A stretch of DNA of 64,000 bases, taken from contig NZ_PEIG01000019.1 of NCBI RefSeq assembly GCF_002749975.1, forward strand, positions 1 through 64,000, given 5' to 3'. The notes below the pieces were generated by a model. That model saw nothing but the letters and a program-made list of their open reading frames with translations, did not search any database and had not been told where the DNA came from. The translations under genes and the position numbers were made by a program. Shown here piece by piece: positions 1 to 64,000 of this stretch (positions are counted from its first letter, which is position 1; every line of letters starts with the position of its first letter). The stretch comes from Gloeocapsopsis sp. IPPAS B-1203 (GTDB taxonomy: Bacteria > Cyanobacteriota > Cyanobacteriia > Cyanobacteriales > Chroococcidiopsidaceae).

Positions 1-127
1 CCATGTATGCACAGGGAAATAGCAATATTCCTGACCACCCGATGAATACGAAGCGATCTCTCTTTAACCAGTCGTCTACGACGTCAAACCATCCTCGACT
101 CGCTGGTTGTCCTACTGCTATTGTCAT
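1..127 (-). CDS. psbD: Photosystem II D2 protein, 5' part only
   Basis: The first 42 codons of the D2 reaction-centre protein are read from an ATG at 127 toward the left edge, where the gene runs out of the window. The translation starts [12 protein letters not shown] and continues with [19 protein letters not shown], the invariant N-terminus of cyanobacterial D2 leading into the first membrane helix. A GAGGA ribosome-binding sequence lies about 10 bases upstream of the ATG. D2 (about 352 residues) pairs with D1 in the thylakoid and binds the primary photochemical cofactors. The gene diverges from ycf4. Only the N-terminus is visible, so the rest of the gene and any psbC overlap cannot be judged. 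Confidence 0.95.
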
Positions 128-516
128 TGAACTAAAATCCTCGCGGTTTACTAAAATTGCAACTCTTTTGAGGAATTAAATTTTTGACACTCTCTACTGC
201 AACAGACAGCGGAGATTTATGAGAAAATACTGGCAAACAGATGTTCGCTGCTTCCTCAAAGGGTTTGCCAAATAGCCCATACCACTTTCTAGTACCCCAG
301 TCTATGGTTTCTTAATCTTTCTTAACTTATCACATTATTCACGCTCTGTAACCACTCCAGCTATATGGAATTATGGTTTTAGCACTAGCTTCTTAATATA
401 ATAGATATCAGAATTTTTACATTTTGACACAAGTTTTCTCAGCCATTCAAACAATTTGGCAAAATCAGATAGCTTAACATTTTTTTACTTTTTAGAAACC
501 TACGCAGGGTAATTCA
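128..516. promoter_or_regulatory. Divergent intergenic region between psbD and ycf4
   Basis: This 389-base AT-rich region separates two divergent photosystem genes and must hold both promoters. A TTGACA-like hexamer at 424-429 faces ycf4, but no convincing -10 element follows at standard spacing. I see no additional gene or structured RNA here. Confidence 0.5.
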
Positions 517-1113
517 ATGACTGTATCAACAACAAAGAATACGGGTGACTTTGCAAATCAAGGTAGCTCTGCTTCTCAGGTTCTTCATCAGAAAATTTTA
601 GGTTCGAGACGTTTTAGTAACTACTGGTGGGCAACTGTTGTTTCGCTGGGTGCTACTGGCTTTTTGCTTGCTGGGCTGTCGAGCTATCTCAACGTCAATT
701 TACTTCCCTTTGCCACACCTAATGAAATTACATTTGTGCCCCAGGGTTTGGCAATGACTTTCTATGGTGTTGTAGGCTTGTTATTAGCGTTATACCTGTG
801 GGTTGTAGTGATCTTAGACGTTGGCGGTGGTTATAACGAGTTCAATAAAGAAGCTAAAAAAGTTCATATTTTTCGCTGGGGATTTTTAGGAAAAAACCGC
901 AGAATTGAAATTGAATTTCCAACTCAAGATGTACAAGCTGTGCGGGTGGATGTTAAAGAAGGTCTGAATCCGCGTCGGGCTTTGTATTTGCGAGTCAAAG
1001 GACGGAGAAATGTACCCCTGACACGTGTAGGACAACCGCTATCACTGCAAAAGTTGGAAACAGAAGGTGCCCAATTAGCTCAGTTTTTGGGTGTGCCGCT
1101 TGAAGGTTTATAA
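517..1113 (+). CDS. ycf4: Photosystem I assembly protein Ycf4
   Basis: A 198-residue protein with the Ycf4 layout: a short polar N-terminus, two transmembrane helices at about 40-62 and 78-100 separated by a short loop, and a soluble C-terminal domain beginning near FRWGFLGKNRRIEIEF. The family scaffolds assembly of photosystem I subunits at the thylakoid membrane; cyanobacterial mutants still assemble some PSI. Length is close to the usual 185-190 with a slightly long N-terminus. The ATG at 517 follows a weak CAGGG. The gene stands alone, divergent from psbD. Confidence 0.95.
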   Translation: MTVSTTKNTGDFANQGSSASQVLHQKILGSRRFSNYWWATVVSLGATGFLLAGLSSYLNVNLLPFATPNEITFVPQGLAMTFYGVVGLLLALYLWVVVILDVGGGYNEFNKEAKKVHIFRWGFLGKNRRIEIEFPTQDVQAVRVDVKEGLNPRRALYLRVKGRRNVPLTRVGQPLSLQKLETEGAQLAQFLGVPLEGL

Positions 1114-1151
1114 TCAGGAATTGCAATGAGATGATGAAACACTCTGGGTGA

Positions 1152-1925
1152 GTGATTAGCATAATGCATCGAAAAATTCAAATCTTGTTGATTGCTGGGT
1201 TGTTTCTTGGTGGGTTGATGTTAGGAGGATGCACACCAGATCAGGCTTCTGTATCTTCACCAACTTCCCCAGCTCAAACAACATCTCCTACTACGCCTAC
1301 TGCTCAAACGAGTAGTCCACGAATGAAATCACCTGTATTAGAAGGAACTGCCACTGTCGTTATGACAGTTAATGGTTCACCAATTACGATTGAAGTTGAT
1401 GGCACAAATGCCCCAGTAACTGCAGGCAACTTTGTCGATCTTGTACAAAGGGGTGTTTATGATGGGCTTGTTTTCCATCGCGTCGTTCGCCAACCAGAAC
1501 CTTTTGTCGTTCAAGGCGGCGATCCGCAAAGTAAAAATCCTAATTTTCCTCCACAACGACTAGGTACTGGTGGTTTTATCGATCCCAACACAGGTAGCGA
1601 ACGCTTTATTCCTTTAGAAATCAAACCTGAAGGCGCAGCTGAGCCAATTTATGGTCAAACTCTTGAGAGTACTCGGCTCTCGTCGGCAGCACCACAGTTA
1701 CGACATACACGTGGTGCCGTAGCCATGGCGCGATCGCAGCAGCCAGATTCAGCCTCTTCGCAGTTCTACTTTGCTTTAGCTGATCTGTCATTTTTAGACG
1801 GTAGCTATGCTGTTTTTGGTTATGTCACCGATGGCATGGATGTTGTCGATCAAATTCAGCAAGGCGATCGCATCGAATCTGCCCAAGTCACACAAGGCGC
1901 AGAAAATCTACGAGGAGGTCAATAA
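1152..1925 (+). CDS. Cyclophilin-type peptidyl-prolyl isomerase, lipoprotein
   Basis: This 257-residue protein has a hydrophobic signal sequence ending in a lipobox (LGGC, Cys27), a Ser/Thr/Pro-rich linker at about 31-58, and a cyclophilin domain from about 68 to the end. The domain shows VFHRVV (catalytic Arg region) and VVQGGDP, both diagnostic. It should be lipid-anchored on the periplasmic or lumenal side and catalyse cis-trans isomerisation at prolines. The reading frame opens with GTG at 1152; an ATG at 1164 (MHRKIQ...) gives a more typical signal peptide and is equally likely as the start. Neither has a strong Shine-Dalgarno sequence. Confidence 0.9.
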
Positions 1926-1933
1926 TTGTAAAG

Positions 1934-2135
1934 GGGTCAGGAATCGGAGGTCAGAGGTCAGAATAAATTCAGGGGATAAAGAAAGAACATCTTCGCTTGG
2001 ATTAGTAGCAGTGTGTGTTTCAAGCTATTGCTCCCATACTAACCTCATGAGTCAATACAGTTAAGGGCTAGAGTGGTAATTAGAAATCTTGCCTTGTGAT
2101 GTTCTAGTATTAAATCCCTGACCTCTGACCCCTCA
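1934..2135. repeat. Inverted GGTCAGA-type heptamer repeat blocks
   Basis: A GGGGTCAG...GGAGGTCAGAGGTCAG block near 1934-1963 recurs in inverted orientation as CTGACCTCTGACCCCT near 2118-2133, about 160 bases away. This is the style of short repetitive sequence common between cyanobacterial genes. It could also be read as the ends of a small non-autonomous element. No ORF of note lies between. Confidence 0.45.
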
Positions 2136-2153
2136 ATAAATGGAGTTCTGATA

Positions 2154-2723
2154 GTGGGCTTATTTGACGATTTCAACCGCTTTTTAGAAAACCGCTTAGA
2201 AGAATTTTTGCGCAACAACCCGCACTTAGAGCTAGAAGCGCTCTTAGAACAATTGCGCGAACAAGAAGAAGACACTTTGAAGTTAATCGCGGATTTGCAG
2301 TTGCAAGAAAAACGAGCGCAAGATGAAATTTTAGCAACTGCTCAAGAAATCCAACGGTGGCACGTTCGTGTAGAAAAAGCTAAGGCTGCCAATAGACTCG
2401 ATCTCGCTCAACCAGCACAAGAACGCGAAGCTGCTTTGTTACGAGAAGGTAATCAGCGTTGGGGGCATATGCAGGGTTTAAAAGAACGCATTACCCAAGC
2501 AAAAGAATTGCTGCGGCAAATTCAACAAAGACGGCAAGAAGTTCAAAGTAAAGCAACAGAAGCACAAACAAATCGTGCTAATTATCAAGCACAGCAACTT
2601 TGGGAAACTGATGGTTGGAATCGTCGGGCGCGATCGCAAGGAGCAGATGATCTTGAAGCGACTTTTCAACGTTGGGAAACTCAAGAGGAGTTAGACCAGT
2701 TAAAACGAAACATGGGAAGATAG
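2154..2723 (+). CDS. Conserved cyanobacterial coiled-coil protein (TIGR04376-like)
   Basis: A 189-residue, highly charged and almost wholly helical protein beginning MGLFDDFNRFLENRLEEFL. It has long heptad-like stretches rich in Glu, Gln and Arg from about 30 to 150, so a coiled coil is expected. The N-terminus resembles the family named TIGR04376, which is restricted to cyanobacteria and has no known function. The start is a GTG at 2154 with TGGAG about 9 bases upstream. There is no signal peptide or membrane segment. It appears to be transcribed alone. Confidence 0.75.
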   Translation: MGLFDDFNRFLENRLEEFLRNNPHLELEALLEQLREQEEDTLKLIADLQLQEKRAQDEILATAQEIQRWHVRVEKAKAANRLDLAQPAQEREAALLREGNQRWGHMQGLKERITQAKELLRQIQQRRQEVQSKATEAQTNRANYQAQQLWETDGWNRRARSQGADDLEATFQRWETQEELDQLKRNMGR

Positions 2724-3063
2724 TACTTTCGTTAAAAAACAAACTATCGGTGAGTTGGTAAAAGGTAATTGCTTTGCCTTATTAGACTACAAGCTACATT
2801 GCAGTTGATGAATTGGGCTTAAGATTAAGTAAATTTTTATTGTTCGCTGCTGAGTTAGTTTGAGATTTCGCACAGCGATCGCAATCCTTCCTAATTTCTT
2901 GGACTCGCAATTACACGCCTAATAATTACTGGTTGCTATTAGCTATTACCTTTTACCGTTTTTTACTAGTTACATAGTTGAAATTAAGCCTGACTGCTTT
3001 TCTAAAGTTTCAGGAACATTACTGTGTCCTGAGAGACAAAAGCTATAGCTTGTACAAAATAAG
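2724..3063. other. Intergenic region with nothing recognised
   Basis: These 340 bases lie between the coiled-coil gene and the 3' end of tRNA-His. They contain one HIP1-like GCGATCGC and AT-rich sequence. I see no ORF, hairpin terminator or RNA gene that I can support. Confidence 0.5.
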
Positions 3064-3137
3064 GGCGAACGATGGGACTCGAACCCACGAATGGAGGAAC
3101 CACAATCCTCTGCCTTAACCACTTGGCTACGCTCGCC
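3064..3137 (-). tRNA. tRNA-His (GTG anticodon)
   Basis: Read on the minus strand, this folds as a complete cloverleaf. The acceptor stem GGCGAGCG pairs with CGTTCGCC; counting the first G as the extra G(-1) opposite C73 gives the eight-base-pair stem specific to tRNA-His. The anticodon loop reads ATTGTGGTT, and the T arm is GTGGG-TTCGAGT-CCCAT. CCA is not encoded. A spurious ORF overlaps it on the other strand. Confidence 0.95.
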
Positions 3138-3194
3138 ATCGCATTATTGATTATACCACTTTTTATTTGTAGCTTGATTGATCAAACAGAAAAT

Positions 3195-3575
3195 ATGAAA
3201 AATTCGCATATTATTACTTATGTTGGAGTTGCAGCCCTTGCAGGTATAGGAATCACAATGGCTGTTACTAACCCCAGCTTGCCTGCTTACGAAGTATATG
3301 CAGTACAAAGGTTGACAGAATACTTAAAAAGTGACGTATGTCCTCAAGTGCCAGAGGTTTTCGGGAATATTTTACAACGCAACTGCGCTAAGATTGTCGA
3401 TTCGAGTCAAGCTCAAATGCGGTTAATTATTACACAAGCAACACAGCAGCAAAATTTTGTCTTTTTTAGTATTTACCGCACAGATTTATCATTAAATCCA
3501 TTACTTCCGTCTTACCAATTTGAAACTGTGGGAGTTTTCAATAATTTTTATACTTATCGCGCCCAACAACAGTAA
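3195..3575 (+). CDS. DUF4359-like small exported or anchored protein
   Basis: A 126-residue protein starting at the ATG at 3195 (MKNSHIITYVGVAALAG). It has a hydrophobic N-terminal segment (about 5-25) that acts as a signal peptide or anchor. The rest is a compact domain with two Cys residues (VCPQVPEV and RNCAKIV) and a C-terminal stretch FFSIYRTDLSL...YQFETVGVFNNFYTY. This matches my memory of DUF4359, a cyanobacterial family of unknown function. The open frame extends upstream through tRNA-His, but that extension is not coding; the internal ATG is the sensible start. It ends two bases before the convergent VOC gene. Confidence 0.7.
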   Translation: MKNSHIITYVGVAALAGIGITMAVTNPSLPAYEVYAVQRLTEYLKSDVCPQVPEVFGNILQRNCAKIVDSSQAQMRLIITQATQQQNFVFFSIYRTDLSLNPLLPSYQFETVGVFNNFYTYRAQQQ

Positions 3576-3577
3576 GC

Positions 3578-4012
3578 TTATTCATAAACTCGGATGAATT
3601 CTAAAGGAAGTCCATCTGCATCAGCGATAAAGGCAACTTCGTAACAGCGATCGCCAATTTGCTGTTGAGTTGGTTCTAAAAGGACTTTTAAAGCTTGATA
3701 TTGTTCTGGTTGTGATTGCTGGGCTTCGGTAAAACGATGTTTCAAAGCTGTTAACCACTCAGGTAAATCGTTCGTTACAGTACCCAGATCAAACGATAAG
3801 TGGTAATACCCAACATAATGCTCATCATTGAAAGCATCAGGTGCAGGGCGTGGTTCGGGAATCTGAATGAGTTCAATTCTGCCGCCGAGTCCTTCCATCC
3901 AGCAAGCCAAGGTGTAGCCTGTTGTAAAGCGATCGCATACCGTGAATCCCAAGAGTTCGTAGAAAGCGATCGCGCGATGAATATCAGCAGTCCGAATTGA
4001 AGCGTGATGCAT
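3578..4012 (-). CDS. VOC (glyoxalase/bleomycin-resistance fold) protein
   Basis: A protein of about 144 residues beginning MHHASIRTADIHRAIAFYELLGF, the typical first beta-alpha-beta unit of a vicinal-oxygen-chelate domain. The second half has YHLSFDLG and ends DADGLPLEFIRVYE, giving the paired metal-ligand pattern (His near the N-terminus, Glu near the C-terminus). The substrate is unknown; lactoylglutathione lyase activity is possible but unproven. A longer frame to a TTG at 4042 exists, but it crosses a GA-rich repeat, so the ATG at 4012 is preferred. Confidence 0.75.
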   Translation of the reverse strand: MHHASIRTADIHRAIAFYELLGFTVCDRFTTGYTLACWMEGLGGRIELIQIPEPRPAPDAFNDEHYVGYYHLSFDLGTVTNDLPEWLTALKHRFTEAQQSQPEQYQALKVLLEPTQQQIGDRCYEVAFIADADGLPLEFIRVYE

Positions 4013-4094
4013 TGGAGGAGTGAGGAGCGAGGGGCGAGGCAAAAATAAGTTTAAAGTTCTAACGTGACAACATTCAAACTTTCAAACTTTGTAT

Positions 4095-4604
4095 TTATTC
4101 AAATAATCGAAAATAAGGATATCGTACAGGGACACCAGGTTCTTTTTCTAAGTCAAAATTAATCACTTCCCAGCACGGTTCTTCTTTTGGATCAGGACTA
4201 AATTCTACAGGCAAACCATAAAGTCTTGGTTTAGCAGTTTCTGATTGTCCTCGCCAGGGCGTACTTCGTTCTAAGTAGCCACTAATCAATTCTTGATAGC
4301 GGCGGGCAATAATCACGCGAGTTGCTCGATATCCTTGAGTATAGAGACGATCGAGTGCTTCATGAATTTCAAACCGAATGCCATCAGGATGTGTATGTTG
4401 CCGATACCACTCACTATTCCAACGTCGCCAGTGACGCCCTGATTGAAGATGAACAAGTTCGCCTGTTTTTGGTTCTGCTTCAAAAGCGCCGTGACGCGGA
4501 CACAGATATGTATCGGTCAAAGTCAGTGCCGGAATCGTCTGGCGACAATGAGGACACTGAATTTCGGGACCAAAAATTGGGTACTGTAAGCCTGGGTTGA
4601 TCAT
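4095..4604 (-). CDS. Conserved cyanobacterial zinc-ribbon protein (TIGR02652-like)
   Basis: A 169-residue protein beginning MINPGLQYPIFGPEIQCPHC. Cys17 and Cys20 with Cys35 and His38 (CPRHG) form a likely N-terminal zinc ribbon. The rest is a conserved basic/aromatic domain (SGRHWRRWNSEWYRQHTH). This matches the cyanobacterial TIGR02652 family as I remember it, whose function is unknown. There is no membrane segment. The ATG at 4604 starts the gene; it reads away from the carbonic anhydrase gene. Confidence 0.75.
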   Translation of the reverse strand: MINPGLQYPIFGPEIQCPHCRQTIPALTLTDTYLCPRHGAFEAEPKTGELVHLQSGRHWRRWNSEWYRQHTHPDGIRFEIHEALDRLYTQGYRATRVIIARRYQELISGYLERSTPWRGQSETAKPRLYGLPVEFSPDPKEEPCWEVINFDLEKEPGVPVRYPYFRLFE

Positions 4605-4781
4605 TTAGAGCGAAGCAGCATTGTTCTCTGTACACCAGCGCCGGTAGTTTTATTGTGACATTTTTGCTTCAAAAAGCAGTCATACTTTTTTGCTTGCACT
4701 GTCTTTCTATCGGTTTTTACACCATGATATGCTCATAAGACAACCAAATTTTTATTCTTTTGTCACAAATGTGGCTAAATC

Positions 4782-5339
4782 TTGGTTGAATCTAAGAACA
4801 ATATCTATTCTACTGTGTCTGTTATATCCTATTGGAGCAATCCTGACCTTTCTGCTGCTGCTTTTGTTGCTGCTAATGCTACAGTTATCGGCAAAGTCAC
4901 AATTGCAGCCGGAGTAAACGTTTGGTATGGTGCTGTAATTCGTGGTGATATTGAACGAATAGAGATTGGCGAATACACAAATATTCAAGATGGGGCAATT
5001 CTGCATGGCGATCCTGGTAAGCCCACAATCTTGGAGGATCATGTCACCGTGGGGCACCGAGCAGTTATACATTCAGCATATATTGAACGAGGCAGTTTAA
5101 TTGGAATCGGTGCAGTAATCTTGGATGGAGTCAGGATAGGAACTGGAAGCATTATCGGTGCTGGTGCAGTTGTTAACAAAGATGTTCCACCGCGATCGCT
5201 TGTTGTCGGAGTTCCTGGCAAATGCATTCGTGAAGTTTCACAGACAGAAGCTGCTGAATTAATTACTCACGCTCGCCGCTACGAGAAGTTAGCCCTAGTT
5301 CATGCAGGTAAAGGTACTGATTTAGGATTTACGCCATAG
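4782..5339 (+). CDS. Gamma-class carbonic anhydrase-like hexapeptide protein
   Basis: This is a left-handed beta-helix protein of isoleucine-patch hexapeptide repeats (about residues 28-150). His75, His92 and His97 (HGDP...GHRAVIH) occupy the three zinc-ligand positions of gamma carbonic anhydrases. Related proteins work as bicarbonate dehydration/hydration enzymes or as structural subunits; activity of this one cannot be read from sequence. The frame begins with TTG at 4782, but an in-frame GTG at 4815 (VSVISYWS) fits the usual N-terminus better. Neither has a clear ribosome-binding site, so the start is uncertain. Confidence 0.85.
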   Translation: MVESKNNIYSTVSVISYWSNPDLSAAAFVAANATVIGKVTIAAGVNVWYGAVIRGDIERIEIGEYTNIQDGAILHGDPGKPTILEDHVTVGHRAVIHSAYIERGSLIGIGAVILDGVRIGTGSIIGAGAVVNKDVPPRSLVVGVPGKCIREVSQTEAAELITHARRYEKLALVHAGKGTDLGFTP

Positions 5340-5522
5340 CGCTGAGTGCAACAATACCCTCAAATTACAACAGCAATTCCTTAAATAAACTTCATAATTT
5401 CTGAGTTACAGCTTTCTAAGATTAAAAGTTAGAGAGATCTAGAAATTTTGCCAGTTTCGGCTAACAATAAAAGATGAGAACAATTCAAAAATCTTTAATT
5501 TCTACTTTCAAGGGGTAAAGAT

Positions 5523-5648
5523 ATGGACATTGATATGCGTGTTGCTTTCGTGTTGCTTCCTGTCATTGCTGCAGCAAGTTGGGCACTTTTTAATATTGCT
5601 CCTGCAGCAATTAGACAAATTCAGGCTTTTCTAAACAAGGAAGCTTAG
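5523..5648 (+). CDS. psbY: Photosystem II protein Y
   Basis: A 41-residue single-helix protein starting [19 protein letters not shown] and ending [11 protein letters not shown]. The N-terminal MDID.R and the C-terminal Q.FLNKEA are characteristic of cyanobacterial PsbY, which sits at the edge of photosystem II near cytochrome b559. AAGGGG lies about 7 bases before the ATG. The gene stands alone; upstream 180 bases are free for its promoter. Confidence 0.93.
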
Positions 5649-5786
5649 GTAACTGGGAGAAGCTGGGGGAGTTGGGGAGACTAGGAGTTGTGAAGTGTTG
5701 AGTTCAAGAAAATTTAATTCAAAACTCAACACTCAAAATTCAAAACTAATTACTAGCCACTCACCCCTCACCTCTCACCCCTCTCG
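5649..5786. repeat. Low-complexity heptamer-type repeat region
   Basis: The sequence between psbY and the TPR gene is built from degenerate short units such as GGGGAGTTGGGGAG, AACTCAACACTCAAAA and CCCCTCACCTCTCACCCCTC. Similar patches recur elsewhere in this window. It holds no ORF. Confidence 0.55.
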
Positions 5787-6314
5787 TTACGAAGTTACTA
5801 ATCTTCTACGCAGCTTTTCAGATCTGCGCTTAGCAGTGGAATTATTGGGTTCAAGTTCTAGTGCTTGCTCGTAGGTTTGTAGAGCTTGAGCTGTCAAACT
5901 CTTGCGTTCGTAAGCATGACCTAAATTATTCAGTGCAGTGATGTACTGAGGTTGATATTTTAAGGCTTCTTTGTAATTGCGAATTGCCAAGTCGTACTGT
6001 TCTTGGGCAAAGTAAGCATAACCTAACCCATTGTATATGGGAGCAACATTTTCCTCAGCTTCTAATTCCGCCGTTTTTAGGGCTTTTTGAAACAGTGAGA
6101 TGGCTTGAGCATGCACTTTCTTATCTAGATAAATGCTTGCCAACTCATAATACTCTTGAGTTGTTCCTTTTTCTTTGTTGAGCTTTTTTTGAAGCCGCGA
6201 GAGTACATTTTCTGTTTTGCGGGTTTTAAAGATCTGACGGAAGATTGTCAAACCAGCTGCTGATAGTAGTACCAGCAAGATAGCAAGATAAACAATAGCT
6301 AAAGAGTTATCCAT
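5787..6314 (-). CDS. Membrane-anchored tetratricopeptide repeat protein
   Basis: A 175-residue protein with an N-terminal transmembrane anchor (about 6-27, LAIVYLAILLVLLSAAGLTIF) followed by three to four TPR units. These include GLGYAYFAQEQYDLAIRNYK, NNLGHAYERKSLTAQALQTY and the preceding YELASIYLDKKVHAQAISLF. TPRs mediate protein-protein contacts; the partner is unknown. It resembles the short Ycf3/Ycf37-type TPR proteins linked to photosystem I assembly in its anchor-plus-three-repeat layout, but I cannot assign it to Ycf37 with confidence. It is transcribed alone. Confidence 0.8.
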   Translation of the reverse strand: MDNSLAIVYLAILLVLLSAAGLTIFRQIFKTRKTENVLSRLQKKLNKEKGTTQEYYELASIYLDKKVHAQAISLFQKALKTAELEAEENVAPIYNGLGYAYFAQEQYDLAIRNYKEALKYQPQYITALNNLGHAYERKSLTAQALQTYEQALELEPNNSTAKRRSEKLRRRLVTS

Positions 6315-6513
6315 TGTCTGTAGATACAGAAATTAAGTGTTTTTGTTCTATTTTTATTATCAAAGAGATAGGAGACTAGGGCTAGAGGTAAGTCAAGATA
6401 AGCAAGACAACTGTTGAGTATAAGCAAGTTGTCTACCTCACTTCTAATATGTTTAACTTGGTTAATATGGTTAGCTGAATAATAAAGGTGAAACAGTAAT
6501 AGTTTTTAACTAT

Positions 6514-7380
6514 TTAATTTTCGGATCGAGTTTGAACTGGTAAGCCCCAATAGCGGGCACGTTGTTGTAACCATCCTTCAGATAAGTAACGGGCGATCGC
6601 AGCGTTTACTTGTTGTCGCAAAGCATTATATTGCAATCCTTTTGGCATGACGACTGCTAGTGGTTCTGCAGATAGCAACGTTGGTAAAAGCCGATATTGT
6701 GGATATTCTTGTACCCACCCACTTAGGACACTTGCATCGGCAGCAAAAGCATCGGCCGCATTTGCTTCTAAAAGAGAGTATGCTTGCATGTAAGAATTAA
6801 CCCCGATTAACTGCGCTGACGGGATGAGATAACGAACTGTGGAAATGGTACTCGAACCTTGCAAAACGGCTATTCTTCTAGCAGCAAAATTGCTGAGGCT
6901 CTGTGCTGAAGAATCTTTGGTGATCATTGCAGTGCCGTCAAAGTAGTAAGGAAGACTAAAACTGATTAATCGAGCGCGAGACTCTGTCACCGTAACGTTA
7001 GCTATGGTGAAATCGACTTGATTATTTAGAACGACTGCTAGGCGATCGCGGTTGGCAACAGCTTGAAAGCGAATAGCATTATCACTACCTAGCAAGTCTT
7101 GAGCTAGACGTCTTGCTAGTTCAATCTCTAGCCCTTGCAGATTTCCTTGGGCGTCACGATAGCCAAGTGGACGTAAATTGTCTTTAACAGCAACTAGCAG
7201 ATAGCCGCGTTGTTTAATTTCTGGTAAATCAGCAGCATGAGCGGCGATCGCCTGAGGCACTGCGCTACGCGCAATCACAAATGGAAAATTGCCCCAGCGA
7301 TCGCTGACTATACCTGTGATATTCATGCTAGCTAGAAAAAAGGAACAAATAATCAGCAGAAGCTGACGTTTTACCTTCAT
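6514..7380 (-). CDS. Family 3 extracellular solute-binding protein
   Basis: A 288-residue protein with a signal peptide (about 1-25). Its periplasmic binding domain starts with [23 protein letters not shown] and continues with [16 protein letters not shown], the classic start of amino-acid-type binding proteins. [20 protein letters not shown] is also family-typical. The ligand is probably a polar amino acid or similar small molecule. Its ATG overlaps the rplT stop codon (ATGA, 7377-7380), so translation may be coupled to the ribosomal-protein operon. No permease or ATPase gene is adjacent. Confidence 0.88.
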
Positions 7381-7733
7381 CCCCGTGCTTGGTTTGCCAT
7401 TTCTGCGACTTTACCAAAGCTTGCTGGATCGAGAACTGCCATTTGTGCCAACATTTTGCGATTGAGTTGAATGTTAGCTTTTTTCAAGTTTCCGATCAGT
7501 TGGCTATAGCTCATATCATGCTGTCTTGCCGCAGCATTGATGCGGGTAATCCACAACCGCCGAAAATCACGCTTACGTTTTTTGCGATCGCGATAAGCAC
7601 TGCGTAATGCTTTCATCACTTGCTGATTTGCAGTGCGAAATAAAGTTGAGTGCGAACCGCGAAAACCTTTGGCTAGTTTGAGAATTTTTTTACGACGCTT
7701 GCGCGCCACATTACCGCGTTTGACTCGTGTCAT
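7377..7733 (-). CDS. rplT: 50S ribosomal protein L20 (bL20)
   Basis: The 118-residue protein begins [20 protein letters not shown] and contains [20 protein letters not shown] and [20 protein letters not shown], the unmistakable L20 sequence. L20 binds 23S rRNA early in large-subunit assembly. It lies 17 bases downstream of rpmI in the standard rpmI-rplT order. Its stop overlaps the start of the binding-protein gene by four bases. Confidence 0.98.
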
Positions 7734-7750
7734 CGTTTTTTCCTAGCAAA

Positions 7751-7948
7751 TTACAAATAGGGCAACATAAAGCGAACGTTTTGTTCGTCACGTTCGTCAA
7801 CAACTTCCATTTGGGACAAGCGACGCTTGCGCGCAGAAGATTTATGCTGTAAGAGGTGGTTTTTGAACGCTTTACGGCGGACTATTTTGCCACTTCCGGT
7901 AGCGCGGAATCTTTTTGCCGCTGCTTTTCGGGTTTTGAGTTTTGGCAT
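7751..7948 (-). CDS. rpmI: 50S ribosomal protein L35 (bL35)
   Basis: A 65-residue basic protein, [20 protein letters not shown] through [14 protein letters not shown], typical L35. The frame opens 24 bases earlier, but the conserved N-terminus fixes the ATG at 7948. It is the first gene of a three-gene minus-strand unit, rpmI-rplT-binding protein. No infC gene is next to it in this window. Confidence 0.97.
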
Positions 7949-8073
7949 GAGTTTTTTGTTAATTCGACACAATCTATCATCATACCATCGAGTCGCCTAT
8001 CTTGCATAATGTAGACGTTCGTCATTAAGAGTTAGGGTATAAATAAAGAATTTTCAGAGAAGGCGAAACAGAG

Positions 8074-9183
8074 ATGGACGTTAAAGCAGCAGTTGCTTGG
8101 GACGCAGGACAACCATTGACAATTGAGACTGTGCAACTAGAAGGACCACAAACAGGAGAAGTCTTAGTCGAAATCAAGGCAACTGGAGTCTGCCACACTG
8201 ATGCTTTCACCCTTTCTGGTGCAGATCCCGAAGGTTTGTTTCCGGCAATTTTAGGGCATGAAGGTGCAGGTGTTGTTGTTGAAGTGGGTTCTGGAGTCAA
8301 AAGTCTCAAAGTTGGCGATCGCGTTATTCCGCTTTACACTCCAGAATGCCGCCAGTGTGAATATTGTCTTAGTCGTAAAACAAATCTTTGTCAAGCTATT
8401 CGCTCAACTCAAGGGCGTGGTGTAATGCCAGATGGTACAAGTCGTTTTTCACTTGATGGCACGATGCTCCACCACTACATGGGAACATCCACTTTCGCTA
8501 ATTATACAGTATTACCTGAGATTGCTGTAGCTAAGATTCGTGAAGATGCGCCCTTCGATAAAGTGTGTTACATCGGCTGCGGGGTAACAACAGGTATTGG
8601 AGCAGTGATTTACACTGCCAAAGTTGAACCAGGGGCAAAAGTCATCGTTTTCGGATTAGGTGGTATTGGTTTAAATGTGATTCAAGGCGCTCGCATGGTA
8701 GGAGCCGAAATGATTGTCGGGGTGGATATTAATCCTAGCAAGCGAGCATTAGCTGAAAAATTTGGCATGACGCACTTTGTCAACCCTAAAGAAGTTGAAG
8801 GCGAGCTAGTGCCTCATTTAGTTGATTTAACAAAAGGTGGTGCTGATTATACCTTTGAGTGTATTGGCAACGTGAATGTGATGCGTCAGGCACTAGAATG
8901 TTGTCACAAAGGATGGGGTGTCAGTGTCATTATTGGTGTTGCTGCTGCTGGTCAAGAAATTTGCACCCGCCCCTTTCAACTCGTAACCGGACGGGTTTGG
9001 AAAGGTTCTGCGTTTGGTGGTGCTAGAGGACGCACTGATGTACCCAGAATTGTCGATTGGTATATGGAAGGCAAAATCAATATTGATGATTTGATCACTC
9101 ACACTATGCCGTTAGAGCGCATTAATGATGCCTTTGATTTAATGCATAAAGGTGAATCAATACGTAGTGTCGTCACTTTTTAG
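8074..9183 (+). CDS. frmA: S-(hydroxymethyl)glutathione dehydrogenase / class III alcohol dehydrogenase
   Basis: A 369-residue zinc-dependent medium-chain dehydrogenase. Cys40-His41 and GHE (61-63) provide the catalytic zinc site. Cys92, Cys95, Cys98 and Cys106 form the structural zinc site, and [14 protein letters not shown] is the NAD-binding Rossmann motif. Class III enzymes oxidise the glutathione-formaldehyde adduct to S-formylglutathione and also reduce S-nitrosoglutathione. The next enzyme, S-formylglutathione hydrolase, lies at 11570, so the two pathway genes are near but not contiguous. The ATG at 8074 follows AGAGA. Confidence 0.95.
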
Positions 9184-9259
9184 CAACTATTGTGCCAAAT
9201 CTAAAGAGTTAGGAGGAGTGTTTGTGATTCATCCTAACTTTATAGATAATTACTGCACT

Positions 9260-9610
9260 TCATTTAGTTTTTTGAGCCTGGCAAGCTAACAAATGACGCT
9301 GAATGCTAAGCACAACACCTTTAGTACTATTCTTCACTGCCTGGTTAGAGTAGCGAATGACTTGATAGCCAAGTTGATTGAGGCGAGCATCTCGCTGTTG
9401 ATCGTCGGCTTTCTGCTCAGCTTTTTTGTACAAATTGCCACTGTACTTATTACTATCAACTTCAACGATCAACTTATGACCAGGAAAGGCAAAGTTAAAG
9501 TGATAACCATCAAGACAATGGTTCTGTATATGTTCTATGCCAGCGGACGTTAGTGCATCACTAAGGATGTGCTGAATATTGGTCGAGTAAGTGTCACTCA
9601 ATGCTGGCAT
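9260..9610 (-). CDS. DUF559-type (Vsr-like) endonuclease-fold protein
   Basis: A 116-residue protein with the small PD-(D/E)XK/Vsr-like layout: an N-terminal helix, FNFAFPGHKLIVEVD (strand with the acidic E-x-D), and RDARLNQLGYQVIRYSNQ near the C-terminus. DUF559 proteins are presumed nucleases of unclear biological role, often close to mobile or phase-variable regions. The Glu/Asp and the following Lys-containing segment look intact. It stands alone on the minus strand between frmA and rbp. Confidence 0.75.
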   Translation of the reverse strand: MPALSDTYSTNIQHILSDALTSAGIEHIQNHCLDGYHFNFAFPGHKLIVEVDSNKYSGNLYKKAEQKADDQQRDARLNQLGYQVIRYSNQAVKNSTKGVVLSIQRHLLACQAQKTK

Positions 9611-9983
9611 CCTTTTAATTAATTGTTTACTATTTTACATCAAAGACACTTATGGTAAACTAGGTTTTAGAGGCTGCTTAGATTTCTAAAACCGGAATCT
9701 AGTAGTAGTGTCTCTTATCAAGCTAAAACTAGCATCAACTAGAGCTTATTGGCAACCACGCCAAAAGTTTTAGTACCTGTCACTCTGCAAAGATGCTTGA
9801 ATACATAGCCTGAGAAAAGCAAACTTTAATTAAATCTGTCATTTGCTCATCTTGAGTAACACAACTGCCTGACTTGTGTTAAAGTGTCAATTACAGATTA
9901 CATTCGGTTGTGCAGTTTTTTGTTTTCATACTACAGAACTCTCTCCGAATCTAACTTCTACACCTACGATTCTGGAGACTTTT
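9611..9983. promoter_or_regulatory. Long upstream region of the RNA-binding protein gene
   Basis: These 373 bases precede rbp. A hairpin-capable segment TTTTAGA...TCTAAAA lies near 9665-9693, and the stretch 9880-9980 is C/T-rich before the start codon. Cyanobacterial rbp genes are known for long, temperature-responsive 5' untranslated regions; that this one is such is inference. No ORF is supported. Confidence 0.4.
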
Positions 9984-10289
9984 ATGTCAATTTACGTCGG
10001 TAATTTATCCTATGAGGTAGAGCAAGATGACCTCAAACAAGTTTTCCTAGAGTATGGAGACGTTAAGAGCGTACAACTACCTACAGACCGAGAAACAGGG
10101 CGAGTAAGAGGATTCGCTTTTGTAGAAATGGGAACAGAAGCCGAAGAAACTGCGGCGATTGAAGCCCTTGATGGTGCTGAGTGGATGGGACGTAACTTAA
10201 AAGTAAATAAAGCTAAACCTAGAGAAGATAGATCTTCTGGCGGTGGAAGACGAGGAAACGGTGGTGGCGGATACTCTCGCCGCTACTAA
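9984..10289 (+). CDS. Glycine-rich RRM RNA-binding protein (cold-responsive Rbp type)
   Basis: A 101-residue protein with one RNA-recognition motif, RNP2 IYVGNL (3-8) and RNP1 RGFAFVEM (42-49), followed by a short Gly/Arg tail ([18 protein letters not shown]). This is the cyanobacterial Rbp family, many of which are induced by cold. The true start is ATG 9984 with TGGAG upstream; the open frame extends further but is untranslated leader. rpsU follows 112 bases downstream with an intervening hairpin, the arrangement known from Anabaena rbp-rpsU loci. Confidence 0.92.
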
Positions 10290-10325
10290 GCTTCGCGACA
10301 AAGAACTTAACTCTAAAGTCTTAGG

Positions 10326-10350
10326 GGCAGATAAAGAGTCTGCCTTTTTT
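10326..10350 (+). terminator. Rho-independent terminator between rbp and rpsU
   Basis: GGCAGA (10326-10331) pairs with TCTGCC (10339-10344) around a 7-base loop, followed immediately by six T residues. It would end most rbp transcripts and let rpsU be expressed by readthrough or its own promoter. Confidence 0.8.
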
Positions 10351-10401
10351 AATTTTTGTTATTCAACAGTCACTTCACTGTCAATTAAATTCGGAGAGAG
10401 A

Positions 10402-10593
10402 ATGACCCAAATAATTCTGGGCGAAAATGAAGGAATTGAGTCAGCCTTGCGCCGCTTTAAACGACAAGTCTCCAAAGCTGGGATTTTTCCAGATATGCGG
10501 AAACACCGCCACTTTGAAACACCGATTGAAAAACGCAAGCGCAAAGAACTTGCCAAGCACAAACAGCGCAAGCGGGGAGGACGTCGCTATTAA
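10402..10593 (+). CDS. rpsU: 30S ribosomal protein S21 (bS21)
   Basis: A 63-residue protein, [20 protein letters not shown]... ending [18 protein letters not shown], typical S21. S21 joins the small subunit late and helps mRNA initiation. The ATG at 10402 follows GGAGAG at good spacing. Upstream in-frame sequence overlaps the rbp 3' end and terminator and is not coding. It is probably co-regulated with rbp. Confidence 0.95.
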
Positions 10594-10707
10594 AATTACT
10601 AAAAAGAAGGAATTTTAATAGAACGAGATTTTGCTAGATAAAAGAGGAAGGCGATCGTTCTCAGTCTAAAATCAGAACGGCTGCGATATAAAGACTATTC
10701 GACTTCC

Positions 10708-11517
10708 TTGGCTCACGATAACATCTGCCGCTACTTAACAACTGAATATGCCTCAACCTTCACAAGCTGGTTATTAAATATTAATACACCTAGTATTTCA
10801 CTTCTACCAACGGAACTAAAACTCGATTCTATCCGTTCAGACGCTTTACATTTCTTGCTAGATTACCAACGAATTCTCCATCTAGAGTTGCAAACCATAC
10901 CTCTGCGAATGCTCGATTATTAGGTAAGACTATACCGTCAGTACGAGTATCCCATAGAACAAGTTGTTATCTTGTTGAAACAGACAAACTCTGATCCTGA
11001 TTTATATTAGAGCAATTTGTAGCCGATAATACAGTTCATCGCTACCGAGTTATCAGCATTTGGGAGCAAGACCCACTTTTTTACTAGCAACTCCAGGATT
11101 ACTTCCTCTAGCAGCTTTAGCACAGACAAATACTCCTGAGGCTTTATTACAGCAAATTGCTGCTCAGGTCGATATGATTGAAGAAATAGAAGAACAGCGT
11201 AATATTTCAGTTTGTGTTGAGGTTTTAGCAAGCTTGAAGTTTGATCGAAACTTGCTTAAACAGTATTTGAGAGAGGATCTGATGCGAGAGTCTCCAATAT
11301 ATCAGGAAATTCTTCAAGAAGGAGTACACAGAGGGTTGCAACAAGGGTTACAACAAGGAAAGTGTGAAACTGTTATCCGCCTACTCACTCGTCGGATTGG
11401 GATAGTCAAACCTGAGTTACGAAGTGAGATTCAACTCAGTTAGATGAATTAAATGAAGCGCTGCTAGATTTCTCTAGCGAAGCCGACTTAGTATCTTGGT
11501 TGCAGTCTCATCAGTAG
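10708..11517 (+). pseudogene. Decayed Rpn-family (transposase_31/PD-(D/E)XK) gene
   Basis: The remains of a gene of about 270 codons can be followed through several breaks. Frame 1 from 10708 (NICRYLTTEYASTFTSWLLN) meets a TAG at 10921. The same frame continues as VRLYRQYEYPIEQVVILLKQ. It then shifts near 11000 (LEQFVADNTVHRYRVISIWE) and again near 11075 (ATPGLLPLAALAQTNTPEAL). A final shift near 11435 rejoins LDEFNEALL-like sequence ending SWLQSHQ at 11517. One nonsense and three frameshift lesions make it non-functional. Intact relatives are recombination-promoting nucleases that are numerous in cyanobacteria. Confidence 0.8.
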
Positions 11518-11569
11518 AATCTCTGCTGTAATGAGTTAAGCCGTTAGTTGCATCGTACCAATTTTATTT

Positions 11570-12415
11570 ATGCCTGCATTGCTCAAATCAACTGAATATC
11601 GCTGTTTTGATGGAACTGTTGGTTTTTATAGCCATCAATCAGAAACTTGTCACATTGAAATGCGTTTTGCTGTGTACCAACCGCCGCAAGTAAAATCACA
11701 GCGAGTTCCAGTGTTGTATTTTCTTTCAGGTTTAACTTGTAGTGAAGAAAATTTTATCACAAAAGCAGGGGCACAGCGCTATGCAGCTGAGTATGGATTA
11801 ATGTTAGTTGTGCCAGATACTAGCCCCAGAAATACAGGAATTGCAGAAGAAGATGAAGACTGGGACTTGGGTACGGGTGCAGGTTTTTATGTGGATGCGA
11901 CAGAAGTACCGTGGCGATCGCATTATCAAATGTACAGTTACGTAGTGCGCGAGTTACCTGCAATCATTGCCGAGAACTTCTCAATCCAATCAGAAAAACA
12001 AGGAATTTTTGGTCACTCAATGGGTGGACATGGGGCGCTAGTGTGTGCGTTACGCAACCCGAATCAATACAAATCTGTTTCTGCGTTTGCGCCAATTGTT
12101 GCACCGATGCGTTGTCCGTGGGGTGAAAAAGCTTTTTCGCATTATTTGGGTACAGATCGAGAAAGCTGGCGGAGTTATGATGCTAGTGAATTAGTACTGA
12201 ATGCAAACTATCAACATCCAATACTGATCGATCAAGGAACTGCTGATAAATTTTTAGTCGAGCAACTCAAACCGGAGTTATTTGAGCAAGCGTGTACCAA
12301 GGCTAATCAACCGCTAAACTTAAGGATGCAAGCTGGTTACGACCATAGTTACTACTTTATTGCTACTTTTATAGAAGACCATATCCGTCATCACGCTGCT
12401 GCACTGTTAGATTAA
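11570..12415 (+). CDS. fghA: S-formylglutathione hydrolase
   Basis: A 281-residue esterase-D type alpha/beta hydrolase. GHSMGGHGA contains the nucleophile Ser150; VLYFLSGLTCSEENF forms the oxyanion-hole region, and GYDHSYYF near the C-terminus holds the catalytic His. It hydrolyses S-formylglutathione to formate and glutathione, completing formaldehyde detoxification after the class III alcohol dehydrogenase at 8074. The gene is followed 29 bases later by a glutathione-transferase gene in the same direction, so an operon is likely. Confidence 0.95.
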   Translation: MPALLKSTEYRCFDGTVGFYSHQSETCHIEMRFAVYQPPQVKSQRVPVLYFLSGLTCSEENFITKAGAQRYAAEYGLMLVVPDTSPRNTGIAEEDEDWDLGTGAGFYVDATEVPWRSHYQMYSYVVRELPAIIAENFSIQSEKQGIFGHSMGGHGALVCALRNPNQYKSVSAFAPIVAPMRCPWGEKAFSHYLGTDRESWRSYDASELVLNANYQHPILIDQGTADKFLVEQLKPELFEQACTKANQPLNLRMQAGYDHSYYFIATFIEDHIRHHAAALLD

Positions 12416-12444
12416 TTCTTCCTACATTAGTGGAAGTGAGTGTT

Positions 12445-13503
12445 ATGTCACAGCCTACCATGTCCTCTACAGAAGATGAAATTAAAAAGGCGATTGTCAC
12501 AAAGCGGGGTAAACTACCATCAAAGTGGATCGTTTGGTTAGGAAAATTTGTTTGGACAAGTCTTTGGCAGATCATGATGTCAAAGCTAGCACCACGCAAT
12601 CAATCAGGTGCATACATTCGTCCTAGCAGTGAGTTTCGCAACGTTGTCAGTACTACAGAAGGAAATTTTTATCAACCTTTCTCAGGGCGCTATCAACTCT
12701 ATGTTGGGCTAAGTTGTCCTTGGGCACATCGAACGCTTGTTGTACGGGCGTTGAAAGGACTTGAAGAGACCATATCAGTATCTACTGTGTCTCCTTCGCC
12801 ACTTGAAGGTGGTTGGGTTCTAGACCAAGAAGAAAATGGCTGTCGAACACTTGCACAAGTATATCAGCTAGCAAAACCTGGATACAGTGGGCGTTCTACT
12901 GTACCTGTGTTATGGGATAAACAGACAAATACGATAGTTAATAATGAGAGTTCTGAGATTATTGTGATGCTGAACTCAGAATTTAATCAGTTTGCGAAAC
13001 ACTCTACTCTCGATCTTTACCCCGAAAAACTCCGCGAGAAAATCGATTGGTGGAATGAGAAGATTTATCACACGGTCAATAACGGTGTCTATCGTTGTGG
13101 TTTTGCACAGACGCAAAAAGCATACGAACAAGCTTGTAATGAGTTGTTTGTCACCCTAGATGAGATTGATACCGTATTAAGCTCAAGTCGATATCTTTGT
13201 GGTAGCATGACACTTGCAGATATACGCTTATTTACAACCTTGTTTCGCTTTGATGTCGTTTACTACGGTTTATTTAAGTGTAACCGTCGCCAAATTCAAG
13301 ATTATCAAAATTTAGGAGCTTACTTGCGCGACTTGTATCAGCTACCAGGTGTTGCTGAAACTTGTAATTTAGATGCAGTTAAACACGACTACTATGGTAA
13401 TTTATTTCCCCTTAATCCAGGTGGGATTATTCCCTGCGGTCCTGATATCAATCTTCTAGAACCACACAAGCGCGAACAAGTTGGTCAAGGAGTGATGATG
13501 TAG
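12445..13503 (+). CDS. Glutathione S-transferase, glutathionyl-hydroquinone reductase (Xi class) type
   Basis: A 352-residue protein (from ATG 12445; a GTG at 12430 is also in frame). YQLYVGLSCPWAHRTLVVRA carries the redox Cys91 in the CPWAHR motif of Xi-class enzymes. The thioredoxin-like domain is followed by a helical domain starting around LYPEKLREKIDWWNEKIYH. These enzymes reduce glutathionyl-(hydro)quinones and related adducts using glutathione. Position directly after fghA suggests a small glutathione-dependent detoxification operon. Confidence 0.88.
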   Translation: MSQPTMSSTEDEIKKAIVTKRGKLPSKWIVWLGKFVWTSLWQIMMSKLAPRNQSGAYIRPSSEFRNVVSTTEGNFYQPFSGRYQLYVGLSCPWAHRTLVVRALKGLEETISVSTVSPSPLEGGWVLDQEENGCRTLAQVYQLAKPGYSGRSTVPVLWDKQTNTIVNNESSEIIVMLNSEFNQFAKHSTLDLYPEKLREKIDWWNEKIYHTVNNGVYRCGFAQTQKAYEQACNELFVTLDEIDTVLSSSRYLCGSMTLADIRLFTTLFRFDVVYYGLFKCNRRQIQDYQNLGAYLRDLYQLPGVAETCNLDAVKHDYYGNLFPLNPGGIIPCGPDINLLEPHKREQVGQGVMM

Positions 13504-13681
13504 TCAAGGAGAAGCGATCGCCTTGTCTCATTAATAGATAATTAGTATTGTCTCGTTTACCAGCTAATCACTACTGACAATCAGATGAGTAAGTAGCCGA
13601 TGATATAACATTTTGCTTCCTGCTCGGCTTAGACTTTTATTTATCGCTTAAATTAATTGCAGTATAGCGTGATACCAAATA

Positions 13682-14830
13682 ATGACTTCAACCATTTCAA
13701 TCAATGATAAGCAGCGCCTGCAACTCACACCATTAGAAATACCCAATCGCTTGCTGCTAGGACCAGGACCATCAAACGCGCATCCTGATGTATTACAAGC
13801 GATGAATAGACTGCCAGTAGGACATCTCGATCCCACTTTTCTGACACTGATGGATGAAATTCAGTCGCTACTGCGCTATGTGTGGCAAACAGAAAACTCA
13901 ATGACAATTGCAGTTAGTGGAACAGGAACTGCTGCAATGGAGGCGACAATTGCAAATTCAGTAGAACCTGGTGATGTCGTTTTAGTGGGTGTCAGTGGTT
14001 ATTTCGGCAATCGTTTGGTAGATATGGCTGGGCGCTATGGTGCAGAAGTTCGCACTATAACCAAACCTTGGGGGCAAGTTTTCTCTCTAGAAGAATTGCA
14101 AATTGCACTAGAAACCCATCGTCCAGCGATTCTAGCACTGGTTCATGCAGAAACGTCTACTGGCGCGAGGCAACCTCTAGAAGAAGTAGGCGAGTTGTGT
14201 CGAGAGTTTGACTGTTTATTGCTTGTAGATACAGTAACTAGCCTTGGTGGTGTTCCTATATTCTTAGACGCTTGGGGCGTTGACCTTGCCTATAGCTGTA
14301 GTCAGAAAGGTTTAGGATGTCCGCCAGGGGCGTCACCTTTTACAATGAGTGCTAGGGCAATGGAGAAGTTACAGCAGCGCCAGAGTAAGGTAGCAAACTG
14401 GTATCTAGATATGACCTTGTTGGGTAAATATTGGGGTCAAGAACGCGTTTATCATCATACAGCACCGATTAATTTGTACTATGCGCTGCGAGAAGCTTTG
14501 CGTTTAGTTGCAGAAGAAGGATTAGCAAACTGTTGGCAGCGTCATCAAAAAAATGTTGAGTACCTCTGGGAAGGATTAGAAGATCTGGGACTGAAACTAC
14601 ACGTTGAACGCGAGTTTCGGCTACCAACTCTGACGACTGTGTGTATTCCTGAAGGTGTTGACGGTAAGGCAGTTGCTCGACAGTTACTCAATGACTACAA
14701 TATCGAAATTGGCGGTGGTTTGGGCGAATTAGCTGGTAAAGTCTGGCGCGTGGGGCTGATGGGCTTTAATAGCCGCAAAGAGAGTGTCGATCCACTTTTA
14801 AGTGCTTTACGGCAAGTTCTACCGAACTAA
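13682..14830 (+). CDS. Class V aminotransferase, alanine/serine-glyoxylate type
   Basis: A 382-residue PLP enzyme. LLLGPGPSNAHPDVLQAM is the characteristic N-terminus, SGTGTAAMEA binds the cofactor phosphate, LVDTVTSLGG provides the Asp that contacts the pyridine ring, and SQKG (Lys209) is the Schiff-base lysine. Such enzymes transaminate glyoxylate with alanine or serine, fitting photorespiratory metabolism, but the substrate cannot be fixed. A second, clearly different paralogue is at 38374. The gene is isolated from fghA by about 180 bases. Confidence 0.88.
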   Translation: MTSTISINDKQRLQLTPLEIPNRLLLGPGPSNAHPDVLQAMNRLPVGHLDPTFLTLMDEIQSLLRYVWQTENSMTIAVSGTGTAAMEATIANSVEPGDVVLVGVSGYFGNRLVDMAGRYGAEVRTITKPWGQVFSLEELQIALETHRPAILALVHAETSTGARQPLEEVGELCREFDCLLLVDTVTSLGGVPIFLDAWGVDLAYSCSQKGLGCPPGASPFTMSARAMEKLQQRQSKVANWYLDMTLLGKYWGQERVYHHTAPINLYYALREALRLVAEEGLANCWQRHQKNVEYLWEGLEDLGLKLHVEREFRLPTLTTVCIPEGVDGKAVARQLLNDYNIEIGGGLGELAGKVWRVGLMGFNSRKESVDPLLSALRQVLPN

Positions 14831-14844
14831 GATTGCTAGGTTAA

Positions 14845-14874
14845 ATACAGGCGTAAAACACTCGTCGCCTGTAT
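14845..14874. terminator. Hairpin between convergent genes
   Basis: ATACAGGCG (14845-14853) pairs perfectly with CGCCTGTAT (14866-14874), a 9-bp stem and 12-base loop, between the aminotransferase and the convergent small membrane-protein gene. The following T tract is weak on both strands, so termination is likely but not certain. Confidence 0.6.
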
Positions 14875-14904
14875 CTCATTTGTCGGTTTCAAATTTCTAC
14901 AAGG

Positions 14905-15030
14905 TTATTGGGAGAAAAAACCAACAAGCAAAAGGGGCACAAAAATTAATGCACACACAACAACCAGGAGAGTTCCCGCGTCAACATCAACTTCATTAAT
15001 TTCATCATCATTTCTCTTTGGTATCGGCAT
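14905..15030 (-). CDS. 41-residue single-helix membrane protein, unrecognised
   Basis: An ORF of 41 codons preceded by a near-perfect Shine-Dalgarno AGGAGGTG six bases before the ATG. The product starts MPIPKRNDDEINEVDVDAG, an acidic soluble N-terminus of about 19 residues. One strongly hydrophobic helix (about 20-38) follows, and it ends FFSQ. Size and layout resemble the small accessory subunits of photosynthetic or NDH-1 complexes, but it is not PsbX/Y/M/N, PetG/L/M/N or PsaI/J/M/X as I know them. It is too short for most gene callers. No function is claimed. Confidence 0.6.
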   Translation of the reverse strand: MPIPKRNDDEINEVDVDAGTLLVVVCALIFVPLLLVGFFSQ

Positions 15031-15131
15031 CACGCACCTCCTAAGAGTGAGTATATTAACTTAAGGTAAAGGATGCGTGCTTGTTTCTTAAACCCTAAAT
15101 AGGTAGAGAATTGTGAAGGTAAAGTGCGATT

Positions 15132-15185
15132 GGGCGATCGCGCAGCGTCTCGTAGAGAAGCCCAGCGCCAAAGGCGATCGCTACA
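15132..15185. repeat. Palindromic HIP1-flanked interspersed repeat
   Basis: GGGCGATCGCGCAGCGTCTC is followed by GTAGAGAAGCCCAGCGCC and a second GGCGATCGC. GTCTCGTAGAGAAG has inverted character. Units of this wording are interspersed repeats I associate with cyanobacterial intergenic DNA. It lies between the small membrane protein gene and dapL. Confidence 0.5.
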
Positions 15186-15289
15186 GATTAGCTTAATGTA
15201 AAACTTTCAAGACTTTACCTGTGATGTCTCCTGATCTTGCCCTCGAACATGAGCTTCTACAAATCAATATTGATGATATGTTATCTCAG

Positions 15290-15319
15290 CGAATAGGGTA
15301 GGTCTATCTACCCTATTCG
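15290..15319. terminator. Perfect 12-bp stem-loop downstream of dapL
   Basis: CGAATAGGGTAG (15290-15301) and CTACCCTATTCG (15308-15319) form a perfect 12-bp stem with a 6-base loop, 22 bases past the dapL stop. There is no U-run in the dapL direction, so it may act as a transcript-stabilising 3' hairpin rather than a classic terminator. Confidence 0.65.
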
Positions 15320-15340
15320 TAATTGTAAAAGCGAGAAGTC

Positions 15341-16576
15341 TTAAACTCTAAATTTCTCAGTAATTCGCTTCATTGCTACTTCAACATTTTCGCGACTATT
15401 AAAGGCAGAAATGCGAAAATAGCCTTCGCCTGCTGCACCGAAACCCGAACCAGGAGTTCCGACAACATGGCAAGTATGCAGCAATTTATCGAAGAAATCC
15501 CAACTTGAAAGATTATTCGGCGTTTGTACCCAAACATACGGTGCATTTATACCACCATATACAGCAATTCCAGCGGCGGTGAGTTGTTCGCGGATGATTT
15601 TGGCATTTTCGAGATAAAAGCTCACCAAGGCTTTAATTTGGGCTTGCCCTTCATCAGAATAGACAGCTTCCGCACCGCGTTGCACGATATAAGAAACACC
15701 GTTAAATTTTGTCGATTGGCGGCGGTTCCACAACTTCCACAATTCCACATCGGACCCATCCGCAGCTTTGGCGGTGAGAGATTTAGGTACGACAGTTAAT
15801 GCACAACGAGTTCCGGTAAAACCCGCATTTTTAGAGAAAGAACGAAATTCGATCGCACAATCTCGCGCCCCTTCAATTTCGTAAATTGAATGCGGTAGTT
15901 CGGGATCGGTAATATAAGCTTCGTAAGCAGCATCAAAGAAGATAATTGAGTTATGCGCTTTGGCGTAGTCTACCCATGCTTTGAGGTGTTCTTTGGTAGC
16001 TGTTGCACCTGTCGGGTTGTTGGGAAAGCACAAATAAATTAAATCAACTTTCTTTGCGGGAATCTCGGCGGTGAAGTTATTTTTTGCGGTGATTGGGAGA
16101 TAAACTAAACCTGCATATTCGCCTTTGTCGTTAATTTCACCTGTATGTCCTGCCATGACATTGGTGTCTACATACACAGGATAAACGGGGTCGGTAACGG
16201 CGATCGCATTATTATTACCAAAAATATCAAGAATATTACCTGTATCGCACTTAGAACCATCAGAGATAAAGATTTCTGAAGCATCAATATCGCATCCGCG
16301 TGCTTGAAAATCATGAGTGGCGATTTTTTCTCTTAACCAAGCATAACCTTGTTCAGGACCATAGCCTTTAAATGTTGCGCGATCGCCCATTTCTTCAACG
16401 GCTTTAATCATTGCAGTGCGACACGCTTGTGGTAATGGTTCGGTGACATCCCCAATCCCCAGGCGAATAATATTTGCCTCTGGGTTCGCGTCAGCAAAGT
16501 TATTGACTCGTCGGGCAATTTCTGGAAATAAGTATCCTGCTTTGAGTTTGAGATAGTTATCGTTAATCGTTGCCAT
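15341..16576 (-). CDS. dapL: LL-diaminopimelate aminotransferase
   Basis: A 411-residue class I/II PLP aminotransferase beginning [20 protein letters not shown]. It includes [22 protein letters not shown] and the lysine motif [13 protein letters not shown] (Lys249). These are diagnostic of DapL, which converts tetrahydrodipicolinate directly to LL-diaminopimelate in the lysine/peptidoglycan pathway of cyanobacteria and plants. Length is normal. It reads away from the glycosyltransferase gene. Confidence 0.97.
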
Positions 16577-16681
16577 GTAGAATCGCCTTGAATACCGTAG
16601 AATAGCTTACTGCCAATTATCTCTAATTGAGGGGTGTTAGCGCAGCGGGACGAAGTCCGGAGTGAGGGGCGAGGGAAAGAT

Positions 16682-17665
16682 ATGAGACTTTATTTTTTGG
16701 TTCCAGGAACGAGTGGTACATTTGCTTGTGGTGGACTTTGGGCAGAATTAAAAACCTTGGATCTGGCAAAGCAGATCTGTCATGCAGAAGTTGTCACCTA
16801 TCGCCAGAAAGAAAAAAATACGCTGTTTTTAGATAATCTACTACACGACAAGAACTTAGATGATGTGATTTTTGTGATTAGTTGGGGGTTTGATGTTCCA
16901 CAACTTGCACGTAAATTAGCGTCTTATAACGTTGTTTATCATGCTCATAGTACGGGTTACGGGTTCAAGTTACCTGCAAACATTCCGATTATTACTGTAA
17001 GCCGTAACACGATGGGATATTGGGGACAATATGCACCAAATTCCTTAATTTACTATTTACCCAATCAAATATCTGATGAATTTCAAAATTTACACCTCGA
17101 ACGCGATATTGATGTTTTAGTTCAAGCACGAAAATCTTCTCATTATTTACTTCAAGAATTGATTCCAGCTTTAAAGCAGCAATGTAATGTTGTTGTTGTT
17201 GATTCTTATGTTGAAGATTTGGCAAGACTGTTTAATCGAGCTAAAGTTTATCTTTATGACTCAGCTGAGTATTGGGCAACACAAGGAGTTAGCGAAGGTT
17301 TTGGGTTACAACCACTCGAAGCAATGGCGTGTGGCTGTCAAGTTTTTTCTAGTATCAATGGCGGGCTTTCCGATTATTTAGATCCAGGATTTAATTGCTA
17401 TAAAATTGCTGGGTATGCGCGAGATTATGATGTTAAACGAATTTTAAGAATAATAGAAAAACCAGAAGCAATTATACTACCCGAATCACTCTTTACAGAG
17501 TATCGAACTCAAAATATTCTTGACCGCTTGCAGGTCATCTTATCCGAGATTAACGACTTCTTTAATTGCAAGAATTTACCTGGTAATATTCAAGACTTAA
17601 CAAGTAGCCGCGTAGCACAACTAAGAATACAGCGAGTATTAAATAAGCTGAAGCATAAGTTTTGA
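16682..17665 (+). CDS. Glycosyltransferase, GT4-like (GT-B fold)
   Basis: A 327-residue protein starting MRLYFLVPGTSGTFACGGLW. The C-terminal domain has VSEGFGLQPLEAMACGCQVF, the E-x7-E type donor-nucleotide site of GT-B retaining enzymes, followed by SSINGGLSDYLDPG. The N-terminal acceptor domain is short. The acceptor and sugar are unknown. The open frame extends upstream to 16634 through a repeated sequence; ATG 16682, after GGAAAG, is the sensible start. No other polysaccharide genes lie nearby. Confidence 0.82.
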   Translation: MRLYFLVPGTSGTFACGGLWAELKTLDLAKQICHAEVVTYRQKEKNTLFLDNLLHDKNLDDVIFVISWGFDVPQLARKLASYNVVYHAHSTGYGFKLPANIPIITVSRNTMGYWGQYAPNSLIYYLPNQISDEFQNLHLERDIDVLVQARKSSHYLLQELIPALKQQCNVVVVDSYVEDLARLFNRAKVYLYDSAEYWATQGVSEGFGLQPLEAMACGCQVFSSINGGLSDYLDPGFNCYKIAGYARDYDVKRILRIIEKPEAIILPESLFTEYRTQNILDRLQVILSEINDFFNCKNLPGNIQDLTSSRVAQLRIQRVLNKLKHKF

Positions 17666-17705
17666 TTTTTGAGTTAAATTTATACTCCCGATTACCTATT
17701 ACCCA

Positions 17706-18773
17706 TTACCCATTACCTAGTCCATTTAAATCTTTGCGCACAACTCCATCAAAATTTAAAATGAAATCTGCACCGTAAACTAACGATGGTGTTTGAAATC
17801 CAGGATGAAATTGTCCTGCAAGTACTCTCGAAACAATTTCTACGGCTGTCATTGCTGTTAATGTATAACCCTCAGGACATTGTAGGCGCGATACTGCTGT
17901 TTTGCCTGAGTCGTCTACAACTTCTCCCCAGAGGAGACTTTTGCCTTGAGTGCGTTCTATCTCTGTTGGTCCTGGTAACTGATTTTGAATCAAACGCTTT
18001 TGCAAATTTTGTACTGGGGGTAAGCTCAATAATCCACCAATATAACGCGTTGCAACCATTCCTATACGTATTGATGCGGGAAAGGCGGCGTAAACTTCAA
18101 TATTAGGAATACCTGTACTGTAAAAAGCAGTAGATACATCTCCCCAGGGAATCGTTACGGCGATCGCTGAACCCTGTCCAAAATCAATTGTGCGCGTTTT
18201 CCAAGCTGCAGGAACTGAAGTGAGAACTCCGCTACGGCGTACTAAGCCGCCTTTACCTTGGGCTTCAACCATTGTAGTCGCTGTCCCGCGTGAAATTTTA
18301 CCTAATGCTTGAAAGGCAAGAGTTAACTGTGTTGCGGTGGGAAGGCGGGCTTTGAGATGCGCAGCAAGACAATCGGAAGGAACAACATCAAAACCTACAC
18401 CAGGAAGTAGCATGACACCTGAGGCTTGGGCAGAGGAATTTTGCGCGGCGATCGCCTCAAAGACTGCAACTTCTCCGGTAATATCTAAATAATGCGTCTT
18501 TGTGCGCAAGCATCCGGCAACTAGTAACTTTGCTGTTTGTGAAAAAGGACCTGCACAGTTTAAGACAACTGGTACGTCAGCTAATGCTTCATCAACAGCA
18601 GCGGTATTATCTAAAGTGAATATACGATACTCTAGTCCTAGTTCTGTCGCTAATGATGCTATTTTTTGGAGATTTCGTCCTACAAGGACGGGAGTTAGCC
18701 CTTTTTGTACTGCTAAGCGTGCAATGAGTTCTCCGGTGTAACCATTAGCGCCATATAGCAAGAATGATGACAT
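17706..18773 (-). CDS. Saccharopine dehydrogenase-like NAD(P)-binding protein
   Basis: A 355-residue protein whose N-terminus SFLLYGANGYTGELIARLAV is a Rossmann dinucleotide site, followed by VVLNCAGPFSQTAKLLVAGC, typical of the saccharopine-dehydrogenase NADP-binding family that includes trans-acting enoyl reductases. It has no visible partner genes. The natural substrate is unknown; these proteins are not usually true saccharopine dehydrogenases in cyanobacteria. It is convergent with the glycosyltransferase gene across 40 bases of short-repeat DNA. Confidence 0.8.
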   Translation of the reverse strand: MSSFLLYGANGYTGELIARLAVQKGLTPVLVGRNLQKIASLATELGLEYRIFTLDNTAAVDEALADVPVVLNCAGPFSQTAKLLVAGCLRTKTHYLDITGEVAVFEAIAAQNSSAQASGVMLLPGVGFDVVPSDCLAAHLKARLPTATQLTLAFQALGKISRGTATTMVEAQGKGGLVRRSGVLTSVPAAWKTRTIDFGQGSAIAVTIPWGDVSTAFYSTGIPNIEVYAAFPASIRIGMVATRYIGGLLSLPPVQNLQKRLIQNQLPGPTEIERTQGKSLLWGEVVDDSGKTAVSRLQCPEGYTLTAMTAVEIVSRVLAGQFHPGFQTPSLVYGADFILNFDGVVRKDLNGLGNG

Positions 18774-19001
18774 TTTTAAAAAGGAGACTAGAAGGTACTG
18801 TTATTGTGAAATTGTTTGATGCTAATAAGAATCAACCATTAGCGTGATTTTTACTGTTCGTGCTCAATTTACTGAATTTATAATAAAAAATAAATTAACT
18901 TAAAATTGCATTTTGAGAGAAAGTGTTATTTCAAAACGAATTTTGGAGAAAGCTTGATGCTTACAACGACTGTGTTAGGTATGAATAATAAGGTGAATTG
19001 A

Positions 19002-20810
19002 GTGTCAACGCGAAAGTACAAAAATAAATATCGTCGTAAACAATACCCTCTCAACCGCTTACTTCAGTATAGTCGTCAATATCGCGGTCAAATTTGGTTG
19101 GCATCGCTGTATTCAGTGTTGAATAAAGTATTTGATTTAGCACCGCCTGCTTTAATTGGTGTTGCAGTTGATGTCGTTGTAAACCAACAAGATTCAGTTA
19201 TTGCGCGTTGGGGCGTACAAGATATTTATACACAGTTTGTTATTCTTTCTATTTTAACTGTTATTGTTTGGATCTTCGAGTCAATTTTTGAATACGCTCA
19301 CTCCCGACAATGGCGGAATTTAGCTCAAACAATTCAACATGATTTACGTTTAGATGCTTATCAACATTTACAAGAATTAGAATTAGCTTATTTTGAAGAA
19401 CGCAGTACAGGTGGTTTGATGTCAATCTTAAGTGATGATATCAACCAGTTAGAACGATTTTTAGATATTGGTGCAAATGACTTAATTCAAGTAACAACGA
19501 CGGTTGTTGTGATTGCAGGTGCTTTTTTTATTATGGCTCCGAGTGTGGCTTGGATGGCAATGCTTCCGATGCCATTTATTCTTTGGGGTTCGGTGGCGTT
19601 TCAACGATTGTTAGCACCACGTTATGCTGATGTGCGTGAAAAGGTGGGTTTTCTGAATTCGCGTTTGGCAAATAATTTGTCAGGAATGTTGACAATTAAA
19701 AGTTTTGTAGCAGAAGACTACGAAGCCCAACGGGTGCGTGAGGAAAGTGCAGCTTATCGTCAAAGTAATCGGAAGGCGATCGCACTTTCTGCGGCGTTTG
19801 TTCCACTCATTCGGATGATTATTCTTGCTGGCTTTACCGCGTTATTACTCTATGGTGGTTTAGCAGCAGTGGAAGGTAGAATTACTGTAGGAACTTACAG
19901 CGTGTTGGTGTTCCTAATTCAGCGGTTATTATGGCCTTTAACTCGATTAGGCGAAACGTTCGATCAGTATCAACGCGCTATGGCTTCAACCAGTCGCGTG
20001 ATGAATTTACTTGATACTCCAGTTGCTATTCATACTGGAAACGTGGCGCTTCCTGTGGAGAAGGTACGCGGCGAAATTGAATTGCACAATGTCACTTTTG
20101 CTTACAATGGGCGCGATCCTGTCATTGAAAATTTATCGTTGTATGTTCCTGCAGGAAAAACAATCGCGATTGTCGGTTCTACAGGTTCGGGTAAGAGTAC
20201 TTTAGTAAAACTGTTGTTGCGGTTGTATGAAGTGCAATCAGGTAGCATTATACTTGATGGCATTGAGTTACGCAATTTAAGATTTAACGATTTGCGTCGC
20301 GCGATTGGTTTAGTTAGCCAAGATGTCTTTTTGTTTCACGGAACAGTTGCAGAAAATATCGCCTACGGAAGTTTTGAGGCAACACCAGCAGACATTATCC
20401 ATGCTGCTACTATTGCCGAAGCGCACGAGTTTATTATGCAACTTCCCCAAGACTACGATACGATAGTTGGCGAACGCGGGCAAAAGTTATCTGGGGGACA
20501 AAGACAAAGAATTGCGATCGCCCGTGCGGTATTAAAAAATCCTCCGATTTTGATTTTAGATGAAGCCACTTCTGCGGTAGATAATGAAACTGAAGCTGCA
20601 ATTCAGCGATCGCTAGAGAAAATTACACTAAATCGTACAACGATTGCGATCGCGCATCGGCTATCTACTGTGCGTAATGCCGATTGTATCTATGTTATGG
20701 AATACGGCAAACTAGTCGAGAAAGGAACCCACGAACAACTTATCGCCCAACAAGGAATCTATACGAGTCTTTGGCGGGTACAATCAGGTTTAAACGTTGC
20801 TAGTGATTAG
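19002..20810 (+). CDS. ABC exporter half-transporter (fused membrane and ATPase domains)
   Basis: A 602-residue protein with an exporter-type six-helix membrane domain (about 30-330) and an ATPase domain. Walker A is GSTGSGKST (392-400), the signature is [14 protein letters not shown], and Walker B is [12 protein letters not shown]; the H-loop is AHRLST. The architecture is that of MsbA/multidrug-type homodimers; the cargo is unknown. The GTG at 19002 starts the gene. The stop codon falls at the beginning of a tandem repeat block. Confidence 0.92.
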
Positions 20811-20920
20811 TTGCTAGTCACTAGTCACTAGTATCATCAGTAGTTGCTAGTCACTAGCCACTAGTCACTAGTCACTAGTATCATTAGTAGTTGCTAATCA
20901 CTAGTCACTAGTATCATCAG
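20808..20920. repeat. Tandem CTAGTCA heptamer repeats in three copies
   Basis: A unit TAGTTGCTAGTCACTAGTCA plus ACTAGTATCATCAG occurs at 20808-20840, again at 20841-20887 with two extra heptamers, and at 20888-20920 with one base change. This is the short tandemly repeated repetitive (STRR) type known in cyanobacteria. It begins exactly at the ABC-exporter stop codon. Confidence 0.85.
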
Positions 20921-20970
20921 TAACTAACCAGATTTGCTCTTATTACCAGTCTTTAAATTTTGCATTGCTT

Positions 20971-21396
20971 ATGTTTTTTGGTAGCCCTCAACCTCATTCT
21001 CAAGAAAATACTTGGCAACGTCAGTTAGATCAATTTGCCAAAGTAAATCAGCAAGAACTCGCCGCCTTGTCTTGGGGATTATGGCTAGAAAATGGCGATC
21101 GTCAAGGAACTTTAGGAATTAATTTGAAGCCTCAACCGCATTTTGTGTATTGTCCAAAATCGGCAATCGAAGCTTTCAATGATAATGTGGAAAATCAAAT
21201 TCAAGAGATTTTAGGTATTGTTGATAACCATCAACCCGAAAAAGAGGTTTTAATTATTGGTATTGGTAGCGAACAAATCAAAATAGTTCATTATGAACCT
21301 GACCCTACACCACCTATTTGTTATGCACAATTAGCAACTGATGTTAATACTTTATTAGAACAATTAGAACAGCATTTATCTGAACAAATATCCTAA
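20971..21396 (+). CDS. Conserved cyanobacterial protein, possibly CcmS-like
   Basis: A 141-residue soluble acidic protein beginning MFFGSPQPHSQENTWQRQLD and containing ELAALSWGLWLENGD, HFVYCPKSAIEAFN and EILGIVDNHQPEKEVLIIGIG. The family is conserved in cyanobacteria. From memory it resembles Slr1911/CcmS, a small chaperone that binds carboxysome shell protein; this is tentative because no carboxysome genes are nearby. The ATG at 20971 is chosen over an in-frame TTG two codons earlier. Confidence 0.65.
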   Translation: MFFGSPQPHSQENTWQRQLDQFAKVNQQELAALSWGLWLENGDRQGTLGINLKPQPHFVYCPKSAIEAFNDNVENQIQEILGIVDNHQPEKEVLIIGIGSEQIKIVHYEPDPTPPICYAQLATDVNTLLEQLEQHLSEQIS

Positions 21397-21436
21397 AAAA
21401 TGAGTAGCTTAAATATGAAAATCCTCAATAGCTATC

Positions 21437-21772
21437 ATGAATGACACAGATAAAAGAAAACTCCTGTCTGGATTAAGCCACGGTTCTTTAATTCTTAATA
21501 TTGTTGTATTTCCAGTTCTCGTACCAATTATTATCTTGTTGGTTACGGATGATGCAATTGTACGTAGTAATGCCAAAGAAGCAATTTTTGCAATTAATGT
21601 CATTATTTGTGCTGTTATTAGTTCGCTACTTATTTTGGTAGAAGGTCTTGGTATTTTTCTACTTTACCTACTTGCTATTATCAGCTTTATCATGCCACTT
21701 ATTGCTACTATTTATGCCGTGAAAAACATACATAAGCCGTATCATTATCCTTTAATTTGGCATTTTTTATAG
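21437..21772 (+). CDS. DUF4870-type small membrane protein
   Basis: A 111-residue protein with a conserved N-terminus (DKRKLLSGLSHGSLILN) and three predicted membrane helices around 18-38, 50-70 and 75-97. The start, NAKEAIFAIN segment and overall layout fit the DUF4870 (Tic20-like) family. Function is unknown. It follows the preceding gene by 40 bases in the same direction and may be co-transcribed. Confidence 0.78.
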   Translation: MNDTDKRKLLSGLSHGSLILNIVVFPVLVPIIILLVTDDAIVRSNAKEAIFAINVIICAVISSLLILVEGLGIFLLYLLAIISFIMPLIATIYAVKNIHKPYHYPLIWHFL

Positions 21773-21924
21773 CGGTATATAAGTGAAGCTAATAGAACAA
21801 TGTATCGCTAACTGATTTAAATTGTGAAGTTTTTAGGAACAAACTATAAAATACCTAAAAAAGAGATAATGATTTAAGATCGCTATACTATGTACCGTTT
21901 TAATCAAAAGGACAATTTGGCAGA

Positions 21925-24900
21925 ATGCAGCCTGTCCAATCAACACAGCAAAATCAAGAAATTCAACAGGATAGTTCTGTAGCTGTAGATACAGCCATTT
22001 TCTTTGAACTTTCTACAGATTTACTGTGTGTCATTAGCTGGGATGGTACGTTGAAGAAGGTAAATTCAGCTTTTGGTAAGACATTAGGATATTTAGCTGC
22101 CCAATTACAGCAGCAGAAGTTTATAGACTTGGTTCATCCTGAAGATCAAGATAAGACACTTGCAGCGATCGCTCAAAGTCAAATAAGTGATGGCACAGCA
22201 TCTTGTGAGAATCGCTACCGCTGTGATGATGGTTCGTATAAACTCTTAGAGTGGAATGTCCGTTTTGAAGTAAAGACAGGATTGATTTACGCAATCGCCC
22301 GCGAAGGTGCAAATAATTCCACTATAGATACGGCACTCTATCGCACCTTAGCACGCAATCTTCCCAAAGCTGCTGTCTTCTTATTTAACCATGATTTGCG
22401 TTACGAGCTATGCGAGGGTCAAGAAATAGCCAGCATGGGCTTTACTCAAGCTACATTGACAGGAAAAACCATTTGGGAAGCATTACCACCAGAATGTTGT
22501 GCAGAAGTTGAGTCATTGTATCGCGCAACACTCACAGGACAAGAAATTGTGACTGAAATGATTTGTTGCGGTCATGCTTACGCCGTACATACTGTACCTG
22601 TGTGTAACGAACAGCAGGAAATTGTTGCAGGGATGGCGATCCTCCAAAATATTGATGAACGCAAGCAAAATGAGGAAACGGTACGACGACAAATCGGAGA
22701 AATTGAAGCAATTTATACCTCCGCACCAATTGGATTATGTTTCTTAGATACTGACTTGCGTTATGTGCGCGTCAACGATCGCTTAGCCGAAATTAATGGT
22801 ATCCCAGCAGCAGAACACATCGGTAAATCTATTGAGGAACTCTTACCTGAACTAGGCGAATTGCAAGCACAATTGTTTGCACAAGTGATTCAAACTGGAG
22901 TACCTATTTTAGATGTGGAATTACATGGTACTACTCCAGCGCAACCAGGAATTGAGCGTGATTGGTTAGTGAGTTACTACCCACTACGCGATCGCGATAA
23001 CTATATTCTTGGTATCAATATTGTTGTTCAAGAAATTACACAGCCCAAGCAACAAGCTGCTGAACTCAAAGAACGAGAACGACAGCTAACAACAATTTTA
23101 TCAAATACTCCCGATGTGATTTGCCGTTACAGTAAGGACTTTCGCTATCTTTATATTAGTCCTGCTGCTGAACGAATTGTCGGGATTTCAACAAACCAAT
23201 TTATTGGTAAAACAAATGCAGAAATAGGGATGCCAGAAACATACACTAAGACTTGGGAGAATCTGATTAGAGAAGTTTTGACAACAGGTCATCAACAAAC
23301 CTTAGAGTTTAACTTCTCCTATGCATCTAAAACGTGGCATTTCTACTCAATATTTATTCCAGAATTTGCATCTGACGGTTCAGCTGAATCAGTACTCGTT
23401 GTCAGTCGTGATGTCACCGAACGTCGTCAAGCTGAAGAATCCTTAGCGAAAAGTCAAGATTGGTTGCAACTTTCCCAACAAGCAGGACATATTGGTGCTT
23501 TTGTTTGGGACATGACGACAGGAGATATTGTTTGGACGCAACAGCTAGAAATTCTGTATGGGTTAACTCCTGGTAGCTTTGGCGGTACTTACGAACACTG
23601 GCGACAACAAGTTCACCCAGAGGACTTAGCGCAAATTGAGCAAAGTTTGCAAGAGAAAATGCAGACTCGCAGTGAAGAGTGGCAAGGAGATTTTCGGATT
23701 TTTCACGCTCAAACTGGGGAAATGCGCTGGATTGCTGCTAAAAGTCGCTTTTTCTATGATTCTGGGCAGCCAATACGGATGATTGGTGTCAATCTTGATA
23801 TTAGCGATCGCAAACATACAGAAGTTGCGTTACGTGAAAGCGAACTGAATTACCGGATGTTGGCAGATACAATGCCACAGTTGTTTTGGACAACGCTACC
23901 CGATGGCTACCACGAATACTACAATCAACGCTGGTACGATTATACCGGATTGACGTTAGAGGAAACCAAAGGGACTGGCTGGAATCACGTGTTGCATCCT
24001 GAGGATCAACAACGCAGTTGGGAAGTCTGGAGTGAGTCGCTGCGTACAGGGAAGAATTATGAAATTGAATATCGCTTTCGCCGCTATGATGGGGAATACC
24101 GTTGGTTTTTAGGAAGAGCATTTCCTTTACGCGATTGCAATGGACACATTATGCGCTGGTTTGGTTCGTGTACTGATATTCACGATCAAAAAATTGCCTT
24201 AGAAGAACGCGATCGCGCCGTAGAACGCGAACGAACCGCAAGATCGCAAGCTGAAGCAGCGAACCGAATTAAAGATGAGTTTCTAGCAGTACTATCACAC
24301 GAGTTGCGATCGCCACTCAATCCAATTTTAGGTTGGGCAAAACTTCTTCTCAGTCGAAAATTTGATGAAGAGACAACGCGCAAAGCTTTACAAACAATCG
24401 AGCGCAATGCACAATTACAAACACGCCTGATTGAAGACTTACTAGATATCTCGCGAATCTTACGCGGTAAGCTGAGCTTAAACATCACGCAAGTTAACTT
24501 AGTCACAATTGTAGAAGCCGCACTCGAAACTGTACGACTCGCGGCAGAAGCGAAAGCGATTAACTTACACTTCATCATTGCATCGGCACGCGATCGAGAG
24601 TTCCAGATGACTGGAGATGCAGCGCGGTTGCAGCAAATTATTTGGAATCTCCTCACGAATGCAGTCAAGTTCACCCCCAATGGTGGGCGCGTTGAAGTCA
24701 AGCTGGATTATGTGTTCTCAGGTTTGAATTATGAATTGGGGAATTCTACAACTCAAAACTCACAAAGATGTGTGCAAATTCAAATCAGCGATACTGGTAA
24801 AGGAATTGCACCTGAATTTCTCGCCCATGTATTTGATTATTTCCGTCAAGCTGATAGCAGCATTACGCGAAAATTTGGTGGACTAGGGTTAGGACTTGCT

Positions 24901-25440
24901 ATTGTACGTCATTTAGCTGAACTGCATGGTGGTTCAGTCAAAGCTGATAGTCAAGGCGAAGGTAAAGGCGCAACATTTAGCGTCACGCTACCGCTACCAG
25001 AAACAGATATAGGAAATGCAAGCTTAAGTAATAACACGCATGACAATGACTCTGATCTCCCACTATTGGGAATACGAGCATTAATTGTAGATGACGAAGC
25101 GGATATGCGCGAATTACTTGTTGTAACTTTAGAACAATATGGCGCGCAAGTTACTGCTGCTGCATCAGCAAGTGAAGTCTTAGAACAGTTACCACAAGCC
25201 TATCAGATTCTCATTAGTGATATCGGAATGCCCAACATAGATGGCTACACACTAATGCGGCAAATTAGAACCTTACCAATTGAACAAGGAGGATCAATAC
25301 TTGCGATCGCCTTAACTGCTTATGCTGGCGAAACCGATCAACAAGCAGCGATCGCCGCTGGATTTAATCGACATTTAGCAAAACCCGTTGAACCTGCTAA
25401 GTTGTTAGCAACTATTATCAATCTATTAAGCAAATCATAA
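21925..25440 (+). CDS. Six-PAS hybrid histidine kinase with C-terminal receiver
   Basis: A 1171-residue soluble hybrid kinase. Six PAS-like sensor domains span about 25-770, several with HPED or HPEDQ signatures. HisKA follows with phospho-acceptor His792 in FLAVLSHELRSPLNPILGW, then an HATPase domain with NLLTNAVKFTPNGG, DTGKGIAP and GGLGLGLAIV. A receiver domain from about 1050 has acidic DDE and phospho-acceptor Asp1099 in ISDIGMPNIDG. No transmembrane segment is seen, so it should sense cytosolic signals (redox, light or ligands through PAS). No dedicated response regulator gene lies beside it. It overlaps the convergent DUF29 gene by 6 bases. Confidence 0.92.
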   Translation: MQPVQSTQQNQEIQQDSSVAVDTAIFFELSTDLLCVISWDGTLKKVNSAFGKTLGYLAAQLQQQKFIDLVHPEDQDKTLAAIAQSQISDGTASCENRYRCDDGSYKLLEWNVRFEVKTGLIYAIAREGANNSTIDTALYRTLARNLPKAAVFLFNHDLRYELCEGQEIASMGFTQATLTGKTIWEALPPECCAEVESLYRATLTGQEIVTEMICCGHAYAVHTVPVCNEQQEIVAGMAILQNIDERKQNEETVRRQIGEIEAIYTSAPIGLCFLDTDLRYVRVNDRLAEINGIPAAEHIGKSIEELLPELGELQAQLFAQVIQTGVPILDVELHGTTPAQPGIERDWLVSYYPLRDRDNYILGINIVVQEITQPKQQAAELKERERQLTTILSNTPDVICRYSKDFRYLYISPAAERIVGISTNQFIGKTNAEIGMPETYTKTWENLIREVLTTGHQQTLEFNFSYASKTWHFYSIFIPEFASDGSAESVLVVSRDVTERRQAEESLAKSQDWLQLSQQAGHIGAFVWDMTTGDIVWTQQLEILYGLTPGSFGGTYEHWRQQVHPEDLAQIEQSLQEKMQTRSEEWQGDFRIFHAQTGEMRWIAAKSRFFYDSGQPIRMIGVNLDISDRKHTEVALRESELNYRMLADTMPQLFWTTLPDGYHEYYNQRWYDYTGLTLEETKGTGWNHVLHPEDQQRSWEVWSESLRTGKNYEIEYRFRRYDGEYRWFLGRAFPLRDCNGHIMRWFGSCTDIHDQKIALEERDRAVERERTARSQAEAANRIKDEFLAVLSHELRSPLNPILGWAKLLLSRKFDEETTRKALQTIERNAQLQTRLIEDLLDISRILRGKLSLNITQVNLVTIVEAALETVRLAAEAKAINLHFIIASARDREFQMTGDAARLQQIIWNLLTNAVKFTPNGGRVEVKLDYVFSGLNYELGNSTTQNSQRCVQIQISDTGKGIAPEFLAHVFDYFRQADSSITRKFGGLGLGLAIVRHLAELHGGSVKADSQGEGKGATFSVTLPLPETDIGNASLSNNTHDNDSDLPLLGIRALIVDDEADMRELLVVTLEQYGAQVTAAASASEVLEQLPQAYQILISDIGMPNIDGYTLMRQIRTLPIEQGGSILAIALTAYAGETDQQAAIAAGFNRHLAKPVEPAKLLATIINLLSKS

Positions 25441-25866
25441 ATCTTGAGCTAAGATGAGTGTCATTGCTTGCTGTAGAATCTCTTCTCGATTAACTATTTT
25501 TGCTAATTCATCCGGTTGATAACGTCCTTCTTCAACTTCTAAAGCAGCGCAATCTATTGCTGCTGGATAAGCTTCTTCTAAAGCAATACGTACATTTTCT
25601 GGTGGTAAGTAATAACCACCTGCTTGGCGACGTTTATTCTTTTTCTCGATCATCCAAATTGAATTACGAATTGAAACTTCCCACGAGCGCGTAGAACGCT
25701 TTTCGGCATGTTGTTTGATAAGATGAAGCAAAAGAATGACTGCATAACTACTGATTGCACTAATTTTGTCATCGCGACTCATTTCTTCAAGTTCTTCAAC
25801 AATTGCTAATGCTCCTTTAACATCACCTTGTAATAGCAATTCTTTGAGTGTAAATAATTCTTCCAT
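25435..25866 (-). CDS. DUF29 family protein
   Basis: A 143-residue all-helical protein. EELEEMSRDDKISAISSYAV, LLLHLIKQHAEKRSTRSWEV and the downstream EAYPAAIDCAALE match DUF29, a family very abundant in cyanobacteria and of unknown function. There is no membrane segment. It overlaps the 3' end of the hybrid kinase by 6 bases and lies 9 bases downstream of the hydrolase gene on the same strand. Confidence 0.8.
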   Translation of the reverse strand: MEELFTLKELLLQGDVKGALAIVEELEEMSRDDKISAISSYAVILLLHLIKQHAEKRSTRSWEVSIRNSIWMIEKKNKRRQAGGYYLPPENVRIALEEAYPAAIDCAALEVEEGRYQPDELAKIVNREEILQQAMTLILAQDL

Positions 25867-25875
25867 AGCATTATT

Positions 25876-26766
25876 TCAATTCCTTTGCTCAGTTATAAAG
25901 TTTAGAATGTGTTCAGCAGTAATCTGGGGTTGTTCAAGATGCGGTACATGACCGCAGTCTTTAATCCAAATAAGTTTACTATGTGCGATCGCTTGTTGAA
26001 ACTGATTAGCATCTTTGATGCCTAAAATGCGATCGTCTTCTCCCCACAAAATCAGCGTTGGTTGCTGAATTTGCGTCAATTTGTCTTTAAAAGACGTGTA
26101 ACCACCACTTTTTGTAAAAGCAATTAAAGCTTGATTCCATCCAGGCACATTTAAATGCAATGCAGCACATAATTGAGCATCAACTGAAGCTAAGCTTTTA
26201 TTTTTATACGCAGCACGACTAATACTATTGCGTACTCGCGGGTTGCGTAAAAACTCTGTCGCCAATCGATCCAATGGTGGAAACATGAGTTTTCCCATTG
26301 CAGAACCGGCACTAAACCCTGCACTATCTATTAATACTAATTTTTGCACAACCTCTGGATAAGTTAGTGTAAAGTCAATTGCTGCTGCACCTCCCATTGA
26401 TGCACCAACTAAGATAACAGGTCGATCAATTAAAGCTTTCCAGAAACAATATAAATGATTTTTAATAGCACTTGGACTGAAAGTAAGATTGGCGCGTTCA
26501 GTAAAGCCAAAACCTAATAAATCGACCGCCCAAGTGTTATTTTTAGCTGCTAATAACGGTAGTAAACGACGAAATTCTAATACAGAACTATCAAAGCCAT
26601 GCAAAAGTAAAATTGGTTGATCGCTGTTACCTTGATGAACATAAGCTGTAGTAATTGCTTGTGCAGTTAAGGGAGTGGCGATCGCCTGAAATTTAATATT
26701 TTTTGCTAGCTCAATTGATGTTGATTCAGTAAGTTGATTAATTAGCTGATTTAAATTAATTTTCAT
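25876..26766 (-). CDS. Alpha/beta hydrolase
   Basis: A 296-residue alpha/beta-hydrolase-fold protein. PILLLHGFDSSVLEFRRLLP gives the oxyanion region, GASMGGAAAI the nucleophile elbow, LILWGEDDRIL the acid, and DCGHVPHLEQP the catalytic His. The fold family includes esterases and haloperoxidase-like enzymes; the substrate is unknown. The cap-domain region is short. It is followed closely by DUF29. Confidence 0.87.
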   Translation of the reverse strand: MKINLNQLINQLTESTSIELAKNIKFQAIATPLTAQAITTAYVHQGNSDQPILLLHGFDSSVLEFRRLLPLLAAKNNTWAVDLLGFGFTERANLTFSPSAIKNHLYCFWKALIDRPVILVGASMGGAAAIDFTLTYPEVVQKLVLIDSAGFSAGSAMGKLMFPPLDRLATEFLRNPRVRNSISRAAYKNKSLASVDAQLCAALHLNVPGWNQALIAFTKSGGYTSFKDKLTQIQQPTLILWGEDDRILGIKDANQFQQAIAHSKLIWIKDCGHVPHLEQPQITAEHILNFITEQRN

Positions 26767-26848
26767 AACAATTTAGCCACCCGTTAACAACATAGCAGCA
26801 ATAAATAACTACTGATAAACTTCTCTTTACCAACTCTACACGAACACT

Positions 26849-26896
26849 ACTAAAAAATAAGGTAGTAGCTCTGAATTAATTCAGCTTACTACTACC
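26849..26896 (-). terminator. Terminator of the exported Lys/Glu-rich protein gene
   Basis: On the minus strand a long imperfect hairpin (outer arms GGTAGT at 26891-26896 and 26861-26866, inner GAATTAATTC) is followed by TTATTTTTTAG. It would end transcripts of the gene at 26943. Confidence 0.7.
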
Positions 26897-26942
26897 AAGA
26901 TAAAATATATAAAAACCTACAATTTAACCACAAATAGCTTGA

Positions 26943-27323
26943 TTAATCTCCGGTGACAGCTTCTTTAATTTGCTCAGCAGCTTGTTTTGTACCAGGATCG
27001 ATCGGCTCATCAAGGTTAAGTTTATCCTTGATATTTTCAAAAACTCCTTTATTCGTATCTTGTGCTTTTTCGGCTGCTGTTTTGGTTGCTGGTTTGTAGC
27101 CTTCTTTTTCTAAAAGCCTTTCTGCTTTTTCAGTTTCTTCTCTAAGTTTTTCGGCTTTAGGACGTCCCTGACTATCTACTCGGTCAACTTGGTACGCAGT
27201 AGCCTCTGGTGTAACTGGTTCAGCTTGTACTTGCACGGCTGTACTCACCATAAAAGCCAATGCTACGAGAAAAACAGTAACAATCTGCCGTAGTTTAATT
27301 CTTTGCAACCACGATCGCTTCAT
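26943..27323 (-). CDS. Exported Lys/Glu-rich protein of unknown function
   Basis: A 126-residue protein with a clear signal peptide (positively charged start, hydrophobic core about 14-28, cleavage near VQAEP). The mature part is charged and probably helical, with EKLREETEKAERLLEKEGYK and a C-terminal FENIKDKLNLDEPIDPGTKQ. It resembles secreted stress-associated small proteins of cyanobacteria, but I do not recognise a named family. A terminator hairpin follows. Confidence 0.7.
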   Translation of the reverse strand: MKRSWLQRIKLRQIVTVFLVALAFMVSTAVQVQAEPVTPEATAYQVDRVDSQGRPKAEKLREETEKAERLLEKEGYKPATKTAAEKAQDTNKGVFENIKDKLNLDEPIDPGTKQAAEQIKEAVTGD

Positions 27324-27455
27324 TTAGACCCTCCACTGTAGTTCTTGAAGTCGAAATTAAGCTTACACGGTTTAGCAGTACTCTGTTAAGAGTAGCGAGA
27401 TAGAGATTTAGGCAAAAACGTAGATTGATGCTAACCATAAAGATTTGTAAAAGAA

Positions 27456-28229
27456 ATGTCAAGTATTATTACACAGTTATTCGTTCATCCTGTTAAAGGA
27501 CTAACACCGCAAGCCGAAACTCAAGTTACCTTGCAAGCAGGACATGGAGTATTAGGCGATCGCGCTTTTGCTTTGATGTACGATACTTCTGCATCATCCA
27601 ACTCTCATGTTGTCCCGTGGATGCAAAAGCGCAACTTTGCAATGCAATGCGATCTACCTGGATTAGCAGCTTTGGATTGTTACTACGATTTTAAAACTGA
27701 ATTATTAACGATTAAACACAAAGGTAAAGAGTTACTTATCGCCAAAACAAATTCTGAGGAACGTAACTTAATTAGTGTATTTTTTACGGGTTATCTTGCA
27801 ACCGAGTTAAAATTGCCGTTACGGCTAGTTGGTGAAAACGATGGAAAAACTCGTTACCCCGATCGCCACACAGCACACGTATCACTAATTAATCAAGCAA
27901 CGTTAGATCAATTAAGCGATATTGCTAGACAGCCAGTTGATATACAACGCTTTCGTCCTAATATTGTCTTTAAGGGTATACCAGCATGGGCAGAGTTTGA
28001 TTGGATAGGACAAGTGTTTCAATTAGGTTCTGTACAAATCGAAATTACTGCCCCTATAAATCGCTGTTTAAATATTGATGTAAATCCTAAAACAGGAGAG
28101 CAAGATTTACCGTTACTTTCGCTATTACAACAACACTTTCATCACAGGCAGACAGGAGTTCTTGCCAAAGTCATTACAAGCGGTATAGTAACCGTTGGCG
28201 ATCGCTTGCAGCCTTTAAATCTTAATTAA
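27456..28229 (+). CDS. MOSC domain protein
   Basis: A 257-residue protein with an N-terminal MOSC_N beta-barrel (ITQLFVHPVKGLTPQAETQV) and a MOSC domain with VSLINQATLDQLSD, RFRPNIVFKG and a conserved Cys in PINRCLNIDVNPKTGEQD. MOSC domains bind molybdenum cofactor and can carry persulfide or reduce N-hydroxylated substrates; the substrate here is unknown. It lies convergent with csbD-like gene across a bidirectional terminator. Confidence 0.88.
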   Translation: MSSIITQLFVHPVKGLTPQAETQVTLQAGHGVLGDRAFALMYDTSASSNSHVVPWMQKRNFAMQCDLPGLAALDCYYDFKTELLTIKHKGKELLIAKTNSEERNLISVFFTGYLATELKLPLRLVGENDGKTRYPDRHTAHVSLINQATLDQLSDIARQPVDIQRFRPNIVFKGIPAWAEFDWIGQVFQLGSVQIEITAPINRCLNIDVNPKTGEQDLPLLSLLQQHFHHRQTGVLAKVITSGIVTVGDRLQPLNLN

Positions 28230-28240
28230 AAAAAACAAAA

Positions 28241-28262
28241 CCAGCAAACAAACGCTTGCTGG
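28241..28262. terminator. Bidirectional terminator between MOSC and CsbD genes
   Basis: CCAGCAA (28241-28247) pairs with TTGCTGG (28256-28262). A long A tract lies to the left and a T tract to the right, so it can end transcription from both convergent genes. Confidence 0.85.
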
Positions 28263-28284
28263 ATGGCATTTTTTCTTGTAGAAC

Positions 28285-28473
28285 TTATACTTTGTCAATT
28301 GTATCCTTCATTGCATCTTTGGCATCTTCAATCGCGTGGATAGTTGCAGCTTCCTCTTGCTTTGCTTGACCTTCTGCTTTATCTTTAGTATTACCTGTAA
28401 TTTCACTCACAGCTTCTTGAAGCTTTCCTTCTACATTCTTAGCAACTGCTTCTGCCCGATTTTCAATACTCAT
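28285..28473 (-). CDS. CsbD-like stress protein
   Basis: A 62-residue hydrophilic protein, MSIENRAEAVAKNVEGKLQE with ITGNTKDKAEGQAKQEEA, matching the CsbD family, which is induced by general stress in many bacteria but whose action is unknown. It is small, Ala/Lys/Glu-rich and likely disordered or helical. AAGGAGA precedes the ATG at about 5 bases. Confidence 0.85.
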   Translation of the reverse strand: MSIENRAEAVAKNVEGKLQEAVSEITGNTKDKAEGQAKQEEAATIHAIEDAKDAMKDTIDKV

Positions 28474-28818
28474 TTGCTTCTCCTTGACATTACCTCATTT
28501 TATTAGAAAAATATACTAAAGTAAATTTTAAAACTTTACATCCCTCATTAGTTAGATTTTTAACACTTCAGTAAAAAATATCTATGATCTGATACAGATT
28601 TTTCTATTTTTACGTATACGTATATAAGTAAGATAGATGTGTTCCGTAAAAGCTGAGTCAACTAACCGTTAACCAATAAGAAATAGCAAACACTATCGAC
28701 TGTGCTTTTTTTATAACAAATACTTATTATTAGCTTGCGTCAGTCATTCTACGGGAACAATAAAAACAACAAATCTTTATCTTGCGAACTCATAGAATGG
28801 AAAGATTGAGGTTAGAAT
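28474..28818. promoter_or_regulatory. Divergent promoter region with a perfect 12-bp palindrome
   Basis: This 345-base region separates divergent csbD-like and GGDEF-EAL genes. It contains TACGTATACGTA (28611-28622), a perfect 12-bp palindrome followed by TATAAG. It could be an operator or simply part of an AT-rich promoter. No ORF is supported here. Confidence 0.45.
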
Positions 28819-31557
28819 ATGTCCTCAAGCCGCTGGCGTTCTCAGACAACAAAGGTGATCTCACCTCAACAGAACAATCGTCACAATGAAACAGAAACGC
28901 CGCGAAAAAATATCAAAAAAAGTTGGTTTGCCTCGGCTACAAGTAAATCTTGTGGCTTGCGGTGGAAAACAAGACTGTTATTTGGTGGTGCAATTACTTC
29001 TCTAGTAGCCATTTTATATACTACTGCTTCCACTGTGTTGCTCAGCAGTCTGGAAAAAGTTGAAATCGAAGAAACATACCGAAACGTTGAGGGATTTTTA
29101 GATGCTTTTGCCCAAACACAAGAAGAGTTTAGTTTACGCTTGGCAGATTGGGCAATATGGGACGATACTTATCGATTTGTACAAGATAGAAATCAAGATT
29201 ACATCAATCTTAATATAACTTTAGATTCACTGCAGTATTTACAAATTAATGCAGCAGTCTTTCTAAATAACAAAAATCAAATTATTTATAGTGTGGGGTT
29301 CGATGTAGAGAAAAATCAAAAAACATCTATTCCTATATCATTAGAACATTATATCATTAACAATAAAAATTTAGTACAACACTCTAAAGCTAACAGTAGT
29401 TTAATAGGAGTCATTGCTTTACCTCAAGGTCCTATGCTCATAGCCTCGCGCCCTATTGTCAATAGTAGAGGTGAAAAACCAATTCGAGGAACATTAGTCT
29501 TTGGGCGCTATCTTGACAAAACAAAAGTTGCAACGTTAGCGACAAAAAGCCGCTTGAATATCACAATACGAAGTCTTAATCAAACATTACCACCAGATTT
29601 TCAAACAGCACTATCTGAATCTTTTAAAAATCATAGAATTTTTGTGCGTCCAATTTGCGATCGCGTCGTTGCAGGCTATGCTCTCTTAACAGATGTAGAA
29701 GCTAAACCTGTTGCACTTTTAAAAGTAGAAACTCCCAGAATTATCTACCAACAAGGCATCACTAGCCTATCTTATCTTTTGCTTTTATTAGTATCAATTG
29801 GATTAGTTTTTACTGGGGTGACGTTACCGTTACTAGAACGACTAATCTTTTTACGATTTGAGCGACAAGAACAAGAGGAACGTTATCGCGCTGTTGTTGC
29901 TCAAGCTTCTGAGGGAATATTTCTAATTGATGCGGAAACTAAAGTTTTGCTGGAGGCAAATATTGCCTTACAAAACTTACTTGGTTATTCTGATACAGAA
30001 ATTTTACAACTGACACTTTATGATATTGTTGTTGGCGATCGCGACCTAATTAATGCTGATCTAGAGCACATTTCAGCAAAAGACTATAACTTCACGCGAG
30101 AATACAAATATCTATGTGAAGATACTTCTTTAATTGATGTTGAAGCAAGTGCAACTCAAATTTTATACAATGAAAAAGATACTTATTGTATTGTGGTGCG
30201 AAATATCACTGAACGCAAGAAAGTTGAGAACGCACTACGAGAAAGCGAAAAACGCTTGTCTTGGCAAGCCAGTCACGATTCTTTAACCGAACTTGTCAAT
30301 CGCCGAGAATTTGAGCAACGCTTGGCACATGTATTAGAAAGTGCAAAAACTGAAGGTACGCAGCATGCATTATGCTACTTAGATTTAGATCAGTTCAAAA
30401 TTATTAATGATACCTGCGGTCATTTTGCTGGCGATCGCCTATTATGCCAAGTCAGTGTTTTATTTCAAAACAGATTACGCAAAACTGATGTGTTGGCGCG
30501 TTTAGGAGGTGACGAATTTGGCATTATCTTTTATCAATGTTCTTTAGAACAAGCTACAAGAATTGCGGAAGCACTACGACAGCAAATTAGCGAATTTCCT
30601 TTTATATGGAAAGAAAGAATTTTTTCAGTTACTACAAGTATCGGAATCGTTGCCATTAATGCAGATACTCCCAATCTAGCTAGCGTGTTGAGTGCTGCAG
30701 ACGCAGCTTGTTATGCTGCTAAGAATAAAGGGCGTAATCGAATCAACATCTATCAACCTAACGATCTTGAAATAGCCCAGCAACGAGGTGAAATGCAATG
30801 GGTTTCACAAATTCCCAAAGCACTAGAAGACAACCGCTTTTGTTTATACTATCAAGAGATTGCCTCCTTAACAGATACAAGTAATCAACAACACGGTGAA
30901 ATTTTATTGCGCCTAAAAGATGAGAACGATCAAATTGTACTGCCAATGGCATTCATTCCAGCGGCTGAGCGCTATAACTTAATGCATCTGATTGATCGCT
31001 GGGTAATTTCTACGCTGTTTGCTTATTTGGCTCAGTTACAAGCTGACAGCGATCGCACAATTTATGCAGTCAATCTTTCAGGAGCAAGTATTAACGACGA
31101 AAGTTTTATTGATTTTGTTCAAACACAATTTACATATTATCAAATTCTCCCATCAAGGATTTGCTTTGAAATTACTGAAACACTAGCGATCGCAAATCTA
31201 AATAAAGCTGCGTCATTCATTCGCAAACTAAAAAAAACTGGCTGCTACTTTGCTTTAGATGATTTTGGTAGTGGGATGTCTTCGTTTGCATATTTGAAAA
31301 ACTTACCAGTAGATTATCTCAAAATCGACGGCTCTTTGATTAAAGATATAGTCGAAGATGCGATCGCTTACAGTATGGTAGAAGCTATTAGCCGTATTGC
31401 TACTGTGATGAAACTCAAAACGATTGCTGAGTTTGTTGAAAATGAAGCAATTCAAGCAAAGTTGAGAGTACTTGCAGTTGATTATGCCCAAGGTTACGGA
31501 GTCGCTAAACCAAAACCACTAGATCTCGTACATGGCTTACAAATCTCCTCTGACTAA
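28819..31557 (+). CDS. CHASE4-PAS-GGDEF-EAL cyclic-di-GMP enzyme
   Basis: A 912-residue membrane protein. TM1 lies at about 53-75, an extracytoplasmic CHASE4 domain at about 85-310 (FSLRLADWAIWDDTYRFVQ), and TM2 at about 313-340. A PAS domain (about 353-470) precedes GGDEF (intact 563-567, LARLGGDEFGIIF) and an EAL domain (about 665-905) where the name motif reads E-I-L (Glu694) with DDFGSG (Asp814/815) intact. It should make cyclic-di-GMP; phosphodiesterase activity is plausible because the metal-binding residues I can see are kept. It is transcribed alone. Confidence 0.9.
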   Translation: MSSSRWRSQTTKVISPQQNNRHNETETPRKNIKKSWFASATSKSCGLRWKTRLLFGGAITSLVAILYTTASTVLLSSLEKVEIEETYRNVEGFLDAFAQTQEEFSLRLADWAIWDDTYRFVQDRNQDYINLNITLDSLQYLQINAAVFLNNKNQIIYSVGFDVEKNQKTSIPISLEHYIINNKNLVQHSKANSSLIGVIALPQGPMLIASRPIVNSRGEKPIRGTLVFGRYLDKTKVATLATKSRLNITIRSLNQTLPPDFQTALSESFKNHRIFVRPICDRVVAGYALLTDVEAKPVALLKVETPRIIYQQGITSLSYLLLLLVSIGLVFTGVTLPLLERLIFLRFERQEQEERYRAVVAQASEGIFLIDAETKVLLEANIALQNLLGYSDTEILQLTLYDIVVGDRDLINADLEHISAKDYNFTREYKYLCEDTSLIDVEASATQILYNEKDTYCIVVRNITERKKVENALRESEKRLSWQASHDSLTELVNRREFEQRLAHVLESAKTEGTQHALCYLDLDQFKIINDTCGHFAGDRLLCQVSVLFQNRLRKTDVLARLGGDEFGIIFYQCSLEQATRIAEALRQQISEFPFIWKERIFSVTTSIGIVAINADTPNLASVLSAADAACYAAKNKGRNRINIYQPNDLEIAQQRGEMQWVSQIPKALEDNRFCLYYQEIASLTDTSNQQHGEILLRLKDENDQIVLPMAFIPAAERYNLMHLIDRWVISTLFAYLAQLQADSDRTIYAVNLSGASINDESFIDFVQTQFTYYQILPSRICFEITETLAIANLNKAASFIRKLKKTGCYFALDDFGSGMSSFAYLKNLPVDYLKIDGSLIKDIVEDAIAYSMVEAISRIATVMKLKTIAEFVENEAIQAKLRVLAVDYAQGYGVAKPKPLDLVHGLQISSD

Positions 31558-31819
31558 TGTCAGGGTTACTCCACTAAAATGTAGCTGCATGCACTAAGAC
31601 AATACTTTTAGTCACTATTCCACAGCGAATTTTGCTAAGCTTAAGAATTAAAAATAAACTTTTTGAGATTATTGTATAACTTACTTAACAATTCATTGAT
31701 TAATTGAATACAATCTTCAATTATTTTCAAAATACATTGATAATTATTTACCGCCATCAGTTCATTTGCAGACGATAATTTAAAGAATATAGGCGTTATT
31801 GCAAATGGAGTAAGTAACG

Positions 31820-32020
31820 ATGCCTAATCACTTTTCGATATTAGATGATGAAAACAGAGTCTATGGAGAATGGCATGGTCATCTGCATTATACGTTAATG
31901 TATCAAAGCAGAGATAGAGCCGAACAAGTCGCCAGAGACCATCATATGTTAGGGTACAAAATCGTGCCATCAGAAGCAGCAGTAAGATACTCGCAAAGTA
32001 GATACTCAGAACACAAGTAA
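31820..32020 (+). CDS. Small conserved hypothetical protein
   Basis: A 66-residue soluble protein, MPNHFSILDDENRVYGEWHG through YSQSRYSEHK, rich in His, Tyr and Arg, with no membrane segment. I do not recognise a named family. It has its own region upstream, an apparent GGAG about 10 bases before the ATG, and a strong terminator directly after the stop, which supports it being a real single-gene unit. Confidence 0.65.
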   Translation: MPNHFSILDDENRVYGEWHGHLHYTLMYQSRDRAEQVARDHHMLGYKIVPSEAAVRYSQSRYSEHK

Positions 32021-32031
32021 AGATAAAAAAG

Positions 32032-32055
32032 AGGGGTCTTGAACCCCTTCTTTTT
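32032..32055 (+). terminator. Rho-independent terminator after the 66-residue gene
   Basis: AGGGGT (32032-32037) pairs with ACCCCT (32043-32048) and is followed by a T-rich tract (TCTTTTT). It lies 11 bases after the stop codon. Confidence 0.8.
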
Positions 32056-32372
32056 AATAAAGGCTACTATTTTGACTGAAAATTTTACCTTGCAGTTCAG
32101 AAATTAGCTTTCCATATCTTATAAATGCGATCGCGTCCCTAACCTCCGCCGCACGCAACGACAAATGCTGCCCCAACTAGGTTTTACTCCTGAACCCTGA
32201 GTGCTATAATCTTGCCTACCCACATTCAATGCGTTCGATTTCATAGTCTCTCTGGTTGCATTCACTATAAAATTATTCAGAAGCACTCCCTCGGGTAATG
32301 AGGACTTGCATAGATTGCTCGGTCAAGTTGAGAATAAGTTAAAGTAACGCACACCAGTACAGGAGACCTGCG
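32056..32372 (+). promoter_or_regulatory. lpdA upstream region with candidate promoter
   Basis: A TATAAT at 32205-32210 with TTTACT 16 bases upstream (32183-32188) forms a plausible sigma-70 type promoter for lpdA, leaving a leader of about 155 bases. AGGAGA lies near the start codon. No ORF is seen. Confidence 0.45.
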
Positions 32373-33800
32373 GTGAGTCAGGAGTTTGATTACGATTTAG
32401 TCATTATTGGCGCTGGAGTTGGCGGACATGGTGCTGCTTTACACGCGGTTAGTTGTGGATTGAAAACCGCGATTGTGGAAGCAGCAGATATGGGTGGAAC
32501 TTGTGTCAATCGGGGTTGTATTCCTTCCAAAGCACTACTTGCTGCTGCCGGTCGCGTGCGAGAATTACGCAATGCTCATCATCTGAAAGCCTTGGGAATT
32601 CAGGTTGGAAATGTTGAGTTTGACCGTGCTGCGATCGCCAATCATGCAAACAACTTAGTCAGCAAAATTCAAGGCGACTTGACAAACAGCCTCAAACGTC
32701 TAGGCGTTGATATCATTCGAGGCTGGGGTAAAGTAGCTGGACAACAGAAAGTCACGATCGCCACTGACAATGGTGAAAAAATTGTTACAGCTAAAGATAT
32801 TATCCTTTCTCCTGGTTCTGTCCCTTTTGTTCCTCCAGGAATTGAAGTAGACGGCAAAACGGTCTTTACAAGCGATCAAGGTGTCAAGCTAGAATCACTT
32901 CCCGACTGGGTGGCAATTATTGGTAGCGGCTACATTGGGCTAGAGTTTTCTGATGTTTATTCTGCGCTAGGTTGTGAAATCACGATGATTGAAGCCCTAG
33001 ACCAACTCATGCCAGGATTTGACCGCGATATTGCTAAACTAGCTGAACGCATCTTAATTACACCGCGCGATATTGAAACCCATGTAGGAATCTACGCGAA
33101 GCGGGTGATTCCTGGATCTCCTGTAGTAATTGAACTAGCAAACTTCAAAACAAAAGAAGATGTTGATGTCATTGAAGTAGACGCTTGCTTAGTTGCTACC
33201 GGACGCATCCCTGTTACGCAAAACCTCGGCTTAGAATCTATTGGTGTCGAACTCGATCGGCGTAACTTTATTCCTGTAGACGATCGCATGGCAGTATTAT
33301 CTGCGGGTGAACCTGTACCGCATTTATGGGCGATTGGTGATGCTAACGGCAAAATGATGTTAGCTCATGCAGCTTCTGCCCAAGGTATCACAGCAGTCGA
33401 AAATATTTGCGGGCGACACCAAGAAATTGATTATCGCAGTATCCCTGCTGCCGCATTTACGCACCCTGAAATTAGCTATGTAGGAATGACAGAAACTGCA
33501 GCAAAAGATCTGGGTAAAGAACAAGGATTTGAAGTGGGTGCAGTACGAACTTATTTCAAAGGTAATTCTAAAGCCTTGGCTGAAGGTGAAGCCGACGGTA
33601 TCGCCAAAGTTGTCTATCGCAAAGACACTGGTGAAGTTCTCGGAGTCCACATCATGGGAATGCACGCTTCGGACTTAATTCATGAAGCTTCTGCGGCGAT
33701 CGCCAACCGTCAATCTGTCCGCTCCTTAGCCCATCTCGTCCACGCCCACCCCACACTATCTGAAGTACTGGACGAAGCCTACAAACGCGCCATTGCTTGA
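32373..33800 (+). CDS. lpdA: Dihydrolipoyl dehydrogenase (E3)
   Basis: A 475-residue FAD/NAD disulfide oxidoreductase. [17 protein letters not shown] binds [16 protein letters not shown] holds the redox pair Cys44/Cys49, [10 protein letters not shown] binds NAD, and HAHPTLSEV carries the active-site His/Glu supplied by the partner subunit. It reoxidises lipoamide in pyruvate dehydrogenase and glycine cleavage complexes. The start is GTG at 32373 with AGGAGA upstream. trpC follows on the same strand across a repeat block. Confidence 0.96.
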
Positions 33801-33814
33801 GTAAAATGCGAATC

Positions 33815-33937
33815 GGTAATGGGTAATAAGTAATGGGTGATTCTTAATTAAGTATTGTTCTAATGACCAGTTATCCCAATGACCAGTTACCAATTACCAA
33901 TTACCAATTACCAATGACCTGTTACCCATTACCCAAT
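33815..33937. repeat. Tandem ATTACCA heptamer repeats upstream of trpC
   Basis: Units such as GTAATGGGTAATAAGTAATG and CCAGTTACCAATTACCAATT fill the space between lpdA and trpC, ending at the trpC start codon. This is STRR-type DNA. It also opens a false N-terminal extension of the trpC frame. Confidence 0.75.
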
Positions 33938-34825
33938 ATGCAAATTCGCCGTCGATCGCCCAATACATCGGTTGATATAAGAAGCTTACGCTATCAGGTT
34001 GCTATTCCTAATGCTGAACCACAAAATATTTTAGAAAAGATTGTCTGGCATAAAGAAACTGAAGTTGCGCAACTACGAGAAAAACTTCCTTTAGTCGAAC
34101 TTCAACGCAAAGCACTTGCAGCATCACCAACTCGTGATTTTATTGGTGCATTACGTCAAGGAAAGACAACACCTGCACTCATTGCTGAAGTCAAAAAAGC
34201 TTCACCAAGTAAAGGTGTTTTTCGCGAAGATTTTGATCCTGTCGCGATTGCGCAATCTTATACTCAAGGAGGCGCAAGTTGTCTTTCGGTATTAACGGAT
34301 GAAAAGTTCTTTCAAGGCAGTTTTAACAATCTTGCCTTAATTCGTAGTGCCGTAGATTTACCACTTTTGTGCAAAGATTTTATTATCTATCCGTACCAAA
34401 TGTACATGGCGCGGATTCGCGGTGCAGATGCAGTACTGTTAATTGCCGCAATTCTGAGCGATCAAGATTTACAATACTTTGTCAAAATTGCAACTGCGCT
34501 TCATATGATAGCCTTAGTCGAAGTTCATACATTAGAAGAACTAGACCGCGTTTTAGCTGTTGATGGAGTACAATTAATTGGTATAAATAATCGCAATCTT
34601 GCAGATTTTTCCGTAGATTTACAAACAACTTGTACTTTACTAGAAGCACGAAAAGAGGAATTGCGATCGCGCAATATCTTAGCTGTCAGCGAGTCAGGAC
34701 TGCATACGCCAGCAGACCTCAAAGTAGTATCCTCCGCAGGTGCAGCAGCAGTACTAATTGGGGAATCCCTTGTCAAACAGCCCGATCCGCAAGCAGCAAT
34801 CGCCGCTTTGTTTACCACCTTGTAA
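33938..34825 (+). CDS. trpC: Indole-3-glycerol phosphate synthase
   Basis: A 295-residue TIM-barrel enzyme beginning [20 protein letters not shown], a cyanobacterial N-terminal extension. The core has [15 protein letters not shown] (phosphate/anthranilate site), [14 protein letters not shown] (catalytic Lys), [14 protein letters not shown] and [13 protein letters not shown]. It closes the indole ring in tryptophan biosynthesis. The frame opens earlier at 33863, but that part is made of repeats; ATG 33938 is the true start. The lpdA-trpC order recurs in cyanobacteria as I recall. Confidence 0.95.
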
Positions 34826-34903
34826 TTAACGGTTGCGCTCTCGACTATGAAAGTACACCTGTATACATAAAAAAGAGCGCTTCAAAATCCAAAATTAATT
34901 TTT

Positions 34904-35128
34904 ATGCAGACAATTCCCCTTCCTTCCCCAATTCACTATGAACTTCTATTGCAGTTATTAGAGCAACAAACCATGTCCGCAGTGAGTCAAAATCCAACTT
35001 TGCGCGAACAGGTGAATCAGCTAATTATTACCCTGCGTAAAGCCGCTGCGCAACAAAAACATCTAGAAGAAAGTTGTCAACAGTCACAGATTACGATTGA
35101 ATCGCGGTGGTCACTTAATCATCAGTAG
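34904..35128 (+). CDS. Small conserved cyanobacterial protein (DUF5340-like)
   Basis: A 74-residue soluble protein starting MQTIPLPSPIHYELLLQLLE and continuing with VSQNPTLREQVNQLIITLRK and a coiled-coil-like QQKHLEESCQQSQ. From memory this matches a short family (DUF5340) found only in cyanobacteria with unknown function. It follows trpC by about 80 bases in the same direction, so co-transcription is possible. Confidence 0.7.
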   Translation: MQTIPLPSPIHYELLLQLLEQQTMSAVSQNPTLREQVNQLIITLRKAAAQQKHLEESCQQSQITIESRWSLNHQ

Positions 35129-35201
35129 CATGCCTGGTGAGCATAAAAAGCAGGCAATGATAAAGTGAGCAGTTGTATAATTTATCACTAATTAAAACAA
35201 A

Positions 35202-35636
35202 CTAGCCAATTTCTGCGCGTGCTTTGAGTGTTTGATTCATTTTTTCAAAACCAATTTTAGTTTTGGTATCCAAACTTTTTGCTAAAAAAGGAACGAGTAT
35301 TCCAGAAAATATTTCACCGTGAATAAATCGAATGCGATCGCTTCCCAATGGCTCAATTTGAAAATAATGCTCTCCGTTAAAGATTCCTGGTAAAAATAAC
35401 TGTCCTAACCAACGAAATTCTCGTTCTGGTTCAGCAACCAAAACTGTAGGTCGAAACGTGATTATGTTTCCTCCTGGTGGTTGCAGTTGCACTTCTAGGC
35501 GCACCCCTTTTTTCACCTCACCACTCGCAGAACGAATAAACGGGTTCCATTGGGGATACTCATCAAAGTCAGTTAAGATATTCCACACAGTGCTAGCAGA
35601 AGCATTAATCTCAATGTTTGTAGTTAGCTGCTTCAC
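35202..35636 (-). CDS. SRPBCC (START-like) domain protein
   Basis: A protein of about 144 residues with the helix-grip pattern VKQLTTNIEINASASTVW, ILTDFDEYPQWNPFI and RLEVQLQPPGG, typical of polyketide-cyclase/SRPBCC proteins that bind hydrophobic ligands. The ligand is unknown. The GTG at 35636 has GAGGAG at proper spacing and is preferred over a TTG at 35651. Its start lies 17 bases downstream of the SDR gene's stop, so the two are likely an operon. Confidence 0.82.
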   Translation of the reverse strand: MKQLTTNIEINASASTVWNILTDFDEYPQWNPFIRSASGEVKKGVRLEVQLQPPGGNIITFRPTVLVAEPEREFRWLGQLFLPGIFNGEHYFQIEPLGSDRIRFIHGEIFSGILVPFLAKSLDTKTKIGFEKMNQTLKARAEIG

Positions 35637-35653
35637 GATCAATCTCCTCAAAA

Positions 35654-36643
35654 CTAGGAAAAAGTTGATAGTATCTGATCGCGCGATCGCACGAGTTCTG
35701 CTAACCCAGATACACGAGAGACAATCGGTGTATAACCTAGTTCGCTACGTGCTTTGCGATCGCTCAATATTAATTCTTGACCGATCAGCCGCACCATTGT
35801 TCGCGTTAATGGTGGCGTATCCTGACGGCGAGTGACTTGCCAAAAAGTTTCCGCAATTCTAGCAAGTTTCCAAGCTAAGCGATAAGGAATACTGCGATTT
35901 CCTGGTGTTACGCCTTCAATTTGTAGCAGTGTTGTGACCCACTCGCGAAACTGCACTAGATCGTCATCTGCTAAAAAATATGCCTGTCCGCCGGAACTGC
36001 GCTCAGCTGCCAAAATTGCACCATGACATACGTTTGCTACATGAGTTGTTGTGTATGTATAATTGCCCCGATCAATCCACATAAATTGACCTGCCCGTAC
36101 TGCTTGAGCCAATTGAGGGATAGCACGATCTCCAGTTCCCCAAATCCAAGCAGGGCGAACAACTGCTGTCATAAAACCTGGTTGATTAGCAGCAGTGACT
36201 TGTTGCTCTGCCAAGCTCTTGGTGGCAATATACGGAGAGAAAGTAGGCTGTTGTAGTGGAAAATCTTCATCTGCATGACCAAGAGGTTTATGGTTCATCA
36301 CACTTGCACTTGCGCCTACTTGGACAAATTTCTCAACTTTGGCAGTTTTAGCAGCAGCTATCCGCTGTGTACCGACAACATTAGCTTGATAAAACGTTGC
36401 ATAGCTTCCCCAAGTACTCAGCAAGCCAGCAACATGAACGACAATCTCGCAATCGCGCATTCCATCAGTCATAACTGCTTGATCGAGTAGATCGCCACGC
36501 ACCACATCTGCGCCCAAATGACTTACCCGTTTTGCTGCTTGTTCTGAACGAGCTAGCGCCTTAACTTGATATCCACGTTCTCGCAACATCTGAATCATAC
36601 AGTGACCGACAAACCCTGAACCACCAGTCACAAATACTTTCAT
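35654..36643 (-). CDS. NAD-dependent epimerase/dehydratase (extended SDR)
   Basis: A 329-residue extended short-chain dehydrogenase. MKVFVTGGSGFVGHCMIQML gives the TGGxGFxG cofactor site, GDLLDQAVM and VVHVAGLLSTWG the following strands, and SPYIATKSLAE the catalytic YxxxK. It resembles 3-beta-hydroxysteroid-dehydrogenase-like and dihydroflavonol-reductase-like proteins; the substrate is unknown. The start is ATG 36643. Two operator-like boxes lie between it and the TetR gene upstream, suggesting repression by that regulator. An SRPBCC gene follows. Confidence 0.88.
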   Translation of the reverse strand: MKVFVTGGSGFVGHCMIQMLRERGYQVKALARSEQAAKRVSHLGADVVRGDLLDQAVMTDGMRDCEIVVHVAGLLSTWGSYATFYQANVVGTQRIAAAKTAKVEKFVQVGASASVMNHKPLGHADEDFPLQQPTFSPYIATKSLAEQQVTAANQPGFMTAVVRPAWIWGTGDRAIPQLAQAVRAGQFMWIDRGNYTYTTTHVANVCHGAILAAERSSGGQAYFLADDDLVQFREWVTTLLQIEGVTPGNRSIPYRLAWKLARIAETFWQVTRRQDTPPLTRTMVRLIGQELILSDRKARSELGYTPIVSRVSGLAELVRSRDQILSTFS

Positions 36644-36662
36644 TGTGGCTCCTTGTAACGTA

Positions 36663-36684
36663 TGACAAAAATTGAAATCTGTCA
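36663..36684. promoter_or_regulatory. TetR operator-like box 1
   Basis: TGACA-N12-TGTCA with interior AAAATTGAAATC lies 20 bases upstream of the SDR start codon. An almost identical 22-bp box is found at 36727. Both sit in the SDR promoter next to a TetR gene. Confidence 0.6.
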
Positions 36685-36726
36685 CTAATTAAATGAACGA
36701 TAACATGATGCTATAGCTATGACAAG

Positions 36727-36748
36727 TGACAAAAGTTGAAATGTGTCA
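36727..36748. promoter_or_regulatory. TetR operator-like box 2
   Basis: TGACA-N12-TGTCA with interior AAAGTTGAAATG; the symmetry extends to GTGACA...TGTCAC at 36726-36749. It matches box 1 at most positions, with centres 64 bases apart, and lies just past the TetR stop codon. Confidence 0.6.
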
Positions 36749-36755
36749 CAAGCAC

Positions 36756-37355
36756 CTAAATACAACCTATTTTCAAGGCAACAATGAGTAAGTCAAGAAT
36801 TGTCTGAGCTTGTTCTTCGCTAGGTTCATCGATAGTATCTACGACAAGCAGCGGATGGTGAAATTTCAATGTTGCATCCCAAACTGCATTGGTGGCGCGT
36901 TCGAGATCAATAATCTGCAATTCTCCTGTCTGTACTCCGCTACGGAGAATCTCTTTGAGAATAGCGCGGATAGCTTGAATGTGTTGTGCAACAACGGTGC
37001 GATGCTCTTGAAGGATGGTAGTGAATGTTTCAAAAAGTTCTTGTTCGGTAGCACATTCTTGGCGTTTGATCCGATACAACTCCAAAACATAAGCTTTAAG
37101 CTTGGCAACAGCTGGTATTTGCTGAGTGGCGATCGCTTGTAGTGCAATTTCTGTTTGACGCAACCATTGCTCAATCACAGCATCAATAATATCGGCTTTA
37201 GCCTTAAAAAAACGGTAAACATTCGCATGAGACATTCCACAAGCACGCGCAATCTCACTAACTGTTGTCCGTGCATAGCCATAGCGTCGGAGATGAGCTT
37301 CTGCGGTTGTCAAAATTAGAGCACGGGTTTCTTGCACAGTGCGATCGTCTTGCAT
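36756..37355 (-). CDS. TetR/AcrR family transcriptional regulator
   Basis: A 199-residue regulator with an N-terminal helix-turn-helix: ILTTAEAHLRRYGYARTTVS then EIARACGMSHANVYRFFKAK. The C-terminal ligand domain is divergent, so the inducer is unknown. It is encoded on the same strand and directly upstream of the SDR gene, with two matching palindromic boxes in the gap. Control of the SDR-SRPBCC genes is the simplest reading. Confidence 0.88.
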   Translation of the reverse strand: MQDDRTVQETRALILTTAEAHLRRYGYARTTVSEIARACGMSHANVYRFFKAKADIIDAVIEQWLRQTEIALQAIATQQIPAVAKLKAYVLELYRIKRQECATEQELFETFTTILQEHRTVVAQHIQAIRAILKEILRSGVQTGELQIIDLERATNAVWDATLKFHHPLLVVDTIDEPSEEQAQTILDLLIVALKIGCI

Positions 37356-37568
37356 TTATCAGTGTTAGACCTAACACACCACAACTAACACATTTTATCT
37401 TTGTGCTGAGTACTCAAGGTCAGACTAATTTTTTTACTCAAATGTATAATCTGCACATTTCTCAAAGCGAGTACATTGACTAAAATCAAATCACCTCGCT
37501 CAATCTGCATCGATTAGCAGCCGTTAAGTCCAGCTACCTGTACAGATGCTCAATTCTAGGAACAATCC

Positions 37569-38201
37569 GTGTTGCAGCAAAATACTACCAGCAATTTAGA
37601 ACATCAGCGCGATCGCAACTTACATGCGATCGCAACAAAAAAGACAAAATTTAGACAAAGTAATGCTGACGATCAAACTGAGCAAAAGCAACTAGAGCGC
37701 ATTAGTCAACTCGAACGCGCCCTCGAACAGTCGTTAACGTACTTAGCAGAATTGAGAAGAAAGCTGAAAACGCAGGATTTACTAGAAGCGCAGCTAGCAG
37801 CCGTCGAGGAGATAGCAAATGTACAACAACAAGCAATCCTCAAATTACAACAACAACTGGTACAACAGCAGCAATCTCAAGTGCAATTACAACAAGCGCG
37901 ATCGCATCAAATCATGCAACAAACAGTAGCACTTCAAGAACAAATTATCCAGCAATCGCAACAAGTTGGTGAATATGTAGCTGCTGTTCAGTATTGGAAA
38001 GAGCAATACTTAGCAAGTGTGACTCTTTCGCTCGAACTTAAAGAAGTGCTGGAAAGACTTGTCCCAGAAAGATTATTTGAACTTACTCATTTGCTAACAA
38101 CAGTGCAATTAATGACACAACAAACACGAGAAGTTGTGTCAACGTTACCTGCAGCTGCAAAGCATTCATCTAAAGTAGATTTACCACCTTTTCTAAAATA
38201 G
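37569..38201 (+). CDS. Gln-rich coiled-coil protein
   Basis: A 210-residue soluble protein from a GTG at 37569 with TAGGAAC upstream. Residues about 35-150 form a long Gln/Leu/Glu-rich coiled coil (ERISQLERALEQSLTYLAEL, LQQQLVQQQQSQVQLQQ), with a short globular tail. I recognise no named family, though similar Gln-rich coiled-coil proteins are common in cyanobacteria. No function is claimed. Confidence 0.72.
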   Translation: MLQQNTTSNLEHQRDRNLHAIATKKTKFRQSNADDQTEQKQLERISQLERALEQSLTYLAELRRKLKTQDLLEAQLAAVEEIANVQQQAILKLQQQLVQQQQSQVQLQQARSHQIMQQTVALQEQIIQQSQQVGEYVAAVQYWKEQYLASVTLSLELKEVLERLVPERLFELTHLLTTVQLMTQQTREVVSTLPAAAKHSSKVDLPPFLK

Positions 38202-38373
38202 CCTTATTCTCATACAATCGCACCTCAGCACCCTTGCACCTCTGCTCTCTACAGATGTATCAGCGATCGCACTTTCCAGGTATAATCAAAAAATTTCCTA
38301 AAAATTGTACAAGCTTTTCAACTTGTGCAATCTGAGATCAACCCCTAACTCTTCACACAACAGTAGGACAACA

Positions 38374-39528
38374 ATGCAAGACAAGCTGATGCTGATGATT
38401 CCTGGTCCCACACCGGTACCAGAGGCAGCGCTACTCGCTTTAGCCAAGCACCCAATTGGTCATCGTACCAGTGAATTTAGCAATATGCTGGCGGAAGTGA
38501 CAGAAAACCTCAAGTGGCTGCACCAAACCCAAAGCGACGTAATGATGCTGACTACCAGCGGTACAGGTGCACTAGAAGCTGGAATGATTAATTTTTTAAG
38601 TCCAGGCGATCGCATTTTGGTTGGTTGTAACGGCAAGTTTGGCGAACGCTGGGCGGAAGTTGGTGAAGCTTACAACTTAAATGTTGAAAGAATTACTGCT
38701 GAGTGGGGACAACCCCTCGATCCCCAAGCATTTGCAGAAAAACTCGCAGCAGATAAAGAAAAACAAATCAAAGCTGTCGTTGTTACCCACAGCGAAACAT
38801 CAACTGGCGTACTCAATGATTTAGAAACAATTAACCGTCACGTTAAAAACCACGGTGAAGCATTAATTATCGTTGATGCAGTGACAAGCCTGGGTGCAGT
38901 TAATGTACCAATGGATGCTTGGGGTTTAGATGTTGTTGGTTCTGGTTCGCAAAAAGGTTATATGATTCCTCCAGGACTAGGAATCGTTGCTGTTAGCCCT
39001 AAAGCATGGGAGGCTTATAAAACGGCGAAGTTACCCCGCTACTACCTCGATTTAGGTAAATATCGCAAAGCAACTGCAAAAAAAACAACTCCTTTTACAC
39101 CGCCAGTTAATTTAATTGTGGCTTTACACGCTACACTGCGGATGATGAAACAAGAAGGATTAGAAGCCATCTTTGCGCGTCATCAAAGGCTCATGAGTGC
39201 AACCCGTGCTGGTATAAAAGGCTTGAACTTGCCTTTATTTGTGAGTGATGATTGTGGCAGTCCGGCAATTACTGCAGTCGCACCTCAAGGAATTGAAGCA
39301 GATCAGGTGCGAGCAATTATGAAAAAACGTTTTGATATTGCTTTAGCTGGTGGGCAAGATCACTTAAGTAATAAAATCTTCCGGATTGGGCATTTGGGCT
39401 TTGTGAGCGATCGCGATATTCTCAGTGCTATTTCATCGCTAGAAGTTGCTTTGCACGAACTTGGTTATGAAAACTTTACTCCTGGGGCTGGTGTTGCAGC
39501 AGCTGCGAAGATTTTTGCTCATTCGTAG
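38374..39528 (+). CDS. Class V aminotransferase, alanine/serine-glyoxylate type (second copy)
   Basis: A 384-residue PLP enzyme from ATG 38374, MQDKLMLMIPGPTPVPEAAL. TTSGTGALEAG binds phosphate, IIVDAVTSLGAV holds the ring Asp, and SGSQKGY the Schiff-base lysine (Lys194). It matches the cyanobacterial protein long annotated as soluble hydrogenase 42 kDa subunit, which is really an aminotransferase and the likely serine/alanine-glyoxylate enzyme of photorespiration. It differs clearly from the paralogue at 13682. A strong terminator follows at 39729. Confidence 0.92.
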   Translation: MQDKLMLMIPGPTPVPEAALLALAKHPIGHRTSEFSNMLAEVTENLKWLHQTQSDVMMLTTSGTGALEAGMINFLSPGDRILVGCNGKFGERWAEVGEAYNLNVERITAEWGQPLDPQAFAEKLAADKEKQIKAVVVTHSETSTGVLNDLETINRHVKNHGEALIIVDAVTSLGAVNVPMDAWGLDVVGSGSQKGYMIPPGLGIVAVSPKAWEAYKTAKLPRYYLDLGKYRKATAKKTTPFTPPVNLIVALHATLRMMKQEGLEAIFARHQRLMSATRAGIKGLNLPLFVSDDCGSPAITAVAPQGIEADQVRAIMKKRFDIALAGGQDHLSNKIFRIGHLGFVSDRDILSAISSLEVALHELGYENFTPGAGVAAAAKIFAHS

Positions 39529-39560
39529 AGTTAGGAGCCAGGAGCGAGGGATTGGTTTTG

Positions 39561-39600
39561 AATGCGCGTTAGCGTAGCGGTGCCTTAGCACGTTTTGAAT
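39561..39600. repeat. Interspersed GTTAGCGTAGCGGTGC repeat, copy A
   Basis: GCGTTAGCGTAGCGGTGCCT then TAGCACGTTTTGAA. The same core recurs at 43021-43051, and a shorter relative at about 16635. The GTTAGC/TTAGCAC ends give it hairpin potential (GTGC..GCAC). It is surrounded by AACTCAAAA-type low-complexity sequence, in a 327-base gap that also holds the terminator at 39729. Confidence 0.65.
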
Positions 39601-39728
39601 TAAATTTTCCTAAACTCAACACTCAAAACTGAGAACTCATAACTCTCTTGAACTCAACACTTCATGACTCATCCAGCTTTTACCAATTCGCGTACGCAGT
39701 CTTAATAGTGTAAGTTATGAAATCAAAA

Positions 39729-39755
39729 GAGCGGGTTATTACCCGCTCCATTTTT
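39729..39755 (+). terminator. Terminator downstream of the second aminotransferase
   Basis: GAGCGGGT (39729-39736) pairs with ACCCGCTC (39741-39748) around TATT and is followed by CATTTTT. A short A tract on the other side could serve the opposite strand. Confidence 0.85.
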
Positions 39756-39856
39756 GTTGCCAATACATTGTTGATCTCCTTTGACTATTGCCTACACACA
39801 ATTTATGTGTCTTGACATAGACGAGCTAACTTTTGGCATGTCATCTATCTGTAGGC

Positions 39857-40105
39857 TTATACTATTGCACTTTCCAACCAGTCGTAGATTTGATTGAGTT
39901 GATCTAATGTCACTAAGCCATATTGCCAAAGAATCATCGGCAGTGGACCTGGGTTTTGTTCGCGATGGCGCAAAGCTACATCAATAGAAGCAGCAGATAT
40001 CGATAAATCCTTTTGGAGAAAGTCAATAAATTTAGAGTAGTTTGTGGGTGACATCGGTTTTTCACTTTCTATTGTCAATAAATTTAAGTTTGAGCTATTT
40101 GACAT
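39857..40105 (-). CDS. DUF2949 family protein
   Basis: An 82-residue protein whose core FIDFLQKDLSISAASIDVAL, RHREQNPGPLPMILWQYGL and TLDQLNQIYDWLES matches DUF2949, a small cyanobacterial family. Function is unknown. The first 17 residues are variable; an internal ATG at residue 18 (MSPTNYSKF) could be the start. It stands alone. Confidence 0.8.
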   Translation of the reverse strand: MSNSSNLNLLTIESEKPMSPTNYSKFIDFLQKDLSISAASIDVALRHREQNPGPLPMILWQYGLVTLDQLNQIYDWLESAIV

Positions 40106-40583
40106 ATGAGGAACTAGTATTTGCTAGCCAGTTTTTTCGCTGTCCCAAAGTCATTATTGGATTGCTGACTCTAGTTGAGTGTGAAACTGAATTTTGCGAG
40201 TTTCCTTCACTTGTTATGAGTGCAACACTATGCGGACTAGAATTTTAGCGCAACTTGCCAATATACATCAGTTTGTTGCCAAAAAAGTAAAATTTATTAA
40301 AACTATTTTTACTCTAGTGCAGTAATATTATTCACCTACAACAAGGAAGAGTTATTGGTTGAATTTTGCTCTTCCAAAAGACTGATCCCAGCTTTGAGTC
40401 ATACAAATTTATTTTTTTTAAGCTGTAACCTTTTACTATAGAAAAGCGATCGCGCAAATAATTCTGTTTTTCTATCAAATTTATCAAATGTTACCCTAAC
40501 CAAGATAAAAACACCACAACTTTTATAGGGAATTTTCCCCGTTGTTGCCAACGATGTGCTAAAGAAAATTCCTAAAGTAGGTT
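40106..40583. other. Intergenic region with nothing recognised
   Basis: This 478-base AT-rich gap contains one GCGATCGC and a short TTTATAGGGAATTTTCCCCG segment near 40521. I find no ORF, tRNA or clear terminator that can be supported. Confidence 0.5.
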
Positions 40584-41090
40584 TTATGAGTCTAAAAATT
40601 GAATATCTAGGCGATCGCCTACGCGAATTCCTAGTTCAGCAGCGCGTCCCCCTCGCAGTTCAATGACTTGATTAACGGGTGTTTCAGGACCATAAGTCGG
40701 ACATGGTTCTGATTGACAAGGAGGAACAGCAGGTGCGATCGCTTTAACTTGTCCATTTTCCAGGAAAATCATATCCAGCGGAAACCGGACATTTTTCATC
40801 CAAAAGCCTACAGGTCGGGCAGGTTCAAAAACAAATAGCATTCCGCGATCGTCGGCTATTGTATCACGGTGCATTAATCCTGTTGCTTGTTCTGTTGGTG
40901 TCCGCGCTACTTCCAGACTAATTTTACGCCCAGCGATTGTCGTTACAGCAGCAATGGGCAGGTTTTGAGCAGCATTCACTGATTGTTGTGCCACAGGTGT
41001 AACTGTTGGCGATACAGCTGGTGTTGGTGTTGAACATCCCAGCATGAAAGTTCCTAAAACAATTCCGATAACAGCAGAACCACAACTCAC
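40584..41090 (-). CDS. DUF192 family lipoprotein
   Basis: A 168-residue protein with a signal sequence ending in lipobox MLGCS (Cys19), a Thr/Pro/Val linker, and a DUF192 domain: EQATGLMHRDTIADDRGMLF, PVGFWMKNVRFPLDMIFLE and IELRGGRAAELGIRVGDRL. DUF192 proteins are widespread and exported, with unknown role. The start is GTG 41090. The domain is complete. Confidence 0.85.
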   Translation of the reverse strand: MSCGSAVIGIVLGTFMLGCSTPTPAVSPTVTPVAQQSVNAAQNLPIAAVTTIAGRKISLEVARTPTEQATGLMHRDTIADDRGMLFVFEPARPVGFWMKNVRFPLDMIFLENGQVKAIAPAVPPCQSEPCPTYGPETPVNQVIELRGGRAAELGIRVGDRLDIQFLDS

Positions 41091-41197
41091 TATTTATCGA
41101 CTCCAATCTTTACTTTTATAGCTTTTGAGTGGCTCTGTCTGCTCAGAGTTCCCTAACACAGCTAGCCTTTCACATTTTACTAGCAACTCACTACTTT

Positions 41198-41893
41198 CTA
41201 TGATTCTCGCAAAACGTAGCCTACACCCCGCACAGTTTGAATCAAGCGTTTTTGACTTTCGTCTTCTATCTTGAGGCGTAAATAACGAATATAAACTTCA
41301 ATGACATTTGATTCGCCCATGAAATCATAACCCCAAACATTTTCGAGAATTTGTTCGCGGGTTAAGACCTCACGCGGATGTTCCATCAGGAACTTGAGCA
41401 GTTCAAACTCCTTCATTGTCAAATCAAGCGCTTTGCCGTGGCGAATTGCTCGGCGCGTTGCTAAATCCAAAACGAGATCGCCAAAACGTAATTGTTCAGC
41501 TACTCCTGTTTCGGGTTGTAAATACAGACGCACTCTTTGGAGAAATTCTTCGGAACGGTAGGGCTTGAGAAAATAATCATCAGCTCCTGCTTCTAAACAA
41601 GCTATGCGATCGTCAACTGTATCTCTTGCCATTAAGACTAAAACTGGTACCCGCGCTCCAGCTTTACGCAAATGAATGCATAACTCTAGCCCCGACTCTC
41701 CGGCAAGCATGCGATCAACAACAATCAAAGCAGGCTGTATTTCCTGCGAGTATTGCATACCGCTGTAAACGTCAGGCGCGATCACTGCTTCATAGCCTGA
41801 TTCTTGTAAGTCAAGGCTCACTTGTCCTGCTAAAGTCTCGTCAGTTTCGACAACTAAAACACAAGGGTTGCGTTCAGCCTCTGCTATACTCAT
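41198..41893 (-). CDS. OmpR-type response regulator, possibly NblR-like
   Basis: A 231-residue regulator. The receiver domain has Asp60 (LIVVDRMLAGESG) and ADDYFLKPY, but its acidic pocket reads ETDE instead of the usual EDD/DDE. The winged-helix domain ends IRYLRLKIEDESQKRLIQTV then RGVGYVL. The unusual pocket and position directly downstream of NAD kinase recall NblR, the phycobilisome-degradation regulator, but this is tentative. No kinase gene is adjacent. Confidence 0.85.
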   Translation of the reverse strand: MSIAEAERNPCVLVVETDETLAGQVSLDLQESGYEAVIAPDVYSGMQYSQEIQPALIVVDRMLAGESGLELCIHLRKAGARVPVLVLMARDTVDDRIACLEAGADDYFLKPYRSEEFLQRVRLYLQPETGVAEQLRFGDLVLDLATRRAIRHGKALDLTMKEFELLKFLMEHPREVLTREQILENVWGYDFMGESNVIEVYIRYLRLKIEDESQKRLIQTVRGVGYVLRES

Positions 41894-42002
41894 AAGCCGC
41901 TATCCGCTAATGAAGGATTGCATTTACTCATAACTTGGTTATCACATAGTGATAAGCATGAATACTTAATTATATTCATAACCTGATGAGGATTGCCTAC
42001 TC

Positions 42003-42923
42003 CTAGGGCAATTCTACCGAAGTCGGTTTAGCAATATGAGGCAGTCCCCAACCCAGCTTTTCACGTAAAATGCGGAAGAACTCTGGTGATTGCAGCCTGA
42101 TAAATCGTGCTGAGTATTGCGATCGCACTAAATGCACCTGATCTTCTGGGAAAACGTAGCATCCAGCGTTACCATCTACCACCATGACTAACCGATCTGT
42201 ACTGGCACTCGAAATTGTGACCATTTCAGTGTCGGCAAAGACAAGCGCCCGCGAAGCTAGCGAATGTGGACAAATTGGGACAAGCTGTAACACAGGAACT
42301 CCTGGCGTGACCACAGGTCCTCCTGCACTCAATGAGTACGCAGTTGAGCCTGTCGGAGTTGAAACAATGACGCCATCCGCTGCAATGTCTACTGGAGCGT
42401 GACGTCCTACAGCAATTTCAAAATGACACATACACGTCAATGGTTCGCGGTGCAAAACCATCTCATTCAAACATAAAGCTTCCCACAAAACTGAATCTCC
42501 ACGACGCAAAACCTTAACGGCTAACATCGCTCGTTCTTCAATCTCATATTTACCTGCCATGACTTGTTCCATGACTAACGGTAATTGATTGACATAGGCT
42601 TCAGTTAAAAATCCCATATGTCCTGTATTTACCGTCAATAAGGGAATGCCACAAGGTGCTGCTTGGCGGGAAGCCGCTAAGACTGTGCCATCGCCTCCTA
42701 AGACTATGGCAAACTTCATGTCCCTATCAAAACCAGGTGGTGTGAGACCATCGATCGGTGTATGACACACCGGACTTTCTGGGTTCGAGTAACCCAAAAT
42801 TCCTCCGATACCAGTTGTGACACAAACTTCCCAACCCGCTGCCATCAGCTTGTCTTTGAGTTCGTTAGCAACACGACTGGCGATCGGCTTAACGTCATTG
42901 TAAATAATGCCTGCTTTCGGCAC
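42003..42923 (-). CDS. nadK: NAD kinase
   Basis: A 306-residue enzyme, [25 protein letters not shown] (76-80) is the signature that binds ATP/NAD, followed by [13 protein letters not shown] and [17 protein letters not shown]. It phosphorylates NAD to NADP. Cyanobacteria usually have two paralogues. It lies upstream of the OmpR regulator on the same strand, separated by about 110 bases. Confidence 0.95.
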
Positions 42924-43016
42924 GCTACAAGTCCAGATTTCCGCAATGCTTACTATTAGCTAGATCGTTGCACATTTTTGCTCAACAGGCGAGTGTTTTT
43001 TGGAGAGAGTTTTGAG

Positions 43017-43055
43017 TTTTGTTAGCGTAGCGGTGCGTTAGCACGTTTTGAGTTT
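43017..43055. repeat. Interspersed GTTAGCGTAGCGGTGC repeat, copy B
   Basis: GTTAGCGTAGCGGTGCGTTA then GCACGTTTTGAG, nearly identical to copy A at 39568. It is again embedded in TTTTGAGTTTTGAG low-complexity sequence between ycf39 and nadK. It can fold (GTGC..GCAC). The two copies differ at about one position in 30. Confidence 0.65.
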
Positions 43056-43183
43056 TGAGTTTAAGAGAGTTATGAATGTTAACTAGTGAAGTGTTGAGCT
43101 AAGAAAATACTTCAATTCAAAATTCACGCACTAGCTACTATTCACTCGCCCCACGCCCCACGCTCCTCGCCCCTCTCTAACTC

Positions 43184-44164
43184 CTAACTCTTGAACGGAG
43201 TTTTTTTGGGAGTTTGCTTCTTTTTTGTTTTTGTTTTTTCGTAATCGAGTTCCCGTAACTTCTTCAAAATTCTCCCGAAATACTCTTGCATATAGCTTTC
43301 TAAGGTTGTGGTTTCAGTCGGGTCTAATCCAAAAACTTGATAAACTTCATCCATTGGAGCGTCCAAAGGTTTACCATTTGCCAAAACTTCGGTAAAAGCT
43401 AGGCGATCGGCAACATTCCAACCCCATTGAAAAAAGCGGAGAACGCGGCGCATAGTTCTCAACAGGTTGATTGGCATGCGCGTAATGCGAGCTTCTTTGT
43501 CAGACAATCGTTCACACAAACTAATAATTTCTTCTGCACTCCAAGCACGAGTACCGACTACAGGAAAAATTTGTTTTTCTGTTTCTGGAACTGATAAGGC
43601 ACGAACTGCAAATTTGGCAATATCTTGTGTATCCATGTAAGCAACAGGAGAAGATTCACCTGTAATCCACACGGCTTGTCCCTCAAGAATGGGAATTGCG
43701 TATTGCCCGATCAACCCTTGCATAAAGCCGCAAAGTTGCAAAATGGTGTAATTTAAATCAGCTTCTGCTAAAAATAGCTCAGTGCATCGCTTGATTTCCA
43801 TCAGTGGGACATCAGGATGTTTGTCAGCGTCTAGCAGTGAGAAGAATACATAGCGGTCTACACCAGCTGCTTTTGCTGCTTGAATGAGTGCTACTTTGCC
43901 TTCCCAGTCAACTTGTTTAATACTAAGAGAATCTGTAGGACGAGCTGTGGCTGCGTCTACGATCGCTGTTACACCTTCGAGCGCCGGAGGTAATGTTTCT
44001 GGATAACACAGATTACCAGCTACAAGTTCAGCGCCCCATTCTTTTAAAAAAGTGGCTTTCTTAGGATTTCTTACAAGACAGCGTACCTTATACCCCTCAT
44101 CGAGAGCACGGCGAACTACTTGTCTTCCCAAGGTGCCAGTAGCACCGACAACTAATATAGTCAT
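43184..44164 (-). CDS. ycf39: Ycf39-type SDR protein, photosystem II assembly factor
   Basis: A 326-residue NmrA-like atypical SDR. MTILVVGATGTLGRQVVRRA binds NADP, followed by YKVRCLVRNPKKATFLKEWG and LEGVTAIVDAATARPTDS, all typical of Ycf39, which with high-light-inducible proteins helps deliver chlorophyll to newly made D1. The C-terminus is a Lys/Thr/Pro-rich tail. It lies 172 bases downstream of petM on the same strand. Confidence 0.93.
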   Translation of the reverse strand: MTILVVGATGTLGRQVVRRALDEGYKVRCLVRNPKKATFLKEWGAELVAGNLCYPETLPPALEGVTAIVDAATARPTDSLSIKQVDWEGKVALIQAAKAAGVDRYVFFSLLDADKHPDVPLMEIKRCTELFLAEADLNYTILQLCGFMQGLIGQYAIPILEGQAVWITGESSPVAYMDTQDIAKFAVRALSVPETEKQIFPVVGTRAWSAEEIISLCERLSDKEARITRMPINLLRTMRRVLRFFQWGWNVADRLAFTEVLANGKPLDAPMDEVYQVFGLDPTETTTLESYMQEYFGRILKKLRELDYEKTKTKKKQTPKKTPFKS

Positions 44165-44261
44165 GAGGGATTAGTAATGAATCTTAAACTTTTATTAATA
44201 AAATCCTATCAGAGTTCATTATATTAACAAAACTTCACAGGAGATTGAGGATGTTTAGGCT

Positions 44262-44336
44262 AGGGAAGAACTAGTTACTAGTTGTTAGCCACTCTTGACA
44301 CTAACCACTAGCCACTAGCCACTAACCACTAACCAC
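44262..44336. repeat. Tandem CTAGCCA/CTAACCA heptamer repeats
   Basis: Units such as CACTAGCCACTAGCCACTAA and CCACTAACCACT lie between petM and ycf39, ending at the petM stop. This is the same STRR class as at 20808. Confidence 0.75.
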
Positions 44337-44450
44337 TCATAACTCGCTTTCTTCGCCCCCCTGAATTTTAAGCAAGAGAAAGCCCATAGCAATCCCGATG
44401 GGGATTAATGTGAGGCATAAAATAGCTGCTGTAAACATCTCGCCGCCCAT
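44337..44450 (-). CDS. petM: Cytochrome b6f complex subunit PetM
   Basis: A 37-residue single-helix protein, MGGEMFTAAILCLTLIPIGI, ending with LLLKIQGGEESEL. The GE..AA start and KIQGxEE end are diagnostic of PetM, the small subunit 7 of the thylakoid cytochrome b6f complex. GGGAGGA lies about 8 bases upstream of the ATG. It is too short for the usual ORF cutoff. It diverges from pdxA and lies upstream of ycf39. Confidence 0.9.
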   Translation of the reverse strand: MGGEMFTAAILCLTLIPIGIAMGFLLLKIQGGEESEL

Positions 44451-44645
44451 GATGACAATCCTCCCTTTGCTAAATCAAGGTTCAGTAAACTAGTATAAGG
44501 ATGCTGACACTCAGCGATCGCTGAGTGCCTCCCTGAGAAAAATTCAGCCTAGTGTAAAGTATTTTAAACCAGTTCGGTAATATAACTCTGCTTATTCATT
44601 AACTAGTGGTTAAACATCCAGAAGCTTTTTTCCTAAAATTTTTAT

Positions 44646-45752
44646 ATGACTTTGTTACAGCCAAATTCGCTTTGTATAGAAAAACAGCGTCCGCGTTTAG
44701 CTTTGACTTTGGGCGATCCAGCAGGGGTAGGACCTGAGGTTATTTTAAAGGCTTTAGGACAAATAGAATTTGCTCAAAACTATGACGTCACAGTAGTCGG
44801 AAGTAAAACTCAACTGATGACAACCTACGAAAAGTTATCTCAGCACTGTAGTGAGAACTTCGCCAATCCAGAAGAGTTAAAAATTTTAGACATTGAGATT
44901 AAAGACACAATTACTATAGGTATTGGTGATGCAGCAAGCGGTGCAGCGAGTTTTGCGTACATGCAAGCCGCGATCGCCCGCACGAAAATGGGCGAATTTG
45001 ATGCTATTGTTACAGGTCCTATTGCTAAGTCTGCCTGGAAAGCCGCAGGCTATAATTACCCTGGGCAAACTGAGTTACTCGCTAAGCTTGCTGGTGTTAC
45101 TCGATATGGAATGTTATTTGTTGCGCGATCGCCTCATACAAATTGGACACTACGAACATTATTAGCCACCACACACATTCCCTTACGTCAAGTTGCATAT
45201 GCACTAACACCCGAACTTCTTGCAAGTAAATTAGACTTGCTTGTGGAATGTTTACAGCAAGATTTTGGGTTAGAAAGACCAAGAATTGCGATCGCCGGAC
45301 TAAATCCGCACAGTGGAGAATCAGGACAACTCGGACGCGAAGAACAAGACTGGCTGATTCCCTGGTTGGAGAAGGAAAGATGCGATCGCCCTCATGTTCA
45401 GTTAGATGGTCCTATTCCACCAGATACAATGTGGGTGAAACCAAGTCAAGCTTGGTACGGTACAATTGACTCGAAAAGAGCTGCAGACGGCTATTTAGCG
45501 CTATATCACGACCAAGGTTTAATTCCTGTCAAACAACTTGCCTTTGATCGTGCGGTAAACACCTCAATTGGTCTTCCTTTTGTGCGAACTTCACCAGATC
45601 ATGGCACAGCGTTTGACATTGCTGGTAAAGGCATTGCGGATGCTACTAGCATGATAGCCGCAATACAACTCGCTGTTGAACTTGTGTGTAAAAGAATATC
45701 GTCAGGAGTTCTCAGAGGATCTAACCCCCAATCCCTAACCTTGGATTCTTAA
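44646..45752 (+). CDS. pdxA: 4-hydroxythreonine-4-phosphate dehydrogenase
   Basis: A 368-residue enzyme. [40 protein letters not shown] with [24 protein letters not shown], and [14 protein letters not shown] are the PdxA hallmarks, including the metal-binding His residues. It oxidises 4-phosphohydroxy-threonine in pyridoxal-phosphate synthesis. The first 15 residues are variable. It is convergent with the DUF1816 gene across 4 bases. Confidence 0.95.
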
Positions 45753-45756
45753 TTAA

Positions 45757-46011
45757 TCACCGCCCACTAGTTGCTAAAACCTGTTCTTCAAAAATGGTTA
45801 AATTTGTTGGTTGACATCGCTTAACTTGAACGCGAATCTCTTGACAGCCTTCTTGTTCTATATCTTCGATATAGCCAGGTAAAAACCATTGTGCTTCTTG
45901 TTTGCTGATAAAAGGACCAAAGTAATAAATTACATGGGGTTGAGTAGTTGTAATTTCTGCCCACCAATTTAGTTCAATCTGGTTGCTATGAGCGTCATCT
46001 GTTGATTTCAT
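45757..46011 (-). CDS. DUF1816 family protein
   Basis: An 84-residue protein. ELNWWAEITTTQPHVIYYFG, GYIEDIEQEGCQEIRVQVKR and CQPTNLTIFEE match DUF1816, a cyanobacterial family sometimes related to phycobilisome-type linker domains. The function is unknown. ATG 46011 (MKSTDDAH) has GAGAG upstream and is preferred over ATG 46041. Confidence 0.8.
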   Translation of the reverse strand: MKSTDDAHSNQIELNWWAEITTTQPHVIYYFGPFISKQEAQWFLPGYIEDIEQEGCQEIRVQVKRCQPTNLTIFEEQVLATSGR

Positions 46012-46041
46012 ATATTCGCTCTCTAATATTCGGGCGAGCAT

Positions 46042-46543
46042 GCGCTAAAGTTTTAGTTTGATAATACTGAGCGAGTAGCTTGCGATCGTGGAGTTAGGTA
46101 CGTGAGTTTAATTTTTCGTCAATGTAAAAATCTTGAAAGAAGCAGTCTGGGTTAACCTCTAGAGGCATATAGTCGTTAACCCAGTTGCATCATAAAGAAG
46201 GGCAATGAGGAGATTTTAGCTTTGATGAACAGCCAATCACCTGACTTAAGTATCCAAGGTACAGGCTATGCGTGAAGAAAAGGTAGAAGAAATCGTGAAG
46301 AAATCGGGTAATTTAAAAAAAAGTTCCCTGATCTCAAAAAAATCAATTTAGTATAAAATTAACACTCTATAAGTTAGCTTTGTCGTTTTAATGCTCTTAT
46401 GGGTTTCATTGAGCATGAACGTGAGTGCGAATGAATTCGCTGCTGCAGCAACTAAATCCACCAATTCAAAGTTCTGAGTGTTGAGTTAAAAAACTCTTTG
46501 CTTGGGTAGCCTTGAAGAGAGTCGGAGGGCACTTTTCAAGCAG
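46042..46543. other. 502-base intergenic region with a large perfect inverted repeat
   Basis: CTGGGTTAAC (46147-46156) is repeated in inverted form as GTTAACCCAG (46175-46184) around an 18-base loop that itself contains the palindrome CCTCTAGAGG. It is not followed by a T tract, so it is not an obvious terminator. A very short ORF (MNSQSPDLSIQGTGYA) lies at about 46225 and cannot be supported. No other gene is seen. Confidence 0.55.
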
Positions 46544-47230
46544 CTATTGATGTAGTGAGGGTTGTCTGAGACGATAGCCTACACCATGAACGGTTTCAAT
46601 AAAATCGCTCGCAGCACCTATGGATTTGAGTTTCTGGCGGAGAGTCTTGATATGAGCTTTGACAGTATCTTCTTCTGGAGGATCTTCTAAAGACCAAACA
46701 TGTTCAATAATGGCACTGCGACTAATGACTCGTCTTCCGTTGCGTAATAGAACTTCTAGAAGACTATATTCTTTCGGTGTCAAGTACAAAGGCTTTTCTT
46801 CGTAAGTTACTTCATACGTACTGGGATCTAGCTGCAACCCATCCCACTCTAAAATTGGCGACGTCTGTGCACTTCCTCTTCGGAGTAAGGCGCGAATCCG
46901 CGCAAATAGTTCTTGTAAGTCTACTGGTTTAATAACATAATCATCAGCTCCCGCGTCTAGCCCTGTGACTTTATCTGCAATATTATTTAAGGCAGTTAAC
47001 ATCAGGACTGGTATCCCATAGCTTTGAGAACGTAGTCGCTTACATAGGTTAATACCATCAAGTTTGGGAAGCATCATATCCATGACAATAAGATCGTATG
47101 TAACAGTTTGGACTTGTTGCCAAGCGGCTTCCCCATCACTTACAGTATCTACTACATACCGCTGCTCAATCAGTGCTGTTGCTAAAATTTCGGCAAGGCT
47201 AATATCGTCTTCGACTATCAGAATCCTCAT
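46544..47230 (-). CDS. OmpR-type two-component response regulator
   Basis: A 228-residue regulator. MRILIVEDDISLAEILATAL has the acidic pocket, Asp51 in YDLIVMDMMLPKLDG is the phospho-acceptor, and ADDYVIKPVD holds the Lys. The winged helix ends HIKTLRQKLKSIGAASDFIE then TVHGVGYRLR. All key residues are present. No histidine kinase gene is next to it, so it is an orphan here. Confidence 0.92.
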   Translation of the reverse strand: MRILIVEDDISLAEILATALIEQRYVVDTVSDGEAAWQQVQTVTYDLIVMDMMLPKLDGINLCKRLRSQSYGIPVLMLTALNNIADKVTGLDAGADDYVIKPVDLQELFARIRALLRRGSAQTSPILEWDGLQLDPSTYEVTYEEKPLYLTPKEYSLLEVLLRNGRRVISRSAIIEHVWSLEDPPEEDTVKAHIKTLRQKLKSIGAASDFIETVHGVGYRLRQPSLHQ

Positions 47231-47886
47231 GGAGCAAGATCGTTGTTATTATCCATTGTTAACCAGCTTAAAAAGCAATTAATTTATTAAGTTACTACTG
47301 TCGAATAGTGTGCTGCAAGTCGCATTTACTTGAGCTGTAATTTGTATATGCTACAACTAGCCACAGGTTTTATTATTAATATTGCGACATATTTAACTCA
47401 ATCATATTAGGGGCAATTTTCAGATCATTTATCTGAATTACTGAGAAAAACAATATAGAATCAATAAAATAATTTTTAGAAACCTGTTCTTCTCAAAAAA
47501 GATATAATCCAACTTGATTTTTGCGAATTTTTCATATTAGATATGAAGTATTAAATCAAACGACTTTGAGAAACTTAGGTTTTAACAGTCAATTAGAAAA
47601 TCAAACTGGACTTTATATAAAACATAAAGACACAGTTAATCATCAGTTATTACTTGTTACTAACCTGTATGTGTATGATAGTTTTTTTAGTTGAGCCTAC
47701 TTTCAGCGATCGCTTTAACTAATGACATGAGTTGAGAAAATACATTGAGTTTTATACAAACGCACCTAGATGACTACTTAGTATCATAAATTAATCACTG
47801 TCTCTTTGACAAAGCCCCATTGAGATATCGCATCCTACTAAGTAATTGAGGATGCGATCGCTTCTAGCGATATGCCATTATAGTCT
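47231..47886. other. 656-base AT-rich intergenic region with nothing recognised
   Basis: This is the largest gene-free gap. It is strongly AT-rich, with scattered stops in all frames. I could not follow any decayed gene through it and see no tRNA, terminator or repeat of note apart from single HIP1-type octamers. Confidence 0.5.
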
Positions 47887-48936
47887 CTAATTAACTATAG
47901 GTTCTGCTAGCACAGGTGCTTCAGGTTGAAGTAATCCATGTAACAATGAAGTTGGAGGTTGTTGACCATAAGGCCAAGCAAATGCGTGACGAAAAGCGGC
48001 ATTTTGACAAGCCCTCAGCTGCTGAAAATCAATAATGTCTTGCGTCAGTAGATTTTCGTACTCAAAAGGTAAGCGGACATTATGTAACCCAGCATTATCA
48101 GTACAAATAGCGATATCTACTCCCGCATCAAAACATCTATCAAACACAATCTTAAGCTGCCGCAGGTCTTCTAAAGTTCCAGTTTTGAGATATGTTGTTG
48201 GGCAGACTTCCAAACACTGATTGCGTTGTGCTAATTCACGAAGTAATTCGGGATGGCGTAAGGGAATTTGAATACCGTGTCCAATACGCATTAAGTATGG
48301 CAGTAACTCAGGGTAACAACCATCAGTCGTTTCGTAAAGATGTCCAGTTGTGTTTAGATTAAGCGATCGCGCATAGTCGTATAATTCGATAAACTCATCA
48401 AGCCGTTCTTTGTAGTGACCATCACCACCAGCGACATCAATCGCACAAACATAATCTCTACTTTGAGCCGCTAAATCAACAATAGCCTTGTTTACCTCAT
48501 AAGGAAGTCGCGAGTGCATACACAAAATTTGACTTGTCACAATCGGATACTCAGGCACTCGGCTTGCTTTACCAACAACTGCTACAATCTCTGTCATCTG
48601 GTCAATCCGTTCTGATTGGCTCAAATGGTCGGGCGTGCGTAAATAAGGCGTGTAGCGTAATTCTAGGTACGCAAGGTTCTCAAAGATATAAGCGCCACGC
48701 ATCAAGCGATAAATAAAATATGGCAAAGTATCTGTGCTTTGAACGCTTTCTACCAGCGTGTGGAGTTCTAGGTACTCATCAAGCGTGTTCCGTGCTTTTG
48801 TATAAAACTCCTCAAACTCTTTATACTCAGGAAATTTTTGCCCCAAGTTGGATGAATGGCGTTGAAAGTATCTCCACAATACGCGCGGTACTACCGAACC
48901 ACCCAAATGCCGATGCAATTCTGCATATAATGCCAT
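47887..48936 (-). CDS. Adenosine/adenine deaminase superfamily protein with altered motif
   Basis: A 349-residue metal-dependent amidohydrolase. His8 and His10 (ELHRHLGGS) form the N-terminal metal site, TTGHLYET keeps the H-x-x-E pair, and RIGHG is intact. However the usual TDDP reads TDNA (CTDNAGLHNVRLPF), so the second Asp, which contacts the purine in adenosine deaminase, is Asn, and the SN motif is replaced by TTYLKTG. It is probably a deaminase or related hydrolase acting on a different purine or analogue. It stands alone. Confidence 0.82.
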   Translation of the reverse strand: MALYAELHRHLGGSVVPRVLWRYFQRHSSNLGQKFPEYKEFEEFYTKARNTLDEYLELHTLVESVQSTDTLPYFIYRLMRGAYIFENLAYLELRYTPYLRTPDHLSQSERIDQMTEIVAVVGKASRVPEYPIVTSQILCMHSRLPYEVNKAIVDLAAQSRDYVCAIDVAGGDGHYKERLDEFIELYDYARSLNLNTTGHLYETTDGCYPELLPYLMRIGHGIQIPLRHPELLRELAQRNQCLEVCPTTYLKTGTLEDLRQLKIVFDRCFDAGVDIAICTDNAGLHNVRLPFEYENLLTQDIIDFQQLRACQNAAFRHAFAWPYGQQPPTSLLHGLLQPEAPVLAEPIVN

Positions 48937-49092
48937 AACTCACCTTTTATTAAGATTAACAATACAAGTTATTAATTAATCTTAACAATACTTTGATCGG
49001 CAATTGTAAAAATGGTTAGTTAGAGGTGAGGTTTGAAGTTGACGAAGTAGATTTTTTCTTGCCAATCCTTACTACACCGTTATTTATCCGTC

Positions 49093-49995
49093 TCAAAATT
49101 GCTGCAAAGCTGCGACTGCTTTTTGTGCTAATATCTGCGCAGATAAAGGACCACCAAAAACCCAAGTATCTTCCCCTAACGCATGAAGTCGCTGTTCGCG
49201 CACAAATTCTAAACTCTGCCAAACAGGGTTACGTTGTAAGCTTTGTACTGATGCTTGTGTTTCTGCAATATAGAAAAAGTGAGCGTGTTCAATAGTAGGT
49301 AAAGCCTCTAATCCTACAGTGTTAAAACCAAAGCGTTCTAACTCACCTTGCCAAATATTTCTCAATCCAATTTGTGTCAAGATTTGTACTGCCATAGAAT
49401 TATTATTAAATAAACGAAACTCAGGCACAAATTGACATAAAACAAAAGAACTATCTGTTAGTTTAATCGCACCGAGTTTTTCTGCATTTGTTGCAAAAGA
49501 AGTTTGCATAGTTTGCAATACTGATTCACCTAGCAAGGTTTTATGACACACGCGGGCAATTTCTAAAAAATTTTGCTGCATCCGTGTAAGTTGATTTCCT
49601 GCGTTGAGTTCTGGGTAAGGATCAAAAAGAAGTGTTTTGGCGATAGAAGATAGAGTTGGATAAATTGCTTGGTGGCGCTGCTTCACACCTATAATTAAGT
49701 CTGGTTTAATTTTAGCGATCGCCTCCAGATTAGGTTCTTGGCGTGTCCCTACTTCAATAACTGAATCTACTAATTTTGGTGCAATATTTACATATTTGTT
49801 GTAGCCTGCAATATCGGCTACTCCTATGGGTTGAATTCCCAAAGCTAGCAAATTTTCGACATACACCCACTCCAATGCAACAACTTTCGGATTGGGAGGT
49901 ATCGCAGAAGTTCTTACTAGCGTTTGCTGGTTACAAGCAACAGAAATTGCCGATATGATTGATAGATTTAGAAAACTTCTTCTTGTAATTGGCAT
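49093..49995 (-). CDS. Iron-siderophore periplasmic binding lipoprotein (Tat type)
   Basis: A 300-residue FecB/BtuF-like protein. The N-terminus ITRRSFLNLSIISAISVAC is a twin-arginine signal followed by a lipobox Cys21. The binding domain contains VALEWVYVENLLALGIQPIG, VGTRQEPNLEAIAKIKPDLI and VCHKTLLGE, typical of iron(III)-siderophore binding. The TonB receptor gene is immediately upstream (34 bases) on the same strand. No permease or ATPase is in the window. Confidence 0.9.
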   Translation of the reverse strand: MPITRRSFLNLSIISAISVACNQQTLVRTSAIPPNPKVVALEWVYVENLLALGIQPIGVADIAGYNKYVNIAPKLVDSVIEVGTRQEPNLEAIAKIKPDLIIGVKQRHQAIYPTLSSIAKTLLFDPYPELNAGNQLTRMQQNFLEIARVCHKTLLGESVLQTMQTSFATNAEKLGAIKLTDSSFVLCQFVPEFRLFNNNSMAVQILTQIGLRNIWQGELERFGFNTVGLEALPTIEHAHFFYIAETQASVQSLQRNPVWQSLEFVREQRLHALGEDTWVFGGPLSAQILAQKAVAALQQF

Positions 49996-50029
49996 TGCTG
50001 AGTAACACTATTTTGCACTTTAGTTTTAA

Positions 50030-52501
50030 TTACCAATCAACAGCATACTTAATACTCAAAGTAGTTCCTCTAGCAGCTGCATAACTCGAATTAATTCCCT
50101 GCACTTGCGACACAACTGGAAAATACTGCGCATTAAATAAGTTTTCTACACCAATATTGAGCGTTCCTGTGCCAATTTGAATGCTACTGATGTAGTCTAC
50201 AGTTAAGTAATTTTCTACTTCATTAAAACCAAAGCCATCGCCAGCAGGATTGCGACTTCCAGAAAAAAGCAACTGGAGTCGATTACTCCAACTCGGAGTT
50301 GTCTGGTTTTGCACGTAGGCAGATAATTTCAGTGGTGGAATACGAAAGCCATCAAGATCTGTATATTCGCCGCTATCTACTAAATCAATTTCACCTTCTA
50401 CCCAACCGAGTGTTCCGCCCAAAAGCCAGTTAGTGCTAAGTTGAGTATCTACCGCTGCCTCAATACCATACACCCGTTCAGGGGCACGAATGACATTTAA
50501 ATCGGCATCAAAGGTCGTACCCAGATCAGATTGATTGTAGAATGCTGAAAGTGAAGCTTGCACAGCCTCCCATTGACCGCGAATTCCAATTTCGTAGTTG
50601 TTGACTCTTTGCGGTTCTGGGCTAAGTTGTTCGACACTAAACCCTAGTGGCGCATTGCGCAGTACTCGTCCAATATCCGCTAGCGAAAAACCTTGTGAGA
50701 AGTTGGTAAATAAACTGATTTCTTGAGTAGCAAAAAAGACAGCCCCAAGATTAAATAGAGTCGCATTAAAATCAAGGTTCCCGCCAGTAATATCGTTCCC
50801 AGCTAAAGTTGTAAAGTCATCAATATCAACTCCGGCGCGTTCGTGACGAATTCCACCGTTGACTAACAACCGAGCGCTAATATCCCAATTTAACTGTGCA
50901 AATAGACCTAAACTACTCAGTTGAAGTGGTGGAGTCCACGAGCGATCGCCAACCTTAGCAAATACTAACCCACCACTCGCATCAAATGTAGCCCCGTCAT
51001 AGATTGAAACAGGTTGTGCGGTGTCTTCATGAAAGTAGTCTAATCCCCACAGTAAGCGGGCTGCACCTTCATTAAACAGAGGACTTTCTACTTGTAAACG
51101 TCCGCCCAATTTTTCGGATTCTACTCGCGATTGAATAATTTCGTTGCCAAAGCTAGCAAAATCTCGTGCATCAAAAGGGAAAAACCGCGTTAGGTAGTTG
51201 CGGTAATAAAGTTGTCCGCGTAGTTGACTGCCAAGAAAGTTATCGTTGCGGTAATCTAAGTTGATTAAAGTATTTTCTGTAGCTTGGTTTTCATCAAGGA
51301 CTAATCCGCCTAAAGCACGGGCTTTTTCTCTTTCAGGAAGTGTATTAACATTCGGATCGCTGGTGAAATTGGTATCTTGTCTATCGTTGAAATGATTGAA
51401 TGAAAGTTGTAGGCGTTGTTCGCCAAAGTTTGTCCCAACTTTACCTAAAATATTGATTGTTTCGGTATCCGCGATTCCGCCTTGTGCATTAGGATCGGGT
51501 GGAATGCGATCGCCTTGTGCATCAAAAAATCCGCCATTTCCCCCAAAAGCCGCAGAAACGAGATAATCAAAATCACCTTCGGTTCCTGAAATCGAGTGTT
51601 GAAGATTGTACCCCACACTGTCTTCAAATCGAGTTAAAGAGTTACTGATTCCCAATTCTGAAGTGGAAACGAGTCTTTGTTCTGTAGCAGTTCTAGTAAT
51701 AATATTAATAACACCACCTGAAGCTCCATCACCGTAAATTGCTGTAGGTCCGCGTAAAACTTCAATGCGCTCAATTGCTGATGGATCGATAGTTCTAAAA
51801 TCACGCTGTACGTTGCGACTTGTCGATTGAGGTATTCCATCAATTAAAACCAAAACATTACGTCCGCGTAAGGATTGTCCGAAATTGCTTGCACTTTGTG
51901 TTGGCGGTGCTAACCCTGGAACCAGCTTTCCTAAAATTTCTCCTAAATCGCGTGTAACGCGGCGCTGTTGTTCAAGTTGTTCGCGGTTAATTACCGTTAC
52001 CGATCGCGGTACATCTGTGACATTTTCTTCTGTGCGCGTTGCTGTTACTGTAATCTCAATTGCTGGTTCTGCTGTGGGAAGTTCTGGTGTTATTGCTTGC
52101 GTAGTAGGATCAGGCGTTACGCTGACAACTAATCCTCGCTCAATTGCATTTACTTGTGCGGTGGGAAGTGCTGTTTCTCCTACAATACTGATACGTACGC
52201 TGTTGGGTTCTAAAGAAATGATCTCAATTGTGCTAATTCCGACAATTGGGTTTTCTTGACGAAACTGATTGCCTTGAGGTAAACGAAATTGAGCGTTACT
52301 AATATCAATAAATAAAGTTTGATTGTCGCGCGAGGTAAAAGTTTGTGGGGTTGTGTTATCCGCAGTTTCTATGACAATTTCTACACCAGCATCCGTCGGA
52401 TTTAGCTGTATCCCAGTCACTTGCACAATATCTGCGCGTGCGGGTTGGATGAGTGCGATCGCAACTCCAGTGGCTATCAAAATCGAATTTAAGGGGTTCA
52501 T
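50030..52501 (-). CDS. AMIN-domain TonB-dependent siderophore receptor
   Basis: An 823-residue outer-membrane receptor. It has a signal peptide (1-23), an AMIN domain (about 25-125, IVQVTGIQLNPTDAGVEIVI), and a plug domain with NVTDVPRSVTVINREQLEQQ and IERIEVLRGPTAIYGDGASG. The beta-barrel follows, ending YAAARGTTLSIKYAVDW with the C-terminal aromatic needed for insertion. The AMIN-plug-barrel order is typical of cyanobacterial siderophore receptors. The linked binding protein supports iron uptake; the ligand siderophore is unknown. Confidence 0.93.
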   Translation of the reverse strand: MNPLNSILIATGVAIALIQPARADIVQVTGIQLNPTDAGVEIVIETADNTTPQTFTSRDNQTLFIDISNAQFRLPQGNQFRQENPIVGISTIEIISLEPNSVRISIVGETALPTAQVNAIERGLVVSVTPDPTTQAITPELPTAEPAIEITVTATRTEENVTDVPRSVTVINREQLEQQRRVTRDLGEILGKLVPGLAPPTQSASNFGQSLRGRNVLVLIDGIPQSTSRNVQRDFRTIDPSAIERIEVLRGPTAIYGDGASGGVINIITRTATEQRLVSTSELGISNSLTRFEDSVGYNLQHSISGTEGDFDYLVSAAFGGNGGFFDAQGDRIPPDPNAQGGIADTETINILGKVGTNFGEQRLQLSFNHFNDRQDTNFTSDPNVNTLPEREKARALGGLVLDENQATENTLINLDYRNDNFLGSQLRGQLYYRNYLTRFFPFDARDFASFGNEIIQSRVESEKLGGRLQVESPLFNEGAARLLWGLDYFHEDTAQPVSIYDGATFDASGGLVFAKVGDRSWTPPLQLSSLGLFAQLNWDISARLLVNGGIRHERAGVDIDDFTTLAGNDITGGNLDFNATLFNLGAVFFATQEISLFTNFSQGFSLADIGRVLRNAPLGFSVEQLSPEPQRVNNYEIGIRGQWEAVQASLSAFYNQSDLGTTFDADLNVIRAPERVYGIEAAVDTQLSTNWLLGGTLGWVEGEIDLVDSGEYTDLDGFRIPPLKLSAYVQNQTTPSWSNRLQLLFSGSRNPAGDGFGFNEVENYLTVDYISSIQIGTGTLNIGVENLFNAQYFPVVSQVQGINSSYAAARGTTLSIKYAVDW

Positions 52502-54377
<1,876 letters not shown>

Positions 54378-54455
54378 GACATTCAAGCCTGAAAAGATAG
54401 AAGAAAGCTTTTAAGATTCAAAATTTACCGTTTATCGCTTGTCACTTTTAGCAGT

Positions 54456-55127
54456 ATGGAAATCACAGTCGAAGGAAAAAAAAGAGCCGAAGGTACTAAG
54501 CCAAACGCTCTACGCCGTTCAGGGTTAATTCCCGCCAATTTGTATGGTCACAATGGTACAGAGTCAGTTCATCTTACCTTAGAAGCTAAAACAGTAGAAA
54601 CCCTGTTAAAAAAAGCTTCAGTCAATAACACATTGATTCAGTTAAATATTACCGATCTTCCCTGGCGTGGAAAAGCGCTACTGCGAGAAGTTCAATTGCA
54701 TCCTACCAAACGGTTCCCTTATCATCTCAGCTTTTTCTCAATTGCTGCTCAAGATACCGTAGAAGTAGAAGCACCATTACACTTTGTGGGTGAAGCACCA
54801 GGCGTGAAGATGGAAGGTGGTGCGTTAGATACAGTCTTGACTCATATTCAAGTACGTTGCGCTCCCGATCGCATTCCTGAATCAATTGAAATTGACGTTT
54901 CCAAGATGAATATGGGAGATGTTTTGTATCTTCAGGATTTAGTCTTACCTGAAGGTGTTTCTTTGGTAAGTGAAACAAACGATGCTGTTGTTTCTGTGCT
55001 AGCACCACAAATCACACCGGAAATTATTGAAGCTCAAGAAGCCGCAGCGGATGAAGAAATTGCCACTGCACAAGTATCTGAAGCAGAACAAAAAGAGCCA
55101 CAAACCGATGCTGAAACGGGTGGTTAA
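54456..55127 (+). CDS. rplY: 50S ribosomal protein L25 / general stress protein Ctc (bL25)
   Basis: A 223-residue protein. The N-terminal L25 domain has [20 protein letters not shown] and [11 protein letters not shown]; the C-terminal TL5-like domain has [20 protein letters not shown] and [12 protein letters not shown]. It ends in an acidic tail. It binds 5S rRNA. It is downstream of purA in the same direction and followed by a terminator. Confidence 0.96.
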
Positions 55128-55159
55128 TTCTTACTAGAATTACAGTTTGCTCTTGTGTA

Positions 55160-55186
55160 AGACCAGAGGAATATTCTGGTCTTTTA
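55160..55186 (+). terminator. Rho-independent terminator after rplY
   Basis: AGACCAGA (55160-55167) pairs with TCTGGTCT (55175-55182) and is followed by TTTATTT. It closes the purA-rplY unit. Confidence 0.85.
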
Positions 55187-55344
55187 TTTATAATTAGCCA
55201 GGTAACTTTGGTCGCAGCCTGACAAATAAAGTCTGCCTTTGTGGACTAATACAAAAATAATAGTTTTATAAACCTCTGCTTCACCTATCTATCTGCGGTT
55301 TCATCTGCTAAGCTCAAACCAAAAATTAACATCTAAAATTCAAG

Positions 55345-56880
55345 ATGGCATCAAATACTTTGCTTCCTACTTTAATTCAACAAATGATGCAACCGGAGTT
55401 TTATCCGCATCCGGTAAAAGAACCGATTGAACTGATTCAAACCCATGTTTCGTATGTGCTGCTTGCAGGTGATTATGCATATAAACTCAAAAAACCTGTG
55501 AATTTTGGTTTTTTGAACTACTCAACCTTAGAACTGCGACAGCATTTTTGTGAGGAAGAGTTGCGGCTGAATCAAAGAGGTGCAGGAGAAATTTATCTAG
55601 AGGTTTTGCCGATTACGCATGAGGAACGGTATTATCTTGGTGGTACAGGAGAACCTGTAGAGTACGTGCTAAAAATGCGGCAGTTTCCCCAAGAAGCATT
55701 GTTTCTCTCCATGTTTGAACGGGGAGAACTCGATGAAGCATATATGGAAGAATTGGGGCGTATTGTCGCTCAGTACCACGCGCAAGCGGCGACGAATGAT
55801 TATATTCGTAAGTTCGGCGAAGTTGAGCAAGTACGCCAATCGATTGATGAAAATTATGACCAAACAATGAAGTATATTGGTGGTCTACAAACACAATCAC
55901 AGTTTGAGGAAACAAAAAAATATACAGATAACTTTTTTGCCCAGCGTCAGCAACTATTTACTAGCAGAATTGAAAACGACTGGATTCGTGAGTGTCATGG
56001 CGATTTACACTTACGCAATATTTGTTTATGGCATGACAAGATTTTACTCTTTGACTGCATTGAGTTTAATGAGCCGTTTCGCTTTGTTGATGTCATGTTT
56101 GACATTGCCTATGCAGTCATGGAACTAGAGATGTTACAGCGTCCAGATTTAGGTAATGCATATTTAAATACTTATATTGAACAAACAGGGGATTGGGAAG
56201 GTTTGCAGGTATTACCTTTGTATCTCAGCCGTCAATCTTATGTCCGTGCTAAGGTTAATTCTTTCTTACTTGACGATCCTGGTGTACCAGAAGCAGTTAA
56301 ACAAGAAGCGACAAAAACTGCTGCGGCTTACTATAAGTTGGCGTGGGAATATACAAAACCACGTCAAGGGAAATTGCTATTAATGTCGGGGTTATCGGGT
56401 TCGGGGAAAAGTACTGTAGCACGACAGTTAGCGCGAAAAATCGGAGCGATTCATGTTCGTTCTGATGCAGTACGCAAGCATTTAGCAGGAATTCCTCTGT
56501 TAGAACGAGGTGGAGATGAAATTTATACAGCCGAGATGACGCAGAAAACCTATGCGCGGTTGTTAGATTTGAGTTTAATGTTAGCGACTCAAGGTTACAC
56601 AGTAATTTTAGATGCAAAGTACGATCGCACTTCACTACGACATGAGGCGATCGCGGCTGCACAATCTCAGCAATTACCTTTAGAGATTATCCATTGTACA
56701 GCTCCTACGGAAGTGTTACGCGATCGCTTGTCTTCACGCACGGGTGACATTGCAGATGCAACCGTAGAGTTACTAGAAGCGCAGCAAGCAGCATTTGAGC
56801 CTTTCACTACCGAGGAACAGGGTTTAGTGCAAGAGGTGAATACAACTCAAGAGTTAGAATCACAATTAATGCTAGGGTAA
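55345..56880 (+). CDS. Aminoglycoside-phosphotransferase-like kinase fused to an AAA P-loop kinase
   Basis: A 511-residue fusion. The N-terminal half (about 25-330) is an APH-like kinase with HGDLHLRNICLW (His218 region) and CIEFNEPFRFVDVMFDIAYA, the catalytic and metal loops. The C-terminal half is a zeta-toxin/gluconate-kinase-like P-loop domain with GLSGSGKST (Lys355) and VILDAKYDRTSLR. This bifunctional architecture is common in bacteria; substrates are unknown. It precedes the CRISPR array but faces away from it in function and strand. Confidence 0.9.
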   Translation: MASNTLLPTLIQQMMQPEFYPHPVKEPIELIQTHVSYVLLAGDYAYKLKKPVNFGFLNYSTLELRQHFCEEELRLNQRGAGEIYLEVLPITHEERYYLGGTGEPVEYVLKMRQFPQEALFLSMFERGELDEAYMEELGRIVAQYHAQAATNDYIRKFGEVEQVRQSIDENYDQTMKYIGGLQTQSQFEETKKYTDNFFAQRQQLFTSRIENDWIRECHGDLHLRNICLWHDKILLFDCIEFNEPFRFVDVMFDIAYAVMELEMLQRPDLGNAYLNTYIEQTGDWEGLQVLPLYLSRQSYVRAKVNSFLLDDPGVPEAVKQEATKTAAAYYKLAWEYTKPRQGKLLLMSGLSGSGKSTVARQLARKIGAIHVRSDAVRKHLAGIPLLERGGDEIYTAEMTQKTYARLLDLSLMLATQGYTVILDAKYDRTSLRHEAIAAAQSQQLPLEIIHCTAPTEVLRDRLSSRTGDIADATVELLEAQQAAFEPFTTEEQGLVQEVNTTQELESQLMLG

Positions 56881-57077
56881 AATTTCGATTTATTTCCTTT
56901 AATTAAATAGCTGTTTGTAGCAGTTCCTGCATCAATTAGTCAAATTCTCGACCTCAATTTTCTCCTTGGCAATAACGAGAAAGTATCTTGCTAGCCTTGT
57001 GTACACGCAAGGATTTTAGTTTGTTAACTTGATGGTGGAAAAAGTGAGAAGATTTTCAACTTTCTTGGATGCATTCA

Positions 57078-60000
57078 ACTTCAATTTAGTCCCTTCAAAT
57101 CAAGGGATTTCTACGTGGAGATAGTTTTCTAAAATATCACCCATTAAAGTTTCAATTTCGTCCCTTCAATAAAAGGGATTTCTACCTTAAATCCTGCCTA
57201 AAGGTTTCCAAGCTAGCATGTTTCAATTTAGTCCCTTCAATAAAAGGGATTTCTACGCGCCAATAGAAGTCTTAAAGCAATACATCAGAGGTTTCAATTT
57301 AGTCCCTTCAATAAAAGGGATTTCTACTCTAATTCCAAGCTTGTAATGCTCAATCATTTCTAAAGAAAGTTTCAATTTAGTCCCTTCAATAAAAGGGATT
57401 TCTACGCTTGATCTCCCCAGTACGGGAGTCAGTGACAACGTTTCAATTTAGTCCCTTCAATAAAAGGGATTTCTACCTAGAACTGGCGTAACTACCACGC
57501 CATCGACAGGAATGTTTCAATTTAGTCCCTTCAATAAAAGGGATTTCTACTTAATGCTCTACTAATTTTTATCTTTTAATTCTGCGTTTCAATTTAGTCC
57601 CTTCAATAAAAGGGATTTCTACATTTCACCTTAAACTTAATATACTGTACCACGTGTTTCAATTTAGTCCCTTCAATAAAAGGGATTTCTACTTTAGCTT
57701 CAATTCTGTTTACAGTGTAATTTAAAAGTTTCAATTTAGTCCCTTCAATAAAAGGGATTTCTACTCAAGATCTCAGGGGATACTAGTACAAGCTTTAAGT
57801 TTCAATTTAGTCCCTTCAATAAAAGGGATTTCTACCTCAAGCGCGGGCTGGAAGTATGGCGAGATTACATTTAGTTTCAATTTAGTCCCTTCAATAAAAG
57901 GGATTTCTACTGCTGGGTCGCGACTATGGTGTGATTACAAATAAAATGTTTCAATTTAGTCCCTTCAATAAAAGGGATTTCTACACAAGAAGATAGCATG
58001 AACGAATCTATCCGGCGGGTTTCAATTTAGTCCCTTCAATAAAAGGGATTTCTACTCTACGTGCAAGATCGCCCTTGACGTTGTCTTGTTGTTTCAATTT
58101 AGTCCCTTCAATAAAAGGGATTTCTACGGATGTGAGCTTATGCGATCGCTGAATCCGCGATAAGTTTCAATTTAGTCCCTTCAATAAAAGGGATTTCTAC
58201 GTCGATATATCCATATTATGGGATACACTCTTTATGTTTCAATTTAGTCCCTTCAATAAAAGGGATTTCTACCTTTATTATTCTCAGCAATCTTCTTGGC
58301 TTCCCCCCAAAGTTTCAATTTAGTCCCTTCAATAAAAGGGATTTCTACTCAATCAATTTCAATTGAAGATAGCTTTGATTCATTAGTGTTTCAATTTAGT
58401 CCCTTCAATAAAAGGGATTTCTACCCGATGTTGCAATATCGTTTACCCGCTTGGGACTGTTTCAATTTAGTCCCTTCAATAAAAGGGATTTCTACTCAAG
58501 AGTTTCGAGCAGTTAATTCGGTATTGCAGCCGTTTCAATTTAGTCCCTTCAATAAAAGGGATTTCTACAGTCTAAATTCAGTTCGCCACCGCTAACAAGA
58601 GTTGTTTCAATTTAGTCCCTTCAATAAAAGGGATTTCTACAATATTTTCTAAGTCAATGCTTACTGCTGCGGGAGTTTCAATTTAGTCCCTTCAATAAAA
58701 GGGATTTCTACTGCACTCACAGCAGCAGGATTAGATACAAATCCGTTTCAATTTAGTCCCTTCAATAAAAGGGATTTCTACTGCAAAATATCTCTGCGGT
58801 TGCTGATCGTGTTTGCGTTTCAATTTAGTCCCTTCAATAAAAGGGATTTCTACCCAATCCGCGATGATTCGCGTTCCCCGACCGATGCACTCGCAAGTAC
58901 ATGGTTTCAATTTAGTCCCTTCAATAAAAGGGATTTCTACTTGATTCAGTGGTAGTATTTAGTGCGCTATCAGCAGGTTTCAATTTAGTCCCTTCAATAA
59001 AAGGGATTTCTACACTGGATACGATCGATCAGAAAATAAATAATTTGTTTCAATTTAGTCCCTTCAATAAAAGGGATTTCTACACCGCCCTTTCTCCCTC
59101 TAGCACGCGCCGCCGTCGTTTCAATTTAGTCCCTTCAATAAAAGGGATTTCTACCCCCCGTTTTTGGGTCAACACCAGTTACCGCCGTTTCAATTTAGTC
59201 CCTTCAATAAAAGGGATTTCTACTTGAGCGTGAGTAGTCCAGTAATGTTCCTCAAAAAGTTTGATGTTTCAATTTAGTCCCTTCAATAAAAGGGATTTCT
59301 ACTCAAAGTAGCATAATTATTTTGTTGATGAGTTTTAAGTTTCAATTTAGTCCCTTCAATAAAAGGGATTTCTACCACGGCAAAATCGGTACAATCACTC
59401 GATCAAAGCAAGGTTTCAATTTAGTCCCTTCAATAAAAGGGATTTCTACGTAATGGCAAGGATGCCTTGAGAGAAGCTGTTTCCCGTTTCAATTTAGTCC
59501 CTTCAATAAAAGGGATTTCTACATAGCAGAACTTTTACCACAGCACCTTGCGCTGCGTTTCAATTTAGTCCCTTCAATAAAAGGGATTTCTACGTGAGTG
59601 CAGATCTAGCAAGTAACAGAAGCGCTACAGTTTCAATTTAGTCCCTTCAATAAAAGGGATTTCTACCTGCTTCAGCTGCGCTCCCAGAAAGCAATTCAGC
59701 TTCGTTTCAATTTAGTCCCTTCAATAAAAGGGATTTCTACTCTGAAGTAGATGCCTTAGCAATTAATTGGGGAAATGTTTCAATTTAGTCCCTTCAATAA
59801 AAGGGATTTCTACGACTAGAATCATCAGAACTAGATGCGGCTAAAGAGTTTCAATTTAGTCCCTTCAATAAAAGGGATTTCTACTCACTATCAAGGTGTT
59901 GTAAATCAGTCTCTAACTGTTTCAATTTAGTCCCTTCAATAAAAGGGATTTCTACAACATTGTTCTTTACCTCCCTTTTGTCTTAGTCTGTTTCAATTTA

Positions 60001-60672
60001 GTCCCTTCAATAAAAGGGATTTCTACACCCGTCTTACAAAGGCGTTGTTGTAAGATTCTTTGTTTCAATTTAGTCCCTTCAATAAAAGGGATTTCTACTT
60101 TGATTACCATCGTTGAGCAGTGTTGAAATCGGGTTTCAATTTAGTCCCTTCAATAAAAGGGATTTCTACATTGGGGACTCGAAACTATACAGGAGGAACT
60201 GTTGGTTTCAATTTAGTCCCTTCAATAAAAGGGATTTCTACCCAGGCAATCTATCACTTAATTTCTCTAATCCTGTTTCAATTTAGTCCCTTCAATAAAA
60301 GGGATTTCTACTGGATTTTTGATGACGTGATTCCTTCGATCCGCAAGTTTCAATTTAGTCCCTTCAATAAAAGGGATTTCTACAAACTAAGCAAGCCTCA
60401 GCAGCACAGTTCCTAGGAAAGTTTCAATTTAGTCCCTTCAATAAAAGGGATTTCTACTTAACCTCTATAAATTCCGTTACGCTAATCTGCGTGTTTCAAT
60501 TTAGTCCCTTCAATAAAAGGGATTTCTACAAGTATTAGTTCTTCTAGAGTTGTAGCGATTCAAGTTTCAATTTAGTCCCTTCAATAAAAGGGATTTCTAC
60601 TAATTGGAGCCGTGTGTGTAAATGTGAAAGGAGTAGTTTCAATTTAGTCCCTTCAATAAAAGGGATTTCTAC
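57078..60672 (-). CRISPR. CRISPR array, 50 repeats of 37 bp and 49 spacers
   Basis: The 37-bp repeat begins GTTTCAATTTAGTCCCTTCA and ends AAAAGGGATTTCTAC on the + strand. On the minus strand it ends with ATTGAAAC, the usual 8-base crRNA tag, and contains TCCCTT-N6-AAGGGA. The first repeat (57078-57114) has five changes and the second (57149-57185) one; the other 48 read as identical. Spacers are 32-42 bases, mostly 33-37, except one of 50. Degenerate repeats at the left mark the old, distal end, so transcription and spacer acquisition run from the right, next to the minus-strand cas genes. Confidence 0.97.
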
Positions 60673-60838
60673 GGAGGCTCTTTCAAATTTGTTCTGTATG
60701 AGGTTTTCGAGGTTCGGGTGCGCGAGTTCTTTCGCATTTGCCAATAACATTATACTAATCATAGTTTTACAAGTACAAGAAAATACCTAAATTACTTGAT
60801 ATATAACCATTTCAGCAAATGCGCGAATCCAAAACAAC
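60673..60838 (-). promoter_or_regulatory. CRISPR leader with promoter and inverted repeat
   Basis: Read on the minus strand, TTGTAC-N18-TATAAT (-35 at 60778-60773, -10 at 60754-60749) gives a good promoter about 77 bases from the first repeat. GCAAATGCG (60815-60823) and CGCATTTGC (60733-60741) form a 9-bp inverted repeat flanking that promoter. The region lies directly after the csb2 stop. Confidence 0.65.
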
Positions 60839-62326
60839 TTAATCCGCTGAAGTCATTAGCATACCGTTATTCTGGGCAATGCCCTGATATACACCCACCC
60901 ACTCGCGCATAGGAACCATTGCCCCTAAGCCATAATGAGCAGCATACCCTAGGATAATAGGTCCAGTTACCACAGTTGTAAACTTTAACTTTACTTGATA
61001 ACCAACTTGCCCTACTTTCTTACCCTGTCGGCACTCAGATTCCCATTTCCAAAAGTTTGGAAATACTTGGCAAGAAGCAATAACAGCCACCTGATTATCT
61101 AGACAGAGTGCTAAACCGTCTTCATGCTCTTGGTAAGTAGGAGTTCCTTTGAGATTGAGCCAAGGAAGATATTGTAGATATTGCAGCACTTGATGTTCTG
61201 GACCATCTTTTTGATAATGCTCTGATAGCATTCGCGGTTTACCACGACGTACAGCGGGAAATCGGGAAAGAAAAAATGGTGTAGATGATATCCAATCTTC
61301 AGAAGCTGGCTCAAGACTTTCTATATCAGCGATCGCAAGCTTAAGATCGCAACTACGGGTAACTCCTGATAACTCAGAACAACTGGCGATCGCAGCTAAT
61401 GCTTCTGAACTATAGCCACTATAGCTATAAAGTCTGATTTGCTCTACGTAACGCCCTGTACGATCTGAAACACATTGAATAATTGTATGGTCGTGGTTTT
61501 TGCTGGGTTCTCCCATTTCCTGTCCTGTAAAAACAGACGCAGGACAACGACTAACTAAAGCCTGATGCAACCGATGTGTTAGCTTGAGAGCCGCATTAAA
61601 TGGTAGTTTAGGAGAACTTGAAACTGCTAATGTGATGCTATGTGTATGTTGCCAAGCAGAGTATTGTTTTTGGACTTGCTGTTGGTTAATACGATAAGTA
61701 GCCCAGCGGATACCAGGAAATATTGCCGAACGATTGACTCCATAATTTTCATAGGTAGACAAGTTCAAAGCATTCCATAAAGCATCTGCATCCAAATCAG
61801 AATCGGCGATCGCAACAATTCTTGTTCCTTGAATATCCGGTTCAGCATTCGGTTCTGGCGCAGTTTCTACTAATGATAGCGTTGCCACCGACTCCTTGCG
61901 ACCAAAATAAGTTAACCCAGACAAACACAGACTCAACACTAATTCTTCAATCTCAGCAAGCATCACTGACCAATGAATATACAAATCGTGCTGATGACTA
62001 GACATCAACAAACCTGCGGAATAAAGTGTTTTCCCAGGACCTACCTTAGCCGTTTTTAAGTTGACCTGCGGGCGCGGACTACGATGCTGAATATAGGTTG
62101 TAGGTGGTAGAGTGTAACTTGGCTGTACCAAAGCTAACTTGTGTAGTAACGCCTTTAATGTTGGCTGGTACTTGTCTAGGAGATTAACATGATAAGCTCC
62201 GGCAACGAGCGATCGCAAAATCCGCCAGGGAGCAGGAGGCCAATCAATCACTCCTTCTGCGTGCAGATTTCCCCAAGCACAAGCTTGATATTGGTTGGTG
62301 TGGAATTGAACCTTGATGTGGATCAT
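60839..62326 (-). CDS. csb2: Type I-G CRISPR protein Csb2 (Cas5-Cas6 fusion family)
   Basis: A 495-residue protein whose start has EGVIDWPPAPWRILRSLVAG (WPPAPWR at 29-35), the hallmark of Csb2/GSU0054. It is a fused Cas5-like and Cas6-like RAMP protein of type I-G (formerly I-U) systems; the C-terminal half ends with a glycine-rich YGLGAMVPMREW loop. It should cap the 5' handle of crRNA and process pre-crRNA. It overlaps csb1 by four bases (ATGA), so it is translationally coupled. Confidence 0.85.
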   Translation of the reverse strand: MIHIKVQFHTNQYQACAWGNLHAEGVIDWPPAPWRILRSLVAGAYHVNLLDKYQPTLKALLHKLALVQPSYTLPPTTYIQHRSPRPQVNLKTAKVGPGKTLYSAGLLMSSHQHDLYIHWSVMLAEIEELVLSLCLSGLTYFGRKESVATLSLVETAPEPNAEPDIQGTRIVAIADSDLDADALWNALNLSTYENYGVNRSAIFPGIRWATYRINQQQVQKQYSAWQHTHSITLAVSSSPKLPFNAALKLTHRLHQALVSRCPASVFTGQEMGEPSKNHDHTIIQCVSDRTGRYVEQIRLYSYSGYSSEALAAIASCSELSGVTRSCDLKLAIADIESLEPASEDWISSTPFFLSRFPAVRRGKPRMLSEHYQKDGPEHQVLQYLQYLPWLNLKGTPTYQEHEDGLALCLDNQVAVIASCQVFPNFWKWESECRQGKKVGQVGYQVKLKFTTVVTGPIILGYAAHYGLGAMVPMREWVGVYQGIAQNNGMLMTSAD

Positions 62327-63303
62327 GCTTCAACAGCTTCCTCTTCTTCAGCAAATTGCACTTGGTCATCTGGTACAACAACTCGTACTTTTTCAAATAA
62401 ATCTTGACAATTATTAATTGCAGCTTTAAGTTGTTGTTCTAATTCCTCAAAAGCAGGTAATTTCTGCATACTTGTTTCTGATTTAGGAATTAAGTAACAT
62501 TCAGTGCGTAATGTCACAGGTTCAGATAGTAAGCGACGAATGAGATATTCACTGAGTACCTGAATAAGATGTTTAGCTCGACTATCTAAGTTAGATTTAT
62601 CAACGAGGCGAGTATCAATCACAAATCGTCCTAAATAGCGTTGCGCCTTGAAACTTTCGCGTACATAAACAATGTTTCCCAAACCGGCTTCACTCGGTTT
62701 TTTTACCGCCTGATCTTTGTCATTCTTGACAGCAAACATATGCTTGAGGTTGACTCCTTTACCACGTGCAGAAACCGGATCGTGAACCGCCCCACCAGTC
62801 GGCATAGAAATTGCATTTTCTGCAACAAACTCACCAGATAAAACCCTGGGAATGCGGTATACTCCTGCAATGTGGGTATAAAAGCTACCTAGCACAATAC
62901 TCATAGGACACAGTGCAAATGCAGCTTGATAAACTCCGCTGTGTCTAATCCGCTGGCGCAAGCCTTCACGAAACCTTTGTCCATCGAGTTGGGCGTGTTT
63001 GTTCTTGAGTAGATAGCCAGTTCCCAAACGGTGTGGTAAATCTAAAGTACTAGCGACGTACTGCCCAGATTTTGTATAAATTTCAACAAAGGGTAATCCA
63101 GCAAGTTCAGGAATGAGAGTATGATTCACACTATCCCAAATGCTATCTTCAATTAAATTAGCTGTTGCTTGTGGTGTGTGTAATAAAACATCAAGCCGTT
63201 GTTCCCAAGGGAGATAAGCTTGAGAAACACCGACATCTAAAAAAGTAGGAGGTTTAACAGTTGGCAGGGCAGAATCAAATTCTACAGTAATTACGTTAAG
63301 CAT
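62323..63303 (-). CDS. csb1: Type I-G CRISPR protein Csb1 (Cas7-like backbone)
   Basis: A 326-residue RAMP protein. LLHTPQATANLIEDSIWD, GVYRIPRVLSGEFVAENA, and GGAVHDPVSARGKGVN followed by GLGNIVYVRESF fit the Csb1/GSU0053 pattern as I remember it. It would be the repeated Cas7 backbone subunit of the Cascade-like complex along crRNA. It has an acidic C-terminus (EEEEAVEA). It overlaps csx17 by 8 bases and csb2 by 4 bases in one operon. Confidence 0.8.
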   Translation of the reverse strand: MLNVITVEFDSALPTVKPPTFLDVGVSQAYLPWEQRLDVLLHTPQATANLIEDSIWDSVNHTLIPELAGLPFVEIYTKSGQYVASTLDLPHRLGTGYLLKNKHAQLDGQRFREGLRQRIRHSGVYQAAFALCPMSIVLGSFYTHIAGVYRIPRVLSGEFVAENAISMPTGGAVHDPVSARGKGVNLKHMFAVKNDKDQAVKKPSEAGLGNIVYVRESFKAQRYLGRFVIDTRLVDKSNLDSRAKHLIQVLSEYLIRRLLSEPVTLRTECYLIPKSETSMQKLPAFEELEQQLKAAINNCQDLFEKVRVVVPDDQVQFAEEEEAVEA

Positions 63304-64000
63304 GGGTTTCTCCTAATTGATGAAAAGGTTGACAGGGAAAAACAAGCGCCAGCGCACAGCGTTTACCAGCAGCAATTGAATTTGGTAAGACTACTGGTTG
63401 GATTGCAGCAAGTTGCCGACAAAGTGGGACAGTAGAGCCAATTAATAAAGCATTTACCGATTGCATACTCAAGGAGGTATTGCAAGTCCATTGAAGTGAA
63501 GCAGCATATTTGTAAGCCTCTGGTAAAGGTTGAGTATGAGAAAAAGGGGTAAATTTTTTAGGAATTCGACAAAGTGCAAATCCTATAGCTAGCTCTAGAA
63601 TGAGTTGATCGTTAGTACGCCCAGCAATGAAAGCTGCGATCGCATCTGGACTAGCGCGATATGTCCAACCGTGGGCGGGATGGTATCTATCTTTTTCCCA
63701 AAGCTCATTCCATAATTTGAGTAAAGACACACATAAAACTTCTAAAGAAGAAGTCTTCAGTTTGTGGTGATGATTATCTGACCAAAACCAAGCGTCTTTA
63801 TCTTTGCTATATCTTGCTGAGGACAGCAATGGTCGAAACGAATGCGAATGTCTCGAATCTATGTGTGTTGTTGCAGTGCTAGCAAGTGCAGCGGCTAATT
63901 CAACTTCAGCAATGGGATATTCCTGATAAACTGCCTCAATCCATTTCTCCCCTAATTTGGGAACTGGAGGTAGTTTAGTTTTAATTCGACTATGCAACAC
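63296..64000 (-). CDS. csx17: Type I-G CRISPR large subunit Csx17 (Cas8-like), 3' part only
   Basis: The C-terminal 234 codons of a larger protein whose 5' end lies beyond the right edge. DAIAAFIAGRTNDQLILELA and IGFALCRIPKK match the C-terminus of Csx17, the large-subunit (Cas8-like) protein of the I-U/I-G Dpsyc-type systems. The leftmost residues at the edge are internal, not a true start. cas3, cas1/4 and cas2 are expected further right. It heads the visible csx17-csb1-csb2 operon. Confidence 0.78.
   Translation of the reverse strand: MLHSRIKTKLPPVPKLGEKWIEAVYQEYPIAEVELAAALASTATTHIDSRHSHSFRPLLSSARYSKDKDAWFWSDNHHHKLKTSSLEVLCVSLLKLWNELWEKDRYHPAHGWTYRASPDAIAAFIAGRTNDQLILELAIGFALCRIPKKFTPFSHTQPLPEAYKYAASLQWTCNTSLSMQSVNALLIGSTVPLCRQLAAIQPVVLPNSIAAGKRCALALVFPCQPFHQLGETHA

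What the first reader, a model, noticed from the sequence alone, without database searches (positions are those of the whole stretch)
57078..64000. Type I-G (I-U) CRISPR-Cas locus in a cyanobacterium with a 49-spacer array
Seen: 50 repeats with 49 spacers downstream of csx17-csb1-csb2 on the same strand, and no other cas genes in the window. Known: csb1/csb2/csx17 are markers of type I-G, a less studied subtype. Cyanobacterial arrays are more often tied to I-B, I-D or III systems, although I-G occurs. Inference: an active I-G interference complex uses this large array.
Basis: partly seen in the sequence, partly recalled or inferred. Interest (0 to 1): 0.7.

Follow-up and report, generated by a model that had tools for sequence, protein, structure and literature searches.

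The report
CRISPR system borrowing another's memory writer
A cyanobacterial type I-G CRISPR system has its own DNA-destroying proteins and a 49-entry memory but no genes for adding entries; its memory carries the docking signal, the target rule and one identical entry of a second CRISPR system (type I-D) in the same genome, so the two probably share one memory writer.

Summary
In detail: type I-G genes and an array of 50 repeats and 49 spacers lie on the minus strand at 57078-64000. Past the window edge the operon continues with the rest of csx17 and cas3g; no cas1, cas2 or cas4 follows. The only Cas1 found in the 99.9%-complete genome is the Cas1d of a type I-D locus on another contig.

Evidence that the I-D adaptation module writes the I-G array: (1) the I-G leader carries, 52 nt before repeat 1, an element shared with I-D leaders; (2) in 3 of 10 genomes with both arrays compared, the two share spacers, and all six same-strand pairs start at the same PAM-side base (36/36 identity in this genome); (3) I-G targets carry the I-D PAM GTN (11 of 19; background 5%), never TTN (0 of 19).

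It is a lineage trait: 0 of 21 cyanobacterial I-G loci have cas1 beside them, against 28 of 37 scorable loci elsewhere. The repeat keeps I-G hairpin geometry. Against: 7 of 16 element-bearing loci lie in genomes where no Cas1d was found; no acquisition was observed. I-G, I-D and adaptation in trans are known; I did not meet this pairing in the papers searched.

The parts
63296..64000 (-). csx17 (cas8g), C-terminal 234 of 689 aa; full gene C19:63296-65365. cas3g follows outside the window at C19:65310-67499
62323..63303 (-). csb1 (cas7g), 326 aa
60839..62326 (-). csb2 (cas5-cas6 fusion, the probable pre-crRNA nuclease), 495 aa
60673..60838 (-). leader between csb2 and repeat 1
60697..60724 (-). 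leader element shared with I-D leaders, starting 52 nt before repeat 1 (23 of 27 consensus positions)
60810..60825 (-). second shared box, starting 153 nt before repeat 1
57078..60672 (-). CRISPR array, 50 repeats and 49 spacers
59303..59338 (-). spacer 19, identical over 36 of 36 nt to spacer 14 of the I-D array on C21
57078..57114 (-). degenerate last repeat (5 mismatches), trailer end

Best explanation
A complete type I-G interference module with its own array but no adaptation genes. New spacers are written into the array in trans by the Cas4d-Cas1d-Cas2d complex of the co-resident type I-D system, which docks on a leader element common to both arrays and brings in fragments cut at a GTN PAM. 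The transcript is then cut by Csb2 at the I-G repeat hairpin and used by Csx17, Csb1, Csb2 and Cas3g against GTN-flanked DNA. Shown by sequence: gene content, shared leader element, shared spacers with the same PAM-side start, GTN at targets. Inferred: that Cas1d does the integration, that the I-G effector accepts GTN, that both systems are active.
For: No cas1/2/4 in the locus and one Cas1 in the genome, a Cas1d. Leader element at 52 nt in 19 of 22 cyanobacterial I-G loci, 9 of 11 arrays beside Cas1d, 1 of 18 beside other Cas1 types, 1 of 35 arrays on non-cyanobacterial I-G contigs. Shared spacers within a genome: 7 in 19,916 I-D/I-G comparisons, six on the same strand, all with the same 5' start. 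GTN at 11 of 19 I-G target sites, P 2.6e-10, TTN 0 of 19, decoys 0 of 187. 0 of 21 cyanobacterial I-G loci with cas1 against 28 of 37 elsewhere.
Against: Seven of 16 element-bearing loci are in genomes in which no Cas1d was found (G018, G138, G204, G421, G054, G060, G177). Cas1d is not significantly enriched in I-G carriers (6 of 14 against 103 of 374, P 0.23), and repeat decay does not separate carriers with and without it (P 0.13). Shared spacers in only 3 of 10 genomes compared. Eight of 19 I-G sites lack GTN, and the single site of the control arrays also reads GTG. L191 has the element without Cas1d; L189 and L193 lack it beside Cas1d. No acquisition was observed.
Confidence: 0.8

Rival explanations
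1. The shared leader and spacers are history: the I-G array was fed by an I-D module in the past, but is now a fixed memory and no longer grows.
For: Seven element-bearing loci are in genomes without a detected Cas1d; the G388 array has shrunk to about 5 repeats and the locus of a congeneric genome is a remnant.
Against: In this genome 48 of 50 repeats are identical and decay is at the trailer end; the leader element is intact and a Cas1d locus with its own array is present.
Confidence: 0.12
2. An ordinary I-G system whose own cas4/1 and cas2 are missing from the assembly.
For: The genome is in 57 contigs; elsewhere 28 of 37 scorable I-G loci have cas1 beside them.
Against: The operon sits inside a 102,990-base contig and 0 of 21 cyanobacterial loci have cas1 beside them, one of them in a single-contig genome. 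It would not explain the I-D leader element, the GTN PAM or the shared spacers.
Confidence: 0.04
3. GTN reflects selection by the I-G effector, and the spacers were written by some other machinery; the resemblance to I-D is coincidence.
For: Effector selection alone could enrich GTN; four I-G carriers have no Cas1 found at all.
Against: It does not explain the leader element at a fixed 52 nt or why all six same-strand shared spacers start at the same base.
Confidence: 0.04

Closest known systems
Type I-G (I-U) CRISPR-Cas with Cas4/1 fusion, e.g. Thioalkalivibrio sulfidiphilus, Methanosarcina barkeri (PMC9638904, PMC10274657; passages read)
   Same: cas3g, csx17, csb1, csb2; C-terminal HD part; repeat hairpin followed by 4 nt and an 8-nt handle.
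   Different: No cas4/1 or cas2; leader element and PAM of type I-D (GTN, not TTN).
Cyanobacterial type I-D (Synechocystis; review PMC10212523, passages and section 9 read)
   Same: Leader element, GTN PAM, spacers of about 35 nt, 37-nt repeats, spacers shared within a genome.
   Different: Different repeat sequence and hairpin, different effector (Cas3g/Csx17 instead of Cas3d/Cas10d).
VI-B arrays fed by II-C Cas1 in Flavobacterium columnare (PMC8092290; outline and section 11 read)
   Same: A locus without cas1-cas2 fed in trans by another type.
   Different: There a DNA- and an RNA-targeting system with no similarity at the leader-repeat junction; here two DNA-targeting type I systems with a common leader element.
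Shared acquisition in co-occurring systems (PMC8482600; abstract and passages read)
   Same: Effector locus without cas1-cas2 whose spacers carry the partner's PAM.
   Different: In the passages seen, shared acquisition pairs DNA- with RNA-targeting systems, DNA-DNA pairs have their own machinery, and the I-G PAMs listed (TAC, TAN, TTN, AAN, TTC) include no GTN.

Membership tests
Type I-G (interference module) | csb1, csb2, csx17 and cas3g in one operon matching I-G profiles | tested here: met
   all four pass NCBIfam cut-offs
Type I-G (interference module) | repeat with hairpin, 4 nt, 8-nt handle as cut by Csb2 | tested here: met
   prediction only; rule from PMC9638904
Type I-G (interference module) | TTN interference PAM | tested here: inconclusive
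   stored spacers: TTN 0 of 19, GTN 11 of 19; interference itself not testable
Type I-G (usual adaptation module) | cas4/1 fusion and cas2 in the locus | tested here: not met
Array served by the I-D adaptation module | I-D-type leader element in front of the array | tested here: met
Array served by the I-D adaptation module | GTN PAM at targets | tested here: met
   11 of 19 against 5.0% background; not exclusive
Array served by the I-D adaptation module | spacers shared with the I-D array with the same PAM-side end | tested here: met
   one pair in this genome
Adaptation in trans | partner Cas1 needed for growth of the array | not testable with these tools
   needs a cas1d deletion or a reconstitution

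The most novel reading that the evidence does not exclude
Cyanobacterial type I-G is a plug-in weapon: a lineage that gave up its own cas4/1 and cas2, took an I-D leader as an address label, moved from TTN to GTN, and is fed by the I-D adaptation module of its host, so that one memory writer arms a Cas10d-based and a Cas3-based DNA-destroying complex against the same invaders. The same element on a Cas1-less I-G contig binned as the archaeon Methanomethylicus (L128) would mean that the label travels widely.
Probability: 0.6. Interest if true: 0.75.

Novelty: new variant of a known kind. Interest (0 to 1): 0.64.

Why it matters
Two DNA-targeting type I systems with different repeats and effectors appear to share one integrase through a leader element. 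That makes leader recognition by Cas1-Cas2 testable with natural pairs, suggests that an effector's PAM can follow a borrowed Cas4 rather than its own family, and gives a reason for keeping two effectors: a phage that blocks one still meets the other with the same memory (inference). A 2025 survey of cyanobacterial type I systems has 0 occurrences of I-G or I-U in its main text (PMC11903412).

Tried and rejected
Rejected: another subtype for the proteins; a missed Cas1 in this genome (second profile); the Cas4-Cas1 fusion of relatives G390, G400 and G396 as an I-G adaptation gene (the G400 one is typed I-MYXAN; the leaders of all three lack the element).

Led nowhere: phage and plasmid records gave no usable protospacer for the window array (none; two Paenibacillus plasmids at 76.6%, E 1), for the G390 array against phages, for L105, or for L045 against plasmids. 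Six exact-pattern scans of viral contigs for shared spacers found nothing. Repeat decay did not separate genomes with and without Cas1d. No structure prediction was run.

Limits of the counts. The leader consensus was written by eye from leaders (24 leaders), so those count partly by construction; among loci not the element is at 6 of 9 I-G loci and 4 of 6 Cas1d arrays. Dropped before counting: L110 and L156 (same contigs as L045 and L039), two tandem repeats with units of 60-61 nt (L205, L110), and loci with no array found (L051, L194, L195, L198, L202). Of the 18 'other Cas1' arrays, six (L180, L182, L183, L204, L206, L207) were not typed by NCBIfam. Cas1d of G388, G390 and G400 was typed only by my own profile. 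One search used E <= 1e-120, stricter than the curated cut-off, so 109 of 388 is a lower bound. One search used 27 of the 40 I-D spacers of this genome (one search used all 40), and its between-genome control used 11-base seeds against 9 within genomes. One search kept the best 80 of 176 relatives; many arrays could be tested on one flank only. Target regions for one search were picked because a spacer matched there, not by PAM, and were not annotated. Fisher tests do not correct for relatedness. The same script also found repeats within single arrays: 4 pairs in the G390 I-G array and 4 in the G396 fusion array.

Full report
WHAT IS THERE. The window is C19:1-64000 of a 57-contig genome, 99.91% complete. 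G037 is congeneric, and its contig C54 has the same length, 61,672 bases, as a contig of Gloeocapsopsis crepidinum LEGE 06123, so the host is a Gloeocapsopsis-like cyanobacterium (inference). On the minus strand lie csx17 (cut by the edge), csb1, csb2 and then an array of 50 repeats and 49 different spacers. The contig further right holds the rest of csx17 (689 aa) and a cas3g of 729 aa (TIGR02621, 489.5 bits, cut-off 400). No cas1, cas2 or cas4 follows.

WHICH SYSTEM. csb1, csb2, full csx17 and cas3g pass the NCBIfam type I-G cut-offs. The HD part lies C-terminal to the helicase (weak HD matches at residues 559-638 and 529-719). The repeat is predicted to fold into a 7-bp hairpin with 12 nt after it, i.e. 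4 nt plus the 8-nt handle AUUGAAAC, the geometry reported for Csb2 cleavage (PMC9638904, passages). The I-D repeat of this genome has 5 nt after its predicted stem, so pre-crRNA processing is probably not shared.

WHERE THE MEMORY WRITER IS. The only Cas1 found in the genome is on C21, a Cas1d (447.5 bits, cut-off 385). It lies in an I-D locus with a WYL-domain gene, cas3d, cas10d, cas7d, cas5d, a 2OG-family gene, cas6d and cas4d, a small ORF that reads as cas2 (not profile-searched), and its own array of 41 repeats and 40 spacers with a different 37-nt repeat.

A LINEAGE TRAIT. In an even draw of 388 cyanobacterial genomes 14 match the csb2 profile, 13 above its cut-off; a search of 60 nearer relatives added more. 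I fetched 20 loci. All 20 have csb1 and csb2, 19 have cas3g and csx17 (G404 ends with its contig), 19 have an array in the fetched stretch (none seen in G270), and none has cas1; csb1 of G204 and cas3g of G270 are split over two frames. Whole-genome searches of these 20 genomes put no Cas1 beside csb2, and in four (G018 on a single contig, G096, G138, G204) no Cas1 was found. Counting loci, 0 of 21 cyanobacterial ones have cas1. Outside cyanobacteria 28 loci have it, mostly as a cas4/1 fusion soon after csb2, and 9 with at least 3 kb downstream do not (P 3e-8 against the 18 cyanobacterial loci with that much sequence).

THE LEADER. I-G and I-D leaders share an element, consensus CGCGCAACTGAACCTTGAAAACTNCATA. 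At 20 or more of 27 positions it is present in 19 of 22 cyanobacterial I-G loci, in all 19 starting 52 nt before repeat 1. The misses are G096, G016, and G406 with a 13/27 form at 52 nt. It is at 9 of 11 arrays beside Cas1d (misses L189, L193), 1 of 18 beside other Cas1 (L191), and 1 of 35 arrays on non-cyanobacterial I-G contigs (L128); Fisher P for I-G against other Cas1 is 4e-7. Among loci not used to write the consensus it is 6 of 9 (I-G) and 4 of 6 (Cas1d). A second box near 153 nt is in 11 of 13 I-G and 4 of 5 I-D leaders and 0 of 6 others. The I-D review describes three conserved leader motifs that enhance uptake, one likened to an integrase anchoring site (PMC10212523, section 9); I did not see their letters. 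Repeat length fits too: the Cas1d-linked repeats printed are 37 nt, as are most cyanobacterial I-G repeats (36 in G018 and G177), whereas 28 of 35 arrays on non-cyanobacterial contigs have 36.

SHARED SPACERS. In this genome I-G spacer 19 equals I-D spacer 14 over 36 of 36 nt. G400 has one such pair (36/36); G390 has four (31/33, 31/36, 35/35, 32/35) and one overlap on opposite strands. All six same-strand pairs start at the same base on the PAM side and differ by 0-4 nt in length at the other end, as expected if PAM-bound Cas4 sets one end. Three pairs differ by 2-5 substitutions, so they are separate captures of one protospacer in related invaders. In G390 the order of shared spacers differs between the two arrays, which speaks against one joint episode. 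Controls: I-G against other arrays of the same genome 1 in 16,528 comparisons (shifted by 19 nt); between genomes 0 in 1,039,581. Seven of the 10 genomes with both arrays showed no shared spacer.

PAM. The 187 spacers of three I-G arrays (G000, G390, G400) were matched to stretches of related genomes chosen because spacers hit there (not annotated, prophage-like by inference). Nineteen have a site of at least 75% identity; reversed decoys give 0 of 187. Upstream triplets: GTN 11, ATT 3, TCT 2, GAT, CCT and CCA 1 each, TTN 0; background GTN 5.0%, TTN 9.5%; P 2.6e-10. Of 186 I-D spacers 7 have sites: GTN 3, ATN 3, GCT 1. Of 181 control spacers from other arrays 1 has a site, also GTG. The I-D PAM is GTN (PMC10212523); I-G PAMs on record are TTN (PMC9638904) and TAC, TAN, TTN, AAN, TTC (PMC8482600). 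One spacer of the G225 (Richelia sinica) I-G array, of the other repeat group, matches Aphanizomenon phage CL131 at 32/35 with GTG.

MECHANISM. Cas4d-Cas1d-Cas2d takes a GTN-flanked fragment, trims the PAM end, docks on the common leader element and inserts behind either leader; equal repeat length would let one ruler serve both (inference). The I-G transcript goes to Csb2, the I-D transcript to Cas6d. Two different DNA-destroying complexes then hold the same kind of memory.

WHAT SPEAKS AGAINST IT. Of 16 element-bearing loci whose genomes were searched, 7 are in genomes with no Cas1d found, and Cas1d is not significantly enriched in I-G carriers (6 of 14 against 103 of 374 at E <= 1e-120, P 0.23). 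Arrays there are not clearly more decayed (P 0.13). Either Cas1d was lost recently, or sits on replicons not assembled, or has an alternative. Eight of 19 I-G sites lack GTN; the sites are in relatives, not the original invaders, so escape changes are possible but not shown. GTN could also be kept by the effector rather than set at acquisition.

KNOWN OR NEW. Type I-G, type I-D and adaptation in trans are known. PMC8482600 (passages) reports acquisition shared between DNA- and RNA-targeting systems; its DNA-DNA pairs have their own machinery. PMC8092290 (outline, section 11) has VI-B using II-C Cas1. PMC12669027 (2025 classification) and PMC11903412 (2025 cyanobacterial survey) show 0 occurrences of I-G in the held main text; figures are not held. 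PMC9500819 (one passage) lists Csx17, Cas3 and Csb1 on a viral contig. Ten searches of the open library listed no paper whose title or abstract start describes adaptation of cyanobacterial I-G; subscription papers are mostly not held, so I do not claim it is not in print.

Noticed in passing
L009:9311-11500 (C19:65310-67499), Cas3g: Walker A reads GAGKE in all six window-clade Cas3g aligned, where the other five cyanobacterial ones read GAGKT or GLGKT; the DE[IVT]Q and HD motifs are intact.
   Followed up: no
L044 (G018:C1:2275000-2294900): Single-contig genome with an I-G operon, an array and the leader element, but no Cas1 found by two profiles. How this array was filled is unexplained.
   Followed up: partly
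L128:7150-7650: I-G contig binned as Candidatus Methanomethylicus mesodigestus, no cas1 on its 8,373 bases, carries the leader element at 52 nt (22 of 27) and 37-nt repeats.
   Followed up: partly
L063:9042-10400 (G388): About 1.3 kb inserted between the csb2 3' end and the leader, transposase-like by its look (not searched); the array has shrunk to about 5 repeats.
   Followed up: no
L098:2112-3451 (Gloeocapsopsis crepidinum LEGE 06123): Remnant of the locus: cas3g cut after about residue 255, then transposase-like sequence (not searched) and a single I-G repeat.
   Followed up: partly
L250-L253 (G388:C1:176-216 kb and 2300-2320 kb) and L248 (G037:C133): Stretches with several protospacers each for I-G and I-D spacers of this genome, probably related prophages; not annotated.
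   Followed up: partly
L064, spacer 79 (G390 I-G array): The spacer begins with TTGAAAC, a copy of the end of the repeat, and otherwise matches spacer 93: looks like an integration slip.
   Followed up: no
L182 (G396), spacers 38-40 and 41-43: A block of three spacers is duplicated in the array beside the Cas4-Cas1 fusion.
   Followed up: no
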